In this document: positions 1-64,000 of the stretch, one piece after another | Layout of the letters: every line of letters begins with the position of its first letter | Numbering within the stretch: the stretch's first letter is position 1 | DNA from: Thioalkalivibrio sp. K90mix | Lineage (GTDB): Bacteria; Pseudomonadota; Gammaproteobacteria; Ectothiorhodospirales; Ectothiorhodospiraceae | Direction of reading: 5' to 3' | Length of the DNA stretch: 64,000 nucleotides | Assembly: GCF_000025545.1 (NCBI RefSeq) | Contig: NC_013889.1 | Coordinates: 1,481,501 to 1,545,500, forward strand | Notes under the pieces: generated by a model | Databases searched by the model: none | What the model saw: the letters and a program-made list of their open reading frames with translations, nothing else | What the model was told of the DNA's origin: nothing | Program-made: the position numbers and the translations under genes

Positions 1-566
1 TCCGCCTCGGTCTTGAACTTCTGGCGGTTCCACACCCCCGTCAAGGCGTCCGTACTGGCCAGACGCACCAGTTCCTCCTGCTGCTGACGCAGTGTTGCCT
101 CAACCTCCTGGCGCAGGGCGGCCTCCTGCCGCAGACGGCGGCTTACGCGCACGTAATGCAGCAGAAGCAGAGTCACCAGAAGCAAGGTAGCGCCTGCGAT
201 CAGTGCAATCCGGTACCACCATGCCTGATCGAGTTCCACGCGTGCCGCGTGCTCGCTCGGCAGGTTTGGCCTGTCCTGGTAGAGCACACGCCGGCCGGCA
301 TCCTGATCATCCAACCGGTCAAACGCATTCCGTGTCCCCTGGGGCGGAATCGATTCCCTGCCCCACGGCGGCTCCGGCCCACCGGACCCCGGCAGCCGCC
401 AAGGGACCAGGTGACCCTGGGCATCGCTGCCCTGCAGAAAGACTCCGGCATGAGACAACGTCTGCGAGCTGGCGCAAACGGGGATGGAGAGGAACAGCCA
501 CAACAGTCCCCCGAAGCCAAGCCAAAAGCATTGGCTACGAAAGCCACGGTTCTGGACGAGCGTCAT
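1..566 (-). CDS. membrane-bound diguanylate cyclase (GGDEF), 3' end outside window
   Basis: The frame is open to the left edge, so the C-terminus and the GGDEF signature itself are missing. ATG 566 was chosen because a hydrophobic signal-anchor segment follows directly (WLGFGGLLWLFLSIPVCA), with GAGA a few bases upstream. A region of about 110 residues without hydrophobic stretches follows (contains GVFLQGSDAQGHLVPW) and is probably a periplasmic sensor. Next come a second membrane helix (ALIAGATLLLVTLLLL), a charged coiled coil rich in Arg, Gln and Glu, and the diagnostic GGDEF-domain entry STDALTGVWNRQKF. The architecture indicates a receptor that makes cyclic di-GMP in response to a periplasmic signal. 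Domain identity is from the family motif; ligand and enzymatic activity cannot be judged because the active site lies beyond the window. Confidence 0.85.
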   Translation of the reverse strand, partial: MTLVQNRGFRSQCFWLGFGGLLWLFLSIPVCASSQTLSHAGVFLQGSDAQGHLVPWRLPGSGGPEPPWGRESIPPQGTRNAFDRLDDQDAGRRVLYQDRPNLPSEHAARVELDQAWWYRIALIAGATLLLVTLLLLHYVRVSRRLRQEAALRQEVEATLRQQQEELVRLASTDALTGVWNRQKFKTEA

Positions 567-842
567 CGGCGTCTCTCGGATCGACGGGCGCTTGCGTGCC
601 GGCCCTCCTGCTGAGCCTAGCACCCCGTCGGGCAAACGACCGGCGGATAACATCCAGTTGCCTGCACAGCTCGAATCGTCCTGCCAATAACCCAACGTTC
701 ATCGCACTCCTGGTCCCTATTGCGGCCATTTGTGGTCCGGCGTACAGACCGACATTGCAACCGACCACATGATCGGGGACGCGTATGCATCGTGCGGGGC
801 GAAACCCTGGCGATGAGCGTGACACTGACCTCCGGCGTCAAC

Positions 843-2256
843 GAGTTATGGTCAAGTCTGGTGTATGAGCGATGGCGGGTTCAGGCGGCGCTCCGGTCGG
901 TGATGGAGGATGCCTCGTCGTTGGTCGGTTCGGTCTGCTCGATGCCGTCGATGAACTTGACCCCGCGCTCGAGCTTGTCGAGCCATTCGTAACCCCGGAG
1001 CCGACGCCAGCGCTTCTGCGTGCTCTGACCGAGCTTGAACGTCAGGCTCAAGACGGTGTTGCGGGTCACGCAGCCCCGGGTCTTGTCGGTGCGCAGCCGC
1101 ACGGTGGCGAAGGTCGATTCGATCGGATTGGTGGTCCGGATCGACTGCCAGTGCGCGGCTGGGAAGTCGTAGAACGCGAGCAGGTCTTCCCGGTCCTTGG
1201 CCAGCGTCTCGGCGGCTTTCGGGTACTTGTCGCCGTAGGCGGTCAGGAAGGCGTCGAAGGCCTGTTCGGCGTCGGCGCGGGTCTCGGCCATCCAGATCGC
1301 CTGCAAGGCGGACTTGGCCTTGGGCTGACTGCGCTTGGGCAGCCGGTTCAGCACATTGGCGGTCTTGTGGACCCAGCAGCGCTGGCGGCGGGTGTCCGGG
1401 TAGACCCGGGCCAGGGCCTTCCAGAAGCCCAGCGCGCCATCGCCGATGGCGAGCTTCGGGCCGTTCGCGAGGCCCTGATGATCCCGCAGGCGCACCAGCA
1501 GTTCGTACCAGCTCTGCTCGGACTCGCGCATCCCGTCGTCGAGGGCAACAAACTCCTTGGTCCCGTCGGGCAGGACCCCGATGATGACCAGCACACAGGC
1601 GCGTTCGTCGTCCTCCCCGCGCAGGTTGAAGTGGATACCGTCCGCCCACCAGTAGCTGTAGCGGTAGGCGCGGAGATCACGCTCGCGCCATTCGGCGTGC
1701 TCGGTCAGCCACTGCTGCTTGAGGCGGCCCAGTGTCGAGGCCGACAGCCCCTGGGCCTGCTCGCCCAGCAGCGCGCTCAGCGCCTCCTGGAAGTCGCCCG
1801 AGGACACCCCCTTGAGATAGAGCCAGGGCAGCAGCTCCTCGACCGAGCGCGCCCGGCGCAGATACGGGGGCAGCAGGCTCGACGTGAAGTGCCGGCCACC
1901 GCCGGACCGATCCCGGGTCTTCGGCACCTGCACCGGTACATCGCCGATGCCGGTCTGAACCCGGCGCTGGGGCTGATAGCCATTGCGTACGACCGCCCGG
2001 CGACCGTCCGGCATGCGATCCTCCGCGTAGGTCTCCATGAACGTCCGCAACTCTGCCTCCACCGCTTGCTGGATCAGATCCCGCGCCCCGCGGCGCAGCA
2101 GATCGGTCAACGGGTCCTCTGGTCCGTTCGGGTTCTCTGTCGTATCGTGAGCCATGTTGGCGTATCTCCTCTGGCTGGCTGGTTGGTCGCACTTCCATTC
2201 CAGCCGGATACGCCGCCTTCCTCAATCCCCCCGTACACCACTTTTGACAGTAACTC
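843..2256 (-). mobile_element. IS256-family insertion sequence, copy 1
   Basis: A 1414-bp element bounded by imperfect terminal inverted repeats of about 26 bp. The left end reads GAGTTATGGTCAAG and the reverse complement of the right end GAGTTACTGTCAAA; both continue with a shared TGGTGTA a few bases further in. It is flanked by a perfect 9-bp target duplication, GGCGTCAAC, at 834-842 and 2257-2265. It carries one transposase gene. The other copy at 45335-46748 appears identical across the full length, ends included, which points to recent transposition. The insertion separates the PRC-barrel gene at 2291 from its upstream DNA, only about 20 bp before the ribosome-binding site. Confidence 0.95.
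881..2155 (-). CDS. IS256-family transposase (copy 1)
   Basis: A 424-residue DDE transposase of the IS256 (Mutator-like) family. Visible catalytic landmarks are the first Asp in WWADGIHFNL, the second in AIGDGALGFW followed by the family C/H signature RRQRCWVHK, and the Glu in TTNPIESTFATVR. Length is normal for the family (about 400 residues) and the frame is unbroken, so the enzyme is probably active. It catalyses excision and insertion through the flanking 26-bp inverted repeats and leaves 9-bp duplications, as seen here. It starts at ATG 2155, about 100 bp inside the right end. The whole copy at 45373-46647 encodes the same protein. Confidence 0.96.
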   Translation of the reverse strand: MAHDTTENPNGPEDPLTDLLRRGARDLIQQAVEAELRTFMETYAEDRMPDGRRAVVRNGYQPQRRVQTGIGDVPVQVPKTRDRSGGGRHFTSSLLPPYLRRARSVEELLPWLYLKGVSSGDFQEALSALLGEQAQGLSASTLGRLKQQWLTEHAEWRERDLRAYRYSYWWADGIHFNLRGEDDERACVLVIIGVLPDGTKEFVALDDGMRESEQSWYELLVRLRDHQGLANGPKLAIGDGALGFWKALARVYPDTRRQRCWVHKTANVLNRLPKRSQPKAKSALQAIWMAETRADAEQAFDAFLTAYGDKYPKAAETLAKDREDLLAFYDFPAAHWQSIRTTNPIESTFATVRLRTDKTRGCVTRNTVLSLTFKLGQSTQKRWRRLRGYEWLDKLERGVKFIDGIEQTEPTNDEASSITDRSAA

Positions 2257-2290
2257 GGCGTCAACGCCGGCCCCTTCAAGGAGCATAACC

Positions 2291-2737
2291 ATGAAGAAAC
2301 GCACCTCACTCAAACTCGCAGCCGCGATGATCCCCGTCCTCGCCTTTGGCATGAGCGCCGCCATGGCGGGCGAACACGAGATGAACGGCAATGACCGCAA
2401 CGCAATGGAGGAGCGCGATGCCGAAGAACGTCATGATGCCCCTCATATTGACCGTATGCCGGCGCAGGGACTGCATGCCTCCGATCTGATGGACAAGAAA
2501 ATCCATAGCCGGACCGACGATGATGAGATCGGCGAGATCAACGACCTCGTCATCGACCAGGATGGTCGGATCATCGCCGTCGTAATCGGCACCGGCGGTG
2601 TTCTGGGTATGGGCGAGAAGGACATCGCAATCGCCTGGGACCGGATTGACCGCTCCACCGAAGGCGACGAGGTCAAGCTGTACATCGACATGGACGAGGA
2701 CACCCTGAAAGAAGCGCCCGAGTACGAACGCGACTAG
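2291..2737 (+). CDS. secreted PRC-barrel domain protein
   Basis: A 148-residue protein starting at ATG 2291 with a good ribosome-binding site (AAGGAGC, 2277-2283). The first 26 residues form a Sec signal peptide ending AMA-GEHE. Residues 60-140 resemble a PRC-barrel: MDKKIHSRTDDDEIGEIND, then VIDQDGRIIAVVIGTGG and a C-terminal strand with LYIDMDEDTL. The mature protein is strongly acidic, which fits a halophilic periplasm. PRC-barrels usually bind partners or act as stress-related envelope proteins; no specific role can be assigned. IS256 copy 1 sits immediately upstream, so the native promoter is displaced and expression now depends on read-through or a promoter created by the element. Confidence 0.85.
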   Translation: MKKRTSLKLAAAMIPVLAFGMSAAMAGEHEMNGNDRNAMEERDAEERHDAPHIDRMPAQGLHASDLMDKKIHSRTDDDEIGEINDLVIDQDGRIIAVVIGTGGVLGMGEKDIAIAWDRIDRSTEGDEVKLYIDMDEDTLKEAPEYERD

Positions 2738-2749
2738 GGCTGGCTATAC

Positions 2750-2782
2750 CCGACCCGAGGGACATCGCCTCCCTCGGGTCGG
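2750..2782 (+). terminator. strong hairpin after the PRC-barrel gene
   Basis: A perfect 12-bp inverted repeat, CCGACCCGAGGG and CCCTCGGGTCGG, with a 9-nt loop, begins 12 nt after the stop codon. No T-run follows, so it may be a Rho-assisted terminator or an RNA-stabilising hairpin. Confidence 0.6.
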
Positions 2783-3010
2783 CTCCTCTCCACCGCGACC
2801 TGACCGTTGCCAAACGTTGGGCGTCGCTACGCCAAGTGCCTTAACGCGAAAATGGTCCGCCGGTCTGGAAGATTTCAGTCGGAGATACGGGGCTTGACCC
2901 ACCTCGAAGGGCTATCCTTAAGCTATTCATAATCCGAATCTTTCGGACCTTCGAACTCTCTCGATCAACAAACGGACCCACCGGTGCCCTTAACCCGACC
3001 GATCGGGCGA

Positions 3011-3721
3011 ATGCCCCTCGACAATGGACTGCTCGCGGCCCTGCCGGACAGTGAATACGAATCGCTGCACCCACATCTGAATTCGGTCCTGCTGCCACTG
3101 GGCACCAGCCTTTATGAGGGTCCGTCGGAGACCCACTACGTCTACTTTCCCACCGAAGCCATCATCGCCTTGATGTGTGTGATGGAGGATGGGAAATCGG
3201 GCGAGATCGCGGTGGCCGGCCGGGAGGGACTGGTTGGAATCTCCCTGTTAATGGGCGGCTACACAACACCGACCCGAGCCACGGTACGCATGGCTGGGCA
3301 CGCCTATCGAATCCGCAGCACCATCATCAACGAGGCCTTTTCCCAAGCGGGCGAACTGCAACGACTCATGCTGCGCTACACGCAGGCCTTGTTCACGCAA
3401 ATCGCACAGACCTCCGCCTGCAATCGACACCATTCGGTGGAGCAGCAGCTTTGTCGCTGGCTGTTGTTAAGCGACGACCGCTCGCCACACCGGGAACTTA
3501 AAATGACGCACGAACTCATTGCGAGCATGCTGGGGGTGCGGCGAGAAGGAGTCACCGAGGCCGCCGGGAGGTTGCAAAAATCGGGTTTGATCACCTACCA
3601 CCGGGGCCGCCTGGTCATTCTGGACCGCCCAGGGCTCGAGAATCGCAGCTGCGAGTGCTATGGGGTGATCGCAAGCGAATATGCGCGACTCCTTGGCGAA
3701 CCGGCGGCGTCCCAGTACTAG
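3011..3721 (+). CDS. Crp/Fnr-family transcriptional regulator
   Basis: A 236-residue regulator. Residues about 15-120 form a cyclic-nucleotide-binding-type beta-roll (HYVYFPTEAIIALMCVMEDG, then SGEIAVAGREGLVG). A long dimerisation helix follows, then a winged helix-turn-helix around MTHELIASMLGVRREGVTEA. The C-terminal helix reads the DNA site. No cysteine cluster typical of FNR is visible, and the Arg-Ser cAMP-contact pair of CRP is not obvious, so the ligand is unknown. This subgroup (MPLxNxLLAALPDxEYE start) is common in environmental proteobacteria. ATG 3011 matches that family start; GTG 2984 would add nine residues. The gene is followed by csbD on the opposite strand. Confidence 0.85.
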   Translation: MPLDNGLLAALPDSEYESLHPHLNSVLLPLGTSLYEGPSETHYVYFPTEAIIALMCVMEDGKSGEIAVAGREGLVGISLLMGGYTTPTRATVRMAGHAYRIRSTIINEAFSQAGELQRLMLRYTQALFTQIAQTSACNRHHSVEQQLCRWLLLSDDRSPHRELKMTHELIASMLGVRREGVTEAAGRLQKSGLITYHRGRLVILDRPGLENRSCECYGVIASEYARLLGEPAASQY

Positions 3722-3751
3722 TCCCGCGACGCCGCCAAAGGGCTACTTCGA

Positions 3752-3964
3752 TCAGTGTTCATCCCGGTCGATCTTCTTCTCGAATTCCGCCAGCTGCTTC
3801 TCCGCTTCGTCCTTCGTCACGCCATAGCGTTCCTGAATGCGGCCGGCCAGCTCTTCCCGCTTGCCGGCCACGGTGTCGAGTTCGTCGTCCGTCAACTTCC
3901 CCCAGCGAGCCTTGACCTTCCCCTTGAACTGCTTCCAGTTCCCTTTAACGATATCCCAGTTCAT
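3752..3964 (-). CDS. csbD: CsbD-family stress-response protein
   Basis: A 70-residue hydrophilic helical protein, MNWDIVKGNWKQFKGKVK at the start and ending in EKKIDRDEH, matching CsbD (general stress protein) almost end to end. The start ATG 3964 has GAGGA about 8 nt upstream; the longer open frame to 4057 lacks any family resemblance. CsbD proteins are induced by envelope, osmotic or stationary-phase stress, but their biochemical role is not known. It is divergent from the 25-residue membrane peptide at 4121, and a perfect palindrome lies between them. Confidence 0.92.
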   Translation of the reverse strand: MNWDIVKGNWKQFKGKVKARWGKLTDDELDTVAGKREELAGRIQERYGVTKDEAEKQLAEFEKKIDRDEH

Positions 3965-4039
3965 TTGCAATCCTCGTCTAGTCGCTGACCAGCGACAGTG
4001 CTGATCCACTCCCGAGCGTAGACAGACGGCCCGGGGGGC

Positions 4040-4061
4040 GTCTGTGCGACGACGCACAGAC
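4040..4061. promoter_or_regulatory. perfect palindrome between csbD and the small membrane gene
   Basis: GTCTGTGCG-ACGA-CGCACAGAC is a perfect 9-bp inverted repeat with a 4-nt centre. It sits 75 bp from the csbD start and 60 bp from the ATG at 4121, where an operator shared by two divergent stress genes would be expected. It could equally be an RNA hairpin in one of the leaders. Confidence 0.45.
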
Positions 4062-4120
4062 TTCCCACTCCCTCGTGTGACCCACTGGAGCCTCCACCCA
4101 CCCAGTCAGGTCATCTACCC

Positions 4121-4198
4121 ATGATGAACAACATCATTTGGATCGTCGGCTTTGTCGTCATTGTGCTGGTAATCCTGAGCTTTCTCGGTTTCCGTTAA
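4121..4198 (+). CDS. 25-residue single-span membrane peptide
   Basis: ATG 4121 to TAA 4196-4198 encodes MMNNIIWIVG followed by a hydrophobic stretch and ending LSFLGFR. It is almost entirely one transmembrane helix with a C-terminal Arg. Small membrane peptides of this MNNIIWIVG type are widespread in proteobacteria, often near stress genes, and usually go unannotated because of their size. No function is known. It shares an intergenic region with csbD, suggesting common stress control. Copy 1 of the 295-bp element begins directly at its stop codon. Confidence 0.7.
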   Translation: MMNNIIWIVGFVVIVLVILSFLGFR

Positions 4199-4493
4199 GA
4201 AAAACTGATCCATGTACACGCTCGCTGCTTCGTCGCTTTTGCGTGCGAGCAAGGCGCGGTGACCGCCGCGCAGTCATTCTGCACAAAGGAACCGCAACGC
4301 CGTTCCCGCGCCCGTTTTTGATAACAACGGGCGGCCGCGCCCCATCGTTTATTGGACTGTGGGGTTGGTACCCCGGGGGCCCCGATCCTGTGCTGCACCG
4401 CTTGCGGGTAGAACCACTACCCGCTGCACAGCGCGCCTTGTCTCGGACAACCTGGGGTGCCAACGCGAGTGTGCACATGGATCAGTGTTTCCT
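4199..4493 (+). repeat. 295-bp non-coding element with terminal inverted repeats, copy 1
   Basis: The left end reads AAAACTGATCCATGTACACG and the right end reversed reads AAACACTGATCCATGTGCAC, about 26 bp of near-perfect inverted terminal repeat. A full second copy lies at 32744-33041 and a truncated, inverted third at 13586-13702. Inside is an internal hairpin, GCGGGTAG-AACCA-CTACCCGC. No conserved open frame is shared between copies. Most consistent with a MITE or a dispersed structured-RNA element. The remaining 155 bp up to the beta-barrel gene hold nothing further that I can support apart from its ribosome-binding site. Confidence 0.75.
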
Positions 4494-5122
4494 TTAGCAA
4501 TGAGCGGCTTCTGTGTGCGCCGCCGTACAGAACCATACCGGTATCCGCATGCAATCTGTCCGCAGGGACAAGCGTCGGCCTCGCTGGCGCCTGTCCCCGG
4601 AGACGCCCGCGATCCAGCCTGGACGGGGTGCAACACGGAGGCCTGCATCATGAAAAAACTACTGGCGCTCACGCTCTGCCTGGCCGGTGCCCTTCCCTTG
4701 GCGGCCGCGCAGGCCCAGCAGGGATCGGCAGCGAACTTCGGTCCTTCTCAGGGCGATCGCGAGTTCTCGCTGTCCGGTACCGGCAGCAGCGACCGCAAGT
4801 TCGACAACACCAATTTCGGCGTGTCCGGCGAGATGGGATGGTACCTGCGCGACCACTTCATCCTCGGGGTCCGCCAAAGCGTCAATTACGCCAGTATCGA
4901 GGGCGAATCGCTGCGTGATGATTTCTGGAACGGATCGACCCGCGGCTATGCCAATTTGCAGACCCGCGACGGCCGCCTGCGCCCATTCGGGGGTGGCAGT
5001 CTCGGCGTGATCTACGGTGATGGCGTCCGCGACAGCGGCTTTGCCGGTCTGGAGGGCGGACTCAAGTACTACGTCCTGGAAAACACCTACGTGTTCTGGT
5101 CAAGTGAGAACGGACACCCATT

Positions 5123-5938
5123 CTAAGCAACAGCCTTTTCCCACTCCCGGGGGGTAAGTTGGCCCAGGGCCGTGTGGGGTCGGACGCTGTTGTACTGCAT
5201 TTCGATGTACTCCACGACATCCAGTCGGGCGGCCTCGCGGGTACGGTAGGTCCGGGCGTCGGTCCACTCGCTTTTCAGTGCGCCGAAGAAGCGCTCCATC
5301 ACCGCGTTGTCCCAGCAGTTGCCCTTGCGGCTCATGGAGGGCACGAAGCCCAACGCATCCAGCCGTTCCTGGTAGCGCGTGGCGGCATACTGGCTACCCT
5401 GATCCGAGTGATGGATGAGCCCCGGCGCCGGTCGCCGGTGCCGGACCGCCATCTCCAGCGCCTCCAGGGTCAGCTCCACCGGCATGCCGTCGGCCAGGGC
5501 ATAACCGATGACCTGGTGGTCATACAGGTCCAGGATCGCCGCCAGATAGACCCAGCCTTCGAAGGTCCACAGCGCCGTGATATCGGCCACCCAGATCTCG
5601 TTGGGCCCTTCAGCCCGGAACTGGCGCCGCAGCACGTTCGGGGCCACCGGTAAGCGGTGCTGACTGTCGGTCGTCGAGATCCACCGCCGACGGCGCTGCT
5701 GACACTCGAGACCGGCTTCCCGCATCAGGCTCCGAGCCCGGTGCCGTCCCACGGCAAAGTCCCGTTGGCGCAGCTCATATGCCATCCGGCGGCTCCCCGC
5801 TCGGTGGCGTAAGTGCTGGTCCACCGAACGCACATGCCACAGCAGCTCGGCATGGATCGGATCAGCCGCATCCTCGCGCTGGCGCCATTGGTAGAATCCA
5901 CTCCGGGAGACCCGCAGGGTCCGGCACAGCAGGGTCAC
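5123..5938 (-). CDS. IS3-family transposase OrfB (catalytic half)
   Basis: 271 residues shown from a GTG, but the same frame stays open upstream to the A6 slip site at 6011-6016, adding residues ending VGLRYRFIEAEKANHA that are typical of IS3 OrfB. It therefore probably exists mainly as an OrfAB fusion made by -1 frameshifting. The integrase core shows the DDE triad: Asp in IWVADITAL, Asp in IHHSDQGSQYA, and Glu in DNAVMERFFGALKSE about 35 residues later. An HTH_21-like region (YQWRQREDAADP) precedes it. The frame ends just inside the left terminal repeat. It appears complete and potentially active. Confidence 0.95.
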   Translation of the reverse strand: MTLLCRTLRVSRSGFYQWRQREDAADPIHAELLWHVRSVDQHLRHRAGSRRMAYELRQRDFAVGRHRARSLMREAGLECQQRRRRWISTTDSQHRLPVAPNVLRRQFRAEGPNEIWVADITALWTFEGWVYLAAILDLYDHQVIGYALADGMPVELTLEALEMAVRHRRPAPGLIHHSDQGSQYAATRYQERLDALGFVPSMSRKGNCWDNAVMERFFGALKSEWTDARTYRTREAARLDVVEYIEMQYNSVRPHTALGQLTPREWEKAVA

Positions 5939-5976
5939 CGCATGGTTCGCCTTCTCCGCCTCAATGAACCGATATC

Positions 5977-6282
5977 TCAGTCCGACTCGTTGGCGAAGAA
6001 GGCCGCCGCCTTTTTTAAGATGGCCCGCTCTTCCCGCAGCCGCCGATTCTCCTCGCGCAGCCGCCGCAACTCCTGTTCCTGACCGTTCGAGGCCGGCTCA
6101 GTAACGGCTTCGCCGGCCGCCTTGCGCCGCGCCTCACGCTGCCAGCGGGACAGCATGCTCCGGTTGATCCCGAGCCGCCGGGCCGCCTCCGTGCAGCCAT
6201 AGCCCTGGCTCTCGACCATCGCAATCGCGTTGGCCTTGAACTCCCGGCTGTATCGCGCTCGTCTCTGCTTGCTCACATTCAC
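5977..6282 (-). CDS. IS3-family OrfA (DNA-binding half)
   Basis: 101 residues beginning MNVSKQRRARYSREFKANAI, with a helix-turn-helix (GCTEAARRLGINRSMLSRW) followed by a leucine-zipper-like coiled coil (LRRLREENRRLREERAILKK). OrfA binds the terminal repeats and dimerises. Near its 3' end is AAAAAAG (minus strand, around 6010-6016), the classic A-AAA-AAG slippery heptamer of IS3 elements. Shifting -1 there enters the orfB frame, which stays open. Confidence 0.94.
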   Translation of the reverse strand: MNVSKQRRARYSREFKANAIAMVESQGYGCTEAARRLGINRSMLSRWQREARRKAAGEAVTEPASNGQEQELRRLREENRRLREERAILKKAAAFFANESD

Positions 6283-6475
6283 CTCCAGTTACCCATCTAG
6301 TGTGGCTTAACTGGGGTGTCCGCTGTCATTGGACCACTTCAACGTGCTGGGCCGCGTGGAATACCAGTGGTTCTTCCGCCGCTCGAGCGATGCCGAAGAT
6401 GCCTTCCGCGACGGCGCATTCGCGTACACCCTGGGGCTTGGCTACAACTTTTGAACCGTACTCGGGGCCGGAGGC

Positions 6476-8011
6476 TTACCAGACAAAAGCCAGCAACCCG
6501 GCCCCGAGACAGACCACGACCACGGGCACAATCGTCTCCCGCACCACCTGCCCTTCGCGCGCCTGGAGGCCGCAGGCGGCGGCCGCCATCGCGATGTTGT
6601 GCAAAGAGATCATGTTGCCCACACCTGAGCCGATCAACTGCAGGGCGAGAATCGACGGTAACGACAACGCCAACGCCTCCGCGGTATCCGCCTGCAGACG
6701 AGCAAAGAGCAGATTGGAGACCGTCGCGCTTCCGGTCATGAACGACCCCAGCGCCCCCAGGAATCCGCTGAACAGCACGAACGTACCCCCCAGCCACTCC
6801 GCCAGGCCCTGCCCCAGTACCTGAGGCATCGAGGGCAGCCCCGCCGCGTTAAGCTCGGACATCAGCAGGACCTGGGTGAGCGCGATGATGAAGATCAGCA
6901 CAATCGCGGCCACCCGCAGCTTGCGCCCGGTGGCCACCACGGCCTCGCCCAGCGCGGCGCGCCCCACGCGAAACAAGATCAGCGCGGTGACCAGCGCCAG
7001 GGCAAAGTAGAAATAAGGCGTGTACAGCGGGGCCAGGCTCTGCCCCAGCTCCACCCCCTGAAACTCGCCCAGCGACCAGCGCACCGATTGCAGGGCCTCG
7101 CGCAGCGGCATCACCGTGCGCGAAGCGATCAGTGACACCGACATCACGGCAAACGGCACGAAGGCGAGCAGCACGCGCCCGATCGGGGCAGGATCGGCCT
7201 CGGCGCTGCGCTGCCCAGCGGGAAGCAGAAAGCCCTTGTGCGCTGCCAGCGCGATGACCCCCATCGCGACGATGCCCCCCACGATCGAGGGCAGTTCCGG
7301 GCCAATCAGCCACGCCACCAGGGCATACGGAATACCGAACGCGAGTGCGGAGAGCACCGCGAACGGCACAAACTCGCGAAAACGCCCCTTCTCTTCGCCC
7401 AGCGTGGTGACCCAGATCATGAAGGTGGTGATAAAAACGGCCAGCAGCGCCAGAATGAATGCCGTGCGAACCACCGCCTCCTGCACCACCGCATCGTCCA
7501 GCCCCAGCCCCGCGAAGCCGATCACCACGGGAGTGCCCGCCGCGCCAAACGGCACGGCCGTGCTGTTGCCGATCAGCGCGATCGCCACGGCCTTCAGTGG
7601 CTTCATCCCGAAATAGACGAGCAGCGGTGCGGCCAGCACGGCCGGGGTCCCGAACCCGGCGATACCCTCCACGAATCCGACCAGGCCCCACCCCAGCAAC
7701 ATCGCCAGCACGCGCGGGTCGCGCGACACACTGGCGATCACCGACTGGATCGCATCCATGTGGCCCGTCGCGATCATCACGTTCAGCACCAACAGCGCGA
7801 CGGCCACGATCAGCATGACCTCGACAAACACCACCCCCGCATCCAGCAGGCTGGCACCCAGCACGGCCCCCGGCATCTGCCAGACCCACAGGGCAATGAT
7901 CAGTGTCGCCAGATACGCCAGTGGCGCGGCCTCGTAGGCCGGCCGACGCAGCGGCACCAGCCAGACAAACAGCACCACGAACGGCACCAGGGCCACCCAG
8001 AAAAGCGTCAT
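6476..8011 (-). CDS. LctP/GlcA-type L-lactate or glycolate permease family protein
   Basis: 511 residues with 12 or more hydrophobic segments. Start at ATG 8011 (MTLFWVALVPFVVLFVW), with GAGGATC upstream; the open frame begins 21 codons earlier without a membrane signal. The conserved block GFVEGIAGFGTPAVLAAPLL and the later GNSTAVPFGAAGTPVVIGF are signatures of the lactate permease (LctP) family, as is FLGALGSFMTGSATVSNLLF near the C-terminus. Family members are proton symporters for 2-hydroxy-monocarboxylates in the inner membrane. The exact substrate cannot be read from sequence, and no lactate dehydrogenase gene is adjacent. It is transcribed convergently with the broken beta-barrel gene. 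Confidence 0.85.
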   Translation of the reverse strand: MTLFWVALVPFVVLFVWLVPLRRPAYEAAPLAYLATLIIALWVWQMPGAVLGASLLDAGVVFVEVMLIVAVALLVLNVMIATGHMDAIQSVIASVSRDPRVLAMLLGWGLVGFVEGIAGFGTPAVLAAPLLVYFGMKPLKAVAIALIGNSTAVPFGAAGTPVVIGFAGLGLDDAVVQEAVVRTAFILALLAVFITTFMIWVTTLGEEKGRFREFVPFAVLSALAFGIPYALVAWLIGPELPSIVGGIVAMGVIALAAHKGFLLPAGQRSAEADPAPIGRVLLAFVPFAVMSVSLIASRTVMPLREALQSVRWSLGEFQGVELGQSLAPLYTPYFYFALALVTALILFRVGRAALGEAVVATGRKLRVAAIVLIFIIALTQVLLMSELNAAGLPSMPQVLGQGLAEWLGGTFVLFSGFLGALGSFMTGSATVSNLLFARLQADTAEALALSLPSILALQLIGSGVGNMISLHNIAMAAAACGLQAREGQVVRETIVPVVVVCLGAGLLAFVW

Positions 8012-8083
8012 GCGCGCGCGATCCTCGAAAAAGCGTTCCCGGGAGAGTATCGCCTGTCCCGGGCCGGGGCCCACTGCGTCAGA

Positions 8084-8764
8084 TCAACCGCGCTCATCTT
8101 CCCGGCGCGGATGAACATGCCCGAAACGACCCATGCCCCACCACAGCATGCGATGGCTCAGCCACCAGACCAGGGCGCAGCCGGCCATCAGGGCTGCGAG
8201 CCACACGTACGGATGCACCAGCTCCTGAGGGCGCGCCCACGGTCCAAGCACCCAGTTCACGTTCGCCTCAGGGGTCGAGAGAAGGTACGACACCAGCAAG
8301 ACGGCCCAGCCCACCAGTATCCACAAACGCCCCGCCAGCGGGTCGTACCCCAGGCGCCAGACCATCCACAGCAGGACAAAGGGCAGCGGCAGGTGGTAAA
8401 GGGAAAACAGCCGCAGGTAGAGCGGAATCTCCGGATCGAACATGTAGGCGACAAAGCCGAAGGGCGGGTTGCCCAGCAACACAAGCCCCAGCAGGAAGTC
8501 GATCACCCACCCCATCTCCAGCAGCACCACGCCTACCGCCAGCATGCTCGCCAGACGCCGGCTCTCCAGCCACGCCGCCGCGCACCCGGCGATCAGCGCG
8601 AGATTGGACAGCCAGAGGAAATTGAGCCAGCCATACTGGACCGCGTAGACCGGCACCAGGACGCAGACAAACAGCAGGTAGACAACCAGAAACCAGCGAG
8701 GAAACAAAGCGTAATCGCCTGACGGGGCCGGGCCCTCACTATAACGGTTCGAACCCGGAGTCAC
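8084..8764 (-). CDS. polytopic membrane protein of unknown function
   Basis: 226 residues from GTG 8764 with about six hydrophobic helices (WFLVVYLLFVCVLVPVYAV, FLWLSNLALIAGCAAAWL and others) and aromatic-rich loops. The LSNLAL and YHLPLPFVLLWMVWRLGYD segments look like a conserved inner-membrane protein of uncharacterised type. I do not recognise a transport or enzyme motif. It lies upstream of the LctP-type permease with 72 bp between them and could be co-transcribed with it. It is divergent from the lipoprotein gene at 8838. Confidence 0.75.
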   Translation of the reverse strand: MTPGSNRYSEGPAPSGDYALFPRWFLVVYLLFVCVLVPVYAVQYGWLNFLWLSNLALIAGCAAAWLESRRLASMLAVGVVLLEMGWVIDFLLGLVLLGNPPFGFVAYMFDPEIPLYLRLFSLYHLPLPFVLLWMVWRLGYDPLAGRLWILVGWAVLLVSYLLSTPEANVNWVLGPWARPQELVHPYVWLAALMAGCALVWWLSHRMLWWGMGRFGHVHPRREDERG

Positions 8765-8837
8765 AGTGTTCCTTCACGTGCGCCAGCCTGTTACGCGTAT
8801 GATGAAAAGTCCATTCTTCCCGCGGGAGCACCGGCGC

Positions 8838-9215
8838 GTGAGAACCTGGATTGTCATCAGCGCCACGCTGGCACTGGCGGCCTGCGGCACCCTGCCCCCG
8901 ACCGCTGAACAGGCACGCGATGTGCCCTACAGCTGTGACCGTGGCCCGAACCTGATGGCGAGCTTCAGTGGCAACGAGGCCGAGTTGCGTTTTGGCCGCT
9001 CCAGGGCCGTATTACAGGCGACCGAGGTGGCCTCCGGGGCGCGCTACGCCAACCCCGGCGAGCAGATCGTGTTCTGGACCAAGGGCGAAGCCGCCATGCT
9101 CGAATTCCACGGTATCTACTGGACTTGCCGCGTTCGCCAGCCCAATGCCGATGCAGCTACTCCGGCTCCACCGGCGCCACGGCACTGGAGTGCCGCGGCA
9201 GATGTTCCTGAATAA
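8838..9215 (+). CDS. MliC-like lipoprotein (C-type lysozyme inhibitor family)
   Basis: 125 residues starting at GTG 8838, preceded by GGGAG; an alternative ATG at 8802 has no ribosome-binding site. The N-terminus is a compact lipoprotein signal (TWIVISATLALAAC) with the lipidated Cys at residue 16. The domain then reads YSCDRG, FGRSRAVLQAT, ASGARYANPGEQIVFWTKG and ends with YWTCRV. This two-cysteine beta pattern is that of membrane-bound lysozyme inhibitors (MliC/PliC), which protect peptidoglycan against host or grazer lysozyme. Its 3' end overlaps the convergent gene at 9157-9834 by 59 bp. Confidence 0.78.
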   Translation: MRTWIVISATLALAACGTLPPTAEQARDVPYSCDRGPNLMASFSGNEAELRFGRSRAVLQATEVASGARYANPGEQIVFWTKGEAAMLEFHGIYWTCRVRQPNADAATPAPPAPRHWSAAADVPE

Positions 9216-9834
9216 ACGCCTCCAACCGGCCAAGCACCTCGCCAGCACTGGAAAAGCCTTCCAGGCCACATTCGACCGAGCCATCGAGATACGGTCGCAT
9301 GCCCTCGCTAATAGTCGGCGTAAACCCTACTCCCGTGCTCGCCAGCAACTCCGGGTCCAGACGCCCATCCACATGGATGCGCTGGATCTGCAGTACGGCG
9401 ACCCCCTCCGACGTCACTCGGTCCTCGCGCACCAGTAGCGTCTCGCCGTTGTCGCACTCGGCGATCTGCAGCGCCCCTTCCCGCGCCGTTTGCGCCATTT
9501 GGTGCTCGTAGCTGCGCGCCTCGGGGTCCTGCAGGATCACACGTGCCCCCTCGAAGGCCAGGGCCGCCAGCAGCAGTACCCCCGCCAGGCCGAACAGCGT
9601 AGCCGCCACCCGCCGCCAGCCCAGCGCAAACCCGACGACACCGCCCAGCAGCAACAGCGGCGTACCCCACTCGAAGGTCCGGGCCAACGGTCCGGGCATG
9701 AAGTCGATCCCGCCGCCGAGCCCCAGCAGGGCGGTCACATACAGCCAGACGATCCCCAGCCCGACCCCGAGCAGGATCGCGATCAGCGTGCGCCAGAACA
9801 GCGAATGCCTGCGTTCGGGTTGCGTATCGGCCAT
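9157..9834 (-). CDS. membrane-anchored protein of unknown function
   Basis: 225 residues. ATG 9834 (MADTQPERRHSLFWRTLIA) has a strong GGAGAAGG site. The first 100 residues contain three hydrophobic segments (LIAILLGVGLGIVWLYVTAL, LLLLGGVVGFALGW, VAATLFGLAGVLLLAALAF). The rest is a soluble, probably periplasmic domain with IAECDNGETLLVREDRVTS and two cysteines. No known domain is recognised. The C-terminus overlaps the end of the convergent MliC-like gene, so the two transcripts are antisense to each other over about 60 bp. Confidence 0.7.
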   Translation of the reverse strand: MADTQPERRHSLFWRTLIAILLGVGLGIVWLYVTALLGLGGGIDFMPGPLARTFEWGTPLLLLGGVVGFALGWRRVAATLFGLAGVLLLAALAFEGARVILQDPEARSYEHQMAQTAREGALQIAECDNGETLLVREDRVTSEGVAVLQIQRIHVDGRLDPELLASTGVGFTPTISEGMRPYLDGSVECGLEGFSSAGEVLGRLEAFIQEHLPRHSSAVAPVEPE

Positions 9835-9935
9835 ACCCTTCTCCAATCCAGTCCAATCGGCGCAGCCTAAGCAAACACGCGCCGATGTGCACGCCAGGGC
9901 CCACCACCTGGCGTATCTAACCGGAACCCCTGCCC

Positions 9936-9962
9936 TCAAGTTTCCTCAAACGCGGCCGTTAA
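9936..9962 (+). promoter_or_regulatory. sigma-28 (FliA) promoter of the orphan flagellin
   Basis: TCAAGTTT, an 11-bp spacer, then GCCGTTAA matches the enterobacterial FliA consensus TAAAGTTT-N11-GCCGATAA at 14 of 16 positions. It lies 80 bp upstream of the flagellin start. The same geometry recurs before fliD and the two other flagellins. Confidence 0.85.
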
Positions 9963-10041
9963 GCAGCTGTAGACGGGAACTTCCGGCTGCGGAATCTGGC
10001 CCTTCGCCGGATCGCCCTTGTGGCGCGCGAGACCCGACAAA

Positions 10042-11169
10042 ATGGCCCAGGTGCTGAGTGTTGCCACCAACCTCCTGTCGCTCAATGCCCAGCGCCACCT
10101 GCGCCAGTCGCAGGCCGCCCTGCAGACGGCCTTTCAGCGCCTCGCTTCGGGCCAGCGCATCAATTCGGCGCGCGACGACGCCGCCGGGCTGGCCATCTCC
10201 GAACGCTTCACAACCCAGATCCGCGGCCTGAACCAGGCCATGCGCAACGCGCAGGACGGCATCTCGCTGGCCCAGACCGCCGAGGGCGCCCTGGGCTCCA
10301 TGACCGGCAACCTGCAACGTATCCGCCAGCTGGCGGTACAGGCGGCCAACGCCACCCTGTCGGCCTCGGATCGTGGCGCCATCGACCGCGAGGTTCGCCA
10401 GCTCCTGGCCGAGAACGACCGTATCGCGACCCAGACAACCTTTAACGGCCGTTCACTGCTGGACGGATCCATGGGCACCGCTTTCTTCCAGATCGGCCCC
10501 AATGCCGGGCAGACGCTCGCCATCGACCTCGGCGACAGCATGCGCAACCGCTTCGTGGGTGCCATTGCCAGCGCCTATTCCGGCGAACTGGAGGCCGCCT
10601 TCGCCAGCGATCCGCTGGAGGTGGATCAGGATTTCTTCATCCGTGTGGGCGAGCGCGACCCGGTGGAGATCCCTGCAGGCCACTATCGCACGCCCCAGGA
10701 ACTGACGGCCGCGATCGACCGCGCCCTCGGATCCACCGGACGCGCGGTCCTGACCGACGACGGCCGGCTGAATCTGATCGCCCGCGAGACCCTGACGATC
10801 TCGGGTGAGACCGCCATCGACACGCTCGGGCTGCCGGCCACCACCGAAACCGGGGGGAGCCTGAACGATGTCGACCTGACCACGCGCCAAGGGGCCAGCG
10901 ATGCCCTCTCACGTCTGGATGCCGCACTGGACGCGGTCAACGCGCGGCGCAGCCAGTTCGGGGCCATCCAGAACCGCTTCGAGTCGACGATTACCAACCT
11001 GGGCATTACCAGTGACAACCTGGCGGCCGCCCGCAGCCGTATCCTGGATGCCGATTACGCGGCCGAGGTCACCCGCCTCGTGCGCGCCCAGATCCTGCAA
11101 CAGGCCGGAGTCGCCGTGCTCGTTCAGGCCAACGCGCTACCGCAGACCTTCCTGCGCCTGCTCCAGTAA
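10042..11169 (+). CDS. orphan flagellin-like protein
   Basis: 375 residues. The N-terminal D0/D1 region (SLNAQRHLRQSQAALQTAFQ, SGQRINSARDDAAGLAISERF) and the C-terminal one (ITNLGITSDNLAAARSRI, RAQILQQAGVAVLVQANALP) are canonical flagellin. The central domain is divergent and shorter than in the pair at 59611-62987. The start MAQVLSVATN and end TFLRLLQ also differ from the main flagellins (MSQVINTN and NVLALLQ). It stands alone, 48 kb from the filament genes, but keeps its own sigma-28 promoter, so it is probably a minor or specialised filament subunit. No clear ribosome-binding site precedes ATG 10042. Confidence 0.92.
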   Translation: MAQVLSVATNLLSLNAQRHLRQSQAALQTAFQRLASGQRINSARDDAAGLAISERFTTQIRGLNQAMRNAQDGISLAQTAEGALGSMTGNLQRIRQLAVQAANATLSASDRGAIDREVRQLLAENDRIATQTTFNGRSLLDGSMGTAFFQIGPNAGQTLAIDLGDSMRNRFVGAIASAYSGELEAAFASDPLEVDQDFFIRVGERDPVEIPAGHYRTPQELTAAIDRALGSTGRAVLTDDGRLNLIARETLTISGETAIDTLGLPATTETGGSLNDVDLTTRQGASDALSRLDAALDAVNARRSQFGAIQNRFESTITNLGITSDNLAAARSRILDADYAAEVTRLVRAQILQQAGVAVLVQANALPQTFLRLLQ

Positions 11170-11186
11170 CCAGGGGCGAGGCGTCC

Positions 11187-12089
11187 CTACTCTCCTGCCG
11201 GCCGCGCAGCCGCGCCGGAGAACTCCGCCCCCCGGACATCATCGTCGGTCCAGCCACGGTCCTGGTCACGACCCGTCACCCACCATTCGTGCACAAACAG
11301 CCGAATCGGCCCGAGCACGCGCTCCTCGAAGCGCGATGGCAGCGTATACGGTCCGACCTCCTCGTACTCCAGGAAGGTGGTATCGACATGGGCATTCCGG
11401 GTCGGCTCGAAGCCGGTCAGGGTGATGTGCACCCGGTAGAGGCGATCCGTTTCGGGGTGGATCCACATCACCACCTGGTCTTCGTCGGCCTTGCCGAAAC
11501 CGGGCTGGATCGTGGCCAGCACGCGACGGTAGTCCACGCCACCCTCACGGCGATCTTCCAGCCGCGTCATCGATGTCGCCCGGTGTTTCACGAAGGTCGG
11601 CCCATAGTGGAACAGCTTGCCGGCATCGGTCGTCATCGCCGTGGCACGAATCCGGTCCTCGTCTTCGCTGCGTTCGCCGTTGTAGTACACGCGAATCTCG
11701 TCACGCTGGCGGATGACCGTCTTGGTGCCCTCCGGCCCCGTGTAATGCACCGCATACAGCTCGTCCGCCGGGCGGTAGCGCTCCTCGCCCTGGCCACGGT
11801 ACCCACCATCCGCCACCAGCGGCTGCACGCGCTGCACCATTCGCCCCCACTCCCCGTCCGTAGCCTGGTTCAGGTCGCCGTCGTACTCGCGAAGGTCCCC
11901 GCCGTGAGCGGCCATGGTCCGGTCGAACAGTTCCTGGGCCGTCATCCCGTCCGCGAAAGCCCGGTCGTCATCAGGATCCGGGAAGGTAGTGGCGCAACCC
12001 GCCAGCAGCAGTACAGAAAAAACCAGCAGCGGCGCTACCCATGCGCTCGCACGGTACACCGGCAATGTGGTCTTGTTCTTTTTCTCCAT
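11187..12089 (-). CDS. outer-membrane lipoprotein, LolA-like fold suspected
   Basis: 300 residues with a lipoprotein signal ending [11 protein letters not shown] (Cys 32). The mature part has many beta strands: [53 protein letters not shown] and [12 protein letters not shown]. The pattern of residue-scoring strands followed by a polarity-changing C-terminus resembles outer-membrane lipoprotein-sorting or DUF1329-type proteins, but I cannot name a family. Start ATG 12089. It is convergent with the orphan flagellin (17 bp apart) and divergent from the chemoreceptor, sharing a regulatory region with three TGTACA boxes. Confidence 0.75.
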
Positions 12090-12113
12090 TTCTGCACCCT
12101 CGAACTTTCTTTA

Positions 12114-12141
12114 TGTACAGATCTTGTACAATGTATGTACA
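12114..12141. promoter_or_regulatory. three helically phased TGTACA boxes
   Basis: TGTACA occurs at 12114, 12125 and 12136, each exactly 11 bp after the last, in the 97-bp gap between the lipoprotein start (12089, minus) and the chemoreceptor start (12187, plus). Each hexamer is itself palindromic, so a dimeric regulator could bind cooperatively along one DNA face. The regulator is unknown. Confidence 0.55.
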
Positions 12142-12186
12142 TGGAGTTCAATAGGGCGTCATCAACCAACCGCTCAGGATGTGCCC

Positions 12187-13494
12187 ATGTGTGCAAATGC
12201 CACCCGGCTCCCCACCCAGGGGGCACCCCTTGCGGTTTCCCGCGACGACGCCACGGCGATACTCGCGGCCGTCCGCGATGCCGTCGCCTATATCGAATTT
12301 GCGCCGAACGGTACGGTGCTCGACGCCAACTCGCACTTCCTCGAGACCGTCGGTCACCCCCGCGAGGATGTGATCGGCCAGCACCATCGGATGTTCTGCG
12401 ACCCGGCCTATGTTCGCTCCATGGAATACCGGCAGTTCTGGCAGCAGCTGGCTGCGGGCGAGTCCCACGCCGGCACCTTCCCCAGGGTCACGCGAGCTGG
12501 CGAAACCATCTGGCTGGAGGCCACCTACTTTCCGGTACGCGATGCCCGGGGCGAGGTGTACAAGGTCGTCAAAATCGCATCGAATGTGACCGGCAAGATG
12601 GAGACGCTCCACGACCAGGCAGCCGTATTCGAGGCGCTGGATCGCTCCCAGGCGGTCATTGAGTTCACGCCGGACGGCACCATCCTCAAGGCCAACGACA
12701 ACTTCCTGCAGGCCGTCGGTTACCCGCTCGAACACATTCAGGGCCAGCACCACCGGATGTTCTGCGACGACGCCTTCTACCGCGAGAACCCGAATTTCTG
12801 GCGAGACCTCGCCGGCGGGCGCTTCATGAGCGGCAAATTCCGCCGTTTCAAGTCCTCCGGCGAGGAGATCTGGCTGGAGGCCACCTACAACCCGATCCTC
12901 GATGACCAGGGCCGCACCGTGAAGGTCATCAAGTTCGCCACAGACATCACCGCCAGCGTGCACATGGCCGAGCGCACCCGGGAGGCCTCCGCCATCGCCT
13001 GCGAAATGGCCCAGAAAACGGCGGATGGCGCGCAACGTGGGGAGGCCTCGCTGGAGGCCAACGCGACCAACTCCGAACAGATCCGCCAGCATGTGGCCGA
13101 AACCAAATCGGCGATCGATCGACTCAATGCCGAGGCGCGCAGCATCGAATCAATCATCGAGACCATCCGCAGCGTGGCGGAGACCACCAAGATGCTGTCC
13201 CTCAATGCCGCTATCGAGGCCGCGCGTGCCGGCGAGCAAGGGCGCGGCTTTGCCGTGGTGGCACAGGAGGTCCGCAAGCTCGCGTCCGATACACGCGACG
13301 CCACCAGTCAGATCGCCGAGGTCATTCATGGCAACCTGCAAGGCACCCAGGCGATCGCCGAGCGTATCGACACTGTGAACAAGGTGGCGGAACAAGGGCG
13401 CCAACAGGTCCTGTCGGTACAGCAGATCATGGCCGAAATTCGCGAAGGCGCCAGCCATGTTGTTCAATCGGTTTCCTCGATCCCGCGCATCTGA
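12187..13494 (+). CDS. soluble methyl-accepting chemotaxis protein with two PAS domains
   Basis: 435 residues, no membrane segment. Two near-duplicate PAS domains span about 25-135 and 147-257, each with a [18 protein letters not shown] block and [11 protein letters not shown]-type strand. This Aer/PAS-MCP subgroup usually senses redox or oxygen through FAD or haem. The signalling domain shows the conserved tip [20 protein letters not shown] followed by [15 protein letters not shown]. The C-terminal arm after the tip is short. ATG 12187 begins [11 protein letters not shown]. It probably feeds the flagellar motor encoded elsewhere and by the filament genes at 57-63 kb. Confidence 0.9.
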
Positions 13495-13585
13495 CCCGGC
13501 CTGCACGAGGCCACGCACATCCGCCATGCAGAACCATCCGGGCCGCGGGTTGCTCCTGACGGCCGAAGCCCCGCGCGCCATTGAA

Positions 13586-13702
13586 AGCAGGGGCTCGGCC
13601 GCCCGTTGTTATCAGAAACGGGCGTGGGAACGGCGTTGCGGCTCCTTTGTGCAGAATGACTGCACGACAGTCACCGCGCATTAAACGCACGCAAAAGCGA
13701 CT
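13586..13702 (-). repeat. truncated inverted copy of the 295-bp element
   Basis: Read on the minus strand, this 117-bp stretch matches roughly positions 4236-4355 of copy 1 (TTTTGCGTGCG, GCAGTCATTCTGCACAAAGG, CCGCAACGCCGTTCCC). Both termini are missing. It lies in the 492-bp gap between the chemoreceptor and the EAL gene, whose remainder shows no feature I can support. Confidence 0.7.
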
Positions 13703-13986
13703 CGAGCGCGGACACGCGATTCAACCAGCGTGTCCCTGGCGGCCTTGGCGCGAGGCCTCCCACTCCGCGCCGCGTCCCCGAGGCCTCAAACCAGGACACC
13801 CGGACCGATCGCTGAGCGGCCAGGGCGTCCCTTTCCTGTTCCTATGAACTACACTCCAGAACAACGGCTTACAACTGCCTATAACGGCCAGGGCGGTTAT
13901 CGCTGAGGATCCGCGACCGCACCGCCATACTTGCTCTGCCCCGACAGGGCGCAACGCCGGCCAGGAAGGCCAAAGGATGCCTCGCG

Positions 13987-15225
13987 ATGTCCAGGTTCGA
14001 GTCGGTACAACCGTTGGCCGCGAATATCCGGTATTCCGACTATCTGGCTCGAACCACGCTTCGCGCCTGGGTCGGGATGTCCTTTTTATCCGCGACGCTG
14101 ATCATCGTCGCCGGCCTGTTGATCTCCTGGTTAATGCCGTACCTGGCGGGTGGCGCCGACAGCATCGTGCCGCACTTCTACTACGTGCCGATCCTGTTTG
14201 CCGCCGCGCGCTTTGGTCCCGGCGCCGCCCTCATCGTGGCACTGGTGGCCGGCGTACTCGCCGGTCCGCTGACCTATGTCGATGTCGCGGCCGCTACCGC
14301 ACAGGAGACGGAACGCTGGCTGACGCGCACTGCCTTCTTCGTCGGCATCGGGCAATTGATGGCCTGGCTGGTCATTCCCGCGCTGCACCCGGTCACCGAA
14401 GAGCTCCGGCGCATGCGCCAGGAGTTCGACATCCGCCGAGGGCTGAAACACAACGAATTCTTTCTGCGCTACCAGCCGATCTATTCGCTCCGCCAGCGCC
14501 GTTTTGTCGGGGTCGAGGCGCTGATTCGCTGGCAGCACCCCGCACACGGCGAACTCGCTCCAGCGGACTTTCTCGACGTGGCGGAGGACTCCTCCCTGAT
14601 CCATGACATCGGCGAACTGGTAATCGCCGAAGGCTGCCGGCAGGCCGAGGAATGGGCGACCCTCGCGCGGGAGCAGGGCCGCGGACCCTGGTACACCGCG
14701 ATCAATCTCTCCGCCCGGGACCTGGTTCGCCCCGAGCTCGCATACGACGTCGCGTCGGCACTCAATCGCCACCACCTGCCGCCTGAACTGCTAACCATCG
14801 AACTCACCGAGAGCGTTCTCGCCCTGGAGGATGCCGAGCCCGCCCTCGAGGCCCTGAAACATCTGGGGGTGCATCTTGCCATCGATGATTTCGGCACTGG
14901 GTATTCGTCCCTCGCCTACCTCAACCGCTTCCCGATCGACACGCTTAAACTCGACCGGCAGCTGGTGTCCCGTCTCGGTCATGACCCTTCGGCCGAAGAT
15001 CTCGCACGAGGCATCGTACTGCTGGCCAGTTCCCTCGGGCTGAAGATGGTCGCCGAGGGCATCGAAACCCTCGAACAGGTCGAGCGCGGCCAGGAACTCG
15101 GCTTCGATCTGATTCAGGGGTTCTATTTTGCGCGGCCGCTGACCGCAGACCAGATCCCCTCGCTCCTGATGATCGACAACGTCGATCCGGACCATCCCCC
15201 AACGCCGGAGGCAACACGCGCGTAA
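13987..15225 (+). CDS. membrane EAL-domain cyclic di-GMP phosphodiesterase
   Basis: 412 residues. The first 140 contain about four membrane helices (MSFLSATLIIVAGLLISWLM, VPILFAAARFGPGAALIVAL, LAGPLTYV), a DUF4118/MASE-like sensor. The EAL domain spans about 145-395 with catalytic landmarks intact: GVEALIRWQHP, INLSARDL, IELTES, AIDDFGTGYSSLAYL, KLDRQLV and MVAEGIET. There is no GGDEF partner, so it should hydrolyse cyclic di-GMP to pGpG. It counteracts the diguanylate cyclases at 1, 33299 and 34891. The start MSRFESVQ follows AGGCCAAAGGATG-type sequence. Confidence 0.92.
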   Translation: MSRFESVQPLAANIRYSDYLARTTLRAWVGMSFLSATLIIVAGLLISWLMPYLAGGADSIVPHFYYVPILFAAARFGPGAALIVALVAGVLAGPLTYVDVAAATAQETERWLTRTAFFVGIGQLMAWLVIPALHPVTEELRRMRQEFDIRRGLKHNEFFLRYQPIYSLRQRRFVGVEALIRWQHPAHGELAPADFLDVAEDSSLIHDIGELVIAEGCRQAEEWATLAREQGRGPWYTAINLSARDLVRPELAYDVASALNRHHLPPELLTIELTESVLALEDAEPALEALKHLGVHLAIDDFGTGYSSLAYLNRFPIDTLKLDRQLVSRLGHDPSAEDLARGIVLLASSLGLKMVAEGIETLEQVERGQELGFDLIQGFYFARPLTADQIPSLLMIDNVDPDHPPTPEATRA

Positions 15226-15257
15226 AAAAACCCGGCGGGCACAGCGGCGCCGCCGGG
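15224..15257 (-). terminator. intrinsic terminator of the DUF4168 gene
   Basis: On the minus strand, CCCGGCGG and CCGCCGGG form an 8-bp stem followed by seven Ts. It lies 36 bp after the stop at 15293 and overlaps the end of the convergent EAL gene, so it may act in both directions. Confidence 0.8.
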
Positions 15258-15292
15258 GTCCTGGGAGATATCGGGCGTAGTACTCCCGGAGG

Positions 15293-15688
15293 TTACGAAC
15301 CCTCCGCGATCTCGGCGAATTGCTCACCGAGGTCGCTGTCGTTATCGATCAGGTAGGCAATCTCCTGGTATTCCTCGACGGTCAGCCCTTCATCCTCAAT
15401 CGCGGCGACCATCTCGTCATTGGCCTCGTCGCGCAGCTCCTGGGCTTCCTCGCCTTCTGCTTCCGCGATGTCATCTGCGTATTCCGCGCGGATGTCCTGG
15501 GCGGCTTCCGCGGCGGCCAGAAAGCTTTCCAGGTCGCTCTCACTGACGTCCTCGGCAGACATCTGGGGATCATCGGTCCATTCCTGCTCGAACACATTCG
15601 GATCATCCGCCGCCACGATGCCCGTGCCACCCAATGCGAGCCCGAAAGCCAGGGCGATCGAATATGCGGTAGCGGTCTTGTGTCCCAT
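15293..15688 (-). CDS. secreted DUF4168 protein
   Basis: 131 residues. Signal peptide MGHKTATAYSIALAFGLALG with cleavage near VAADD. The mature part is very acidic and helical: SFLAAAEAAQDIRAEYADDI, VAAIEDEGLTVEEYQEIAYL and ends GEQFAEIAEGS. The heptad-like FxxAxxAxxxI and LTVEEYQEI signature corresponds to DUF4168, a periplasmic family of unknown role. Monocistronic: it has its own intrinsic terminator and more than 300 bp of upstream non-coding DNA, which holds only the terminator of the next gene. Confidence 0.8.
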   Translation of the reverse strand: MGHKTATAYSIALAFGLALGGTGIVAADDPNVFEQEWTDDPQMSAEDVSESDLESFLAAAEAAQDIRAEYADDIAEAEGEEAQELRDEANDEMVAAIEDEGLTVEEYQEIAYLIDNDSDLGEQFAEIAEGS

Positions 15689-15957
15689 GCTGCGCCTCCT
15701 GCTTCATCAGATCGGTTGGATTGCGATAGCCCGTCGCCATGCACGGGCCGTCTGGTCTGAAACGCTGCAGCCTCCGTGCCAACTTGTCCTGAATGCTGCA
15801 TATCGCGCCCTCATGCGGTTCCCGCACTTGGATGCCTTGACCGAATGGAACTCCATCACATCCAGAAGTGGGTCATTCAGACACATGCATCGCCCCGACC
15901 CGTGTCGCTCCGACCCACTCCCCGCCTCGGTCAACACCGACAAGGTCCTTCACCTGC

Positions 15958-15987
15958 AAAAAAGCCCCAGGCGCAATGCCACGGGGC
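15958..15987 (-). terminator. intrinsic terminator of the DUF4197 gene
   Basis: On the minus strand, GCCCC and GGGGC pair around an inner TGGC/GCGCC stem and are followed by TTTTTT. It begins 25 bp after the stop at 16012. The rest of the 323-bp gap 15689-16011 shows nothing else that I can support. Confidence 0.75.
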
Positions 15988-16011
15988 CCACCGTTCTGCT
16001 CGGCGTCAGGT

Positions 16012-16716
16012 TTAGCTTGGGCCGAAGTACTCCCGCAGAAGTTGCGTCGTGCGCGCGGCCGGGTCCTCGCGAATGCGACGTTCCTCGTCCGCCAGGATGG
16101 TAAACAGACCGTCCAGTGCGTGGTCGGTCACATAGCGATCCAGATCCACATCCAGATCGGCCAGGCCGGGGATACGACGGGCCGCATCGCGCAGCGGCTG
16201 GTACACCCGGTACACCCCGGCGCCCTCCATGTGCTCGCGGACCACGGGCGCATAGCGCTCGCGCAGATCCGACTCGGACGCACCGCGCAGGTACTGAGTC
16301 GCGGCATCATCATCACCGCGCAGTACCGCGTGAACATCGGACGGCTGCATGCCGCGAATCGCGCTCACGAACACCGGGGCTGCCTCCCGTGCAGCCGCCT
16401 CGGCGGCCCGGTTCATGCGCCGCTCGAGATCGTCGACCTGGCTGCCCAGCCCGGCGCTGCGCAGCATATCCCCGGCCTGCCGCAACTCCTGTGGCAGACC
16501 GATCCGGATGGCCTGGTTGCCCCAGTAGCCGTCTTCCTGCCCCGTACGCTCCACGGTCCGTTCGGTGCCGACTCGCAGGGCCTCGCGGATCGCGTCTTCC
16601 GCCCGGTCACCACCACTCCCCTCCCCATTCAGGCCAAAGTCGCGGACATCCAGGCCCGCACAGGCGGAGAGAAAGAACGGCAGAAACAGCAACAACAAAA
16701 GCGGCGAATGACGCAT
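16012..16716 (-). CDS. DUF4197 lipoprotein
   Basis: 234 residues from ATG 16716 (MRHSPLLLLLFLPFFLSACA), a textbook lipoprotein signal with Cys at residue 19. The domain has AIREALRVGTERTVERTG, IRIGLPQEL, RMNRAAEAAAREAAPVF, VLRGDDDAATQYLR and VTDHALDGLFTILADEER. These are the DUF4197 signatures (paired helices with LxxGLxxAV and AATxYxR blocks). The function of the family is unknown. Divergent from the lipase gene at 16847 with a 130-bp shared promoter region. Confidence 0.88.
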   Translation of the reverse strand: MRHSPLLLLLFLPFFLSACAGLDVRDFGLNGEGSGGDRAEDAIREALRVGTERTVERTGQEDGYWGNQAIRIGLPQELRQAGDMLRSAGLGSQVDDLERRMNRAAEAAAREAAPVFVSAIRGMQPSDVHAVLRGDDDAATQYLRGASESDLRERYAPVVREHMEGAGVYRVYQPLRDAARRIPGLADLDVDLDRYVTDHALDGLFTILADEERRIREDPAARTTQLLREYFGPS

Positions 16717-16846
16717 GCGGACACTCCGACAAAAATCGTACGGGGCATGATACACATCACGCCTCGCATACCCCGTGCCCCGTTCGCCACATCCGACACC
16801 GCGCCAGGCTTGCGATCCACCCCCGCATGCTCAATCGTTAGGGAAT

Positions 16847-17935
16847 ATGAACCGCCACCCGCGCCGCCAAAGACTCTCCCGCAAGCGGCTGTACGCCGCC
16901 GCCGTCCTGTTCGGCTTGCCGCTTCTCGCGTTCATCGCCTGGGTGACCTGGACGGAACAGCACCCGGAGCAGGAGCGCGAGCTGCGTGTGGAGGTCCAGG
17001 ACCGCCTGCACGAATGGTTTCCGGAGGTCATGGAACTGCCCGACGAGCTTCGCGGCTTTGTCCCGCGATCCACGGTATTCGATGACAGCGCCCCCCCCGA
17101 AGTCGTGATGCTGCACGGGCTCGACGAGCCCGGCGATATCTGGGACACGCTGGCGTCCGCCCTCGATACCGCAGGGATCAACGGCTGGGAGTTTCGCTAT
17201 CCGAACGACCAGGCGATTGATCACAGCGCCGATCTCCTGGCCGAGTACTGGGAAACGCTGGAGACCGACCAGCCCGTGATCCTGGTGGGGCACAGCATGG
17301 GTGGGCTGGTGATCCGGGACTTTGTCACCCGCTGGCGACACCCGGCGGGCGAAGACCCAGGGGTCGAAGGACCACCGATTGTCGGCGTGATCCTGGTCGC
17401 CACCCCCAACCAGGGCTCGGACTGGGCACGCCTGCGTGTCTGGCTTGAGGTGCGCGAATGGCTGGCCGACATACGTGAGCAGCGCTTTTCGCTGTTCGCT
17501 GGCCTGCGCGACGGCACGGGCGCGGCCAAGATCGATCTGCGGCCCGGCAGCGAGTTTCTGGCGGACCTGAATCAGCGCCCCTGGCCAGAGGACATTCCCG
17601 TGCGGATCATCGGCGGCGTGGTACCCGAGCCCACCCCGGCGATGGAAGCCAGCCTGCAGTCCCTGAGCGAGCAGCTCGGTATCGAGGATCTGCCCGAACG
17701 CATCGAAGACTGGTGGGAGGGCACCAGCGAAGGACTGGGAGACGGGGTCGTGCCGATCGATGCCCTGTCACTGGAGGGACACCCCGAACCCTTGATCCTG
17801 GAGGCCTCCCATCGAGGTCTTCTGGTTCCCGGTCCGCTGACGGAATACCCGCCCGCGATCGAACCGATTCTGCAGACCCTGTTCGACTGGCGGGGCGAGA
17901 GCCGGTCTGCCCCTCGCATCACCCCTCAGGATTAA
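16847..17935 (+). CDS. membrane-anchored alpha/beta-hydrolase (lipase-like)
   Basis: 362 residues. An N-terminal anchor (LYAAAVLFGLPLLAFIAWVT) places the catalytic domain in the periplasm. The fold shows MLHGLDEPGDIWDTL (oxyanion strand), the nucleophile elbow VGHSMGGLVIRDF, VATPNQGSDWARL, and a late Asp and His in GDGVVPIDALSLEGH and EASHRGLLV. The GHSMGG elbow and the NQGSDWA insertion resemble lipases of the triacylglycerol or LipA type. Substrate unknown. ATG 16847 chosen because the Arg-rich n-region and membrane helix follow at once. Confidence 0.85.
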   Translation: MNRHPRRQRLSRKRLYAAAVLFGLPLLAFIAWVTWTEQHPEQERELRVEVQDRLHEWFPEVMELPDELRGFVPRSTVFDDSAPPEVVMLHGLDEPGDIWDTLASALDTAGINGWEFRYPNDQAIDHSADLLAEYWETLETDQPVILVGHSMGGLVIRDFVTRWRHPAGEDPGVEGPPIVGVILVATPNQGSDWARLRVWLEVREWLADIREQRFSLFAGLRDGTGAAKIDLRPGSEFLADLNQRPWPEDIPVRIIGGVVPEPTPAMEASLQSLSEQLGIEDLPERIEDWWEGTSEGLGDGVVPIDALSLEGHPEPLILEASHRGLLVPGPLTEYPPAIEPILQTLFDWRGESRSAPRITPQD

Positions 17936-17954
17936 CACCTCTTCCGGGCAGGCG

Positions 17955-18692
17955 TCAGATGCCCAGCTCGCGCAGGACCTTGTCGATACGCGGCACCAGA
18001 TGCACATGTGGCGAGTCCTTGCGCACCAGCAGACGCATCGAGGTCACATCCAGCACGTTCGAGGAGGCGACCAGTCGATCCAGGGCATTCGCCTCGTCGG
18101 GGTAGGCCCGTTTCAGCTCCCGGATCGTGTGCTCCGTCACCTCGCTCATGTTGATCAGTACGTCTCCCTCGCCAGCCGCCAGGCGGCGCAGGTTCTCCGA
18201 CAGTGTGCCCTCGCGCTGCACGTCCAGGCCCTCCAGGTTGGCCTTGCCCCAGCCATTCCCGGCGTAGTCCAGCACGCGGTAGCCGGCAAAGTCCTCCAGG
18301 CGTTCCTTGGCCAGCAACACATCGCGCTCGGGGTGATCCTCACGCACGAAGGCCACCCATTCCGGCTCTGCCAGGGCGACCTCGCTCGCGATCAGATACT
18401 CCTCGCGCTCCGGCGTCATGGTGGTAATGATCGCGTCGGCCTTGCCCTCCTTCACCAGGCGCTGCGCCTCTTCCCATTCGTAAGGCTCGTGGCGCAGTGG
18501 CACCCACAAGTGGGCAAAGGCCTCCTGCATCAACTGCACGTAGTGACCGACAAAGCGCCCGTCGCGGTTGATGTACCCATACGGCGCCTCGTCTTGATCA
18601 CCCGCGATATGAAACGCCTCGCGCTCGTCCGCAACCGTCGGCACCGACAACATGCCCAAAACCGCAATACCCGCTAACAGCCGTCCCAACAT
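17955..18692 (-). CDS. periplasmic solute-binding protein (SBP_bac_3 family)
   Basis: 245 residues with a signal peptide (LLAGIAVLGMLSVPTVA-DE). The body has the amino-acid-binding-protein landmarks: APYGYINRDGRFVGHYVQLM, VKEGKADAIITTMTPEREEY, LEDFAGYRVLDYAGNGWG and LAAGEGDVLINMSEV. No ABC permease or ATPase genes adjoin it, so it may serve a distant transporter or act as a stand-alone sensor component. Convergent with the lipase gene, 19 bp apart. Confidence 0.82.
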   Translation of the reverse strand: MLGRLLAGIAVLGMLSVPTVADEREAFHIAGDQDEAPYGYINRDGRFVGHYVQLMQEAFAHLWVPLRHEPYEWEEAQRLVKEGKADAIITTMTPEREEYLIASEVALAEPEWVAFVREDHPERDVLLAKERLEDFAGYRVLDYAGNGWGKANLEGLDVQREGTLSENLRRLAAGEGDVLINMSEVTEHTIRELKRAYPDEANALDRLVASSNVLDVTSMRLLVRKDSPHVHLVPRIDKVLRELGI

Positions 18693-18756
18693 CGCTCACA
18701 TCCTCCACACCGCACCGCCCGGCCTCTGAATCAGCCGGAGGCCGGAATCCACTTAC

Positions 18757-20280
18757 TCAAGCCGCGGCGAGATTCACCAGCGGCACCAGGCCAAACCACA
18801 GGACATAGGCTAGCGATACCGCCATCAGCCCGTCGATACGTCCGCCGGGTGCCCCGCGCTGCCGCTCGCGCCACAGGAGCCACGTCAGCCACGCCGCATG
18901 CGGCACGACGAAATAGGCAATCCCTGCATAGGCCCCCTGAGCCCAACCGGTCAGGTGGAATGCCGCTCCGGCAACCGCCGCCAGAACGGTGAACACCAGC
19001 GCCACAACGAGGGCACCACCATTCCCCAGTCGCACCGCCAGGGTACGTTTGGCCACGGCGGCGTCCGCCTCACGATCGGGTATACCGGAAAGCGTAATCG
19101 ACGGGATGATGGCCAGGAACAGCGGCAGGCTCAGCCACCAGGGCAAGGGGTCCGTCCAGTCCCCCGCGAGAAACACATACCCGCACAGCAACACGCCCAG
19201 GCTGTGAGTCAGCGCGACATCCACCTCCCCCAGCCCGCGATAGCTGAGCTTCAGGGGCGGCGCCGTATACCCGATCGCGAGCACCGCCAGCACACCCGTC
19301 ACCCACAGCATGGGACCGGCATCGCCGGGCGCAACGGCGACCAGTGCGGCAAAAGCCGCCGCGAAGCCCCCCAGCGCCACCGCCGTACCGGCGTTGAGCT
19401 CGCGCAGGGACAGCCGCCCCTCCACCAGCACCCGCGACCCGCCGGTAAACGGGCTGTAGAAACGGTTCTGGCGATCGGAGCCGAAATCCACCCGTTCATT
19501 GACCAGGACCGTCGCCACCTCGAGCAGGAACAGGCACAGATAGCCCAGCCAGAAAGCCGGATTGCGCAGCACACCACCGTCCGGGGCCGCTGCCAGGGCC
19601 CCTGCGGTGTAGGCCACAAAGGTCATCGGGTAGAACTGCAGGCGCAGGGCCTGCAGCCAGCCCCCCAGCTTGAAGGCGGCCTGCTCGCGCAGGCTCTCGC
19701 GCCCGTGCTGCAGGCGCAGCCCTTCCTGTCGTGCACGCTCGAGCCACACCTCGCGCTGACGGGCGTCAGCCTCGCGCACCGAGCCCAGCATCAGCGAGCG
19801 CACCGGGCGGATGCCGCAAAAGCCCAGGGTAGCCCGCGCCATCGCGTTGATCCCCGGCTGGCGATACAGCAACCGATGGATCAGTACCGGGGTATCCATC
19901 GTGGTGATCAGCTGTGCGGATCGGCCCGGCAGCAGTCCCTCGTATCCGGTACCGCCCTCGCAACTGCGAAAGGCGAACTCGGGCGTCATCACCCGATCGA
20001 GGAAACCCTTGAGCAGCGCCGGCATGGTGCCCCACCAGGTGGGGAAGACGAATACGAGGTGATCGGCCCAGGCGACCAGTTCGCGCGCTGCGTCCAGGTC
20101 GTCTTCCAGCGCCTGCTCATTCGGCGAAGGCGTGTGAACGTGCGGATCGAACTCGAGATTTGCCAGCTCCAGGGAGCGGACTTCCGCCCCGGAGGACCGG
20201 GCGCCATCACGGTAGGCCGCGGCCAGCGCGCCGCACAGGCTGTCGGTACGCGGGTGGCCCAGGATCACGAGCACCTTCAT
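18757..20280 (-). CDS. fusion: flavodoxin-like NAD(P)H oxidoreductase + UbiA-type prenyltransferase
   Basis: 507 residues. Residues 1-195 are a flavodoxin-fold NAD(P)H-dependent reductase: MKVLVILGHPRTDSLCGAL, VFVFPTWWGTMPALLKGFLD and LITTMDTP. Residues 210-507 are a polytopic UbiA-family domain with both Asp-rich motifs: NERVDFGSDRQN and GIPDREADAAVAKRT, separated by several membrane helices. UbiA enzymes transfer isoprenoid chains to aromatic acceptors using Mg2+ bound by these Asp residues. Start ATG 20280 (MKVLVILGHP) is the family start; the ten upstream codons are not conserved-looking. A quinone-type substrate handled by both halves is an inference. Confidence 0.85.
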   Translation of the reverse strand: MKVLVILGHPRTDSLCGALAAAYRDGARSSGAEVRSLELANLEFDPHVHTPSPNEQALEDDLDAARELVAWADHLVFVFPTWWGTMPALLKGFLDRVMTPEFAFRSCEGGTGYEGLLPGRSAQLITTMDTPVLIHRLLYRQPGINAMARATLGFCGIRPVRSLMLGSVREADARQREVWLERARQEGLRLQHGRESLREQAAFKLGGWLQALRLQFYPMTFVAYTAGALAAAPDGGVLRNPAFWLGYLCLFLLEVATVLVNERVDFGSDRQNRFYSPFTGGSRVLVEGRLSLRELNAGTAVALGGFAAAFAALVAVAPGDAGPMLWVTGVLAVLAIGYTAPPLKLSYRGLGEVDVALTHSLGVLLCGYVFLAGDWTDPLPWWLSLPLFLAIIPSITLSGIPDREADAAVAKRTLAVRLGNGGALVVALVFTVLAAVAGAAFHLTGWAQGAYAGIAYFVVPHAAWLTWLLWRERQRGAPGGRIDGLMAVSLAYVLWFGLVPLVNLAAA

Positions 20281-20394
20281 GCGCAGTAGCTCCCGGAAAG
20301 CGCCTCGCAACCACTACCACCCGGGACGGGGCACGTGGTGCATACCGGGTTGCCTCCCTGCATACTCGAATTCCTCCGAACCCCGTCTCTGACC

Positions 20395-20856
20395 ATGCCC
20401 ACGATCGAGCACCAGGCCCACATCCGCGCGGACCGACCCGATGTATTCGCCCTGATCACGCGGGTCGAGGAGTTCGTCCATTACAGCGAGGCCATCGAAA
20501 CCATAGCGCGCGTCGGGGAGGGCCGCTACCGATGGGTCGTCCGCATCGCTGGCATCCCTCTGAATTTCGATGTCGAGATCACAGAATCGGAACCACCGGA
20601 GCGCTTTTCCTGGCAATCGCTGACCGGCGTGCAGAATCGCGGCACCTATTACCTGACACCCGCGAGAGACGGGACGACGATTCACTTGCGTCTGGAGTAC
20701 GAGCTGGACAATCCGCTGCTCGAAGAGACGGTCCGCCAGGCGGCCAAACCGCTGATCCAGACCCTGAGCCGGGAAATCATCGACAACGTGGAGGCGAAGC
20801 TGCAGAAGTCACCGCGAAAAACCGCAGACCGGCAGCGTCCACGCCCGGATCATTAG
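20395..20856 (+). CDS. SRPBCC/coenzyme Q-binding-like protein
   Basis: 153 residues with the START/SRPBCC pattern: HIRADRPDVFALITRVEEFV at the N-terminus, FDVEITESEPPERFSWQS in the middle and a long C-terminal helix (LLEETVRQAAKPLIQTLSRE). Such proteins bind hydrophobic ligands or act as cyclase or dehydrase-like carriers. Divergent from the flavodoxin-UbiA fusion (115 bp apart), suggesting but not proving a link to lipid-soluble quinones. The last four bases overlap the convergent phosphatase gene. Confidence 0.75.
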   Translation: MPTIEHQAHIRADRPDVFALITRVEEFVHYSEAIETIARVGEGRYRWVVRIAGIPLNFDVEITESEPPERFSWQSLTGVQNRGTYYLTPARDGTTIHLRLEYELDNPLLEETVRQAAKPLIQTLSREIIDNVEAKLQKSPRKTADRQRPRPDH

Positions 20857-21404
20857 ACCCCGGTAGCGGACAGGCTCAACAAATAGCGCTGCTGGTCCGG
20901 GCTCTCGATCGCGCCGGGGCGCGCCCCGCGCACGGTTGCGATGGCCTCCTCGGGAGCGAGGCCCTGCTCAATCAGCGTCAAGGCCGCAATCGTCCCCGCG
21001 CGGCCAAACCCGCCACCGCAGTGAAAAATCACCCCCTCACCCGCATCCAGCCGCCGGTGCACCTCGGGGCCGACCTCGCCCCATCGCAACTCCCATGGGC
21101 GATCCGGGGCCGCCATGTCACCGATCGGCAGGTGCAGCCACGCCATCCCCGCCGCATCCACGGCCTCGCCAAGCTCGGGTACCCCCAGCGCGTCCAGTTC
21201 ATGCCCCTGGTTCAGCGTGACCACGGCGGTCGCTCCCCAGTCCCGGATCGCTGCCAGATCCGCCTCCAGGTCCCGCTGGCCACCGGGCGCACCCGGCTCG
21301 CACTTGCCGGGGCAAAGCGTCATCCCGATCGTTCCGCCCCCGGGCAGGCGAACCGTGCCGATCTCCAGGGAGTGGACGGGATTGTTACTAGTCTGAGTCA
21401 TCAA
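20853..21404 (-). CDS. dual-specificity/tyrosine phosphatase-like protein
   Basis: 183 residues. The catalytic loop HCGGGFGRAGT matches HCxxGxxRxG of cysteine-dependent phosphatases, with the Cys nucleophile and Arg present. A plausible general-acid loop (LPIGDMAAPD) lies about 35 residues before it, as in CDKN3/DSP enzymes. No signal peptide, so cytoplasmic. The N-terminal part has GGTIGMTLCPGK, typical of the cyclin-dependent-kinase-inhibitor-3-like bacterial family. Substrate unknown. Confidence 0.87.
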   Translation of the reverse strand: MMTQTSNNPVHSLEIGTVRLPGGGTIGMTLCPGKCEPGAPGGQRDLEADLAAIRDWGATAVVTLNQGHELDALGVPELGEAVDAAGMAWLHLPIGDMAAPDRPWELRWGEVGPEVHRRLDAGEGVIFHCGGGFGRAGTIAALTLIEQGLAPEEAIATVRGARPGAIESPDQQRYLLSLSATGV

Positions 21405-21503
21405 GCCTCTCTCAATCGTCCGGCGCCAGGGCCCGTCGTTCCGTTCGCTTGCCCTCGAAGGCCTCGTCTGCGAACCAACGCCGCATCCCCCAATCCTACC
21501 GGT

Positions 21504-21647
21504 ATGGACACCCCGTTACTTATCCTTGGCCTCCTGCTGGTCGCCAGCCTGGCCGCATTCTTTACCGGCGTACTGCCCTATCCCATCGGATGGATCATCC
21601 TGACCATCGCCTTCATCGCACGCTTGCTCTTTCTGGTCGGCCGATAA
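21504..21647 (+). CDS. 47-residue hydrophobic membrane protein
   Basis: MDTPLLILGLLLVASLAAFF opens the protein, then VLPYPIGWIILTIAFIARL. Two membrane helices are separated by a Gly-Pro turn. The stop TAA is at 21645-21647 and a phosphoribosyltransferase gene starts 35 bp later on the same strand. Unrecognised family. Codon usage and helix pattern support a real gene; ribosome-binding site weak. Confidence 0.5.
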   Translation: MDTPLLILGLLLVASLAAFFTGVLPYPIGWIILTIAFIARLLFLVGR

Positions 21648-21682
21648 CATCCTTGCTGAAGCCGCGATGGAGAGCGCCCGCG

Positions 21683-22303
21683 ATGTCTGAAGCCCGCAAG
21701 ATGCCGGTAGAACTGATCAGTGTGGACGCGGTGGTCGACGCCTCGGACACCCTCGCCCGCCAGGTCCTGGACAGCGGCTTCCGGCCGGACTCGATCGTCG
21801 CCATTGCCCGTGGCGGCTTCATGCCAGCGCGATTTCTGTGCGACTTCCTGCAGGTCCACAAACTGCTGAGCCTCAAGGTGGAGCACTACACTTCCGGCGC
21901 CCGCAAGAAGCAGGCTGCGGCCGTGACGGTGCCGCTAAGTGGCGAGGTCCGCGGTGAACGCGTCCTGCTAGTGGACGACGTCAACGACAGCGGCGATACC
22001 CTGACCGCGGCACGCCCCTACCTGGAGACCTTCAAGCCCGAGGCGGTGCGTACCGCCGTCCTGCACGAAAAGACCACGACCACCTGTCCGGCCGACTTCC
22101 GCAGCCACACCGTCCGCGAGTGGCGCTGGCTGCTCTATCCCTGGGCGGTCGTCGAGGACGTCGGCCAGTTCATCCAGCAGATGGACCCACCGCCCAGCCA
22201 CCGTGTAGAGCTGATCGAACGCCTGCGCCTGAATTACAGCCTGGAACTGCACCCCGCCGAACTCGACCGCGTGATCCGCTACCACAATCTCGAGATCCGC
22301 TAG
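21683..22303 (+). CDS. phosphoribosyltransferase (hypoxanthine/xanthine type)
   Basis: 206 residues with the PRPP-binding loop VLLVDDVNDSGDTLTAARPY and the family strand PDSIVAIARGGFMPARFLCD. The basic segment KVEHYTSGARKK corresponds to the flexible loop. The C-terminal extension (EWRWLLYPWAVVEDV) is typical of archaeal-like Gpt/HPT subfamily members that salvage purine bases. Start at ATG 21683, MSEARKMPVEL. Followed 120 bp later by a second, distantly related phosphoribosyltransferase. Confidence 0.88.
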   Translation: MSEARKMPVELISVDAVVDASDTLARQVLDSGFRPDSIVAIARGGFMPARFLCDFLQVHKLLSLKVEHYTSGARKKQAAAVTVPLSGEVRGERVLLVDDVNDSGDTLTAARPYLETFKPEAVRTAVLHEKTTTTCPADFRSHTVREWRWLLYPWAVVEDVGQFIQQMDPPPSHRVELIERLRLNYSLELHPAELDRVIRYHNLEIR

Positions 22304-22422
22304 GCCGAACAGCGCAAGAGGGGCCGCGCCGAGGTCTCCTATTTTGCTCAGACCTCCCCGTATTCCTGCCCTCTCGGGCCTACACTTCAGGTCAGTTCAA
22401 TTGCGTACTGATCGGAGGGCCC

Positions 22423-23076
22423 ATGCGTTTTCGGGACCGTACCGACGCCGGCCGGCGGCTCGCGCAGGCGCTGGACCGCTTCCGTGGCCAGCCCGGCGTG
22501 GTGTATGCCCTGCCGCGCGGCGGTGTCCCGCTTGGGGCCGAGGTCGCGCGTCACCTGGACATGCCGCTGGATCTGCTGATCCTGCGCAAGATCGGCCACC
22601 CGTTCCACCCCGAATACGCGATCTGCGCGGTTCCGGAACAGGGCGAGCGCGTCTGCAACCGCCGCGAGGAGGAACGCATCGACCCCGAATGGCTGGAACA
22701 CGCCGAAGCCCGCGCACGTGCCGAGGCCCGGCGACGGCGCGAACTGTACTGCACCACGCCCGCCCCGGACGTCGCCGGCAAACTGGCGATCATCGTCGAT
22801 GATGGCATTGCCACCGGCCTGACCATGCGCGCAGCCATCCGCGACGCCCGGCTACGCCGCCCCAGCCAGATCGTCGTGGCAATCCCCGTGGCCCCGGCCG
22901 ATACGGCGGAGCTGCTCGAGGCCGAGGTCGACCACGTGGTGACCCTGGACCGCCCGGTGTACTACCGGGGCTCGGTCGGCTCCTACTACGAATCCTTCGA
23001 ACAGACCTCGGACGACGAGGTGATCGACCTCCTCGCCACCGCCCACCGCACCCGCAAACCCGATGTCTCGCGCTGA
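22423..23076 (+). CDS. phosphoribosyltransferase-domain protein
   Basis: 217 residues, ATG 22423 after CGGAGGG. The PRTase signature is LAIIVDDGIATGLTMRAA; the N-terminus has VVYALPRGGVPLGAEVARHL and LRKIGHPFHPEYAICAV. This subfamily, predicted phosphoribosyltransferase of unknown substrate, is commonly linked or fused to a dienelactone-hydrolase-like domain. Here the hydrolase gene overlaps its end by 14 bp, consistent with that association as two polypeptides. Confidence 0.88.
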   Translation: MRFRDRTDAGRRLAQALDRFRGQPGVVYALPRGGVPLGAEVARHLDMPLDLLILRKIGHPFHPEYAICAVPEQGERVCNRREEERIDPEWLEHAEARARAEARRRRELYCTTPAPDVAGKLAIIVDDGIATGLTMRAAIRDARLRRPSQIVVAIPVAPADTAELLEAEVDHVVTLDRPVYYRGSVGSYYESFEQTSDDEVIDLLATAHRTRKPDVSR

Positions 23077-23710
23077 GCAACAGGATGTAACCCTCGCCCT
23101 GGACGGGCATCCCCATCAGGGGATCCTCGGCCTGCCCGAGGCGCCCGCCGGGCTGGTCGTGTTCGCGCATGGAAGCGGCAGCAGCCGCCTCAGCCGGCGC
23201 AACCATCAGGTGGCCCACGTGCTGCAGGCAGCCAATCTTGCCACGCTGATGTTCGACCTCCTGACCGAGATCGAGGATCGCACCTACGAGAACCGGTTCG
23301 ACATCCCGCTACTGGCCCGACGGCTCGTACAGGCCTGCGAATGGGCCGCTTCGCAACCCCGACTCGCAGGGCTCCCGATGGGCCTGTTTGGCGCCAGCAC
23401 CGGGGCGGCGGCCGCATTACAAGCGGCAGGGGCGGCCCCCGATACCATCCGCGCCGTCGTCTCCCGCGGCGGGCGACCGGATCTGGCGGGCGAGGCCCTG
23501 CCGCGGGTGGCGTCGCCCACCCTGCTGATTGTCGGGGGCGACGACACCATGGTGATCGAGCTCAACCGTCAGGCGCAGGCCCGTATGCAGGCCACCTGCA
23601 GACTCGCGATCATCCCGGGCACCACTCACCTGTTCGAGGAACCGGGCACCCTGGAGCAGGCGGCCGATCTGGCAACGGACTGGTTTACCCGCTGGCTCCG
23701 TCCCGACTAG
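23063..23710 (+). CDS. dienelactone-hydrolase-like alpha/beta-hydrolase
   Basis: 215 residues. Landmarks: VVFAHGSGSSRLSRRNHQVA (oxyanion region), nucleophile elbow LFGASTGAAAAL, acid LIVGGDDTMVI and the final His in IPGTTHLFEEPGTL. The start overlaps the upstream phosphoribosyltransferase gene by 14 bp, indicating translational coupling. The pair is often a single fused protein in other bacteria, suggesting they act on related substrates. The 3' end overlaps a convergent SRPBCC gene by 26 bp. Confidence 0.85.
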   Translation: MSRAEQQDVTLALDGHPHQGILGLPEAPAGLVVFAHGSGSSRLSRRNHQVAHVLQAANLATLMFDLLTEIEDRTYENRFDIPLLARRLVQACEWAASQPRLAGLPMGLFGASTGAAAALQAAGAAPDTIRAVVSRGGRPDLAGEALPRVASPTLLIVGGDDTMVIELNRQAQARMQATCRLAIIPGTTHLFEEPGTLEQAADLATDWFTRWLRPD

Positions 23711-24116
23711 GAAGGGCCGGGTTTTCTTCCAGGAGACTTTTCAGTTGGTCCAGGTCCTTCTCTACCGCGGACCGGTCCGCAACAAACTGTTCGTCGGACA
23801 TCCCCGGCTGCCGGAAAAGGCTGAACACCAGCTCGCTGCCCTCGCCGTTCGGCAGGACGCGCATGGGGTTGTGAACAATCACGCCCGAGGGAAGCTCGAC
23901 ATCGTGATCCATCACACCGAAATCGTTGGGCGGTGCAAACCGCACCGTCACCCTCCCAGCGGGTCCTTCCACGACCCACGCATCCCCCTGCTGCCGAACG
24001 TCCGAGCGGGCGAGCCCTTCGGCCCATAACGGGAGGTTTCTCGGATCGGCGGCAAAGGCATAGACATCCGCGGGAGTGCGCGCGATGGATACGGTCAGGT
24101 GCAGTACCTCGGCCAT
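23685..24116 (-). CDS. SRPBCC-family protein
   Basis: 143 residues from ATG 24116 (MAEVLHLTVSIARTPADVYA). The pattern FAADPRNLPLWAEGL and GRVTVRFAPPNDFGVMDHDV is that of polyketide-cyclase/SRPBCC domains. The last gene of a probable minus-strand run beginning with the membrane pyrophosphatase at 27421. Binding partner or ligand unknown. An upstream ATG at 24137 would add seven residues. Confidence 0.75.
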   Translation of the reverse strand: MAEVLHLTVSIARTPADVYAFAADPRNLPLWAEGLARSDVRQQGDAWVVEGPAGRVTVRFAPPNDFGVMDHDVELPSGVIVHNPMRVLPNGEGSELVFSLFRQPGMSDEQFVADRSAVEKDLDQLKSLLEENPALPSRDGASG

Positions 24117-24138
24117 CCTGGGCCCGCGGGCGTCCATT

Positions 24139-24618
24139 TCACCGGCCCTCAAAGGCTCGAACCAGGGCCGCGATGTCGAACTTCTTCATCTTCAGGAACG
24201 CCTGCGTGATCCGCGCCAGCGCCACCGGATCACCAGACTGCATCATCTCGTCCATCACTGTGGGGACGATCTGCCAGGACAGGCCGAACTTGTCCTTCAG
24301 CCAGCCGCATTCCACCTCCTGCCCGCCATCGGCCGTCAGCTTGTCCCAGTAGTAGTCGATCTCCTGCTGCGTGTCGCACTTGACCATGAACGAGATCGAT
24401 TCGTTGAACGGGACCAGCGGGCCCGCGCTGATCGCCTGGAACTCCTGCCCCAGTACGAAGAAGGTGACGACCTCCACCGAGCCAGACGGGGTCCCCTCCA
24501 GGGTGACCGAGCTCTCGACCCACGAGTTCTCGAAGACCGAGGCGTAGAACTCGGCCGCCTCTCTGGCCTGGTGGTCGAACCACAGGTGCGGAACGAGTTT
24601 CTGCCGAATGGTTGCCAT
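24139..24618 (-). CDS. PhnB-like VOC-superfamily protein
   Basis: 159 residues from ATG 24618 (MATIRQKLVPHLWFDHQARE). The features FYASVFENSWVESSVTLEG, FQAISAGPLVPFNESISFM and CGWLKDKFGLSWQIVPTVM place it in the PhnB/3-demethylubiquinone-methyltransferase-like group of the glyoxalase fold. Metal-binding residues are partly preserved; enzymatic role uncertain. Neighbour of another VOC gene on the same strand, 40 bp away. Confidence 0.88.
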   Translation of the reverse strand: MATIRQKLVPHLWFDHQAREAAEFYASVFENSWVESSVTLEGTPSGSVEVVTFFVLGQEFQAISAGPLVPFNESISFMVKCDTQQEIDYYWDKLTADGGQEVECGWLKDKFGLSWQIVPTVMDEMMQSGDPVALARITQAFLKMKKFDIAALVRAFEGR

Positions 24619-24658
24619 CACGTATCTCCCGCAAGGCCCGGGCCCTACTACTCTGACC

Positions 24659-25036
24659 TTACTCCCACGTGTTGGCTCCCTGCTCGAAGCCGCCCCGATA
24701 GGGGCTACCCACACAAAAACGATGCCCACTGGGTGCCTGCATCACCACCCAGGCCTCGTGCCGGGACACAACAGTCGCGCCCAGACTCTGCAAACGCGCG
24801 ACTTCGGCCTCGATCGAGTCGGAATCGATATCCAGGTGCACGCGCGGATCGTGATCCACGCGCTGGATGATGACCTGCACCTCCCCGGGCGGCGTGACGA
24901 GCTGGATGAAGCCACTGGCCGCATCGAAGTCCTCGGGCATCGGGAAGCCCAGTGCACTGGCCCAAAAACGCGCCTGGGCGGCCAGATCCTGCGTCCGGCA
25001 GTCAATCACGAGGTTTCCGAGTCGGCTCTTGTGCAT
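24659..25036 (-). CDS. glyoxalase/bleomycin-resistance-type VOC protein
   Basis: 125 residues, ATG 25036 (MHKSRLGNLVIDCRTQDLAA). Contains FWASALGFPM, DASGFIQLVTPP-like strand (AASGFIQLVTPPGEVQV), HLDIDSDSIEAEVARLQSLG and MQAPSGHRFCVG, the usual VOC order. Single-domain VOC proteins act as dimers; substrate cannot be deduced. The open frame upstream of this start is not conserved-looking. Confidence 0.86.
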   Translation of the reverse strand: MHKSRLGNLVIDCRTQDLAAQARFWASALGFPMPEDFDAASGFIQLVTPPGEVQVIIQRVDHDPRVHLDIDSDSIEAEVARLQSLGATVVSRHEAWVVMQAPSGHRFCVGSPYRGGFEQGANTWE

Positions 25037-25125
25037 GGTGTCAGGGGGCAACACGCCGCGCGCTCGCCCCAAGGTCCACCCCGCGGTTCGGGAGAACACG
25101 CCGATGTGCGTGTTCTCCCCCTCCG

Positions 25126-25335
25126 CTAGCGCGGCTTGCAGGCCAGGCCGAACTCGAAGGTATGGATTTTGAAGCCCTCGGGAAACGCGGCCTTGAGCCG
25201 CCGCTCGAACTCGGCGTAGATCTCGGCCTTGTGCTGCTGAACGTCCCAGTCGCGGCTGTCGCAATCAACGCCCTCGACGTCGAGTTCCATGTTGAACTCC
25301 AGATCCGGGGCCATTTGCACGCGGATTGTCGGCAT
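25126..25335 (-). CDS. 69-residue protein of unknown function
   Basis: MPTIRVQMAPDLEFNMELDV at the start, then an acidic helical section and the end FGLACKPR. No recognised domain. It begins 28 bp after the membrane pyrophosphatase stop, on the same strand and with GGAGAACCGAC before the ATG, so it is probably the second gene of that transcript. Confidence 0.65.
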   Translation of the reverse strand: MPTIRVQMAPDLEFNMELDVEGVDCDSRDWDVQQHKAEIYAEFERRLKAAFPEGFKIHTFEFGLACKPR

Positions 25336-25363
25336 GTCGGTTCTCCTTCCGGTTCGTGACGCC

Positions 25364-27421
<2,058 letters not shown>

Positions 27422-27873
27422 GGACTCCCCCTTCGATACGTCGTGACACAAAACATCCGGAACGTCGGGCACCCGCGGCGGCCGACAGGCAGGCTGTCGA
27501 CACGACACGGCCGCCCGGCGCGAATCCGGGCATCCGGTTTGTGCTGGCGCCGCGCATCCGCGCGACGGTCAAGGCGCGCGGCCTCCGCTGGCGCGGGGCG
27601 TACAGCCTCGACAAACGTATCGGGGGATGATGGGTCTGGCCGCAAATGGGCTCGAAGGAAGGACCGCAAAAACCCCTTACAATGCTAGGGAACTTACGTG
27701 GTGACTTGCAGGGCGTCAAGCGCGGTGGATGCAAACCGCGCGCGAAAGGCGCCTTAAAGAGCATCGACCGGGGCATACCGCCAGGTGAACTTCATCGGCC
27801 GCAGGAGAACGAACAAGTGAAAATCCAGTAAGATCGTTGACTTACAAAACAAACCGATCAACCAGGCGGTTCG
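27422..27873. other. 452-bp intergenic region without a recognisable gene
   Basis: Between the divergent hppA and HIT genes. It holds the two promoter regions; a short inverted repeat, GTAAG-N8-CTTAC, lies 27829-27846 close to the HIT start. I see no RNA gene, repeat or conserved frame here. An open frame around 27540-27630 ([17 protein letters not shown]) has coding-like composition but no start or family support. Confidence 0.5.
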
Positions 27874-28413
27874 ATGACCAGTGCCACAGCAGCCAACAAG
27901 GATTGTTACTTCTGCCGCGTCGCGGCCGGACTGGCCGATCCCCTCATCTACGAGAACCGCTCGTTCGTCGCCCTGTTCGACACCAACCCGGTCAACCCCG
28001 GACATGCCCTCGTCATCCCGCGGCGGCACGTGGTCTCCCTGTTCGAACTCAACGAGGACGAGCAGTCGGACTACTTCGACGCCGTTCATGGCGTACGCCG
28101 GGTGATCGAGTCGACCGACCTGGCCAGCCTGTACCGCAGCATGCTGGTCCGCGAGGACCTGAGCGAGCGCCCCAAGGACCATATCGAGGGCGTGCTGGAA
28201 CTCCCCTTTCTGGGCAATCGGCCCGATGCCTACACCGTCGGCAACAACGACGGCCGCATGGCCGGGCGCAGCATCGATCACCTGCACGTGATTGTGCTGC
28301 CCCGCTACGAAGGCGATGTGGAAGACCCCCGTGGCGGCATCCGCAACGTGATCCCAGATCGAGCGAATTACCACCGACACGCCCACCCGGGCGTTCGCGC
28401 CGACCGCGCCTGA
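27874..28413 (+). CDS. HIT-family nucleotide hydrolase/transferase-like protein
   Basis: 179 residues. N-terminal zinc-type pair CYFCRV, then LVIPRRHVVSLFEL and the HIT region RSIDHLHVIVLPRYEGD. Family members have HxHxHxx; here the first two His (including the middle one that forms the nucleotidyl intermediate) are present but the third is Ile. The insert NDGRMAGRSIDHLH resembles the diadenosine tetraphosphate hydrolase branch (FHIT/AP-4-A). Activity is therefore plausible but altered kinetics or a different substrate is possible. Confidence 0.88.
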   Translation: MTSATAANKDCYFCRVAAGLADPLIYENRSFVALFDTNPVNPGHALVIPRRHVVSLFELNEDEQSDYFDAVHGVRRVIESTDLASLYRSMLVREDLSERPKDHIEGVLELPFLGNRPDAYTVGNNDGRMAGRSIDHLHVIVLPRYEGDVEDPRGGIRNVIPDRANYHRHAHPGVRADRA

Positions 28414-28618
28414 CCCCAACCACCCGGCCCGTCCCCGGCATTGCGACGGGGCGGGCGATCGCCCGGTGAACCATTCCGTCACGCGGGCCGTCTACCGCGT
28501 AACCGGGTTTGGTGGCGTCTGCCTCCCGTGGCCGACCTGCCCTTCGCTCCTGGCAACGACGATTCCTCCAGGTGCTATAACCAACGTTCGGCAAGTGAGC
28601 CGTTCAGGAGTGGCAAAC

Positions 28619-29617
28619 ATGTTCAGATTCGTGGCGGCAGCACTGGCGGTTCCGGCCCTGGCCATGGGCCATACCGCGATGGCGGCGGACGATGCCGAAC
28701 CCATTGGCTCGATTCAGGAATGGGAGGTCCCCTGGCCGAATACGCGCCCGCGCGACCCCTGGATGGGCCCCGATGGGCGCGTCTGGTTCGTGGGGCAAAC
28801 AGGCCACTACGTCGCGACCCTCGATCCCGAAACCGGGGAATTCGAACGCTTCGACCTGGAATCCGGCGCGGGTCCGCATACGGTCATCACCAACGAAAGC
28901 GGCGCCTGGTATGCCGGAAACCGCGCCGACCACATCGGGCGCATCGACCCGGAAACCGGCGAGATCGAACGCTTCGAATTGCCAGGTGAAGGAAGACGCG
29001 ACCCGCACACCATGGATTTCACCGAGGACGGCAACATCTGGTTCACGGTCCAGCACGGCAACCAGATCGGATATCTCGACGTAACCAGCGGGGACATCAC
29101 GCTGCACGAGGTGCCCACCGACGGCTCCCGCCCGTATGGACTCATGCTGGATGGCAACGAACAGCCCTGGGTCACCTTGTTCGGCACCCACAAGCTCGCC
29201 ACAGTGGCGGGCGTTGGCGAAGCCGTCGAGGAGATCGAACTGCCGCGCGACGACGCGCGCCCGCGCAGACCCACGGTGACCGACGACGGCCGCGTCTGGT
29301 ATGTCGATTTCGCGGATGGCTACCTCGGCGCCTATGACCCTGCCAGCGGCGAGATCGAGGAATGGATCACGCCGGGCGGAGCGGCCGGTGCCCCCTACGC
29401 CATCACCACCGACGGCGAGGGGCGGGTCTGGTTCTCGGAGACGGCCCACTCGCCCAACCGGCTGATCGCGTTCGACCCCAGTACCGAGACCTTTCTGCCG
29501 GCACTGGAGCTCGCCGATGGTGGCGGGATCGTGCGCCACATCACCTACCACGGCCCCAGCAACACGATCTGGTTCGGGGCCGACACGGGCACCATTGGTC
29601 GCATCCAGCTGGATTGA
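28619..29617 (+). CDS. secreted Vgb-like beta-propeller (virginiamycin B lyase family)
   Basis: 332 residues starting at ATG 28619 with CAGGAG eight bases upstream. Signal peptide ends AMA-ADDAEP. At least six repeats of about 42 residues share DPETGEFERFDL, GPHTVITNESGAWYAGN, DGNIWFTVQHGNQIGYLD and similar motifs, giving a propeller of the Vgb type. True streptogramin lyases need a conserved His and Glu pair; HTM and similar His are present, but I cannot confirm the catalytic set. More likely a periplasmic binding or structural propeller. Confidence 0.82.
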   Translation: MFRFVAAALAVPALAMGHTAMAADDAEPIGSIQEWEVPWPNTRPRDPWMGPDGRVWFVGQTGHYVATLDPETGEFERFDLESGAGPHTVITNESGAWYAGNRADHIGRIDPETGEIERFELPGEGRRDPHTMDFTEDGNIWFTVQHGNQIGYLDVTSGDITLHEVPTDGSRPYGLMLDGNEQPWVTLFGTHKLATVAGVGEAVEEIELPRDDARPRRPTVTDDGRVWYVDFADGYLGAYDPASGEIEEWITPGGAAGAPYAITTDGEGRVWFSETAHSPNRLIAFDPSTETFLPALELADGGGIVRHITYHGPSNTIWFGADTGTIGRIQLD

Positions 29618-29782
29618 CCCATGTCTGAGCGGCGCTGCAGGGCGGGCCTTCCTTGCCACACGGCCCATCCTGCCTGCGCAGCATCCGCCCGCGTCCACCA
29701 ACCCGTGGCACCAGTCGCAGCAATAGGGCCGTATACGGGCTACGATTATTCATCACGCTTCCACCGATGACCTCGCTTGCGT

Positions 29783-30451
29783 ATGACACGTGTCTACCCG
29801 CCTCTCGGCCCGGCTGCCGGGCTCGCCCTCGCCTCGGCCTTGTTTGGTCTTCTGGCGGCCAGCGCCAGCGCGGACCAGGACCTCGGGGCACGCATCGCAC
29901 AGGATGGCAACGAGCGCGGGGCGACCGCCTGCATTCAATGCCATGGCGAACAGGGTCAGGGTCAGTCGCAGCCGCCATTCCCGCGTCTGGCGGGGCTGCC
30001 CGAGCAGTACCTGGTGGAGCAGATGGAAGCCTACCGGGAAGGCCTGCGCCCGAACGCCACCATGGCGCAGATCGCACAAAATCTGGACGCCGACGAAATC
30101 GAAGCCATCAGCCGCTATTACGCCGAAATGGAACCGGCGGGCGGCCCGCACGACGTGCCGACTGACCTGGTGGACAAAGGGCGCGAAATCGCCCTCGACG
30201 GGCTTTCGGAACGCAACATCCAGTCCTGCGCCTCCTGCCATGGGGAAGAAGGACGCGAACGCAATCCCAGCCTGCCGCCGCTGGCTGGCCATCCCCCCCA
30301 ATACCTGATGGCCCAACTCCAGGCCTACGCCCACGGCGCACGCGAAACCTCACTCGCCGGTCTGATGCAGGGAATCGTGAGCGAACTGGAAGAAGAAGAA
30401 ATGGCCGCCCTGGCGGCCTACTACGCCTCCCTGCCGGCCAGCGACGAGTAA
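29783..30451 (+). CDS. di-haem cytochrome c (c4/c553-type)
   Basis: 222 residues with a signal peptide (LALASALFGLLAASASA-DQ) and two CxxCH haem sites, CIQCHGEQGQG and CASCHGEEGRE, about 105 residues apart. Each half has the cytochrome c4 pattern PPFPRLAGLPEQYLVEQMEA followed by a Met-containing loop (NATMAQIAQ and LAGLMQGIV). It carries electrons in the periplasm, probably to a terminal oxidase. ATG 29783 preferred over TTG 29777. No oxidase genes adjoin. Confidence 0.93.
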   Translation: MTRVYPPLGPAAGLALASALFGLLAASASADQDLGARIAQDGNERGATACIQCHGEQGQGQSQPPFPRLAGLPEQYLVEQMEAYREGLRPNATMAQIAQNLDADEIEAISRYYAEMEPAGGPHDVPTDLVDKGREIALDGLSERNIQSCASCHGEEGRERNPSLPPLAGHPPQYLMAQLQAYAHGARETSLAGLMQGIVSELEEEEMAALAAYYASLPASDE

Positions 30452-30487
30452 CCAGGGCTCGCGGAGACCTGCCCATTCAGTCTGGCA

Positions 30488-31231
30488 CTACTCCGCTTCC
30501 ACCGCCCCCGTGGCCGGATCAAACACCCATGGTTCGTCGCCGAGGCGGAACCGAAGACTTCCCTCTTCCCAGCCCAGCGCCTCGTAGTGTTGGTCCTCCG
30601 GATCAAGGTCCCCGTGTTGATCGACGCGCACCGGGATCGCATTCGCTTCCACCGAGTCGCCCAGCGATTCGCGATCCACGACCGTCAGCGTACGGTTTCC
30701 TGCAGGTCCTTCCTGCGCGAACACCACGTGGTGCCCATCGCCGCTCCAGGGGCCAATCGTGACGCTGCCCCCGTACTGAAACGCCGCCGGGAACGCCTCG
30801 CCACTGTCCGCCCGTACCAGCCAGCCGGCGCTGTGGGCGGCACCGCTGGTGACCACCGCTACCCAGGTATCGTCCGGGGATGCCTTGGCCTCGCGGAATC
30901 GCGTCGCCGCACCGAAGGCGTTCTGCTCGTCCACTTGAATGTCGCCGGGCAGATCATCAATGTGGAGCAGCGTGGTGCCCTCTACTGTGCGAATTGATTC
31001 CTCACTCATGTCGAGCGGCGCCAGCATCGACGCCTCGTCATCGTCGGAGGATCGCTCCTCCTCGCCGGACGGCATGCAACCACCGGTCACGATCAGCGCC
31101 ATTACGACGCCCAGGGCGAGCAAGGCTGCGGGGGATCGAACCGAGCGGCCATATCCAGGCCGCAATGCGCCCGCAGCCGATCGCTCCGCCAGCACATCCA
31201 CTCCTTCTCGACTGTTCGTCGGACCTCGCAT
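30488..31231 (-). CDS. putative lipoprotein of unknown function
   Basis: About 247 residues. The hydrophobic segment LLALGVVMALIVTGGC ends in a lipobox-like Cys, but it lies about 50 residues from ATG 31231, unusually deep for a lipoprotein signal; the true start may be a later non-ATG codon. The mature part has propeller-like blades (SPDDTWVAVVTSGAAHSAGW, GPWSGDGHHVVFAQEG). No family recognised. Convergent with the cytochrome c gene. Confidence 0.6.
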   Translation of the reverse strand: MRGPTNSREGVDVLAERSAAGALRPGYGRSVRSPAALLALGVVMALIVTGGCMPSGEEERSSDDDEASMLAPLDMSEESIRTVEGTTLLHIDDLPGDIQVDEQNAFGAATRFREAKASPDDTWVAVVTSGAAHSAGWLVRADSGEAFPAAFQYGGSVTIGPWSGDGHHVVFAQEGPAGNRTLTVVDRESLGDSVEANAIPVRVDQHGDLDPEDQHYEALGWEEGSLRFRLGDEPWVFDPATGAVEAE

Positions 31232-31449
31232 CACGCCACCATCGACGCGGACCCGCATGCGAGTCAAACCGCCCGTTCCTGCCAATGCCCAATGCCGAAG
31301 CACGTTGGCTCGCATGCCCGACAGGCCCGCACGCCCTGCTCGCAGGTGCGAAATGTCCCGACAGCGGCTATCTTCGTATCGCGGGACAGGGTAGTCCCGC
31401 TGTCGGGTCGACTGTCACGGGCCCGAACGAGCAACCGCAGGGGGAAAAC

Positions 31450-32733
31450 ATGCCAGGGAAATGGATCGTGGGCGGCCTTGCCGTGGTCGCCGCGGGTATC
31501 GGCTATTACCACTACGAGATTCGCCAGGTCGAGCAGAAGCTCGACGATATGGCACAGATGCTGGAGCCGCTCGGTACACTGCACTATGGAGCGGTAAAGA
31601 TCGGCCTGAGCGGCGAGCTCCACGTCGACAGGCTCCTGTTCGAACCGCGCAGTACGGCTATCGGCCGCACACGGGCCGAACGCATCACGCTGGAAACCGG
31701 GAACCTGTGGCAGCTCCTCCGGCTGCGCCACACGCTGGATGCCCGCCGCCTGCCCCGGCAACTGGGCTTTGCGGTCAACGGTCTGACCCTGCCGCCCGGC
31801 CTGGCCACCGGCGCACAGGACGGCATTCCGGCCCTGTGGCTCGACACCGCCGGCTGCGGCGCCTACCAGGCGGCCCCTGCGGACGACCTCCTGGCCGCCC
31901 TCGGCTATCGCGACATCCCGCTGGACATGAGCATTCGCTACCGTCTCGAGGAGGACCAGAACCGTCTGACCGTGCACAGCACCTTTGGCATGGGCCCCTT
32001 GGGCCTGGGCACATCCACAGCGCATTTCAACATCCAGGCCGCCTCGAATCGCGCTCGCGATCTCGCACCCGCCCTGATGACCACCTCGTTGCAGTCCATG
32101 ACCGTGGATTACGAGGACCGCGGGTACTATCCCGCCCTGATGGAGCTCTGTGCGGCCGAGATGGACATGGAGCATCGGGATTACCTCAAGCACCATCAGG
32201 CGGCCTGGGTCGAAGCCTGGGAACCGCTCGGTCTGCAGCCGGGGCCGCTGATGGTCGAGGCCTATGGCCACTTCATCCAGGAGCCTCGGGGCTACTCCGT
32301 CCGCATCGGCCCGATCGACAACCCCGCCCTGCTCTGGCCCGGCCTCGACTCCCCGACACAATGGCTACGGCAGGTCGAAACCAGCCTTAACGTGGCCGGC
32401 CGGCCCTTTGGTCGCATCGACCTGCGCCCGATCACGCCGCGCCCCGGGAGGCTCGCCGCGACCCCGAACACGGGATGGAACGCCACACCGGCCCTGCCAT
32501 CCGATTCCGCCCGCCCCCCGCAAACGGCGCGGGACTCGGTGATCGCGTTGAATACACTGGGCGAACACATTGGCCGCAACCTGCAGATCACCCTCGCGGA
32601 CGGTCGCGCCCGCAACGGCGAGCTGCTCGAAATCCATGAGGGGCATATCCGCGTACGCCGCCGCATCGGGAGCGGCTACATAGTCATGCCGATCGCACTC
32701 AAGGACATTAGCGAGGTCCACTCACTGCAATAA
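31450..32733 (+). CDS. exported/membrane-anchored protein with C-terminal Sm-like domain
   Basis: 427 residues. N-terminal anchor KWIVGGLAVVAAGIGYYHYE. The middle resembles DUF945-type assembly proteins: GLSGELHVDRLLFEPRS, a helical section, and repeated beta strands. The last 70 residues (HIGRNLQITLADGRARNGEL, then GHIRVRRRIGSGYIVMPIAL) look like a small beta-barrel of the Sm/KOW-like type. Function unknown. ATG 31450 after GGGGAAAA. Copy 2 of the 295-bp element begins 11 bp after its stop. Confidence 0.75.
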   Translation: MPGKWIVGGLAVVAAGIGYYHYEIRQVEQKLDDMAQMLEPLGTLHYGAVKIGLSGELHVDRLLFEPRSTAIGRTRAERITLETGNLWQLLRLRHTLDARRLPRQLGFAVNGLTLPPGLATGAQDGIPALWLDTAGCGAYQAAPADDLLAALGYRDIPLDMSIRYRLEEDQNRLTVHSTFGMGPLGLGTSTAHFNIQAASNRARDLAPALMTTSLQSMTVDYEDRGYYPALMELCAAEMDMEHRDYLKHHQAAWVEAWEPLGLQPGPLMVEAYGHFIQEPRGYSVRIGPIDNPALLWPGLDSPTQWLRQVETSLNVAGRPFGRIDLRPITPRPGRLAATPNTGWNATPALPSDSARPPQTARDSVIALNTLGEHIGRNLQITLADGRARNGELLEIHEGHIRVRRRIGSGYIVMPIALKDISEVHSLQ

Positions 32734-32743
32734 CTCACGCCTT

Positions 32744-33041
32744 GGGAAACACTGATTAATGTACACGCTCGCTGCCTCAAAGCTTTTGCGTGCGTTTAAT
32801 GCGCGGTCACTGCCGCGCAATCATTCTGCACAAGGGAACCGCAACGCCGTTCCCGCCCCCGTTTTTGATCCACAACGAGCGGCCGAGCCCCTTCGTTCAT
32901 TAACTTGTGGGGTTGTCACCCCAGGGTCCTCGATCCTGCGTTGCGCCGCTTGTGGGTAGAACCACCACCCGCTGCGCGACGCGCCTTGCCTCGGAAAACC
33001 TGGGGTGCCAACGCGAGTGTGTACATTGATCGGTGCTTCCC
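32744..33041 (+). repeat. 295-bp non-coding element with terminal inverted repeats, copy 2
   Basis: About 298 bp, collinear with copy 1 at 4199-4493 at roughly 80-85 percent identity by eye. The left end is GGGAAACACTGATTAATGTA, the reversed right end GGGAAGCACCGATCAATGTA. CTT flanks both sides (32741-32743 and 33042-33044), a possible 3-bp duplication. The inner hairpin is retained with substitutions that keep most pairs (GTGGGTAG with CACCACCCGC). The remaining 257 bp to the next gene show no feature I can support. Confidence 0.78.
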
Positions 33042-33298
33042 TTGCGGCTCGACCCGGGCGCCAAAGCGAAACCCCGGCTTCACGCGCTGAGCCGCCCAAG
33101 GATGGTCTCGATCAACGGCAGACCATCATGGGCGCCCCTTCCTGCTGACTCTCCCTACTGATCGCATTGACCGTGGATACCCCGTTCCTTTGTCATTCCT
33201 TTTGCCTGTGGGCGCCTCCCCTCCAATGCTTACCCCGACCCGGCATTCTGGCATTCTGACGGTAGAGGCGTGACCAATGGTTTGGTCAGGGGACGTGG

Positions 33299-34750
33299 AT
33301 GGCGTTTAAAGATCAGGACCAGTTCAACGCGCTGATCGTCGAGAACGCAGCGGTCTGGATCAATTCACTGGATGTAGACGGCCGCATCACCTTCTGGAAC
33401 CGTGCGGCCGAGCAGATTAGCGGCTACTCCCGCGAGGAGGTGCTCGGGCACGACCGCGTCTGGGAATGGCTGTATCCCGAGCCCAACTACCGCGAGGCGG
33501 TCTTTGCCCGCGCCCGCCAGATCATGCAGCTGGGCAAGGGCCTGCAGGGCTTCGAGAGCACAATCCGCACCCGCGCCGGCGACGACCGAACGCTGGAGTG
33601 GCACTCCGAGCAACTGTTCGCAGCAGACGGGCAATTGCTTGGGGCAAGCGCCGTCGCCATCGACATCAGCGACCGTCGCCGTCTGGAGACCGCCCACGAT
33701 CGGCAATATCGCCTGCAGGGCATGATCGCCGAGATCTCCGCCGCACTGATCAACATCACGGCCGAAGACATCGACCGGGTCGTTGAAGAGAGCCTGTCCC
33801 GGCTGGGAAACTTCTTCGGCCTCGGGCGCGCCTACGTATTTCGTTTCGATCTCCCCGCCGGGCAGATGAGTCTGGTGAATGAATGGTGCGCACGCGGCGT
33901 ACAAGCTTACCGCGACCACCTCCAGGCGATTCCACTGCACGAACACAACTGGGTCACCTCACAGATCCTCGCGAGGAAGGTCGTGCACGTGCCAGACGTC
34001 CACGAACTTCCGGCAGAAGCGGCGGTGGAACAGGAGGAATTCCGTCGCGAACAGATCCGGTCCCTGCTGCTGATCCCCCTCGTCAGCGACCAGAATGCGT
34101 TCGGCATGCTTGGATTCGATGCCGTGGAGGCGCCGCATCGCTGGACCGACGATCAGATCACCGCGCTGCGGCTGGTCGCCGACATGATCGCCGGCACCCT
34201 GGCGCGCAAGCAGGTGGAGCAGGAACTGGCACGCCAGGCGCGCGTGGACGGGCTGACCGGCCTCGCCAACCGCCGCGAGTTCGACCACCAACTCGAGCGG
34301 GAATGCGCCGCCCGACGCGAGCGCTCCCTCTCGCTGCTGATGATCGATATCGACCATTTCAAGCCATACAACGACGCCTTCGGCCACCAGGCCGGGGATG
34401 ACTGCCTGCGGGCGGTGGCCGACGTGATCCGCTCGATACTGAACCGCCCCGCCGATGTCGGCGCCCGCTACGGTGGCGAGGAATTCGCCTGCGTACTGGC
34501 CGATACCAACCCTGAGGGAGGGCTGCGGGTCGCCGAACGCATCCGCGAGGCGGTGTACGGGCTCGACCTGAAACAGCCCGACACCGACGAAGGGCGCGTC
34601 ACCATCAGTATTGGCGTGTGCAGCGTCCACACCCGGTGGCCCGTGGAGCCCAGGGCTCTGCTGCGCCAGGCAGACGAAGCGCTCTACCGCGCGAAACGCG
34701 CCGGCCGCAACCGGGTCGAGGCACTGACGCTGCCCGAGGCCTCCTGGTAG
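33299..34750 (+). CDS. PAS-GAF diguanylate cyclase
   Basis: 483 residues, cytoplasmic. PAS about 8-125 (WINSLDVDGRITFWNRAAEQ), GAF about 140-300 (RAYVFRFDLPAGQMSLVNEW, LLLIPLVSDQNAFGMLGFD), GGDEF about 315-480. The active site is GARYGGEEFACVL and the allosteric inhibition site RPAD lies five residues before it, so product feedback is expected. DGLTGLANRREFD marks the domain entry. Synthesises cyclic di-GMP in response to a small-molecule or redox signal. Start ATG 33299. Confidence 0.94.
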   Translation: MAFKDQDQFNALIVENAAVWINSLDVDGRITFWNRAAEQISGYSREEVLGHDRVWEWLYPEPNYREAVFARARQIMQLGKGLQGFESTIRTRAGDDRTLEWHSEQLFAADGQLLGASAVAIDISDRRRLETAHDRQYRLQGMIAEISAALINITAEDIDRVVEESLSRLGNFFGLGRAYVFRFDLPAGQMSLVNEWCARGVQAYRDHLQAIPLHEHNWVTSQILARKVVHVPDVHELPAEAAVEQEEFRREQIRSLLLIPLVSDQNAFGMLGFDAVEAPHRWTDDQITALRLVADMIAGTLARKQVEQELARQARVDGLTGLANRREFDHQLERECAARRERSLSLLMIDIDHFKPYNDAFGHQAGDDCLRAVADVIRSILNRPADVGARYGGEEFACVLADTNPEGGLRVAERIREAVYGLDLKQPDTDEGRVTISIGVCSVHTRWPVEPRALLRQADEALYRAKRAGRNRVEALTLPEASW

Positions 34751-34890
34751 CCCGGGTATGCCGGTCTACGTCCCGGCCCCTTCCTCCCCCTGACAAGGAA
34801 ACGCTGCCTCATAAGACCCGCCAGCTGCGGTATGCTGCGACTCGACGTTCCGGATCACGAGCAACACCTCGATTCACACCCGGACCTGCG

Positions 34891-36048
34891 ATGCCCAACG
34901 ATTCGCACCAGCCGCCTTTATCACTCGCCTCGCTAGCCGTTTACGTCCGCCTGTTCCTCCGCGCCCTGCGCGCCCCGGAATACAAGGCGGCACGCGTCCG
35001 CGACAATGCCCTCTTCGGCGCGGTGGCCTCGGCGATCACGGCCGTATTCGTGTTGCTCACGATCCTGATGGACTACGCGATCGACCCGGTCCACTTCACC
35101 GACGCGATCGGGCTGCGCCTGGCTCAGTCCGCTTCGGTCATGCTGCTGGCGTGGGTCTTCTGGACCTGGCCGGGGTCTCTCGCGGCACGGATCGTGTTCA
35201 TCGTGGTCCCGATGTTCGTGCTGATCACGTTCCTCGAGATCCTCGCACGCCTGGAAGGCGGCGCGGCCTACGGCATCGGCGGCATCCTCTACTTCTTCAT
35301 CTTCATGCCGTTCATGGGCCGGCCCCTGGGGCTTGGGTTCAACCTGTTCGCCCTGGCGGTCATCGCCATCACCCCCACCCTCCTGCACGCCGCCGGATTC
35401 GTGCAGCACCTGAACCTGGCCGTCTACCACTCCTATGTCTGGGTGGCCTTCCTGCCCTTTGCCCTGATCCTCACGCTGGTCGAGTTTCTCTACTGGCGCC
35501 TGTATGAGACACGCATCGAGCTGACGCAACAGGCCGAGCGTGACCCGCTCACCGGCCTGCCCAACCGTCGCCATTTCTTCCGGGTGGCCCCCCGCCAGTT
35601 GGCGATAGCGAACCGTACCGGTCAGCCCGTGAGCGTCCTCTTCGTCGACATCGACCACTTCAAGCAGGTGAATGACACCCACGGCCATGCGATGGGCGAC
35701 CGCGCCCTGTGCCATGTCGCACGGCTGCTGCAGGCAACCTTCCGCGAGAGCGATCTCGTCACCCGGCACGGCGGCGAGGAGTTTCTCGTCTGGCTGCAGG
35801 GCACCGGTCCCCGTGATGCAGAACAGGTAGCCGAACAGCTGCGCGCACGCATCGATCGCGAGCCCCTCGCCGAGGGCGGCTCGGGGCATCCCCCTATCCC
35901 CCTGACCGTCTCGATCGGCATCGCGAGCCACATCCCCGAGAGCCCGGAAGCGCTGGACACGCTGCTGACCCGAGCCGACGACGCCATGAGCACCGCCAAG
36001 CGTCAGGGCCGCAACAAGGTCGTCCTGGCATCGTCTCAACAATCCTGA
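34891..36048 (+). CDS. membrane diguanylate cyclase
   Basis: 385 residues. The first 215 hold about six membrane helices (AVASAITAVFVLLTILMDYA, VFIVVPMFVLITFLEILARL, GIGGILYFFIFMPFMGRPLG and more), a MASE-like sensor. GGDEF about 220-380: DPLTGLPNRRHFF, VDIDHFKQVND and active site RHGGEEFLVW with the inhibition site RESD five residues upstream. Enzymatically competent by motif. ATG 34891 gives the protein start MPNDSHQPP; the open frame upstream is not conserved-looking. Follows another cyclase 140 bp away, same strand. Confidence 0.93.
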   Translation: MPNDSHQPPLSLASLAVYVRLFLRALRAPEYKAARVRDNALFGAVASAITAVFVLLTILMDYAIDPVHFTDAIGLRLAQSASVMLLAWVFWTWPGSLAARIVFIVVPMFVLITFLEILARLEGGAAYGIGGILYFFIFMPFMGRPLGLGFNLFALAVIAITPTLLHAAGFVQHLNLAVYHSYVWVAFLPFALILTLVEFLYWRLYETRIELTQQAERDPLTGLPNRRHFFRVAPRQLAIANRTGQPVSVLFVDIDHFKQVNDTHGHAMGDRALCHVARLLQATFRESDLVTRHGGEEFLVWLQGTGPRDAEQVAEQLRARIDREPLAEGGSGHPPIPLTVSIGIASHIPESPEALDTLLTRADDAMSTAKRQGRNKVVLASSQQS

Positions 36049-36205
36049 CCGCCCATTGAGTGCAACCATCCCCCGCCCGGCTTGGAACATCAAGACGTTC
36101 CAGTTGCCCTCTACCCTGGGCGGTTCCCCGGCTTGACTCGGCTTGTCGGCCGGCCCGGGGCTGGCACAAACTGCCGGTATCGCCCGTCCACCGAGACCCG
36201 ACGCA

Positions 36206-37498
36206 TTGGCTCGCCTGCTCATCCCCATCGCCGCCATTCTCGCCTCCATCACCGTCCTGGTGATGGGCAGCGGTCTGATGGGGACGCTGGTCAGCACACG
36301 CCTGAGCCTCGAGGCCATCGATCCCCAGTTCAAGGGGCTTATCATGTCCGCCTACTACATCGGGCTGGTCATCGGAGCCCAGCAGGGCGACTGGGTCGTG
36401 CGGCGCACCGGCCATATCCGCGCCTTCGCAATCTTCGCGGCGATCGCCACCGTCGCAGTGCTTCTTCTGGGACTCCATGTTGCCGTCTGGGCCTGGTTTG
36501 CCCTGCGCGTGGTGGTCGGGTTCTGTCTCGCGGGCGCCTACCTGGTGGTCGAGAGCTGGCTCAACGCCCGAACGGAGAACCGAACACGCGGCCGGGTGTT
36601 CTCCATCTACCAGTTCCTCGCCTACCTGGGGCTGGCGGCCGGCCAACCTCTGCTCAACCTTTACGAACCCGTCAGCACCGAACTCTTCATGGTCGTCGCG
36701 GTACTGTTTGCCCTCTGCCTGGTGCCGGTGGCTCTGACACGCACCGGGATGCCCCCGGACACCCCTGCGCACAAACGCATGCAGCTGCGCCAAGTCGTGA
36801 CCGTCTCGCCCCTGGCGGCAATCGTCTGCGTCGCCGCCGGACTGGTCAGTGGCGCCGCCTTCACGTTGACGCCAGTCTTCGCCCTGCGCATGGGACTCGA
36901 CATCGCCGGGGTATCGCTGGTCATGACCAGCCTGATTCTAGGCGGCATGGCGCTCCAGTGGCCGATCGGCTATTTCTCGGATCGCTACGGCCGCCGGCCG
37001 TTAATGATCGTGGTCGGTGGTGGCGTGGCCCTGGTCTCGCTCGCGCTCGTCGCCGCCATCGGCCCTGCCCCGCTCTGGGCCATCCTCACACTCGCAGCGG
37101 TGTTCGGCGGGCTCGCGTTCACCCTTTACCCGCTGAGCGTCTCCCACGCCAACGACGTCCTCCAGCCCGACGACTTCGTGGCGGTGACCGCGGCCCTGCT
37201 CTTCCTCTGGGGACTGGGGGCCGTCGCGGGCCCAATCGTCGGCGGGTGGGCCATCGCCTGGCTGGGCGGGGTCGGGCTGCTGGCCTACATGGCCACCATC
37301 GGCGCCCTGGTCGCACTGACCGCATGGCTGCTCAGGCGCGACACGGCCGAGGCTCGCGAGCCCTTCCGCACCCTCACCCGCACCACCGCGGTGATCCACC
37401 ATCTCGACCCGCGGGCACTGCCCCAGGCCGCCGCCGAGGAGGGAACGCCCCCGCAAGACACAAACGACCCACCATCGAAGGGCCCACAAGGCGACTAA
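36206..37498 (+). CDS. MFS transporter (YcaD-like)
   Basis: About 430 residues and 12 membrane helices. Motif A-like loop YFSDRYGRRPLMI between the sixth-equivalent and seventh helices, and LRVVVGFCLAGAYLVVESWL in helix 5. This is the YcaD/MFS_1 subgroup often of unknown substrate. No ATG near the first helix: TTG 36206 (LARLLIPIAAILASITVLV) agrees with family starts; TTG 36143 would add 21 residues. Soluble C-terminal tail of about 45 residues. Confidence 0.85.
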   Translation: MARLLIPIAAILASITVLVMGSGLMGTLVSTRLSLEAIDPQFKGLIMSAYYIGLVIGAQQGDWVVRRTGHIRAFAIFAAIATVAVLLLGLHVAVWAWFALRVVVGFCLAGAYLVVESWLNARTENRTRGRVFSIYQFLAYLGLAAGQPLLNLYEPVSTELFMVVAVLFALCLVPVALTRTGMPPDTPAHKRMQLRQVVTVSPLAAIVCVAAGLVSGAAFTLTPVFALRMGLDIAGVSLVMTSLILGGMALQWPIGYFSDRYGRRPLMIVVGGGVALVSLALVAAIGPAPLWAILTLAAVFGGLAFTLYPLSVSHANDVLQPDDFVAVTAALLFLWGLGAVAGPIVGGWAIAWLGGVGLLAYMATIGALVALTAWLLRRDTAEAREPFRTLTRTTAVIHHLDPRALPQAAAEEGTPPQDTNDPPSKGPQGD

Positions 37499-37625
37499 GC
37501 TTCGACACAAAGTGATGTCGAGGTGTATTGACCTGTTCCGGTTCTTGCGTACACCCGTGGCCAGAGCCGGCCGTTGGCCCTGCGCAGCCTCAAAGGCGAA
37601 AGACCCGCGCGCTCCCGGCGCCCGC

Positions 37626-38405
37626 TCATTGCAGCGATGTCACGATCCGATCCGCGAACCAGGCCACCACGTGGGCAAGGGCGTGCGCCATCATTGCCGC
37701 TTCCAGACCGTAGCGCCAGAACAGATAACCGAACAGAACGCCAAACACCCCGTTGGCGCCTATCACAAACAGCACGACCTCAGGCGTCCAGGTCTCCAGA
37801 TGCACCGCAACGGCGGGGAGATGCCCTGCGCCGAACAGCACTGCGCTCGCAACGATGGCGAGCCAGACATACCCCGCGCGAGGTACACCCTGCCGCCGTT
37901 GCAGTAATCGCCACGCCAGCCAGACCAGCAGGGTCATGACCCCCCATCGCAAGAGCAACTCTTCCGTAATGCCCCCGTAGAGCACGCGCGCGAACAGTGG
38001 CACAGTGAACTGAGGCTCGACCCCGGCAACGGCTGCCGGCGAGGCGTAACCGCCGATCGCAAAGAGTCCGATACCCGCCACCCCACCGGCCAGGAGCCCG
38101 GGCAGGAGCTGGGGCCCCAGAGCCGCCAGGACTGGCCGACTGAATGCCACCGCCTCGAACCCCGGAGCACGAAGGCCCACCTTCGGACCGAGCAATACGC
38201 CGCACCACACCGCCAGCGCAACCACGAGCGCGCCCTGCACAAGACTGGCCAGGGACACGACCCACAAGGCGGGAACGCCCGCACTCCCGTCGACCAGCTG
38301 CGGCAGCACCGTGACCACGAGAGCCACCACGCCGACCATCCCCGTGATGAATAGCAGCAGCCCAAGCCACAGCCTGGGATCGGGCCTGGGAGCACTCGTT
38401 TTCAT
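37626..38405 (-). CDS. CPBP-family intramembrane metalloprotease-like protein
   Basis: 259 residues, seven or eight membrane helices. The CPBP (Rce1/Abi) motifs are present: EELLLRWGVMTLLVW (EExxxR), LFGAGHLP (FxxxH) and a final HALAHVVAWF. These residues bind the catalytic metal in intramembrane prenyl-protein-type proteases. Bacterial members act in peptide processing, bacteriocin self-immunity or membrane-protein quality control; the client here is unknown. ATG 38405 (MKTSAPRPDPR). Confidence 0.87.
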   Translation of the reverse strand: MKTSAPRPDPRLWLGLLLFITGMVGVVALVVTVLPQLVDGSAGVPALWVVSLASLVQGALVVALAVWCGVLLGPKVGLRAPGFEAVAFSRPVLAALGPQLLPGLLAGGVAGIGLFAIGGYASPAAVAGVEPQFTVPLFARVLYGGITEELLLRWGVMTLLVWLAWRLLQRRQGVPRAGYVWLAIVASAVLFGAGHLPAVAVHLETWTPEVVLFVIGANGVFGVLFGYLFWRYGLEAAMMAHALAHVVAWFADRIVTSLQ

Positions 38406-38526
38406 GGGTCCGTCCCGCGTCGGAAAGCTCAGCGTACCCTCAAGTCCCCGCAACCCCTTGAGGCGACGACAGCACGTGCTTGCGGCATCTCACTCCTTGC
38501 CGCCTCGCTCGTCCAGTAAACAGCGA

Positions 38527-39408
38527 TCAATGTGCACGCCCGTGGCCCGTATGCTGCCGCAGGCGCAACTGCTCGGCCATGACAAAACCCACCAGCAACC
38601 AGAATGCACCCACCACAAAACCCGCAACGACATCACTGAGGTAATGGAGCGTCAGCAGCATGCGGCTGAACCCGATCATTGCCACCAGTACCGCCGTCCA
38701 GTAGACCAGCTCGAAACGCCGACGAGCCGTCACAAGATGGCGCGCGACGATATACGCCACAAATCCGTACACCGCCATCGCCCCGGCCGCATGCCCGCTG
38801 GGAAAAGACGGTGACGTCGCGGCGATATCGAACAGAAACTCGGGGCGTTCGCGGTCCAGCACTCGTTTCGTCACATAAATGGTGATCTGGGATCCGATCA
38901 GCGTCGCCCACAACCCCGGGATCATATAGGCGTGCCGAAGACCCCAGACGAGTGCCGTCGTCACCACTACAACGGCCGTAAGCGCGACCGATCCACCCAG
39001 CCCTGTAAACCAGGCCAACGCCGCCACGGTAGTGTCCGTACGAAATGGCGCCAGCATCGCATTCACGGCCGTATCCAGCCGCACCAGCTCATCGGCCTCG
39101 ACCAGCTCCTCGATCAGACCGGCGAACAGTCCCAGCAGATACACCGCCGAGATCACGATCAGCGTCAACGGCAGACCGGCAAACCGGCGCGGCGTCAGCC
39201 GGGCCTCCGTCCAGTACATCAAACGCGGAAACCGTAACCGCGCGGCCGACACGACCGACCGGATGCGTTCGTCCTTCGCCGCCTGCCCCACCTGCTCGTA
39301 CAGCCGGATACCCAAGCCCCAGCCAAGCCGGGCCACCCACAAGGCCAGCCACCGCACACCCAGCACCCCGGCCAGCAGACCCAACAGAAGCAACCCGTCC
39401 CAGAGCAT
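38527..39408 (-). CDS. PAP2-family phosphatase
   Basis: 293 residues with six or more membrane helices. The three PAP2 motifs are complete: KRVLDRERPEF, SFPSGHAAGAMAVYGF and SRMLLTLHYLSDVVAGF. The enzyme dephosphorylates a lipid phosphate such as undecaprenyl pyrophosphate or phosphatidic acid at the outer face of the inner membrane. An N-terminal extension of about 85 residues with its own hydrophobic segment precedes the core. ATG 39408 after GGGGAAGG; a TTG immediately before is an alternative. Confidence 0.92.
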   Translation of the reverse strand: MLWDGLLLLGLLAGVLGVRWLALWVARLGWGLGIRLYEQVGQAAKDERIRSVVSAARLRFPRLMYWTEARLTPRRFAGLPLTLIVISAVYLLGLFAGLIEELVEADELVRLDTAVNAMLAPFRTDTTVAALAWFTGLGGSVALTAVVVVTTALVWGLRHAYMIPGLWATLIGSQITIYVTKRVLDRERPEFLFDIAATSPSFPSGHAAGAMAVYGFVAYIVARHLVTARRRFELVYWTAVLVAMIGFSRMLLTLHYLSDVVAGFVVGAFWLLVGFVMAEQLRLRQHTGHGRAH

Positions 39409-39512
39409 CAACCTTCCCCTGCGGTGTGCGGCCTCGTTTCACCCAAAAAAACATGGGTATCCCCGCCGATCTCCGTGGGCCCCAAGCCTGAGGCATCCCT
39501 ACAACCGAAGCG

Positions 39513-39845
39513 TCAGCGATGACTCGTGTCGTCCGTTCCGGGTGGATCGACGCGCCATTCGGGGTCCGCGAACTCGCCAATCACCCGCACATCCACACAC
39601 GCCGCCTGCTCGGCAATGATACGGCGCACGTTCTCCGGCTGGTCCGCCTCCATCGCATCGCGCTTGTCCTTCGATTCCCAGTAGGCGATGGCCAGCAGTA
39701 CGTGCGGGTCGCCAATCATCCGGTGCAAGCGAGTGCCACGGGCACCCGGGGCCTGCTGGATGATCCGGCTGGCCCGCACCCAGGCGTCCGCATACTGCTC
39801 GGCTGAACAGCCCGGCCGGAGACGGATCTCGAACACAAAAATCAT
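39513..39845 (-). CDS. antibiotic biosynthesis monooxygenase (ABM)-domain protein
   Basis: 110 residues from ATG 39845 (MIFVFEIRLRPGCSAEQYAD). The ferredoxin-like fold shows WVRASRIIQQAPGARGTRLH and AIAYWESKDKRDAMEAD. ABM proteins are small dimeric oxygenases or haem-degrading enzymes; no haem-ligand motif can be confirmed. Neighbours give no pathway clue. Confidence 0.8.
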   Translation of the reverse strand: MIFVFEIRLRPGCSAEQYADAWVRASRIIQQAPGARGTRLHRMIGDPHVLLAIAYWESKDKRDAMEADQPENVRRIIAEQAACVDVRVIGEFADPEWRVDPPGTDDTSHR

Positions 39846-39903
39846 CCGCCCCTCTCCGCAGTCAGCAAGGCCATGCGGTCGCAGCGATGCGTTAGCGGAC
39901 GGG

Positions 39904-40224
39904 TCAGTCGTGGAAGATGATGCGTGCGCCGGCGGGGTCGATATCCACGCGACAACTTGCGTACTCGCAGGCGTCCGCAATGTCGTTCAGCTTGGGCATG
40001 TCATTAAGCTCGGCCAGCTTCCGCACCAGGCCTGCACCCTCGCAGCCGCGCTGCATTCCGCTGTCCGGGTCCGTCTTGCACCCAAATTCGCTGCCATCCA
40101 CCGACCAGTCCATACCCGATGGCATCATCAAAACCACCGGCTCCTCGTGCATCACCTGGAATTTCACTCGTCCCGCGTTCCGTCCGTCCTGCCAGTCCAC
40201 GGTCGGGATGTTATCGCTGGCCAT
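39904..40224 (-). CDS. 106-residue protein of unknown function
   Basis: MASDNIPTVDWQDGRNAGRV at the start. The rest includes QVMHEEPVVLMMPSGMDWSV and four cysteines (CKTD, GCEGAG, ACEYASC). Acidic, soluble, no known domain. ATG 40224 follows GGAGTGACCTC. It is 58 bp upstream of the ABM gene, same strand. Confidence 0.65.
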   Translation of the reverse strand: MASDNIPTVDWQDGRNAGRVKFQVMHEEPVVLMMPSGMDWSVDGSEFGCKTDPDSGMQRGCEGAGLVRKLAELNDMPKLNDIADACEYASCRVDIDPAGARIIFHD

Positions 40225-40385
40225 GAGGTCACTCCTTCCCGGTATCCCGGGCAGTCTTTCGGCCTTCCCTGTGACGCTAGACCGCTTGCCGACAATGCTC
40301 AAGCAACGACACCCCTTTATCGGACCTCGCAAGCTCATATCGAGACGAAATCACGGCTGGCCTCTTCTTCGCTGTTGTCCTCGAG

Positions 40386-41900
40386 TCAGTAGGGGACGGG
40401 GCCCCACTCCCGGCGCAACCGCGTCAGTGTCGGATCGAATTGGCAGCCGATCCGGCGGTCCACCTGCTCGAAATGGCGTGTCAGCTCCGGCATGGCCTGA
40501 CGCAGCTTTTCCACTTCGTCCGGAGGGATCTCCGGATCGCCCTCCTCCAGGCAGATTCGCGCCAGATCATAGGCCCAGGCCTGACCGAGGTAATTCACCT
40601 TGTGGTGATCACAAACGTCTTCCGTACCCCGCGCTACCTGGATCAATTGCCGCGTGAACTCATCGTACTGCCGATGCTTGATGGCGCATTGCTCGCCCCC
40701 GCCGGGCGCGCCCGCGACACCCTCGGCCACCGACTCCGGCGTTACCCCCGTCAGGGTCGGGTCATACTCGTCGCCCAGGACTGCGGCCAGTAGCGCGTCC
40801 GTCGTCTCGCCGGTCTCCCGCCATTGCTCGGCGGCCTCGGCCAGCTGACTGCGTTCCTCGTGCAGTTCACTGTACTGCTCCACCGAGCGCTGGACCTCTT
40901 CATCGAGACGCCAGTAGGCCTCCAGGGATGGTCGCGCGTCCCGGTTCAGTTCCGCCTCGCACCGCTCTTCCATCCGCCACGGATCGTTCTCCCATGCACG
41001 GCGCCCATACTGTTCAAAGCAGTACCCAAGCGCCGACCGGGCAATCGTGTCGTCCATATCCGGGCCCGTGAAGGGAGGGTGCACCTGCCACCGCCTATCC
41101 AGTTCATCCCGGAGATCGTCTTGCTGCGTCACCAGCGTTTCGTACTGCGCGCGCCGGCGATCCAGCTCCTCATCTTGCTGCTCCAGGGCCACCCGCACCC
41201 GCTCGCCATCACCATCCAGGGTCACATCGTTCCGAGCGACGGCGGCTTCCTCGTCGCCATCCTCCGCCTCAGTGCGCTCAACCTGCTGCTCCGAGCCCAC
41301 CGGCTCCGAACCGGACTCCGACTCCGAATCAGAGGCGTCCACCTCTGCCTGCGCCTGCCGGCTCACCGGCACGAGACGGGCGGCCTCCGGATACGCCTCC
41401 AACAGCTCTTCATAGCGCGCCTCCGGGGCGTCCGACTCTTCAATGCGGTCCACCATGCGCTCGAACACCGCCTCCCGCAGTGGCGTCGCGGGATAGGTTT
41501 CGAGAAATTCCTGATACGCCTCCAGCGTGTCGCGCTCCCGATACGGCGCGAAATCTTCCTCATCGCCACGGGGTTCCAGCTCCAGATGGATCGCGATGGG
41601 CTCGCCCCCCATAGCCGACGTGGGCTGTTGATGAAGCTCCGAGTCGTGATACCCCTCCTTTCGCGCCAGGAAATACATCCCGGACCACCCCTCGGACCGC
41701 GAGGTCGTCAACCGGAATGGGGTCGTCGTATAGTGAAAAAGGCGGTCCGGACGATCCCCTCGATAGATCTCGGCTCCTGGCGGATCCGACGTCAGCACAT
41801 ACTGGGTAGGCCCATGCTGGGGCCCGGCACATCCCGACAGACCCCAAGTCATCCATAGCCCAACCGTAGCAACTGCTACCCGTCTCAGCCCCCTGATCAT
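40386..41900 (-). CDS. large lipoprotein with PEGA-like N-terminus
   Basis: 504 residues. Lipoprotein signal ends WGLSGCAGPQ. Then VLTSDPPGAEIYRGD, a PEGA-type strand pair, and a TPR-like or helical section (YQEFLETYPATPLREAVFER, YEELLEAYPEAARLVP). A Ser/Glu-rich acidic linker and long coiled coil (EQQDEELDRRRAQYETLVTQ) follow, ending in a Cys-containing helical domain. Probably an outer-membrane-associated structural protein. Not assigned to a family. Confidence 0.75.
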   Translation of the reverse strand: MIRGLRRVAVATVGLWMTWGLSGCAGPQHGPTQYVLTSDPPGAEIYRGDRPDRLFHYTTTPFRLTTSRSEGWSGMYFLARKEGYHDSELHQQPTSAMGGEPIAIHLELEPRGDEEDFAPYRERDTLEAYQEFLETYPATPLREAVFERMVDRIEESDAPEARYEELLEAYPEAARLVPVSRQAQAEVDASDSESESGSEPVGSEQQVERTEAEDGDEEAAVARNDVTLDGDGERVRVALEQQDEELDRRRAQYETLVTQQDDLRDELDRRWQVHPPFTGPDMDDTIARSALGYCFEQYGRRAWENDPWRMEERCEAELNRDARPSLEAYWRLDEEVQRSVEQYSELHEERSQLAEAAEQWRETGETTDALLAAVLGDEYDPTLTGVTPESVAEGVAGAPGGGEQCAIKHRQYDEFTRQLIQVARGTEDVCDHHKVNYLGQAWAYDLARICLEEGDPEIPPDEVEKLRQAMPELTRHFEQVDRRIGCQFDPTLTRLRREWGPVPY

Positions 41901-42152
41901 CCTGCCGCTCCCTGGCCCGTCGCCCGTCCCAAACGAGCCTAGGCCAGTCCGTGTGAATATGCCATCGGAACCATTGACGGGCCTTGCCTTCGGTCAGACA
42001 CGTTCCTAGTAATTCTGGATGCGCTCTTCCCTGCCACTCTCCACGTTCACCGTGCCGGCGTGATCACTCTTCGCAACATTCCTACGGTCTGGGATCTCCA
42101 AGGAGGTACACCCTGAATCGGACCGGGATCGTCTTTGTGCTTTCGCAGCGAA

Positions 42153-42782
42153 TCAGAGGCGTGGATTCCGCCGGCCCAGGCTCCCCGAATCACGTGCCTT
42201 GGAGGACGGGCCGAACAACGTGGCAAGAATCATCCGCGTGGAGATCGCGATCAGCACCACTCCCAGTAGCAGCATGCCATCGACCACCCAGCCGTTCTCG
42301 AACCAGGGCAGCAGCGGATCCGAATTTCCAAGTCGTTCCGCCAGACCGAGTCCCACCAACATCGCTCCGGGCGTATGCACCAGGACAGCAAGCCGCATCG
42401 TCCGCGAACGGCCATCCGGTCCCGGGGTCAAATCGTTTCCATGCCGCGAATCGGACTCCCGCTCCGCAACGTCGGTCACGAGAGGGTCGCGATCCGGAGT
42501 CACATTCATCTCCTGCGTTGGCGATACGGACAGGTATCGCCGCATGAACATCCGACCAAGACCGGCGGGAACGACCACAAACGCCAGAAACAAGATTGTC
42601 AGCGCCACCCCCATCGACGGATCACCACCGGCGATAGCCCAGCCTGCAAACAGCACCACAACGGGGAGAATCAGCGTTGCGAGGGCGTACCGCACCCGAG
42701 GCCCCAGTGCGGCCCGCCTGGCGAGAAACAGGATTCCCAGTGCGACCAGCACTGCGGGGATATACAGAATCAGTAAAACCAT
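42153..42782 (-). CDS. membrane protein of unknown function
   Basis: 209 residues from ATG 42782, which has GGAGG directly upstream. Five hydrophobic helices: LILYIPAVLVALGILFLA, ALATLILPVVVLFAGWA, ALTILFLAFVVVPAGLG, then after an acidic soluble loop LAVLVHTPGAMLVGLGL and VVDGMLLLGVVLIAISTRM. No known domain recognised. Stands alone between intergenic gaps of 250 and 180 bp. Confidence 0.65.
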   Translation of the reverse strand: MVLLILYIPAVLVALGILFLARRAALGPRVRYALATLILPVVVLFAGWAIAGGDPSMGVALTILFLAFVVVPAGLGRMFMRRYLSVSPTQEMNVTPDRDPLVTDVAERESDSRHGNDLTPGPDGRSRTMRLAVLVHTPGAMLVGLGLAERLGNSDPLLPWFENGWVVDGMLLLGVVLIAISTRMILATLFGPSSKARDSGSLGRRNPRL

Positions 42783-42959
42783 GCGCGCCTCCATGCGTCG
42801 CTTATCACTACTCTTGGCCCGAGTCAGATCAGGCCTACTAATCCAGGGACAAAACCCGAGCCCACAATTCCTTCTCTCAACCAGCCCGTGATCGATCCGG
42901 GGGCGCGTCCTCGCGTAGTGACGAAAAGCCGTGAAAGTCGTCCTCAGGTTTAAAAACCT

Positions 42960-43217
42960 TTAACGAGCGGGAGCAGGTGCGCCTCGCAGCAGTCCTTCGG
43001 TGCTCAGGTTCTCGTCGAGCTCTGGCCAGTGAATCCCGTAGCCTCCCGCGGAGATCTCCCAGATACGCAGTTGCGCGGGCGTTGCGTGTGCGAGGCGTGG
43101 GTACCACTCCAGCGGAACCGAGATTCGACGGCCATCCATCAGGCCGACCACCAGGTCATGCTCGGTGAAACCCACCGACGCAACACGCTCATCCGGGTTC
43201 GTGGCCAAAGAACTCAT
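42960..43217 (-). CDS. DUF2442 protein
   Basis: 85 residues from ATG 43217 (MSSLATNPDERVASVGFTEH). Contains LMDGRRISVPLEWYPRLAHA and WEISAGGYGIHWPELDENLS, the DUF2442 signature. The start overlaps the preceding DUF4160 gene by 29 bp. DUF4160 and DUF2442 genes frequently travel as a pair with the layout of toxin-antitoxin modules; the biochemical activity of neither is established. Confidence 0.9.
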   Translation of the reverse strand: MSSLATNPDERVASVGFTEHDLVVGLMDGRRISVPLEWYPRLAHATPAQLRIWEISAGGYGIHWPELDENLSTEGLLRGAPAPAR

Positions 43218-43434
43218 GCCAAGCCTCCAACCGCTCCGGCTGCCGACCCTCGACAACGTCCCGAATCCGCCGCAACGCGTGCGCCGGAAACCCCATATTC
43301 CGCGCCAATGCCACCCGGCGCAACCAGAACTTCGCCGAGCACTTTCCACGGTCTACATGCACATGCGGCGGCTCGTCCGGCTCATGGCTGAACCAGTAGA
43401 AGCGGTAGGGCCCACCCCTGAACACCGTCGGCAT
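43189..43434 (-). CDS. DUF4160 protein
   Basis: 81 residues: MPTVFRGGPYRFYWFSHEPD then EPPHVHVDRGKCSAKFWL and a C-terminal helix ending EFFGHEPG. The FxSxExxEPPHVHV block is the hallmark of DUF4160. It is upstream of and overlaps the DUF2442 gene, forming a compact two-gene module beside the mobile-repeat region. Confidence 0.92.
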   Translation of the reverse strand: MPTVFRGGPYRFYWFSHEPDEPPHVHVDRGKCSAKFWLRRVALARNMGFPAHALRRIRDVVEGRQPERLEAWHEFFGHEPG

Positions 43435-43461
43435 CCGCGCCTCCCCTGAAACCGCGCTGGT

Positions 43462-44487
43462 TCAACGACAGTCGGCTGGAGCCAGAAAGATCCGGGCCGA
43501 CATGCCCACACCCTTGATGCTGCGACGGCCAAGCTGTTTCACCACCTCGTGAAAACGCTCCACGTGGCCCAGGGCCGCAACATGGTGCGACCTCTGCCCT
43601 CTTCCGACATGCCCCAGGAAATGCGCTGGATCGATTCGCAGGCGTTCCAGGATCGGCGGAATGGATTCCGGGATGGCCCCGCGCTTGTCCTCGCGGATCG
43701 CGCGCCCGGTCCAGTCCACCAGCTCCAGGTAGTCCTCCGTGGTAAAGGCCACCGCATTCGCATGCGGATCGTCCCCTTCCCGGCCCAATACAGTCAGGCG
43801 AGGCTCGTCGCCCTCACACGCCGAGCCTTCGTGCTCCTGATCCTCCCGGGCCAGCGCCCGGATACGCTGCTGGATCGAGGTGAAATCGGACGTCTCGGGC
43901 GTATCCGCCATCCCGGCGCGTACCGGGTTCAGATCCACGTAGCTCATGCAGGTCAGCACCGCCGCGTCGTCGAGCAGCGCCTGGCTCTTGTAGCGGCCTT
44001 CCCAGAAGCGGCCCTTGCAGCCATCCTCCGCATTGGCGCGGCGCGCCAGGTGTTCGTTCAGGCTGCGCATGAACCAGGACAGGTCCTGCAGCCGATCCCG
44101 CCACTCGGCAATCTGCGCTTGCGCCCGCTCGCGCTCTGCCACCGTCTTGGCTTGCCCCGCCCGATAGCGGGCGACCAGCACCGGCAACGAGAACAGCCGC
44201 TCCCAGCGCTCCATCACCTCGCCTTCGCTCCATGCCGCCGCCCGGTCCGAATCCAGCCGCACCACCAGGTGATAGTGGTTCGACATCACCGCGTACGCGC
44301 ACACGTCCACCGCGAACACGCCCTGCAGATCGCGCAGGCGTTCCAGCACCCAGCCGCGCCGGTGCTCGTAGTTCGTGCCCGAATAGGAATCCTCGCCGCA
44401 CAGGAACGCGCGGCGAACACAGCGACAAATGCAGTGGTAATACGGCGTCGTCTCGACCGAGACGAGCTCCTTCCTGGCTCGCGTCAT
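43462..44487 (-). CDS. REP-associated tyrosine transposase (Y1/IS200-like, RAYT)
   Basis: 341 residues from ATG 44487 (MTRARKELVSVETTPYYHCI), with GGGAGG upstream; the longer frame lies in repeat DNA. The HUH metal motif is SNHYHLVVRLD and a single catalytic Tyr is expected in the helix near GRFWEGRYKSQALLD. These enzymes nick single-stranded REP hairpins and spread them through the genome without carrying classic IS ends. Four copies of a REP-like repeat surround the gene and the neighbouring island (44548, 44648, 44881, 47295), fitting that role. A C-terminal extension of about 130 residues is typical of one RAYT subgroup. Confidence 0.93.
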   Translation of the reverse strand: MTRARKELVSVETTPYYHCICRCVRRAFLCGEDSYSGTNYEHRRGWVLERLRDLQGVFAVDVCAYAVMSNHYHLVVRLDSDRAAAWSEGEVMERWERLFSLPVLVARYRAGQAKTVAERERAQAQIAEWRDRLQDLSWFMRSLNEHLARRANAEDGCKGRFWEGRYKSQALLDDAAVLTCMSYVDLNPVRAGMADTPETSDFTSIQQRIRALAREDQEHEGSACEGDEPRLTVLGREGDDPHANAVAFTTEDYLELVDWTGRAIREDKRGAIPESIPPILERLRIDPAHFLGHVGRGQRSHHVAALGHVERFHEVVKQLGRRSIKGVGMSARIFLAPADCR

Positions 44488-44492
44488 CTCCG

Positions 44493-44680
44493 GACCCTCC
44501 CTGGTCCATGCACTCCCCTGAAACCTAGCCCGGCCGTCCAATACCGTCAAGAAATCATGGGTGTCCTCTTCTTGCGCGTCCTCTTTTTCACCGCTCTCCC
44601 TGGTCCATGCACTCCCCCTGAAACCTAGTCCGACCCGCCCAGACCATCAAGAATCATGGGTGTACTCTTCTTTCCGCCGG
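44493..44680. repeat. two tandem REP-like repeat units beside the RAYT gene
   Basis: Unit A (44493-44577) and unit B (44594-44680) share CTCCCTGGTCCATGCACTCC, then GAAACCTAG, and end in a 27-bp hairpin motif. In A the motif is CAAGAA-ATCATGGGTGTCCTC-TTCTTG, with 6-bp arms. B has one base missing and changed arms. Unit A overlaps the leader of the RAYT gene. Confidence 0.8.
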
Positions 44681-44762
44681 TTTTTATGTAGGTTACCGAG
44701 GTCCGACCGCTTTATTGGTAGGTCCAAGGGCAAAAGGCAAGGTCTGACCCAACGATTCCAGC

Positions 44763-44880
44763 TTAGTCGCGGTCGTTCATGTCGCCGTACATCACCCAGT
44801 TTCGCAGTCGACGCTCTTCTTTCTTCTTCTTTTGTTCGCGGGAGTCCGAAGTTCCCGTTAGGGTGGCGATCGCCCCGAAT
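44763..44880 (-). pseudogene. C-terminal gene remnant
   Basis: On the minus strand a frame without a start codon reads LTGTSDSREQ, a Lys/Glu-rich stretch, then RRLRNWVMYGDMNDRD-stop. The ending looks like a genuine protein C-terminus. Its upstream part is cut off where a REP-like repeat begins at 44881. The parent family is unknown. Confidence 0.3.
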
Positions 44881-44907
44881 CAAGAATCATGGGTGTCCTC
44901 TTCTTCT
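44881..44907. repeat. REP-like hairpin repeat, third copy
   Basis: Same core as the tandem units (CAAGAATCATGGGTGTCCTC followed by TTCTTC). It sits 55 bp beyond the stop of the disrupted nuclease gene. A second shared motif, ATAGGTCCGACC, lies at 44947-44958 and in similar form at 44700. Confidence 0.8.
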
Positions 44908-45334
44908 CTAAATCTAAACTCTTTAGCAAGCGAATCATACGGTTACATAGGTCCGACCCCGTTATTCGCCTCTACGATACAGCTCGACGTTCACCGGAAT
45001 CGAGGATGCCTCAACTTCTTCGCCATCCTCACATACATCTATTCGGACTATCTGCTTGGGAAGACCCTTATTCTCTCGCCACCCTGCCGCTACCGCCAAT
45101 GCATCATTTCCATACTCAAGATCCAAACCACATAGATATCGCGTCATGAGCTGCGTAGTAAACGGAAGTGCCTGATTGTACAACCGAACGTCCTTATAGG
45201 AATTCGCCAAAGCGGCATTTATCGGGGTACACAATACCTTCGCGACGGGCGCGAACCCCGTGCGCCCTTTCAAAACTCGGCGATCATTGATGCCCCACGG
45301 ATCAAACCCTTCTTGACTAACAAAGCGAGTCGTG

Positions 45335-46748
45335 GAGTTATGGTCAAGTCTGGTGTATGAGCGATGGCGGGTTCAGGCGGCGCTCCGGTCGGTGATGGAG
45401 GATGCCTCGTCGTTGGTCGGTTCGGTCTGCTCGATGCCGTCGATGAACTTGACCCCGCGCTCGAGCTTGTCGAGCCATTCGTAACCCCGGAGCCGACGCC
45501 AGCGCTTCTGCGTGCTCTGACCGAGCTTGAACGTCAGGCTCAAGACGGTGTTGCGGGTCACGCAGCCCCGGGTCTTGTCGGTGCGCAGCCGCACGGTGGC
45601 GAAGGTCGATTCGATCGGATTGGTGGTCCGGATCGACTGCCAGTGCGCGGCTGGGAAGTCGTAGAACGCGAGCAGGTCTTCCCGGTCCTTGGCCAGCGTC
45701 TCGGCGGCTTTCGGGTACTTGTCGCCGTAGGCGGTCAGGAAGGCGTCGAAGGCCTGTTCGGCGTCGGCGCGGGTCTCGGCCATCCAGATCGCCTGCAAGG
45801 CGGACTTGGCCTTGGGCTGACTGCGCTTGGGCAGCCGGTTCAGCACATTGGCGGTCTTGTGGACCCAGCAGCGCTGGCGGCGGGTGTCCGGGTAGACCCG
45901 GGCCAGGGCCTTCCAGAAGCCCAGCGCGCCATCGCCGATGGCGAGCTTCGGGCCGTTCGCGAGGCCCTGATGATCCCGCAGGCGCACCAGCAGTTCGTAC
46001 CAGCTCTGCTCGGACTCGCGCATCCCGTCGTCGAGGGCAACAAACTCCTTGGTCCCGTCGGGCAGGACCCCGATGATGACCAGCACACAGGCGCGTTCGT
46101 CGTCCTCCCCGCGCAGGTTGAAGTGGATACCGTCCGCCCACCAGTAGCTGTAGCGGTAGGCGCGGAGATCACGCTCGCGCCATTCGGCGTGCTCGGTCAG
46201 CCACTGCTGCTTGAGGCGGCCCAGTGTCGAGGCCGACAGCCCCTGGGCCTGCTCGCCCAGCAGCGCGCTCAGCGCCTCCTGGAAGTCGCCCGAGGACACC
46301 CCCTTGAGATAGAGCCAGGGCAGCAGCTCCTCGACCGAGCGCGCCCGGCGCAGATACGGGGGCAGCAGGCTCGACGTGAAGTGCCGGCCACCGCCGGACC
46401 GATCCCGGGTCTTCGGCACCTGCACCGGTACATCGCCGATGCCGGTCTGAACCCGGCGCTGGGGCTGATAGCCATTGCGTACGACCGCCCGGCGACCGTC
46501 CGGCATGCGATCCTCCGCGTAGGTCTCCATGAACGTCCGCAACTCTGCCTCCACCGCTTGCTGGATCAGATCCCGCGCCCCGCGGCGCAGCAGATCGGTC
46601 AACGGGTCCTCTGGTCCGTTCGGGTTCTCTGTCGTATCGTGAGCCATGTTGGCGTATCTCCTCTGGCTGGCTGGTTGGTCGCACTTCCATTCCAGCCGGA
46701 TACGCCGCCTTCCTCAATCCCCCCGTACACCACTTTTGACAGTAACTC
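45335..46748 (-). mobile_element. IS256-family insertion sequence, copy 2
   Basis: Apparently identical to copy 1 (constant offset of 44492 bp over all 1414 bp compared by eye). Flanked by a perfect 9-bp duplication CGAGTCGTG at 45326-45334 and 46749-46757. Same orientation as copy 1, so recombination between them could delete or duplicate the 44.5 kb in between. Confidence 0.96.
45373..46647 (-). CDS. IS256-family transposase (copy 2)
   Basis: Encodes the same 424-residue protein as the copy at 881-2155, with all DDE residues present. Apparent identity of two copies 44 kb apart indicates very recent movement or gene conversion. Transcription runs in the same direction as the gene it interrupts. 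Confidence 0.96.
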   Translation of the reverse strand: MAHDTTENPNGPEDPLTDLLRRGARDLIQQAVEAELRTFMETYAEDRMPDGRRAVVRNGYQPQRRVQTGIGDVPVQVPKTRDRSGGGRHFTSSLLPPYLRRARSVEELLPWLYLKGVSSGDFQEALSALLGEQAQGLSASTLGRLKQQWLTEHAEWRERDLRAYRYSYWWADGIHFNLRGEDDERACVLVIIGVLPDGTKEFVALDDGMRESEQSWYELLVRLRDHQGLANGPKLAIGDGALGFWKALARVYPDTRRQRCWVHKTANVLNRLPKRSQPKAKSALQAIWMAETRADAEQAFDAFLTAYGDKYPKAAETLAKDREDLLAFYDFPAAHWQSIRTTNPIESTFATVRLRTDKTRGCVTRNTVLSLTFKLGQSTQKRWRRLRGYEWLDKLERGVKFIDGIEQTEPTNDEASSITDRSAA

Positions 46749-47294
46749 CGAGTCGTGAAGTCGTAGTCATAAAGCACGTAGAATGCTCGAGGCGCAACCT
46801 TAAGTATACGACGCGCCTGCTGAACTCTAATTTCTGGATATCTAAGCCCGTTCAGCGAACGGCGCTTAGCTTCCACAAAGGCTGCTCCGAGAATTGGTTT
46901 CTGCCCTTTTCGAACAATATTTACCAAAAACACAATATCGCCAAAATTCTTCTCGTACCGCCCATCCAGCTTGTAAGTCTCAAACTCTACGGACACAGCC
47001 TCCCGTCCATGAACCAATTTTCGACCGCGAACAGCGGACCGGATCCCTCCCAACATGGCGTGCGTAATGTGGTTCTCTTCCCACGCATAGGGATAACACT
47101 CAGCGATCCCAGAGTTGATGGCACTTTCGATTTCTATTGCTAAATGGCTCCATGCACTCATCATTCTCTCCATAAAGAAACCGCATCCACCCTTATTGGA
47201 CCCAAACCCTAAGACTGAGACTGCGAACCCCCAACAGTTGTCCGAGAACCCAGATCGCCTTCCCCTCCGAGCGCCTTGGCCATTCCAACTTACC

Positions 47295-47321
47295 CAAGAA
47301 ATCATGGGCGTCCTGTTCTTG
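47295..47321. repeat. REP-like hairpin repeat, fourth copy
   Basis: CAAGAA-ATCATGGGCGTCCTG-TTCTTG, the same 27-bp motif as at 44548 with two substitutions. It lies between the two-membrane-span gene and the nuclease gene. Together with the copy at 44881 it brackets the nuclease gene. Confidence 0.8.
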
Positions 47322-47355
47322 TTGCTCACTATTTCGTATATTTATATTTCTGGCT

Positions 47356-48069
47356 CTAAAGATATCGCCTTTCCATGATCTCGGGGACCTCTCTCGAATA
47401 GCAGAACTCTCGATTCACGCAGACAACCAACGACAAGACTTGGCTTTCTACCTCATAGAACTCGTTACGCGGCGCACGAGACATCCTTACCCCAAGCTCT
47501 TCCAGAACCCCAATCAGTCTACTCTGATGCTCTACATACCTAAATTTCTCACTCGATGTGTTCGAGGTCAGTTTATTAGATTCCAGAATCGCACGATTAA
47601 TTTCCTTGATCCGTTCCACATACCCCCTCGACAGCTTAGTAGAGCCCTCGCGAGACTCTTCAAATATGCGATTATACCACTTGAATATGTCTACTGAGCT
47701 GAGTTCGACAAGCGGCCTTTTCTCGATCTCTTGGGCCAGAAAACTCTGAAACACTGAAATATGCGATAGATGATTACTCAAAGCATTTGACTGTGCGTTG
47801 TTAATGTAACTTTGAAGCGCCACCCCTATACCACCGACCATCGCAGTCGCCACCACAATGGAGAGCATCCCTCTAATTAGGTCTACCGAGGCACTATAGA
47901 TATCAAACGCGTTTTGAACACAATGATTGGAGAAACATAGATCCTTACTAAACGCACCCGAAAACCCTTCCACAAAAAACACCGTGGCCGAGAGACCCAA
48001 TCCAACGATCAACACTGTCACAACAGCAAAAGACAGAACTTTAAAAAAAAACCAATTGTTACGAGTCAT
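47356..48069 (-). CDS. two-transmembrane protein, candidate retron effector
   Basis: 237 residues. Helix 1 at about 10-32 (FAVVTVLIVGLGLSATVFFV), a short outside loop with two Cys (CFSNHC, residues 45 and 50), helix 2 at about 67-88 (GMLSIVVATAMVGGIGVALQ). Then about 150 cytoplasmic residues with helical segments (HISVFQSFLAQEIEKRP, YVERIKEINRAILESN). Its ATG lies inside the end of the reverse-transcriptase gene (11-bp overlap, TATGACTCGTAA), so translation is coupled. Retron Ec48 carries an RT with a 2TM toxin that permeabilises the inner membrane after phage sensing; gene order and topology here agree. Sequence homology to that protein was not tested. Confidence 0.8.
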   Translation of the reverse strand: MTRNNWFFFKVLSFAVVTVLIVGLGLSATVFFVEGFSGAFSKDLCFSNHCVQNAFDIYSASVDLIRGMLSIVVATAMVGGIGVALQSYINNAQSNALSNHLSHISVFQSFLAQEIEKRPLVELSSVDIFKWYNRIFEESREGSTKLSRGYVERIKEINRAILESNKLTSNTSSEKFRYVEHQSRLIGVLEELGVRMSRAPRNEFYEVESQVLSLVVCVNREFCYSREVPEIMERRYL

Positions 48070-49249
48070 AGAGCGGCTTGACCTTCTTAAGTCGTTCCCT
48101 AAACTTTTTAGCCTTCGCTATATAGATAAGTTGCAGGACATTCAAACGCTCATGCGCCCTGTGATATCGCTTCCAATACCAGAAAGTGGCTCGCTTCTCC
48201 GCATGATCCTTTTCTAAGCGACTAACCATAACCTCCAGCCGATCCAAGTCTGCCCTTGATGGCAAGGGCCGGATACTTTTTAACCGTCTCACCAAGATCG
48301 AATGCTGCTTATGCCCTACACGACTTAATTTATTTACGCGCCCCATACACCGATTGTAATCGCGTCGGTACGCGTGACTTACACGGTAGTTCGGTTCCCG
48401 AGCAAGCTGCTCCATACTCTGAACCGACGCTCGAATGCGTTTTACCTCTCCGGCAGGCAGACGGGGCTCCTTGAAACCAACACGGAGCCCATGAACCGTT
48501 AGGGGCTCGGTAGATAACCGCTGGACAATAGTCTTGTCTTCGTTAATAGGCAGGTCTTTTTCGATAAGCATATCCGTGATTATCTTCTTGGCATAGCTGA
48601 AATTATAATTAGCTACGTGAGAAGAGACGGTAATGTCGTCGACCAACCTCGTATAGACAAGTCCTTTATTCTCTAGACGCCTAACGACGCTCCCCTCTTT
48701 ATCATGCAAACAGAGAGAAGCCAGATAACTCGAGGTGAGGCCGCCCTGGGGAAGAGAGCCCCTGAGAGTACAAAGATCCGTGAGAATCTTGGACACGTCT
48801 TCAGGAAAGCTCAACAAGTTCAGAAAGACCTTATAGACGTGGTCTTGATGAACATTGCCAAAGAAATCGGAGATATCCATCTTTAGGATACTCTTCGACT
48901 GGCAATGCTTGCTTGCACAGCTCACGTAGTCAGTAGTGACTAGCTCGCCGTCGTCATCGACATAGTTTGGTATGCAGCCAAAAATATGCCGCGGCCAACG
49001 GATAAAATCGGGGTTAGCGAAGAACCTCTTGTTCAATCGCCGTTGGATTTTTCGAATTAAGTAATGAGGATTGTTTACGATGCGATCAGAGCCATTTAAC
49101 TTGGGCTGCCGCATTGTCGTATAGCGCTCATCGCCCCGCATAGAACGGGCCGATTCTAGTTCATGCCAAGAGATATCGAGTGCTTGGCACAGATTATGTT
49201 CGCTTGATACCGATTCTGAAGAAAGTTTTGAAGGGGAGTACAATATCAA
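48059..49249 (-). CDS. retron-type reverse transcriptase
   Basis: 396 residues from TTG 49249 (no ATG is available after the in-frame stop at 49267-49265). RT blocks in order: RIVNNPHYLIRKIQRRLNK, KMDISDFFGNV (first catalytic Asp 125), GSLPQGGLTSSYLASL, and the catalytic YTRLVDDITVS, where the usual YADD is LVDD (202-205). The retron NAxxH position reads CASKH (111-115) and the retron VTG motif reads VHG (252-254), so both hallmarks are present but substituted. The C-terminal 130 residues are basic and helical. The gene is AT-rich against a high-GC background, has a structured leader upstream and an overlapping 2TM gene downstream. Best reading: a divergent defence retron. An Abi- or UG-type defence RT is the alternative. 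Confidence 0.88.
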   Translation of the reverse strand: MILYSPSKLSSESVSSEHNLCQALDISWHELESARSMRGDERYTTMRQPKLNGSDRIVNNPHYLIRKIQRRLNKRFFANPDFIRWPRHIFGCIPNYVDDDGELVTTDYVSCASKHCQSKSILKMDISDFFGNVHQDHVYKVFLNLLSFPEDVSKILTDLCTLRGSLPQGGLTSSYLASLCLHDKEGSVVRRLENKGLVYTRLVDDITVSSHVANYNFSYAKKIITDMLIEKDLPINEDKTIVQRLSTEPLTVHGLRVGFKEPRLPAGEVKRIRASVQSMEQLAREPNYRVSHAYRRDYNRCMGRVNKLSRVGHKQHSILVRRLKSIRPLPSRADLDRLEVMVSRLEKDHAEKRATFWYWKRYHRAHERLNVLQLIYIAKAKKFRERLKKVKPLYDS

Positions 49250-49527
49250 AACGCTGTGTATCGATTAAATATAGGCCCGACCAACCCATACAATAGGGTA
49301 CAGTGCTATGTGTCACCTTCGCCGAACTTCAACGCCGACTACTACCACACACCACATGGTCGGACCTATTGTCAATCTCTCCTCCGGGTCGGAGGAGAGG
49401 AGGGTACGAACTTCGCCCCTCTAGCCCTCTATAGCTCCGAGGACGCCCACTAGGTTGTTCAGATTAGCGGGCCAGATATCGACGTTGTTACTGCTCGGCT
49501 GCGGTGAAGAGGCGATGCGCCCCTGCG
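49250..49527 (-). ncRNA. candidate retron ncRNA (msr-msd) leader
   Basis: About 278 nt of non-coding RNA would be made between the promoter and the RT start. It holds three structured blocks. (1) GGGGCG-CAT-CGCCTC near the 5' end. (2) A perfect 10-bp hairpin at 49377-49399 with a 3-nt loop (plus strand CTCTCCTCCG-GGT-CGGAGGAGAG). (3) A 13-bp stem pairing 49357-49369 with 49271-49283 (ATAGGTCCGACCA with TGGTCGGGCCTAT, one G-U), inside which GTGGTGTGTG can pair with CACATAGCAC. Block 3 could be the msd. A possible a1/a2 pairing is GATATCTGGCCCG with CGGGCCTATATT, but it competes with block 3. Because ATAGGTCCGACC also occurs near the RAYT gene, block 3 might instead be a pair of inverted mobile repeats. 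Confidence 0.5.
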
Positions 49528-49533
49528 ATTTAG

Positions 49534-49562
49534 AAAGTAGACGCTGAGTGTGGTAATGTCAA
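49534..49562 (-). promoter_or_regulatory. sigma-70 promoter of the retron-like cassette
   Basis: Minus strand TTGACA (49562-49557), a 17-bp spacer, then TACTTT (49539-49534). The -35 is a perfect match and the spacing optimal. Predicted start near 49527, about 278 nt before the RT start codon. Confidence 0.7.
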
Positions 49563-49684
49563 GCAAGCAGGCGCGTTCATGACTCTTAGCGCTTTTTTAG
49601 GCAATCTACCGTGGTTGTGATGCCTGTTAGAGGGGGGGGTTAGCACCATCCCTGGCACGTTCTAGTCCAACCGGTCCTTCGGCC

Positions 49685-50923
49685 TCAATCCCAGCTCAAC
49701 GCCCCACCCGTCTGATACTCCGTAACCCGCGTCTCAAAGAAGTTCTTCTCCTTCTTCAGATCCAGCACCTCGCTCATCCACGGGAACGGGTTGTCGGCAC
49801 CCGGGTACATCTCGGCCAGGCCGATCTGCGCGCAGCGACGGTTAGCGATGAAGTGCAGGTATTCCTCGAACATCTGCGCGTTCATGCCGAGCACGCCGCG
49901 GGGCATGGTGTCGCGCGCGTACTGCGCCTCCAGCTCCACGGCATCCGAGATCAGGGTGCGCATCTCGTTCTTGAACTCTTCGGTCCACAGGTGCGGGTTC
50001 TCGACCTTGATCTGGTTGATCACGTCGATGCCGAAGTTCATGTGCATGGACTCGTCGCGCAGGATGTACTGGAACTGCTCGGCGACGCCGGTCATCTTGT
50101 TGCGCCGGCCCATGGAGAGGATCTGCACGAAGCCGACGTAGAAGAAGATGCCCTCGAACACGACGTAGAAGGCGATCAGCTCGCGCAGCAGCTTCTGGTC
50201 CGCCTCCGGCGTGCCGGTGCGGAAGTTCGGGTCCGCCAGGTGCTTGGTGAACGGCAGCGCCCACTCCGCCTTGGTGGCCACGGAGGGCACCTCGCGGTAC
50301 ATGTTGAAGATCTCGCCCTCGTCCAGGCCCAGGGACTCCACGCAGTACTGGTAGGCGTGGGTGTGCAGCGCCTCCTCGAAGGCCTGGCGCAGCAGGTACT
50401 GGCGGCACTCGGGGTTGGTGATGTGACGGTACACGGCCAGCACCAGGTTGTTCGCCACCAGCGAGTCGGCGGTGGAGAAGAAGCCGAGGTTGCGCTTGAC
50501 GATGGTGCGCTCGTCCTCGGTCAGACCATTCGGGTCCTTCCACAGGGCGATGTCCGCGTTCATGTTGATTTCCTGCGGCATCCAGTGGTTGGCGCAGCCG
50601 TCCAGGTACTTCTGCCAGGCCCACTTGTACTTGAAGGGCACGAGCTGGTTGAGGTCCGCGTGGCAGTTGATGATCTTCTTGTCATCCACGCGGATGCGCT
50701 CGGCACCCATCTCGAGGTCTTCCAAACCGGTGCCGGTCAGGGCGTCTTCATTCGGCTCGGCCAGCGGCTGGCCGGCGTTTTCCGGCTCCGGCGAGACGCT
50801 GGGCGCGGCGCCGGCGGTGCTCATCAGGGCTTCGTTCTCCTGAAAGCCCATGCCGGGGCGGACGGCGGGTTCTTTCTGGCCTTCGCCTTTGATGGCTGCG
50901 ATCGGATCGTCCCAGGAAAGCAT
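49685..50923 (-). CDS. nrdB: class Ia ribonucleoside-diphosphate reductase, beta subunit
   Basis: 412 residues, the di-iron tyrosyl-radical subunit that starts ribonucleotide reduction. Metal ligands and radical Tyr are in [12 protein letters not shown] (E-x-x-H then Tyr four residues later), with further ligands in [11 protein letters not shown] and [10 protein letters not shown]. The C-terminus ends [10 protein letters not shown], the segment that docks to NrdA. An extra N-terminal region of about 75 residues is acidic and repeats the ending (MLSWDDPI at the start). ATG 50923 follows AGAGGGG. Co-directional with nrdA, 109 bp apart, with a hairpin between. Confidence 0.97.
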
Positions 50924-50948
50924 AGTGTCCCCTCTTCTTTTCGGTGGC

Positions 50949-50970
50949 GGCCCGGCTCGGTGGCCGGGCC
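50949..50970 (-). other. hairpin between nrdA and nrdB
   Basis: GGCCCGGC-TCGGTG-GCCGGGCC is a perfect 8-bp inverted repeat in the nrdA-nrdB gap. In the nrd direction no T-run follows, so it is more likely a processing or stability element than a terminator. On the plus strand TTTT follows. Confidence 0.5.
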
Positions 50971-51032
50971 TTTTGTTCAGTGCGTTGTGATCGGTGCTTG
51001 GTGCGTATTCGGTGCCCGTGGGCGGGGCCGCC

Positions 51033-53927
51033 TTACTGGCAGGCCTCGCAGTCCGGGTCGAGGATGGAGCACGCCTTGGGCGCTTCGGGCTCGGACGCCT
51101 GCTGGCCGCCGGAGACGGCGTTCAGCTTGTTGGCGCGCGAGGAGTCGGCCACGGTGCTCTTTTCCACGTGGGTCGCGCCCATGGAGCGCAGGTAGTAGGT
51201 GGTCTTCAGTCCGCGCACCCAGGCCAGCTTGTACAGGGCGTCCAGCTTGGGCCCGGAGGGCTCGGCCATGTACAGGTTCAGGCTCTGGGCCTGGTCGATC
51301 CACTTCTGCCGGCGCGAGGCGGCCTCGACCAGCCAGCGGGTGTCCAGCTCGAACGCGGTGGCGTACAGGGCCTTGAGGTCGTCCGGCACGCGGTCCAGCG
51401 GCTGCACCGAGCCGTCGTAGTACTTGAGGTCGTTGACCATCACCTCGTCCCACAGCTCGCGGTCTTTCAGGTCGCGCACCAGGTACGGGTTGATTACGGT
51501 GAACTCGCCGGACAGGTTCGATTTGACGAACAGGTTCTGGTAGGTCGGCTCGATCGACTGCGACACGCCACAGATGTTGGAGATGGTCGCGGTCGGCGCG
51601 ATCGCCATGGTGTTGGAGTTGCGCATGCCGACCTTCTTCACCCGCTTGCGCAGCTTGTCCCACTCCAGGCGCTGGGTGGTGTCCATCTGCAGGTAGTCGC
51701 CGCGGGTCTCGGCCAGCTTTTCGACCGAGTCGATCGGCAGGATGCCCTGGCTCCACAGGCTGCCGGGGAAGCTCTCGTAGCGCCCGCGCTCCTCGGCCAG
51801 GTCGGTCGAGGCCTTGATCGCGTAGTAGGACACCGCCTCCATGGAGGTATCGGCGAACTCCACGGCGGCCTCGGAGGCATACGGCATGCGCAGCTTGTAC
51901 AGCGCATCCTGGAACCCCATGATCCCCAGCCCCACCGGGCGGTGGCGCAGGTTGGAGCGCCGCGCCTGCGGCACGGAGTAGTAGTTGTAGTCGATCACGT
52001 TGTCGAGCATGCGCATGGCCGTGTTCACGGTCTGCTCGAGCTTGTCCTGGTCCAGCTCGCCGGCCTCGTTGATATGCGCGGCCAGGTTGATCGAGCCCAG
52101 GTTGCACACCGCGATCTCGTCGTCCGAGGTGTTCAGGGTGATCTCGGTGCACAGATTCGAGCTGTGGACCACGCCGGTGTGTTGCTGCGGGCTACGCAGG
52201 TTGCACGGGTCCTTGAAGGTCATCCATGGATGGCCGGTCTCGAACAGCATGCCGAGCATCTTCCGCCACAGGTCGACGGCCTTCATGGTCTTGTGCACGC
52301 GCAGCTCGCCGCGCGCGGCCTTCTCTTCGTACTCGCAGTAGCGCTTCTCGAAGTCGGTGCCGACGAGGTCGTGCAGGTCCGGGGTCTCGTTCGGGGAGAA
52401 CAGGGTCCAGTCGCCGTCCTCGGCCACGCGCTTCATGAACAGGTCCGGGATCCAGTTGGCGCTGTTCATGTCGTGGGTGCGGCGGCGGTCGTCGCCGGTG
52501 TTCTTGCGCAGCTCGATGAATTCCTCGACATCGATGTGCCAGGTCTCGAGGTAGGCGCACACCGCACCCTTGCGCTTGCCGCCCTGGTTCACCGCCACCG
52601 CGGTGTCGTTGGCGACCTTGAGGAACGGGACCACGCCCTGCGACTTGCCGTTGGTGCCCTTGATGTGGGCGCCCATGCCGCGCACGCGGGTCCAGTCGTT
52701 GCCCAGGCCGCCGGCAAACTTGGACAGCAGCGCGTTGTCGCGGATCGCGCTGTAGATGCCGTCGAGGTCATCCGGGACGCTGGTCAGGTAGCAGCTGGAC
52801 AGCTGCGGGCGCAGGGTGCCGGAGTTGAACAGGGTCGGCGTGGAGCTCATGAAGTCGAACGAGCTCAGCAGGTTGTAGAACTCGATCGCACGCGCCTCGC
52901 GGTCGATCTCGTTGATCGCCAGACCCATGGCCACGCGCATGAAGAACGCCTGCGGCAGCTCGAAGCGGGTGCCGTCCGAGTGGATGAAGTAGCGGTCGTA
53001 CAGGGTCTGCAATCCCAAGTAGGTGAACTGCAGGTCGCGCTCGGGCTTGATCGCCGCGCCCAGCTTGTCGAGGTCGTAGCGGGTCAGCTCGCTGTCGACC
53101 AGCTCCAGATCGGCGGCGCGGCGGATGTAGGCACCGAAGTACTCGGCGTAGCGCTCGGCCAGCTGGGCCTGGGTGGCCTCTTCCGGGCGGCCGTGCACGA
53201 AGCTCAGGGCCTCGCGGCGCAGGGCGTCCATCAGCAGCCGGGCGGTGACCTCGGAGTAGTTCGGCTCCTTCTCGATCATCACGCGGGCGGCCATCACCAG
53301 CGCGGTGGCCACATCCTTCTCGGCGACGCCGTCGAACAGGTTGCGGCGCGCCTCGGTCAGGATCTTCTCGCCGTCCACGTGCTCGATGCCGTCACAGGCC
53401 TCGGCGACGACCGCCTGCAGACGCGCCTCGTCCAGCGGGGCCTGGGTGCCGTCGGCGCGGGTCACGTTCAGCGCGGCGGCCGCTTCCTGCTCTTCCGGGG
53501 ATTGTTCGGCGGCCTCGGCGGCACGCTTCTGCGCCTGCTGCTCGCGGTAGATCACGTAGGCCCGCGCGACCTTGTGGTGGCCGCCGCGCATCAGGGCCAG
53601 TTCCACCTGGTCCTGGATATCCTCGATGTGCACCGTCATGCCCTGGGTGCCGGCGCGGCGGAACAGGCTGTCCACCACCTGCCCGGCGACTTCCTTCGAC
53701 ACCTCGTGGATGCGGCGGCTGGCCGCGGCATTGCCGCCCTCCACCGCGAGGAAGGCCTTGGTCACCGCGACCTCGATCTTGGAGGCATCGAAGCCGGTGA
53801 CCTTGCCATTGCGGCGAATCACCTGGTGCTGGCCCGGGCTGGTCGCCAGGACCTCGGCCGACGGTTCGGCCTGCGGCGGGTACTGGATGCCCTCTTGGGC
53901 TTCGGCGGTCTGGGTGTCGCTGTACAT
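51033..53927 (-). CDS. nrdA: class Ia ribonucleoside-diphosphate reductase, alpha subunit
   Basis: 964 residues. Two ATP-cone regulatory domains at the N-terminus (first [20 protein letters not shown]; second [20 protein letters not shown]), as in Pseudomonas-type enzymes. Catalytic core: [14 protein letters not shown] (redox Cys), SNLCTEI (Asn, radical Cys, Glu) and [13 protein letters not shown] (partner Cys). The mobile C-terminal Cys pair is DPDCEACQ, re-reduced by thioredoxin. ATG 53927 ([13 protein letters not shown]) chosen over the longer frame, which lies in the regulatory region. Reduces all four NDPs for DNA synthesis with nrdB. NrdR and DnaA sites precede it. Confidence 0.97.
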
Positions 53928-53967
53928 GGTGGCGGCCTCACGCGTAACTGTGGGTAGTGGACGTGAA

Positions 53968-54015
53968 GTACTATAGATCGGGGATCGGGAAGTGCATAGA
54001 CACAATATCTTGTGC
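53968..54015 (-). promoter_or_regulatory. paired NrdR boxes upstream of nrdAB
   Basis: Box 1 ACACAATATCTTGTGC (54000-54015) and a weaker box 2 with core CTATAGATCG (16-mer 53968-53983). Centres are 32 bp apart, three helical turns, as in established NrdR-controlled promoters. Core matches to CwATATaTwG are 9 of 10 and 8 of 10. NrdR-ATP/dATP represses reductase genes. Confidence 0.8.
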
Positions 54016-54055
54016 CTGTCAGCCGAATAACCCCTCGGACAACCCGTGGGCAAGC

Positions 54056-54064
54056 TGTGGATAA
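54056..54064 (-). promoter_or_regulatory. DnaA box
   Basis: TGTGGATAA is a perfect complement of the DnaA consensus TTATCCACA. A one-mismatch copy GGTGGATAA lies at about 54113-54121. DnaA sites upstream of nrdAB couple reductase expression to replication initiation in E. coli. The rest of the 452-bp gap to trxB shows no other feature I can support. Confidence 0.65.
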
Positions 54065-54172
54065 AAACCCCAACCCGGCACTCTGCCGCCATTCTTCGGG
54101 CGTTCGCCCGGTGGTGGATAAATCGCCCTCGTTGTGATCGTTCGGGCCCACCATCAGCAAACACGAACATGA

Positions 54173-55495
<1,323 letters not shown>

Positions 55496-55498
55496 GTC

Positions 55499-56734
55499 GT
55501 GAGCGCCGAGGGCGACACCCAGGCAACCCCGCCGGAAGACCACGCCGAGCGCATCGAGCTGCGCGATAGCCTGGCCGACGTGGACCCGGGAGCCTGGGAT
55601 GCCCTGACCGGCGGCACCGAGCCGTTTTTGCGCCATGCCTTCCTGGAGGGCCTGGAGCGCCACGGCTGCCTGGGGCGGCAGTTCGGCTGGTTCCCGCAGC
55701 ATGTGCTGATCTTTCGCGAGGATCAGCTTGTTGCGGCCGCACCCGCCTACGCCAAGACCAACAACTACGGCGAGTTCGTGTTCGACTTCGCCTGGGAGAG
55801 CGCGTGGAGCCGCCACGGGCTTAACTATTACCCCAAGCTGGTCGTCTCCGTGCCCTACACCCCGGCTACCGGGCCGCGCCTGCTGGTGCACCCGGAGGCG
55901 GCGGACTTCGATCACCTGCGCACCCTTCTCGTGCGCGCCCTCGCCACCCGCGGGCGCGAGCTGAACGCCTCCGGCGTAAACATCCTGTTCCCGAACGCCG
56001 ACGATCTCGCCGTAACCCGCGAGCTGGGCCTGGCTGAGCGCATGGGCTGCCAGTACCACTGGACCAACGCCCCGGACGGGGGCTACAAGGACTTCGACGC
56101 CTTCCTCGGCGCGCTCAGCTCGAAAAAGCGCAAGAACATCAAGCGCGAACGCCGCCGCGTCGCCGAGGCCGGCATCGAGTTCCGCACCCTGACCGGGGCC
56201 ACCGGATCGCCCGAGGACTGGGCACGCTTCCACCGCTTCTACGTCGACACCTTCGAAAAGCACATGGGCATCCCGACGCTGTCCGAGGCGTTCTTCGTGG
56301 AGACGGCGGCGGCGCTGGGCGATCAGGTGGTGCTGTTCGAGGCAAGACGCCCAGGCGATGCGGGGGACGACGAGACCATCGCCGCGGCGCTTTGCTATCG
56401 CAGCCACGACACCCTGTACGGGCGCTTCTGGGGCTGCACCGAGGAGCTGGCCGATCTGCACTTCGAGACCTGCTACTACCAGGGCATCGAGTTCTGCATC
56501 CGCGAGGGGCTGGCCCGCTTCGAGCCCGGCGCGCAGGGCGAGCACAAGATCCCGCGCGGCTTCCTGCCCACGCCCACCTGGTCCGCCCACCTGATCCTGA
56601 CCGAAGGCTTCGACCAGCCCGTGCGCGACTTCTGCGAGCGCGAGGCCCAGCTGATGCGCACCCAGTGCGAACGCCTGCACGAACACTCGCCCTACCGGCA
56701 GGCCTCCCAACCAGACGATGCACCTCGCACCTGA
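55499..56734 (+). CDS. FemAB/GNAT-like acyltransferase (DUF482 family)
   Basis: 411 residues from GTG 55499, three bases after the trxB stop, so an operon with it. Motifs: FLRHAFLEGLERHGC, DFAWESAWSRHGLNYYPKL, HWTNAPDGGYKDFDAFLGAL followed by SSKKRKNIKRERRRV and later RFWGCTEELADLHFETCYYQ and EGLARFEPGAQGEHKIPRGF. These are the conserved blocks of the peptidogalycan biosynthesis/DUF482 family with the GNAT fold. Acceptor unknown. No signal peptide. Confidence 0.9.
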   Translation: MSAEGDTQATPPEDHAERIELRDSLADVDPGAWDALTGGTEPFLRHAFLEGLERHGCLGRQFGWFPQHVLIFREDQLVAAAPAYAKTNNYGEFVFDFAWESAWSRHGLNYYPKLVVSVPYTPATGPRLLVHPEAADFDHLRTLLVRALATRGRELNASGVNILFPNADDLAVTRELGLAERMGCQYHWTNAPDGGYKDFDAFLGALSSKKRKNIKRERRRVAEAGIEFRTLTGATGSPEDWARFHRFYVDTFEKHMGIPTLSEAFFVETAAALGDQVVLFEARRPGDAGDDETIAAALCYRSHDTLYGRFWGCTEELADLHFETCYYQGIEFCIREGLARFEPGAQGEHKIPRGFLPTPTWSAHLILTEGFDQPVRDFCEREAQLMRTQCERLHEHSPYRQASQPDDAPRT

Positions 56735-56789
56735 CCGATCTCCTTCCCCATCCGCCGGTGCCCGCGCGCTAACTACCAGCGCGGCACCA

Positions 56790-56875
56790 CCCGTAGGAGC
56801 GGGCTCGCCCGCGAAGCCCCTGCCCGCGCTGGAGCCCGCCCCAGACCATTCGCCTGCAAGCAGGCTCCTACGGGG
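56790..56875. repeat. REP pair in inverted orientation (BIME)
   Basis: CCCGTAGGAGCGGGCTCGCC and, on the opposite strand at 56849-56875, CCCCGTAGGAGCCTGCTTGC. The GTAGGAGC core is the common gammaproteobacterial REP type. It occupies the 391-bp gap between the FemAB-like gene and the flagellar module, which otherwise shows nothing I can support. A more perfect palindrome of the same family lies at 63416-63493. Confidence 0.75.
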
Positions 56876-57125
56876 CTTGGCAAACCACCAGGGCCAGGGT
56901 ATCCGTCATCCCCGCCGCAGCGGAGCGCCAGGATCTCCCGCGTCAGACAACCCCCAACGGTCTGCCCAGCGCCCGACACCAGAGGTGGCGGCTAACCGCT
57001 GTGCCTTTCCGGGTTGACACGAGATGAAAATTCTCGGGGGCCGAGAGTCGAAACGACTGCCGAGGAAATGATGGCGACGTGAGCCGGCCACATCCGGGAC
57101 ATCGGCGGCCGTCTGGAGCTGCGAA

Positions 57126-57509
57126 TCAGCCGCCGGGCTTCATCGGACCGGAGCGCATGGAGTTGCGGCGGGTATTCTCGTAGGCGTTGGTGCCTTTCCG
57201 CCCCGCGCGCAGTTCGCGCAACTGGCGGCTGGCATCGCCGCGGCGTTCGGCCAGGATCGGGACGGTTTCTTCATAGAATGTCGAGAGGCGTTCCAGTGCG
57301 CTGCGCAGGGCTTCGCCCGTGTCATCACGCAACGGTACGGGCTCATCGCCAAAGGCACGCTCGACCAGCACACGCGCCTTCAGGTCCAGCTCTTCCAGGT
57401 GGTCCCAGTCTTCCTCGCGGATGGCCTGGTCCATCAGGCCGCGTACGGCTTCCACCGCATCCTCCAGCGTTGCACCGGAGTCGTCTTTACCCGCATCGTT
57501 GGTCGTCAT
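57126..57509 (-). CDS. FliT-like flagellar chaperone (probable)
   Basis: 127 residues, acidic and helical (TLEDAVEAVRGLMDQAIREE, LDLKARVLVERAF, LERLSTFYEETVPILAERR). Sequence identity to FliT is weak, but size, helix pattern and position directly after fliD-fliS match the standard fliDST order. FliT holds FliD for export and modulates FlhDC in enterics. Ends in a basic tail (NTRRNSMRSGPMKPGG). Start ATG 57509, 49 bp after fliS. Confidence 0.65.
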   Translation of the reverse strand: MTTNDAGKDDSGATLEDAVEAVRGLMDQAIREEDWDHLEELDLKARVLVERAFGDEPVPLRDDTGEALRSALERLSTFYEETVPILAERRGDASRQLRELRAGRKGTNAYENTRRNSMRSGPMKPGG

Positions 57510-57558
57510 AATCGGCGAACAACACCACGAGGCGATGGTGCCGTCAAGGAGGCGCGCC

Positions 57559-57972
57559 TCAACCCGCCTTGCGCTGGCGCTCCTCGGGTGGAATGTCGTC
57601 CCAGCCGGCCTTGATCTCGCGCAGCAGCTTGGCCACCTCGTCCAGCGCCGCCGGATCGTTCTGGGCGTTGCCTTCCAGCAGGCGACGGGTCATGTACGCA
57701 TAGAGTGCATCCAGGTTCGCAGCCAGCTCCGGCCGATGCTTGTGATCCAGCATCGCCCTGAGTGATTCGACAATATCGATCGCCTTACCAATGCGTTCAC
57801 CCTTGACCGCGACATTGCCCTGCTGCATCGCGCCCTTCGCCACCGCGATACGCTCCAGGGCCCCCTCGAACAGCATCTGAATCAGACGGTGAGGATCGGC
57901 CACCTGTGCCTCGGCCATCGGCCCCGCTTGCCGATACTGGTTGACTGCCCTGTTCATGCCCGGTCCGTACAT
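57559..57972 (-). CDS. fliS: flagellar export chaperone FliS
   Basis: 137 residues from ATG 57972 (MYGPGMNRAVNQYRQ). Typical FliS features: an N-terminal NQYRQ segment, DPHRLIQMLFEGALERIAVA, IDIVESLRAMLDHK and LYAYMTRRLLEGNAQND. It binds the C-terminal helix of flagellin in the cytoplasm and prevents premature polymerisation. 23 bp downstream of fliD. Confidence 0.95.
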   Translation of the reverse strand: MYGPGMNRAVNQYRQAGPMAEAQVADPHRLIQMLFEGALERIAVAKGAMQQGNVAVKGERIGKAIDIVESLRAMLDHKHRPELAANLDALYAYMTRRLLEGNAQNDPAALDEVAKLLREIKAGWDDIPPEERQRKAG

Positions 57973-57995
57973 TTCACTACCCCTGCTCGGTGAGG

Positions 57996-59354
57996 TTATC
58001 GGGATTGATTTCTGGCCAGCGGCGTGTTGGCCAATTGCGCCATCAGTTGATCGCCCGTGGCCTGCATTTGCGCCACCATGGAGTCCATCCGCGAAAACTG
58101 ACGCACCCAATTCGCCTCAAGCCGCTCGATGCGGGCTTCCAGATCCTCGCGCTGGCGTTCGATTCGGCTGAGATCACTCTGCAGCCCGTCCTGCCGAACC
58201 TGTATCAGTCCATCGCGGCCGGTAAAGCTGTCCGTCACATCGCGCATCTGGCCCGCGATGTTGCGCACGGTGTCGGAGATATTTTCGAATCCGTCACGCT
58301 CCATGGCCTCACTGAAGCGAGTACTGTCAAAACTCAGCGTCCCATCCCGGTTGGAGATGATGCCGAGTTCGGCCAGCGTTTGATTGGATCCGCCAGCACC
58401 TTCCGCTGGCTGGATCAGGGCGTTGCCAAGACGGCTGCGAATCCCGCGCACCGTGCTGTCGCCCGTCAGCACGGCCGCCTCGTCCTCTTCGGGATCGTAA
58501 GCCGTGAGCTGGTTGGTCTGCCCGATGAGCGCGTTGTAGTTCTCCACGAAGCTCTGCAGCAGCGATTCCAGCTCGTCGCGATCCTCCGACACGGACACGG
58601 TTGTCGGGCCGCTGGAGACACCCGTCAGTTCGATCTCGAGCCCCTCGATCGTGTCGCTCAACGTGTTACTGGAGCTGGTGACGGTCAGTCCGTTGATGAC
58701 GGCCTCCGCGTCCTGGGCCGCGCGGGTCTCGGTCAGGTTGCTGCTATCCAGTCGGCCCAGTCCACTGCCCTCGGGGTCTTCCGTCGCCGTGACGGAGATG
58801 GTGTTATCCGCTCCGGTCTCGTTCGCGCTCAGTACCAGGCGCGCACCGTTGCCGTCATTCACAATGGACGCGGTGACACCCGCTTCGGAGTCGTTAATCG
58901 CATTGCGAACATCGCGCAGGGTGGCGCCCTCTTCCACGTCAATAGTGACGGCATTCCCGTTGCCGACCTGGATCTGCAGCTGACCCGCGCCTACTTCGTC
59001 ATCGGCGCTGTCGAAATCACCGGCAGCCGAGGCAACGATCTGAGATTGCGCGAGCTGATTGACCTCAAGCGAGAAATCACTGTTCTCGGCGTCCCCGGTC
59101 ACCGTGACGTTCGCCACGCTGTCATCCGCCACCGAGGCCGATTGCGTAGGTTCGAAACCGGAAAGATCGCCCAGCACCGAACCCACCTGGTCCACACTGC
59201 TGGTCAGCTCGCCAAAGGCCGAAATCTGCGCGTCAATGCGCTCTTCGCGCTGGTTCAGGCGCTGTTCCTTGGGCTCGCGCTCGGCCGCTACGAGCTGCCC
59301 TACCAGCTGATTCAGGTCCAGTCCGGACCCTACGCCGAGAGAACTAATTGCCAT
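57996..59354 (-). CDS. fliD: flagellar filament cap protein FliD
   Basis: 452 residues from ATG 59354 (MAISSLGVGSGLDLNQLVGQ) with GAGGTG upstream. FliD N-terminal coiled coil (REPKEQRLNQREERIDAQIS), flagellin-hook IN region in the middle (NAVTIDVEEGATLRDVRNAI) and C-terminal coiled coil (RIERQREDLEARIERLEANW). The central domains are strongly acidic. It caps the growing filament outside the cell and folds flagellin into place. A sigma-28 promoter lies 57 bp upstream. Confidence 0.96.
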   Translation of the reverse strand: MAISSLGVGSGLDLNQLVGQLVAAEREPKEQRLNQREERIDAQISAFGELTSSVDQVGSVLGDLSGFEPTQSASVADDSVANVTVTGDAENSDFSLEVNQLAQSQIVASAAGDFDSADDEVGAGQLQIQVGNGNAVTIDVEEGATLRDVRNAINDSEAGVTASIVNDGNGARLVLSANETGADNTISVTATEDPEGSGLGRLDSSNLTETRAAQDAEAVINGLTVTSSSNTLSDTIEGLEIELTGVSSGPTTVSVSEDRDELESLLQSFVENYNALIGQTNQLTAYDPEEDEAAVLTGDSTVRGIRSRLGNALIQPAEGAGGSNQTLAELGIISNRDGTLSFDSTRFSEAMERDGFENISDTVRNIAGQMRDVTDSFTGRDGLIQVRQDGLQSDLSRIERQREDLEARIERLEANWVRQFSRMDSMVAQMQATGDQLMAQLANTPLARNQSR

Positions 59355-59410
59355 GACGCGCCACCTCACCACGCCCCTGTTCGGGACTTTCGCATGCGTT
59401 CTAGCTGAGT

Positions 59411-59437
59411 ATAACGACTGTTTCAGCGATTTCTTTA
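59411..59437 (-). promoter_or_regulatory. sigma-28 promoter of fliD
   Basis: Minus strand TAAAGAAA, 11-bp spacer, GTCGTTAT. Same layout as the flagellin promoters. Confidence 0.8.
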
Positions 59438-59548
59438 GCCAAGCCGCGCCGCTTCGTTCGTGAACCGGTTCACGCTTCGGCTTCAGTCTGGCGCAGCCGT
59501 AGCGAGTACCCAACCTGGCTTCACATGGTTCGGGATTGGATCCGCGCA

Positions 59549-59583
59549 ATAAAAAAGGCGGGCAGCCCAAGGCCACCCGCCTT
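59549..59583 (-). terminator. intrinsic terminator after flagellin 1
   Basis: Minus strand AAGGCGGGTGGCC paired with GGGCTGCCCGCCTT and followed by TTTTATT. It begins 28 bp after the flagellin stop. Confidence 0.88.
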
Positions 59584-59610
59584 ACATAAGGTCTTCTTGA
59601 AGACCCCGGC

Positions 59611-60924
59611 TTACTGCAGCAGTGCCAGCACGTTCTGCGACGTGGCGTTCGCCTGCGACAGTACGGAGGTCCCCGCCTGCTGCAGGATCTGGGCACGGGT
59701 CAGCTCCGCGGTTTCCTCGGCGAAGTCGGCATCCCGGATTCGGGATCGGGCCGCATCGAGGTTCTCCGAGGAGATCTCCAGGTTGGCGATGGTGTTTTCG
59801 AAACGCACCTGAATAGAGCCCAGGTCGGCTCGCAGGGAATTGACTTGGTCTAGGGCACCATCCACTACAGCCAGGGCTTCGGTGGCCCCCGAACGCGACG
59901 CGATATCCACATCTGTGAGATTCAAGGTCTGACCATCCACCGCAGCTCCATCACCATCAGAATCGAATAGCGTCACATCAGGATCGGTAGTGTCGCCTCC
60001 CTCTAGGGTCACACCGCCACCATCCACCGAAAACTCTGTGTCAAAGTTTCCGCGAATCGCGATCGTGGTTTCACCATCGTCATTGGTGACGAGTGCGGCA
60101 CTCAGGCCCGCATCTCGCAATGCCGCCATGGCTTCTTCGTCATCAAGGTCTTCGCCAGAAACAAAACTCCCCACATTTTCATTGTCCGGATCCGGAGAAG
60201 CGATCGCCGCGTTAATTTCGCGAACTGCATCCTCCAGCGTATTAACCCCCATCCCTTCCAGGTCGACCTCCAGCTCAACCCCGAGATCGTTGTCCTCTCC
60301 TTCGCCAAGTACCCCTACCTGCTCCAAGTTGATCGTGATGTTGTTGATCTCTTCGATGCCCACATCATTAATCTGAGTCTGCGTGAGCCCTTCGCTACCC
60401 TCGGCGATCACTCGGCCCAATTCGGTCGCGCGAGCATCCGCACCGGACACCGCGATGTTCTGCCCCTGGTTAGCCCCGATCTGGAAGAAGATGTCGTTCA
60501 ACGCCCCATCCAGGATGGCGTCGCCGTTGAACTCGGTCTCGTTGGCAACGCGGCTGATTTCGGCCACGAGCTGCTGGGCCTCGTTGTTCAGGGCCTCGCG
60601 GTCGGACGCGGAGTTGGAGTCGTTCGCCGCCTGTACGGACAGTTCACGGATCCGCTGCAGCGCATCGCCCACGGTACTCAGCGCACCTTCGGCGGTCTGC
60701 GAGAACGAGATACCGTCGTTGGCGTTGCGCACAGCCTGGTTCAGGCCGTTGATCTGCGTGCTGAAGCGCTCGGAGATGGCCAGACCGGCGGCATCGTCCT
60801 TTGCGCTGTTGATTCGCAGGCCCGAGGACAGCCGCTCGAGGCTCTGGCCCAGGGCACCCTGCGACTGGCTCAGATTGCGCTGAGCGTTCAGGGACAGGAT
60901 GTTCGTGTTGATAACTTGGGACAT
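59611..60924 (-). CDS. fliC: flagellin, filament subunit (copy 1)
   Basis: 437 residues. Standard ends: MSQVINTNILSLNAQRNLSQ, SGLRINSAKDDAAGLAISER and, C-terminal, ENTIANLEISSENLDAARSR with RAQILQQAGTSVLSQANATS and NVLALLQ. The central exposed region is very acidic (GVLGEGEDNDLGVELEVDLE, and a stretch of Asp/Gly near residue 325). No glycosylation island is visible nearby. Start ATG 60924 with AAGGAGACG upstream. Paralogue of the gene at 61692. Confidence 0.96.
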   Translation of the reverse strand: MSQVINTNILSLNAQRNLSQSQGALGQSLERLSSGLRINSAKDDAAGLAISERFSTQINGLNQAVRNANDGISFSQTAEGALSTVGDALQRIRELSVQAANDSNSASDREALNNEAQQLVAEISRVANETEFNGDAILDGALNDIFFQIGANQGQNIAVSGADARATELGRVIAEGSEGLTQTQINDVGIEEINNITINLEQVGVLGEGEDNDLGVELEVDLEGMGVNTLEDAVREINAAIASPDPDNENVGSFVSGEDLDDEEAMAALRDAGLSAALVTNDDGETTIAIRGNFDTEFSVDGGGVTLEGGDTTDPDVTLFDSDGDGAAVDGQTLNLTDVDIASRSGATEALAVVDGALDQVNSLRADLGSIQVRFENTIANLEISSENLDAARSRIRDADFAEETAELTRAQILQQAGTSVLSQANATSQNVLALLQ

Positions 60925-61001
60925 GATTACGTCTCCTTACGGCATAGCTTTAGACCGCCTCGGGCGATCGCGATGGCGGCATTCAACCGCTCTCAGGCCC
61001 G

Positions 61002-61028
61002 TTAACGACAAGCTATCCGTGAGCTTTA
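61002..61028 (-). promoter_or_regulatory. sigma-28 promoter of flagellin 1
   Basis: Minus strand TAAAGCTC, 11-bp spacer, GTCGTTAA; 78 bp before the ATG. Confidence 0.82.
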
Positions 61029-61124
61029 ACACGAATTTTCGATTTTCTTGCCATTGTGCCTATGTGGGTTCCGCAACGATTTCCTGTCGAGCCCCCACAT
61101 CCGATGCACCCCCATATCGGCCGA

Positions 61125-61152
61125 CAGAAAAAAGCCGGGACAAGCCCGGCCG
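61125..61152 (-). terminator. intrinsic terminator after flaG
   Basis: Minus strand GCCGGG-CTTGT-CCCGGC followed by TTTTTTCTG. It separates flaG from the flagellin 1 promoter. Confidence 0.88.
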
Positions 61153-61185
61153 AAAGTCACTGTGGTTGATAATGTGCCGGGTCGG

Positions 61186-61617
61186 TCAGGCCCGTTCCTC
61201 GACCCCCGTACCATCCAGGCCTTGCTGTTCCTGGAAATGACGAATCAGGGCCACCACTGCCTCCGGCGGAATCTGCCGGATCACCTCGTCCTGCTCGGCA
61301 TCCTTGACCGTGATCACGGTCCGGCCGCTCGAATCATCCACGCTGAACTCCAGCGCACGCTTGGACGATTGCAGATAGGCGTTGATCGACTCCACGACCT
61401 GCTCCATGCCCTCCGACTCTCCCAAGTCCACAGACTGGGTCGATTCATCCAGCCCCCGTTCAGGAGTATCGGGGCTCGCCGGGACATCCCCGAAACTGGC
61501 ATTCCGAGAACCCGCGGTATCGTTCAACCCTTTAGCAACCGGAATCGAGGCATCGCCCTGCCCCTGACGGGCAGGCTGAAACACCAATGAAGTGATACTG
61601 CCAATCGAATCACTCAT
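61186..61617 (-). CDS. flaG: FlaG-family flagellar protein
   Basis: 143 residues from ATG 61617 (MSDSIGSITSLVFQPARQGQ). The conserved C-terminal FlaG block is VVESINAYLQSSKRALEFSV, DDSSGRTVITVKDAEQDEVI and RQIPPEAVVALIRHF. FlaG modulates filament length in several polar-flagellated bacteria. Located between the two flagellin genes and ended by its own terminator, but no sigma-28 site lies directly upstream, so it is probably read through from flagellin 2. Confidence 0.92.
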   Translation of the reverse strand: MSDSIGSITSLVFQPARQGQGDASIPVAKGLNDTAGSRNASFGDVPASPDTPERGLDESTQSVDLGESEGMEQVVESINAYLQSSKRALEFSVDDSSGRTVITVKDAEQDEVIRQIPPEAVVALIRHFQEQQGLDGTGVEERA

Positions 61618-61637
61618 CTTGCTTCCCTCGCCATCAA

Positions 61638-61665
61638 GGGCGGGTGACCGTCTGGCCACCCGCCC
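61638..61665 (-). other. hairpin between flagellin 2 and flaG
   Basis: GGGCGGGTG and CACCCGCCC form a perfect 9-bp stem 27 bp after the flagellin stop. There is no T-run; it may attenuate but not stop read-through into flaG, or stabilise the flagellin mRNA end. Confidence 0.6.
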
Positions 61666-61691
61666 GTCTCATGGCCTTTTACCGGTTCAAC

Positions 61692-62987
61692 TTACTGCAA
61701 CAAGGCCAGCACGTTCTGCGACGTCGCGTTCGCCTGGGCCAGCACCGAGGTACCGGCCTGCTGCAGGATCTGCGCCCGGGTCAGCTCAGCCGTTTCGGAG
61801 GCAAAATCCGCATCCCGAATACGTGAGCGAGCCGACTCCAGATTCTCCGAGGACACCTGCAGGTTGGCAATGGTGTTTTCGAAGCGCACCTGGATCGAAC
61901 CCAAGTCGGCCCGCAACGAATTGATCTGGTTCAGAGCCCCATCGACGATTGCAAGAGCCTCGGTAGCGCCACCCCGGCTGCCAATATCGACATCGGTAAG
62001 GTTCCGCGCCCGAGAGTCGACGGAAGTGGGGTCGGCGTCGTCTCCGTCTCCGAACAAAGTGACTTCTACTTCGTCGCCCAACTCGACCTTACCACCTTGA
62101 ACCGAGAATGAGGTATCGAAGTTGCCACGAATGGCTATCGTGGTTTCACCATTGCTATTGGTGACCAGCGATGCACTGAGGCCGGCATCGCGAATCGCAG
62201 CGATCGCCGCGTCGGCATCGTCTAACTCCCCGTCCTCAAGGCTTCCTGCCGCATCACCTGTGGGCGCCGCCAGTGCGGCATTGATCTGCCGGACCGCGTC
62301 TTCGAGGGACGTTACGCCGTCAAGATCAACCTCCAATTCAACTCCCAATGCGTCGTCATCGTCACCCCCCAATACACCGACCTTATCCAGGGTGATCGTG
62401 ATATTGGAAATCCCTTCGATGCCGACGTCGTTCAATTGCTGCTGAGTCAGCCCGGAGTCACCTTCCGAAATAGCGCGACCCAGTTCCGTAGTGCGCGCAT
62501 CGACCCCGGAGACCGCAATGTTCTGACCCTGATTCGCGCCAATCTGGAAGAACAGATCCTGCAGGGCGCCATCCAGGATCGCGTCACCGTTGAACTCGGT
62601 GGAGTTCGCGACGCGGCCAATCTCGGCGATCAGCTGCTGGGCCTCGTTGTTCAGGGCCTCGCGGTCGGAGGCGGAGTTGGAGTCGTTCGCCGCCTGGACG
62701 GACAGCTCGCGGATACGCTGAAGGGCATCGCCCACGGTGCTCAGCGCACCCTCGGCGGTCTGCGCAAACGAGATGCCGTCGTTCGCGTTGCGCACGGCCT
62801 GGTTCAGGCCGCGAATCTGGGTGGTAAAGCGTTCGGAGATCGCCAGACCGGCGGCGTCATCCTTGGCACTGTTGATACGCAGGCCGGAGGACAGTCGCTC
62901 CAGGCTCTGGGCCAGCGCGCCCTGGGAATTGCTCAGATTGCGCTGAGCATTCAGGGACAGGATATTGGTGTTGATGACTTGAGACAT
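61692..62987 (-). CDS. fliC: flagellin, filament subunit (copy 2)
   Basis: 431 residues, nearly the same D0/D1 regions as copy 1 (MSQVINTNILSLNAQRNLSN; ENTIANLQVSSENLESARSR) with a diverged acidic centre (GVLGGDDDDALGVELEVDLD and GDEVEVTLFGDGDDADP). Differences concentrate in the exposed domain, as expected for duplicated filament subunits. First gene of the run flagellin 2-flaG. Start ATG 62987 with AGGAGCG upstream and a sigma-28 promoter 77 bp away. Confidence 0.96.
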   Translation of the reverse strand: MSQVINTNILSLNAQRNLSNSQGALAQSLERLSSGLRINSAKDDAAGLAISERFTTQIRGLNQAVRNANDGISFAQTAEGALSTVGDALQRIRELSVQAANDSNSASDREALNNEAQQLIAEIGRVANSTEFNGDAILDGALQDLFFQIGANQGQNIAVSGVDARTTELGRAISEGDSGLTQQQLNDVGIEGISNITITLDKVGVLGGDDDDALGVELEVDLDGVTSLEDAVRQINAALAAPTGDAAGSLEDGELDDADAAIAAIRDAGLSASLVTNSNGETTIAIRGNFDTSFSVQGGKVELGDEVEVTLFGDGDDADPTSVDSRARNLTDVDIGSRGGATEALAIVDGALNQINSLRADLGSIQVRFENTIANLQVSSENLESARSRIRDADFASETAELTRAQILQQAGTSVLAQANATSQNVLALLQ

Positions 62988-63063
62988 GATTACGCTCCTG
63001 TAGCGTCATGCCGAACCACCTTGGTCGGCTTCCTCGGCGAACACTCGTGCGCCTTCGAAAGCA

Positions 63064-63090
63064 GTAACGACCGCTCGACCGAATCCTTTA
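63064..63090 (-). promoter_or_regulatory. sigma-28 promoter of flagellin 2
   Basis: Minus strand TAAAGGAT, 11-bp spacer, GTCGTTAC. Confidence 0.8.
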
Positions 63091-63415
63091 GCCCCATTCC
63101 GGAAAAATTTTGCCGCCCGCCTGAACGTGTCCGCCACGGCGCACGCTCGCCACCCCAGCGCTTCGGCTCACACCACTCATCAGCCACGGCCGATACGAAG
63201 CCGCACAGCACCACAGGGGACACAGGCCAGCCACATACCCGTGGTCCTGAACAACCGCTTTGACGCACCCAGGTGATGCGAGAAAACTGTGTCAGGTCCG
63301 AAGCCACTACTACCGTCATCGCCAAGGAGCAAGGCCACCCAGCAATCGGCGTGGACCCTCAGAGATATGGATCTTGGGCAACGAAAACCAAGGCGGCCCC
63401 AGTTGCCCGATTTCC

Positions 63416-63493
63416 CCCTGTAGGAGGCCAGCCCTCTGGCCGATGGGGCGTTGGCATGTTCCCAATCGGCCAGAGGGCTGGCCTCCTACAGGG
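63416..63493. repeat. 78-bp REP palindrome with 29-bp perfect arms
   Basis: The left arm begins CCCTGTAGGAGGCCAGCCC and ends CTGGCCGAT; the right arm 63465-63493 is its exact reverse complement. Three further G-C pairs follow after one mismatch. It belongs to the same GTAGGAG REP family as 56790-56875. It lies 10 bp after the Yip1-like gene stop and may end its transcript. The rest of the gap 62988-63415 holds the flagellin promoter only. Confidence 0.85.
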
Positions 63494-63503
63494 CCGGAGT
63501 GAA

Positions 63504-64000
63504 TCAGATCAGCCAGGTGGTGCCGATGCGGGTCTCGGGGGTGGCGCCGGGGATCAGGTCCATCAGCAGCCAGCCGAAGATGAGGGTGATGAACGCGCCG
63601 CAGAAGACGGTGGCCACGAACAGGCCGATGCGGTTGCCACGCTTCAGCCCGAGGATGCCGCACAGCGACCCGTACAGCAGCCACAGGCTGTAGAGGATCA
63701 GCAGCAAGCCGACGGTGTTGCCCCAGGGCCAGGGGAAGGCGGCCACAACCTTGCCCACCCAGGCCGGCAGAAGGCCGATGGTCACGGCCAGCATGGCCCG
63801 ATCCGGATGGGAGTAGCCCTGGAACAGCTCGGTCAGGTAGTGCGCGGACCAGGCCAGGCCCAGCACCCCGATACTCATCGCCAGCACGCTGTAGACCCCG
63901 AAGCCCCAGGCCCCCGGCATCGCCTCCGGCGGCAACCCGGGCGGGATGATCTGGTACAGCCACTGGCTGACGATCACGCTGACCAGCAGCACCGGGAACG
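63504..64000 (-). CDS. Yip1-family inner-membrane protein, 5' end outside window
   Basis: At least 165 residues; the frame is open to the right edge, reading FPVLLVSVIVSQW before the first GTG at 63992, so the N-terminus is missing. Five hydrophobic segments (VYSVLAMSIGVLGLAWSAHY, AMLAVTIGLLPAWVGKVVAA, TVGLLLILYSLWLLYGSL, GLFVATVFCGAFITLIFGWL) and the LILYSLWLLYGSLCGILGL block are typical of the YIP1/DUF1282 family. Function in bacteria unknown. Confidence 0.8.
   Translation of the reverse strand, partial: FPVLLVSVIVSQWLYQIIPPGLPPEAMPGAWGFGVYSVLAMSIGVLGLAWSAHYLTELFQGYSHPDRAMLAVTIGLLPAWVGKVVAAFPWPWGNTVGLLLILYSLWLLYGSLCGILGLKRGNRIGLFVATVFCGAFITLIFGWLLMDLIPGATPETRIGTTWLI

Follow-up and report, generated by a model that had tools for sequence, protein, structure and literature searches.

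Introduction

The retron Ec48 (Retron-Eco6) is the described system to which the locus reported here is compared. Excerpts of two articles connect it with suicide upon infection by a phage, which must inhibit RecBCD for this (PMC10162544), and with loss of membrane integrity (PMC12405507). Its RT-DNA comprises 48 bases, or three fewer in the excerpted text of PMC8989520. Its reverse transcriptase (RT) departs from the usual motifs in region X and in VTG according to an excerpt of PMC6868368, in which LVDD appears in the title of a reference.

The locus analyzed here belongs to Thioalkalivibrio sp. K90mix and lies in a window of 64,000 nucleotides, the whole stretch of DNA that was studied (NC_013889.1, positions 1,481,501 to 1,545,500). 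Coordinates refer to this window unless a locus of another genome is named. In a search of a limited body of literature, no paper mentioned both a retron and Thioalkalivibrio.

A Type IV Retron Locus in Thioalkalivibrio

The order of elements on the minus strand is ncRNA, RT and membrane effector. The RT gene (48059..49249) has a TTG start and encodes 396 aa with an LVDD active site. It was matched by RVT_1 and by the PADLOC model RT_IV at 545.1 bits, the runner-up being RT_V with 232 bits. In its translation, CASKH stands in place of the usual NAXXH and VHG in place of the usual VTG, which are departures of the same sort as those described for the Ec48 RT. The effector gene (47356..48069, minus strand, 237 aa) shares 11 nt with the RT gene, and its product scored 254.2 bits with the 2TM_IV profile and 222.2 bits with the NCBI model for the Ec48 effector membrane protein (NF038235), well above the cut-off of 65. 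Because of the RT_IV score, the match to the Ec48 effector model and the Ec48-like departures of the RT, the locus is, by the RT family, RT motifs and effector family of its predicted proteins, a type IV (Ec48-like) retron.

The leader directly ahead of the RT gene (49250-49527, minus strand) is very probably the msr-msd RNA of this type IV (Ec48-like) retron, a judgement that includes an Ec48-style way of working. The same locus is carried by Thioalkalivibrio sp. ALE31, with an RT 99% identical and an identical leader. A search of 369 genomes of the class with the 2TM_IV profile gave the window as the sole match, the comparison of RT alignment A1 with viral contigs yielded 63 stretches with no relative among them, and the leader had no match in Rfam up to an E-value of 5.

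Downstream, the gene next to the retron is split by an IS256-family element of about 1.4 kb (45339-46748); the ALE31 version of this gene (L003, 4921-5865) is intact, with 314 aa and no Pfam or PADLOC match. Additionally, another retron RT, with RT_V as its best match, was observed in a genome of the same genus (L012, 1501-2496, minus strand), and the type IV RNA models gave no match at that locus.

Leaders of Related Retrons and Predicted Fold

RT_IV-like relatives with leaders were found in Moritella, Psychromonas and Pseudoalteromonas, and further leaders came from Escherichia phage pro147, E. coli, viral contigs and an Acinetobacter plasmid. Such relatives were also present in sets of genomes from one order (6 of 394), one genus (6 of 108) and one family (2 of 295), and a PADLOC check of three loci (L004, L005, and L006) detected RT_IV and 2TM_IV in each. 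Five near copies of the pro147 leader L017 were removed (L031, L033, L035, L036, and L037), L032 and L050 were not extracted and the ALE31 leader was omitted as identical, so that 24 leaders remained.

Some peculiarities were observed among these loci. The Moritella RT frame (L016, 1501-2712) has one TAA, which denotes either a decayed gene or a sequencing error. In the Acinetobacter plasmid (L022, 2950-5918), an RT_IV-like RT is apparently cut short next to an IS30 element beside blaNDM-1, and a weak effector match lies about 12 kb from the RT. The effector of phage pro147 (L017, 3658-4365) is annotated as an AlkB repair protein, yet it passes the Ec48 effector model.

A predicted RNA composed of a 5′ domain starting at P1 and a 3′ three-way junction of P5, P6 and P7 is strongly supported by the folds and the alignments; its elements all lie on the minus strand. 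P1 (49508..49524), the first hairpin, is a stem with a 3-nt loop that is common to the 18 aligned leaders and has two-sided changes in six of its seven pairs. In the remaining msr-like part of the 5′ domain (49373..49507), delimited by folds and alignment, RNAalifold found no consensus pairs. The junction (49268..49372) is framed by the two arms of P5, the 5′ arm at 49357..49369, which includes ATAGGTCCGACC, and the 3′ arm at 49271..49283. Between them lie the long inner hairpin P6 (49303..49355) and the small hairpin P7 (49284..49299), which reads ACCC-UAUUGUAU-GGGU, has a conserved loop and holds CCTATTGT. Folds and covariation point to all three stems, and RNAalifold also returned P6.

P5 is the 13-bp stem on which an earlier note on this DNA had centered, and it proved to be real. 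It has 13 pairs, one of them a G-U pair that results from the single mismatch between ATAGGTCCGACC (49358-49369, minus strand) and the other stem arm, ATAGGCCCGACC (49271-49282, plus strand), and none of 100 dinucleotide shuffles of the leader gave an equal stem at that span. The whole leader folds with a z of −4.65, none of 200 shuffles folding equally well, and this minimum-energy fold pairs the 5′ domain in ways that the alignment does not support.

The best stem spanning 80–130 nt stood out from the shuffles in 16 of the 24 leaders (equalled in 5 or fewer of 100) and was within their range (more than 5 of 100) in the other eight (L006, L019, L021, L042, L043, L045, L047, and L048). When leaders were folded singly between hand-picked stem arms, L043 not being folded, an outer stem with a long hairpin and a small hairpin beside the 3′ arm was recognized by eye in 17 of 23. 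Other or extra small hairpins appeared in L006, L021, L022, L044, L045, and L048.

Covariation Among Related Leaders

Alignment A3 contained 15 of the 24 leaders. Outside it were L006, L021, L022, and L045, too diverged for MAFFT, the near copies L034, L039, and L044, and also L043 and L048, in which the outer stem or P1 was not located. A further alignment of 19 leaders (A4) had its most diverged rows misaligned and was excluded from the counts.

RNAalifold gave P5, P6 and P7 unaided from the 15 leaders of A3, with two-sided changes in 15 of 17 pairs. For the 20 named pairs, 85.6% of the cells were paired (shuffled mean 64.2) and 75 cells carried two-sided changes (shuffled mean 28.0), values that none of 500 shuffles equalled, and further pair types were equalled in 7 of 500; these shuffle figures are not probabilities, because related sequences were aligned and P5 had served to delimit the segments. 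Sliding the partners by one column lowered the paired cells to 40.8 and 43.4%. By stem, 86.4% of the cells were paired in P5 and 91.1% in P7, and the letters of P5 differ between lineages with the pairing kept and many two-sided changes.

The A3 figures are lowered by the MAFFT rows of L018, L020, L040, and L047, in which no more than 4 to 8 of the 12 P5 pairs form; by eye, the rows of L018 and L040 are one column off register. The model-fitted alignment A5, which mends the register but is biased towards structure, reached 91.0% paired cells and 101 two-sided cells in 17 distinct rows, one of which is a likely chance match. The 19 matches of A5 include this likely chance match, L017 on the minus strand (E 0.86), and a weak one, L043 (E 0.11).

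Moreover, a covariance model (R2) was built from 13 leaders with the window excluded and was run on 13 sources, its E-values being rough. Within the window it matched 49268-49372 alone (56.9 bits, E 6e-13), and it also matched the identical ALE31 leader, L047 (2.3e-4) and L043 (1.1e-3). At the four loci that carry other RTs (L007, L008, L009, and L012), no match was obtained. Among its 13 sources R2 missed five RT_IV-type leaders (L006, L021, L022, L045, and L048), and the fold of the family is therefore less uniform than the core set suggests. Of the options that the earlier note had left side by side, that of a retron ncRNA is strongly supported by the gene families, the shared fold, the covariation and the match of the model built without the window; the comparison of leaders that it had advised backs one fold, P5-P6-P7.

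RNA Ends, Priming, and Activity

No consistent a1/a2 pair flanking the RNA was found when 19 leaders were compared with shuffles. Pairing of this type was equalled by at most 5% of the shuffles in three of the 19 leaders and, with wider flanks, in two (L047 and L049). In the window, the pairing of the 5′ end with the stretch that follows P5 was within the range of the shuffles (124 of 200; 46 of 300 with wider flanks). By eye, the usual priming motif AGC stands directly before P5 in 13 of 18 leaders, and not in the window.

The RT-DNA of Ec48, of about 48 bases, and the P6 of L017, of 50 nt, suggest that P6 may be the msd, and on the predicted fold this assignment is likely. It is also conceivable, if rather doubtful, that type IV RNAs do without a1/a2 at their termini and rely on the P5-P6-P7 junction to close the template domain. 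Their P7 loop (about UANNGUAU), conserved between Thioalkalivibrio and Escherichia, would on this view hold the RT or the priming G in position. In that case, the geometry of initiation would differ from that of Ec86.

A possible promoter was noted by eye ahead of the leader (TTGACA, 17 nt, TACTTT, with 6/6 and 3/6 consensus letters; 49534..49562, minus strand). It is weak and under the threshold of the promoter scan, which gave three other sites against 3.0 expected. The weakness of this promoter, the splitting of the next downstream gene by the IS256 element and the absence of AGC before P5 would all agree with a locus that is a type IV retron by descent and is now inactive in this genome. 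However, the reading frames of the RT and the effector are open and full-length, the ALE31 leader is identical and P5 is fully paired, and inactivity is considered improbable.

Origin of the Outer Stem and Alternative Pairing

As the earlier note had reported, ATAGGTCCGACC is present exactly at 44947-44958 on the plus strand, 4.4 kb from the stem and beside a RAYT-like gene, and the variant that it had placed near 44700 was found as CGAGGTCCGACC at 44697-44708, that is, as AGGTCCGACC at 44699-44708. The note had consequently allowed for an msd built from such a repeat. According to this reading, the RNA would be a retron RNA whose P5 was rebuilt, in this lineage, from the repeat on the RAYT side. 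Apart from the exact match of 12 letters, it would explain that in the sister genome G020 a copy of the 12-mer also lies about 3 kb from the retron stem, and that the inner 10-mer AGGTCCGACC is unusually clustered, three of its seven genome copies lying within 5 kb here and two of these three belonging to a 26-nt direct repeat next to the RAYT-like gene.

Nevertheless, the sharing of 12-mers is at chance level: three leader 12-mers recur elsewhere in the window, in two places, and this count of three was reached or exceeded in 217 of 500 shuffled leaders (mean 2.5). The leader matches the RAYT side over 12 letters and no further, whereas the two copies on that side have the whole 26-nt unit in common. 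In the genome of 2,985,056 bases, the 12-mer has two copies versus four for its backwards control, and AGGTCCGACC has seven versus 34 for its control. The genome-wide count proposed earlier thus found the 12-mer once only besides the stem, neither absent nor dispersed. Within the genus, it occurred in 2 of 30 genomes, exactly the two with this retron and with two copies in each. The many dispersed copies of a REP/RAYT repeat were not seen in the genome counts of the 12-mer and the 10-mer, nor were kept letters, since the letters of the stem vary among leaders and the pairing stays.

A further argument against a rebuilt stem is the P5 of Moritella and Psychromonas, which is in register with that of the window over 12 pairs, six being identical, two changed on one side, four changed on both sides and none broken; the P7 letters are alike as well. 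The register and the absence of broken pairs argue for change in place under a pairing constraint and not for the insertion of a repeat. A P5 rebuilt from the RAYT side is accordingly very improbable, and the 12 letters common to both places are most likely a coincidence. From the comparison, the genome counts and the shuffles, the copy at 44947..44958 was judged not to be part of the retron RNA. A mobile-repeat origin of the stem was rejected on the genome counts, the chance-level sharing and the in-register changes of P5.

A separate 27-nt repeat, around CAAGAATCATGGGTGTCCTCTTCTT, was observed in four copies, three of them beside the RAYT-like gene (44547-44573, 44646-44672, and 44879-44905) and the fourth close to the retron end (47294-47320). 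The RAYT-like gene itself (43462-44550) is under the curated cut-offs, with 45.9 of 80 for REP_Tyr_transpos and 20.3 of 23 for Y1_Tnp, and may be diverged or decayed.

The competing fold proposed in the earlier note, ACAATAGG with CCTATTGT, does form eight perfect pairs in the window, and relatives did not support it further. For this pairing to be the functional fold, or for the RNA to switch between both folds, seems highly unlikely. Seven of its eight pairs form in L005 and L042, no more than 22 of 500 shuffles equalled its covariation score, and it had more paired cells than any slid version. In the other 12 of the 15 leaders, however, only three to six of the eight pairs form, and the pairing is complete in one of 15. 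Its 65.4% of paired cells compare with a shuffled mean of 62.7% and were equalled by 70 of 500 shuffles. Moreover, it would disrupt the well-paired P5 and P7, and CCTATTGT occurs in L004 and L005 as part of P7. This fold was discarded because of its incomplete pairing across relatives and its shuffle-level paired cells.

The last reading, in which the leader is two inverted mobile repeats that stand by chance ahead of an RT gene and make no functional RNA, has in its favor that the arms are near-identical inverted repeats resembling sequence beside the RAYT-like gene, but it is hardly credible and, on sequence comparison, already contradicted, since diverged relatives have this junction at the corresponding position, built of different letters and with compensatory changes, the model built without the window detects that junction, and the motif lacks dispersed copies in the genome and was confined, among 30 genomes of the genus, to the two with this retron.

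Discussion

The RNA of the window can be placed in a mechanism proposed by analogy with Ec48. The RT would bind the leader RNA and make a short branched msDNA from part of its 3′ domain, for which P6 is the most likely candidate. The RT-msDNA complex would then restrain the membrane effector until phage infection disturbs the complex, and the cell would then die before the phage spreads. For this locus, we infer transcription, msDNA synthesis, a priming site, the limits of the msd and phage defence. In an excerpt of PMC8989520 the Eco6 effector alone was not toxic, which gives no simple fit with a mechanism based on a restrained effector.

The question of whether the leader is a retron RNA, a pair of mobile repeats or a retron with a repeat-built msd is settled for the retron RNA. 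The fold, backed by covariation for type IV leaders of distant Gammaproteobacteria, can guide the mapping of msDNA ends and the choice of test mutations. Additionally, the locus illustrates how chance can account for 12 identical letters in a stem and in a repeat close to it.

Compared with REP/RAYT repeats, the stem of the window shares 12 letters with sequence beside a RAYT-like gene, but its motif is not dispersed, is without shared flanks and has letters that are not kept in relatives. The nearest solved RTs by sequence are Kva2 (E 9e-16) and Ec86 (E 3e-13), both distant, and no solved structure related to the effector was found up to an E-value of 0.1. Besides that of ALE31, the closest RTs are those of Moritella sp. 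PE36 and Psychromonas antarctica (L004 and L005; 51 and 50% identical). They resemble the window in the letters of the P7 loop and in the register of P5, and differ from it in the letters of P5, 7 of 12 being alike per arm, and in the stop of the Moritella RT frame.

Ec48, copies of whose type occur in Escherichia phage pro147 (L017) and E. coli SC477 (L030), the latter's effector being annotated as "retron Ec48 family", has the same order of ncRNA, RT and membrane effector. It likewise has RT_IV and 2TM_IV, LVDD, a substituted N of NAXXH, VHG, P1 and the P5-P6-P7 junction. By contrast, its stem letters and host group are others, and its msDNA has been published, whereas that of the window is predicted. 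Its RT is also well diverged, that of L017 being 45.5% identical to the Psychromonas RT, to which the RT of the window is 50% identical. The RNA of the window is an ordinary but well-supported example of the known retron type IV.
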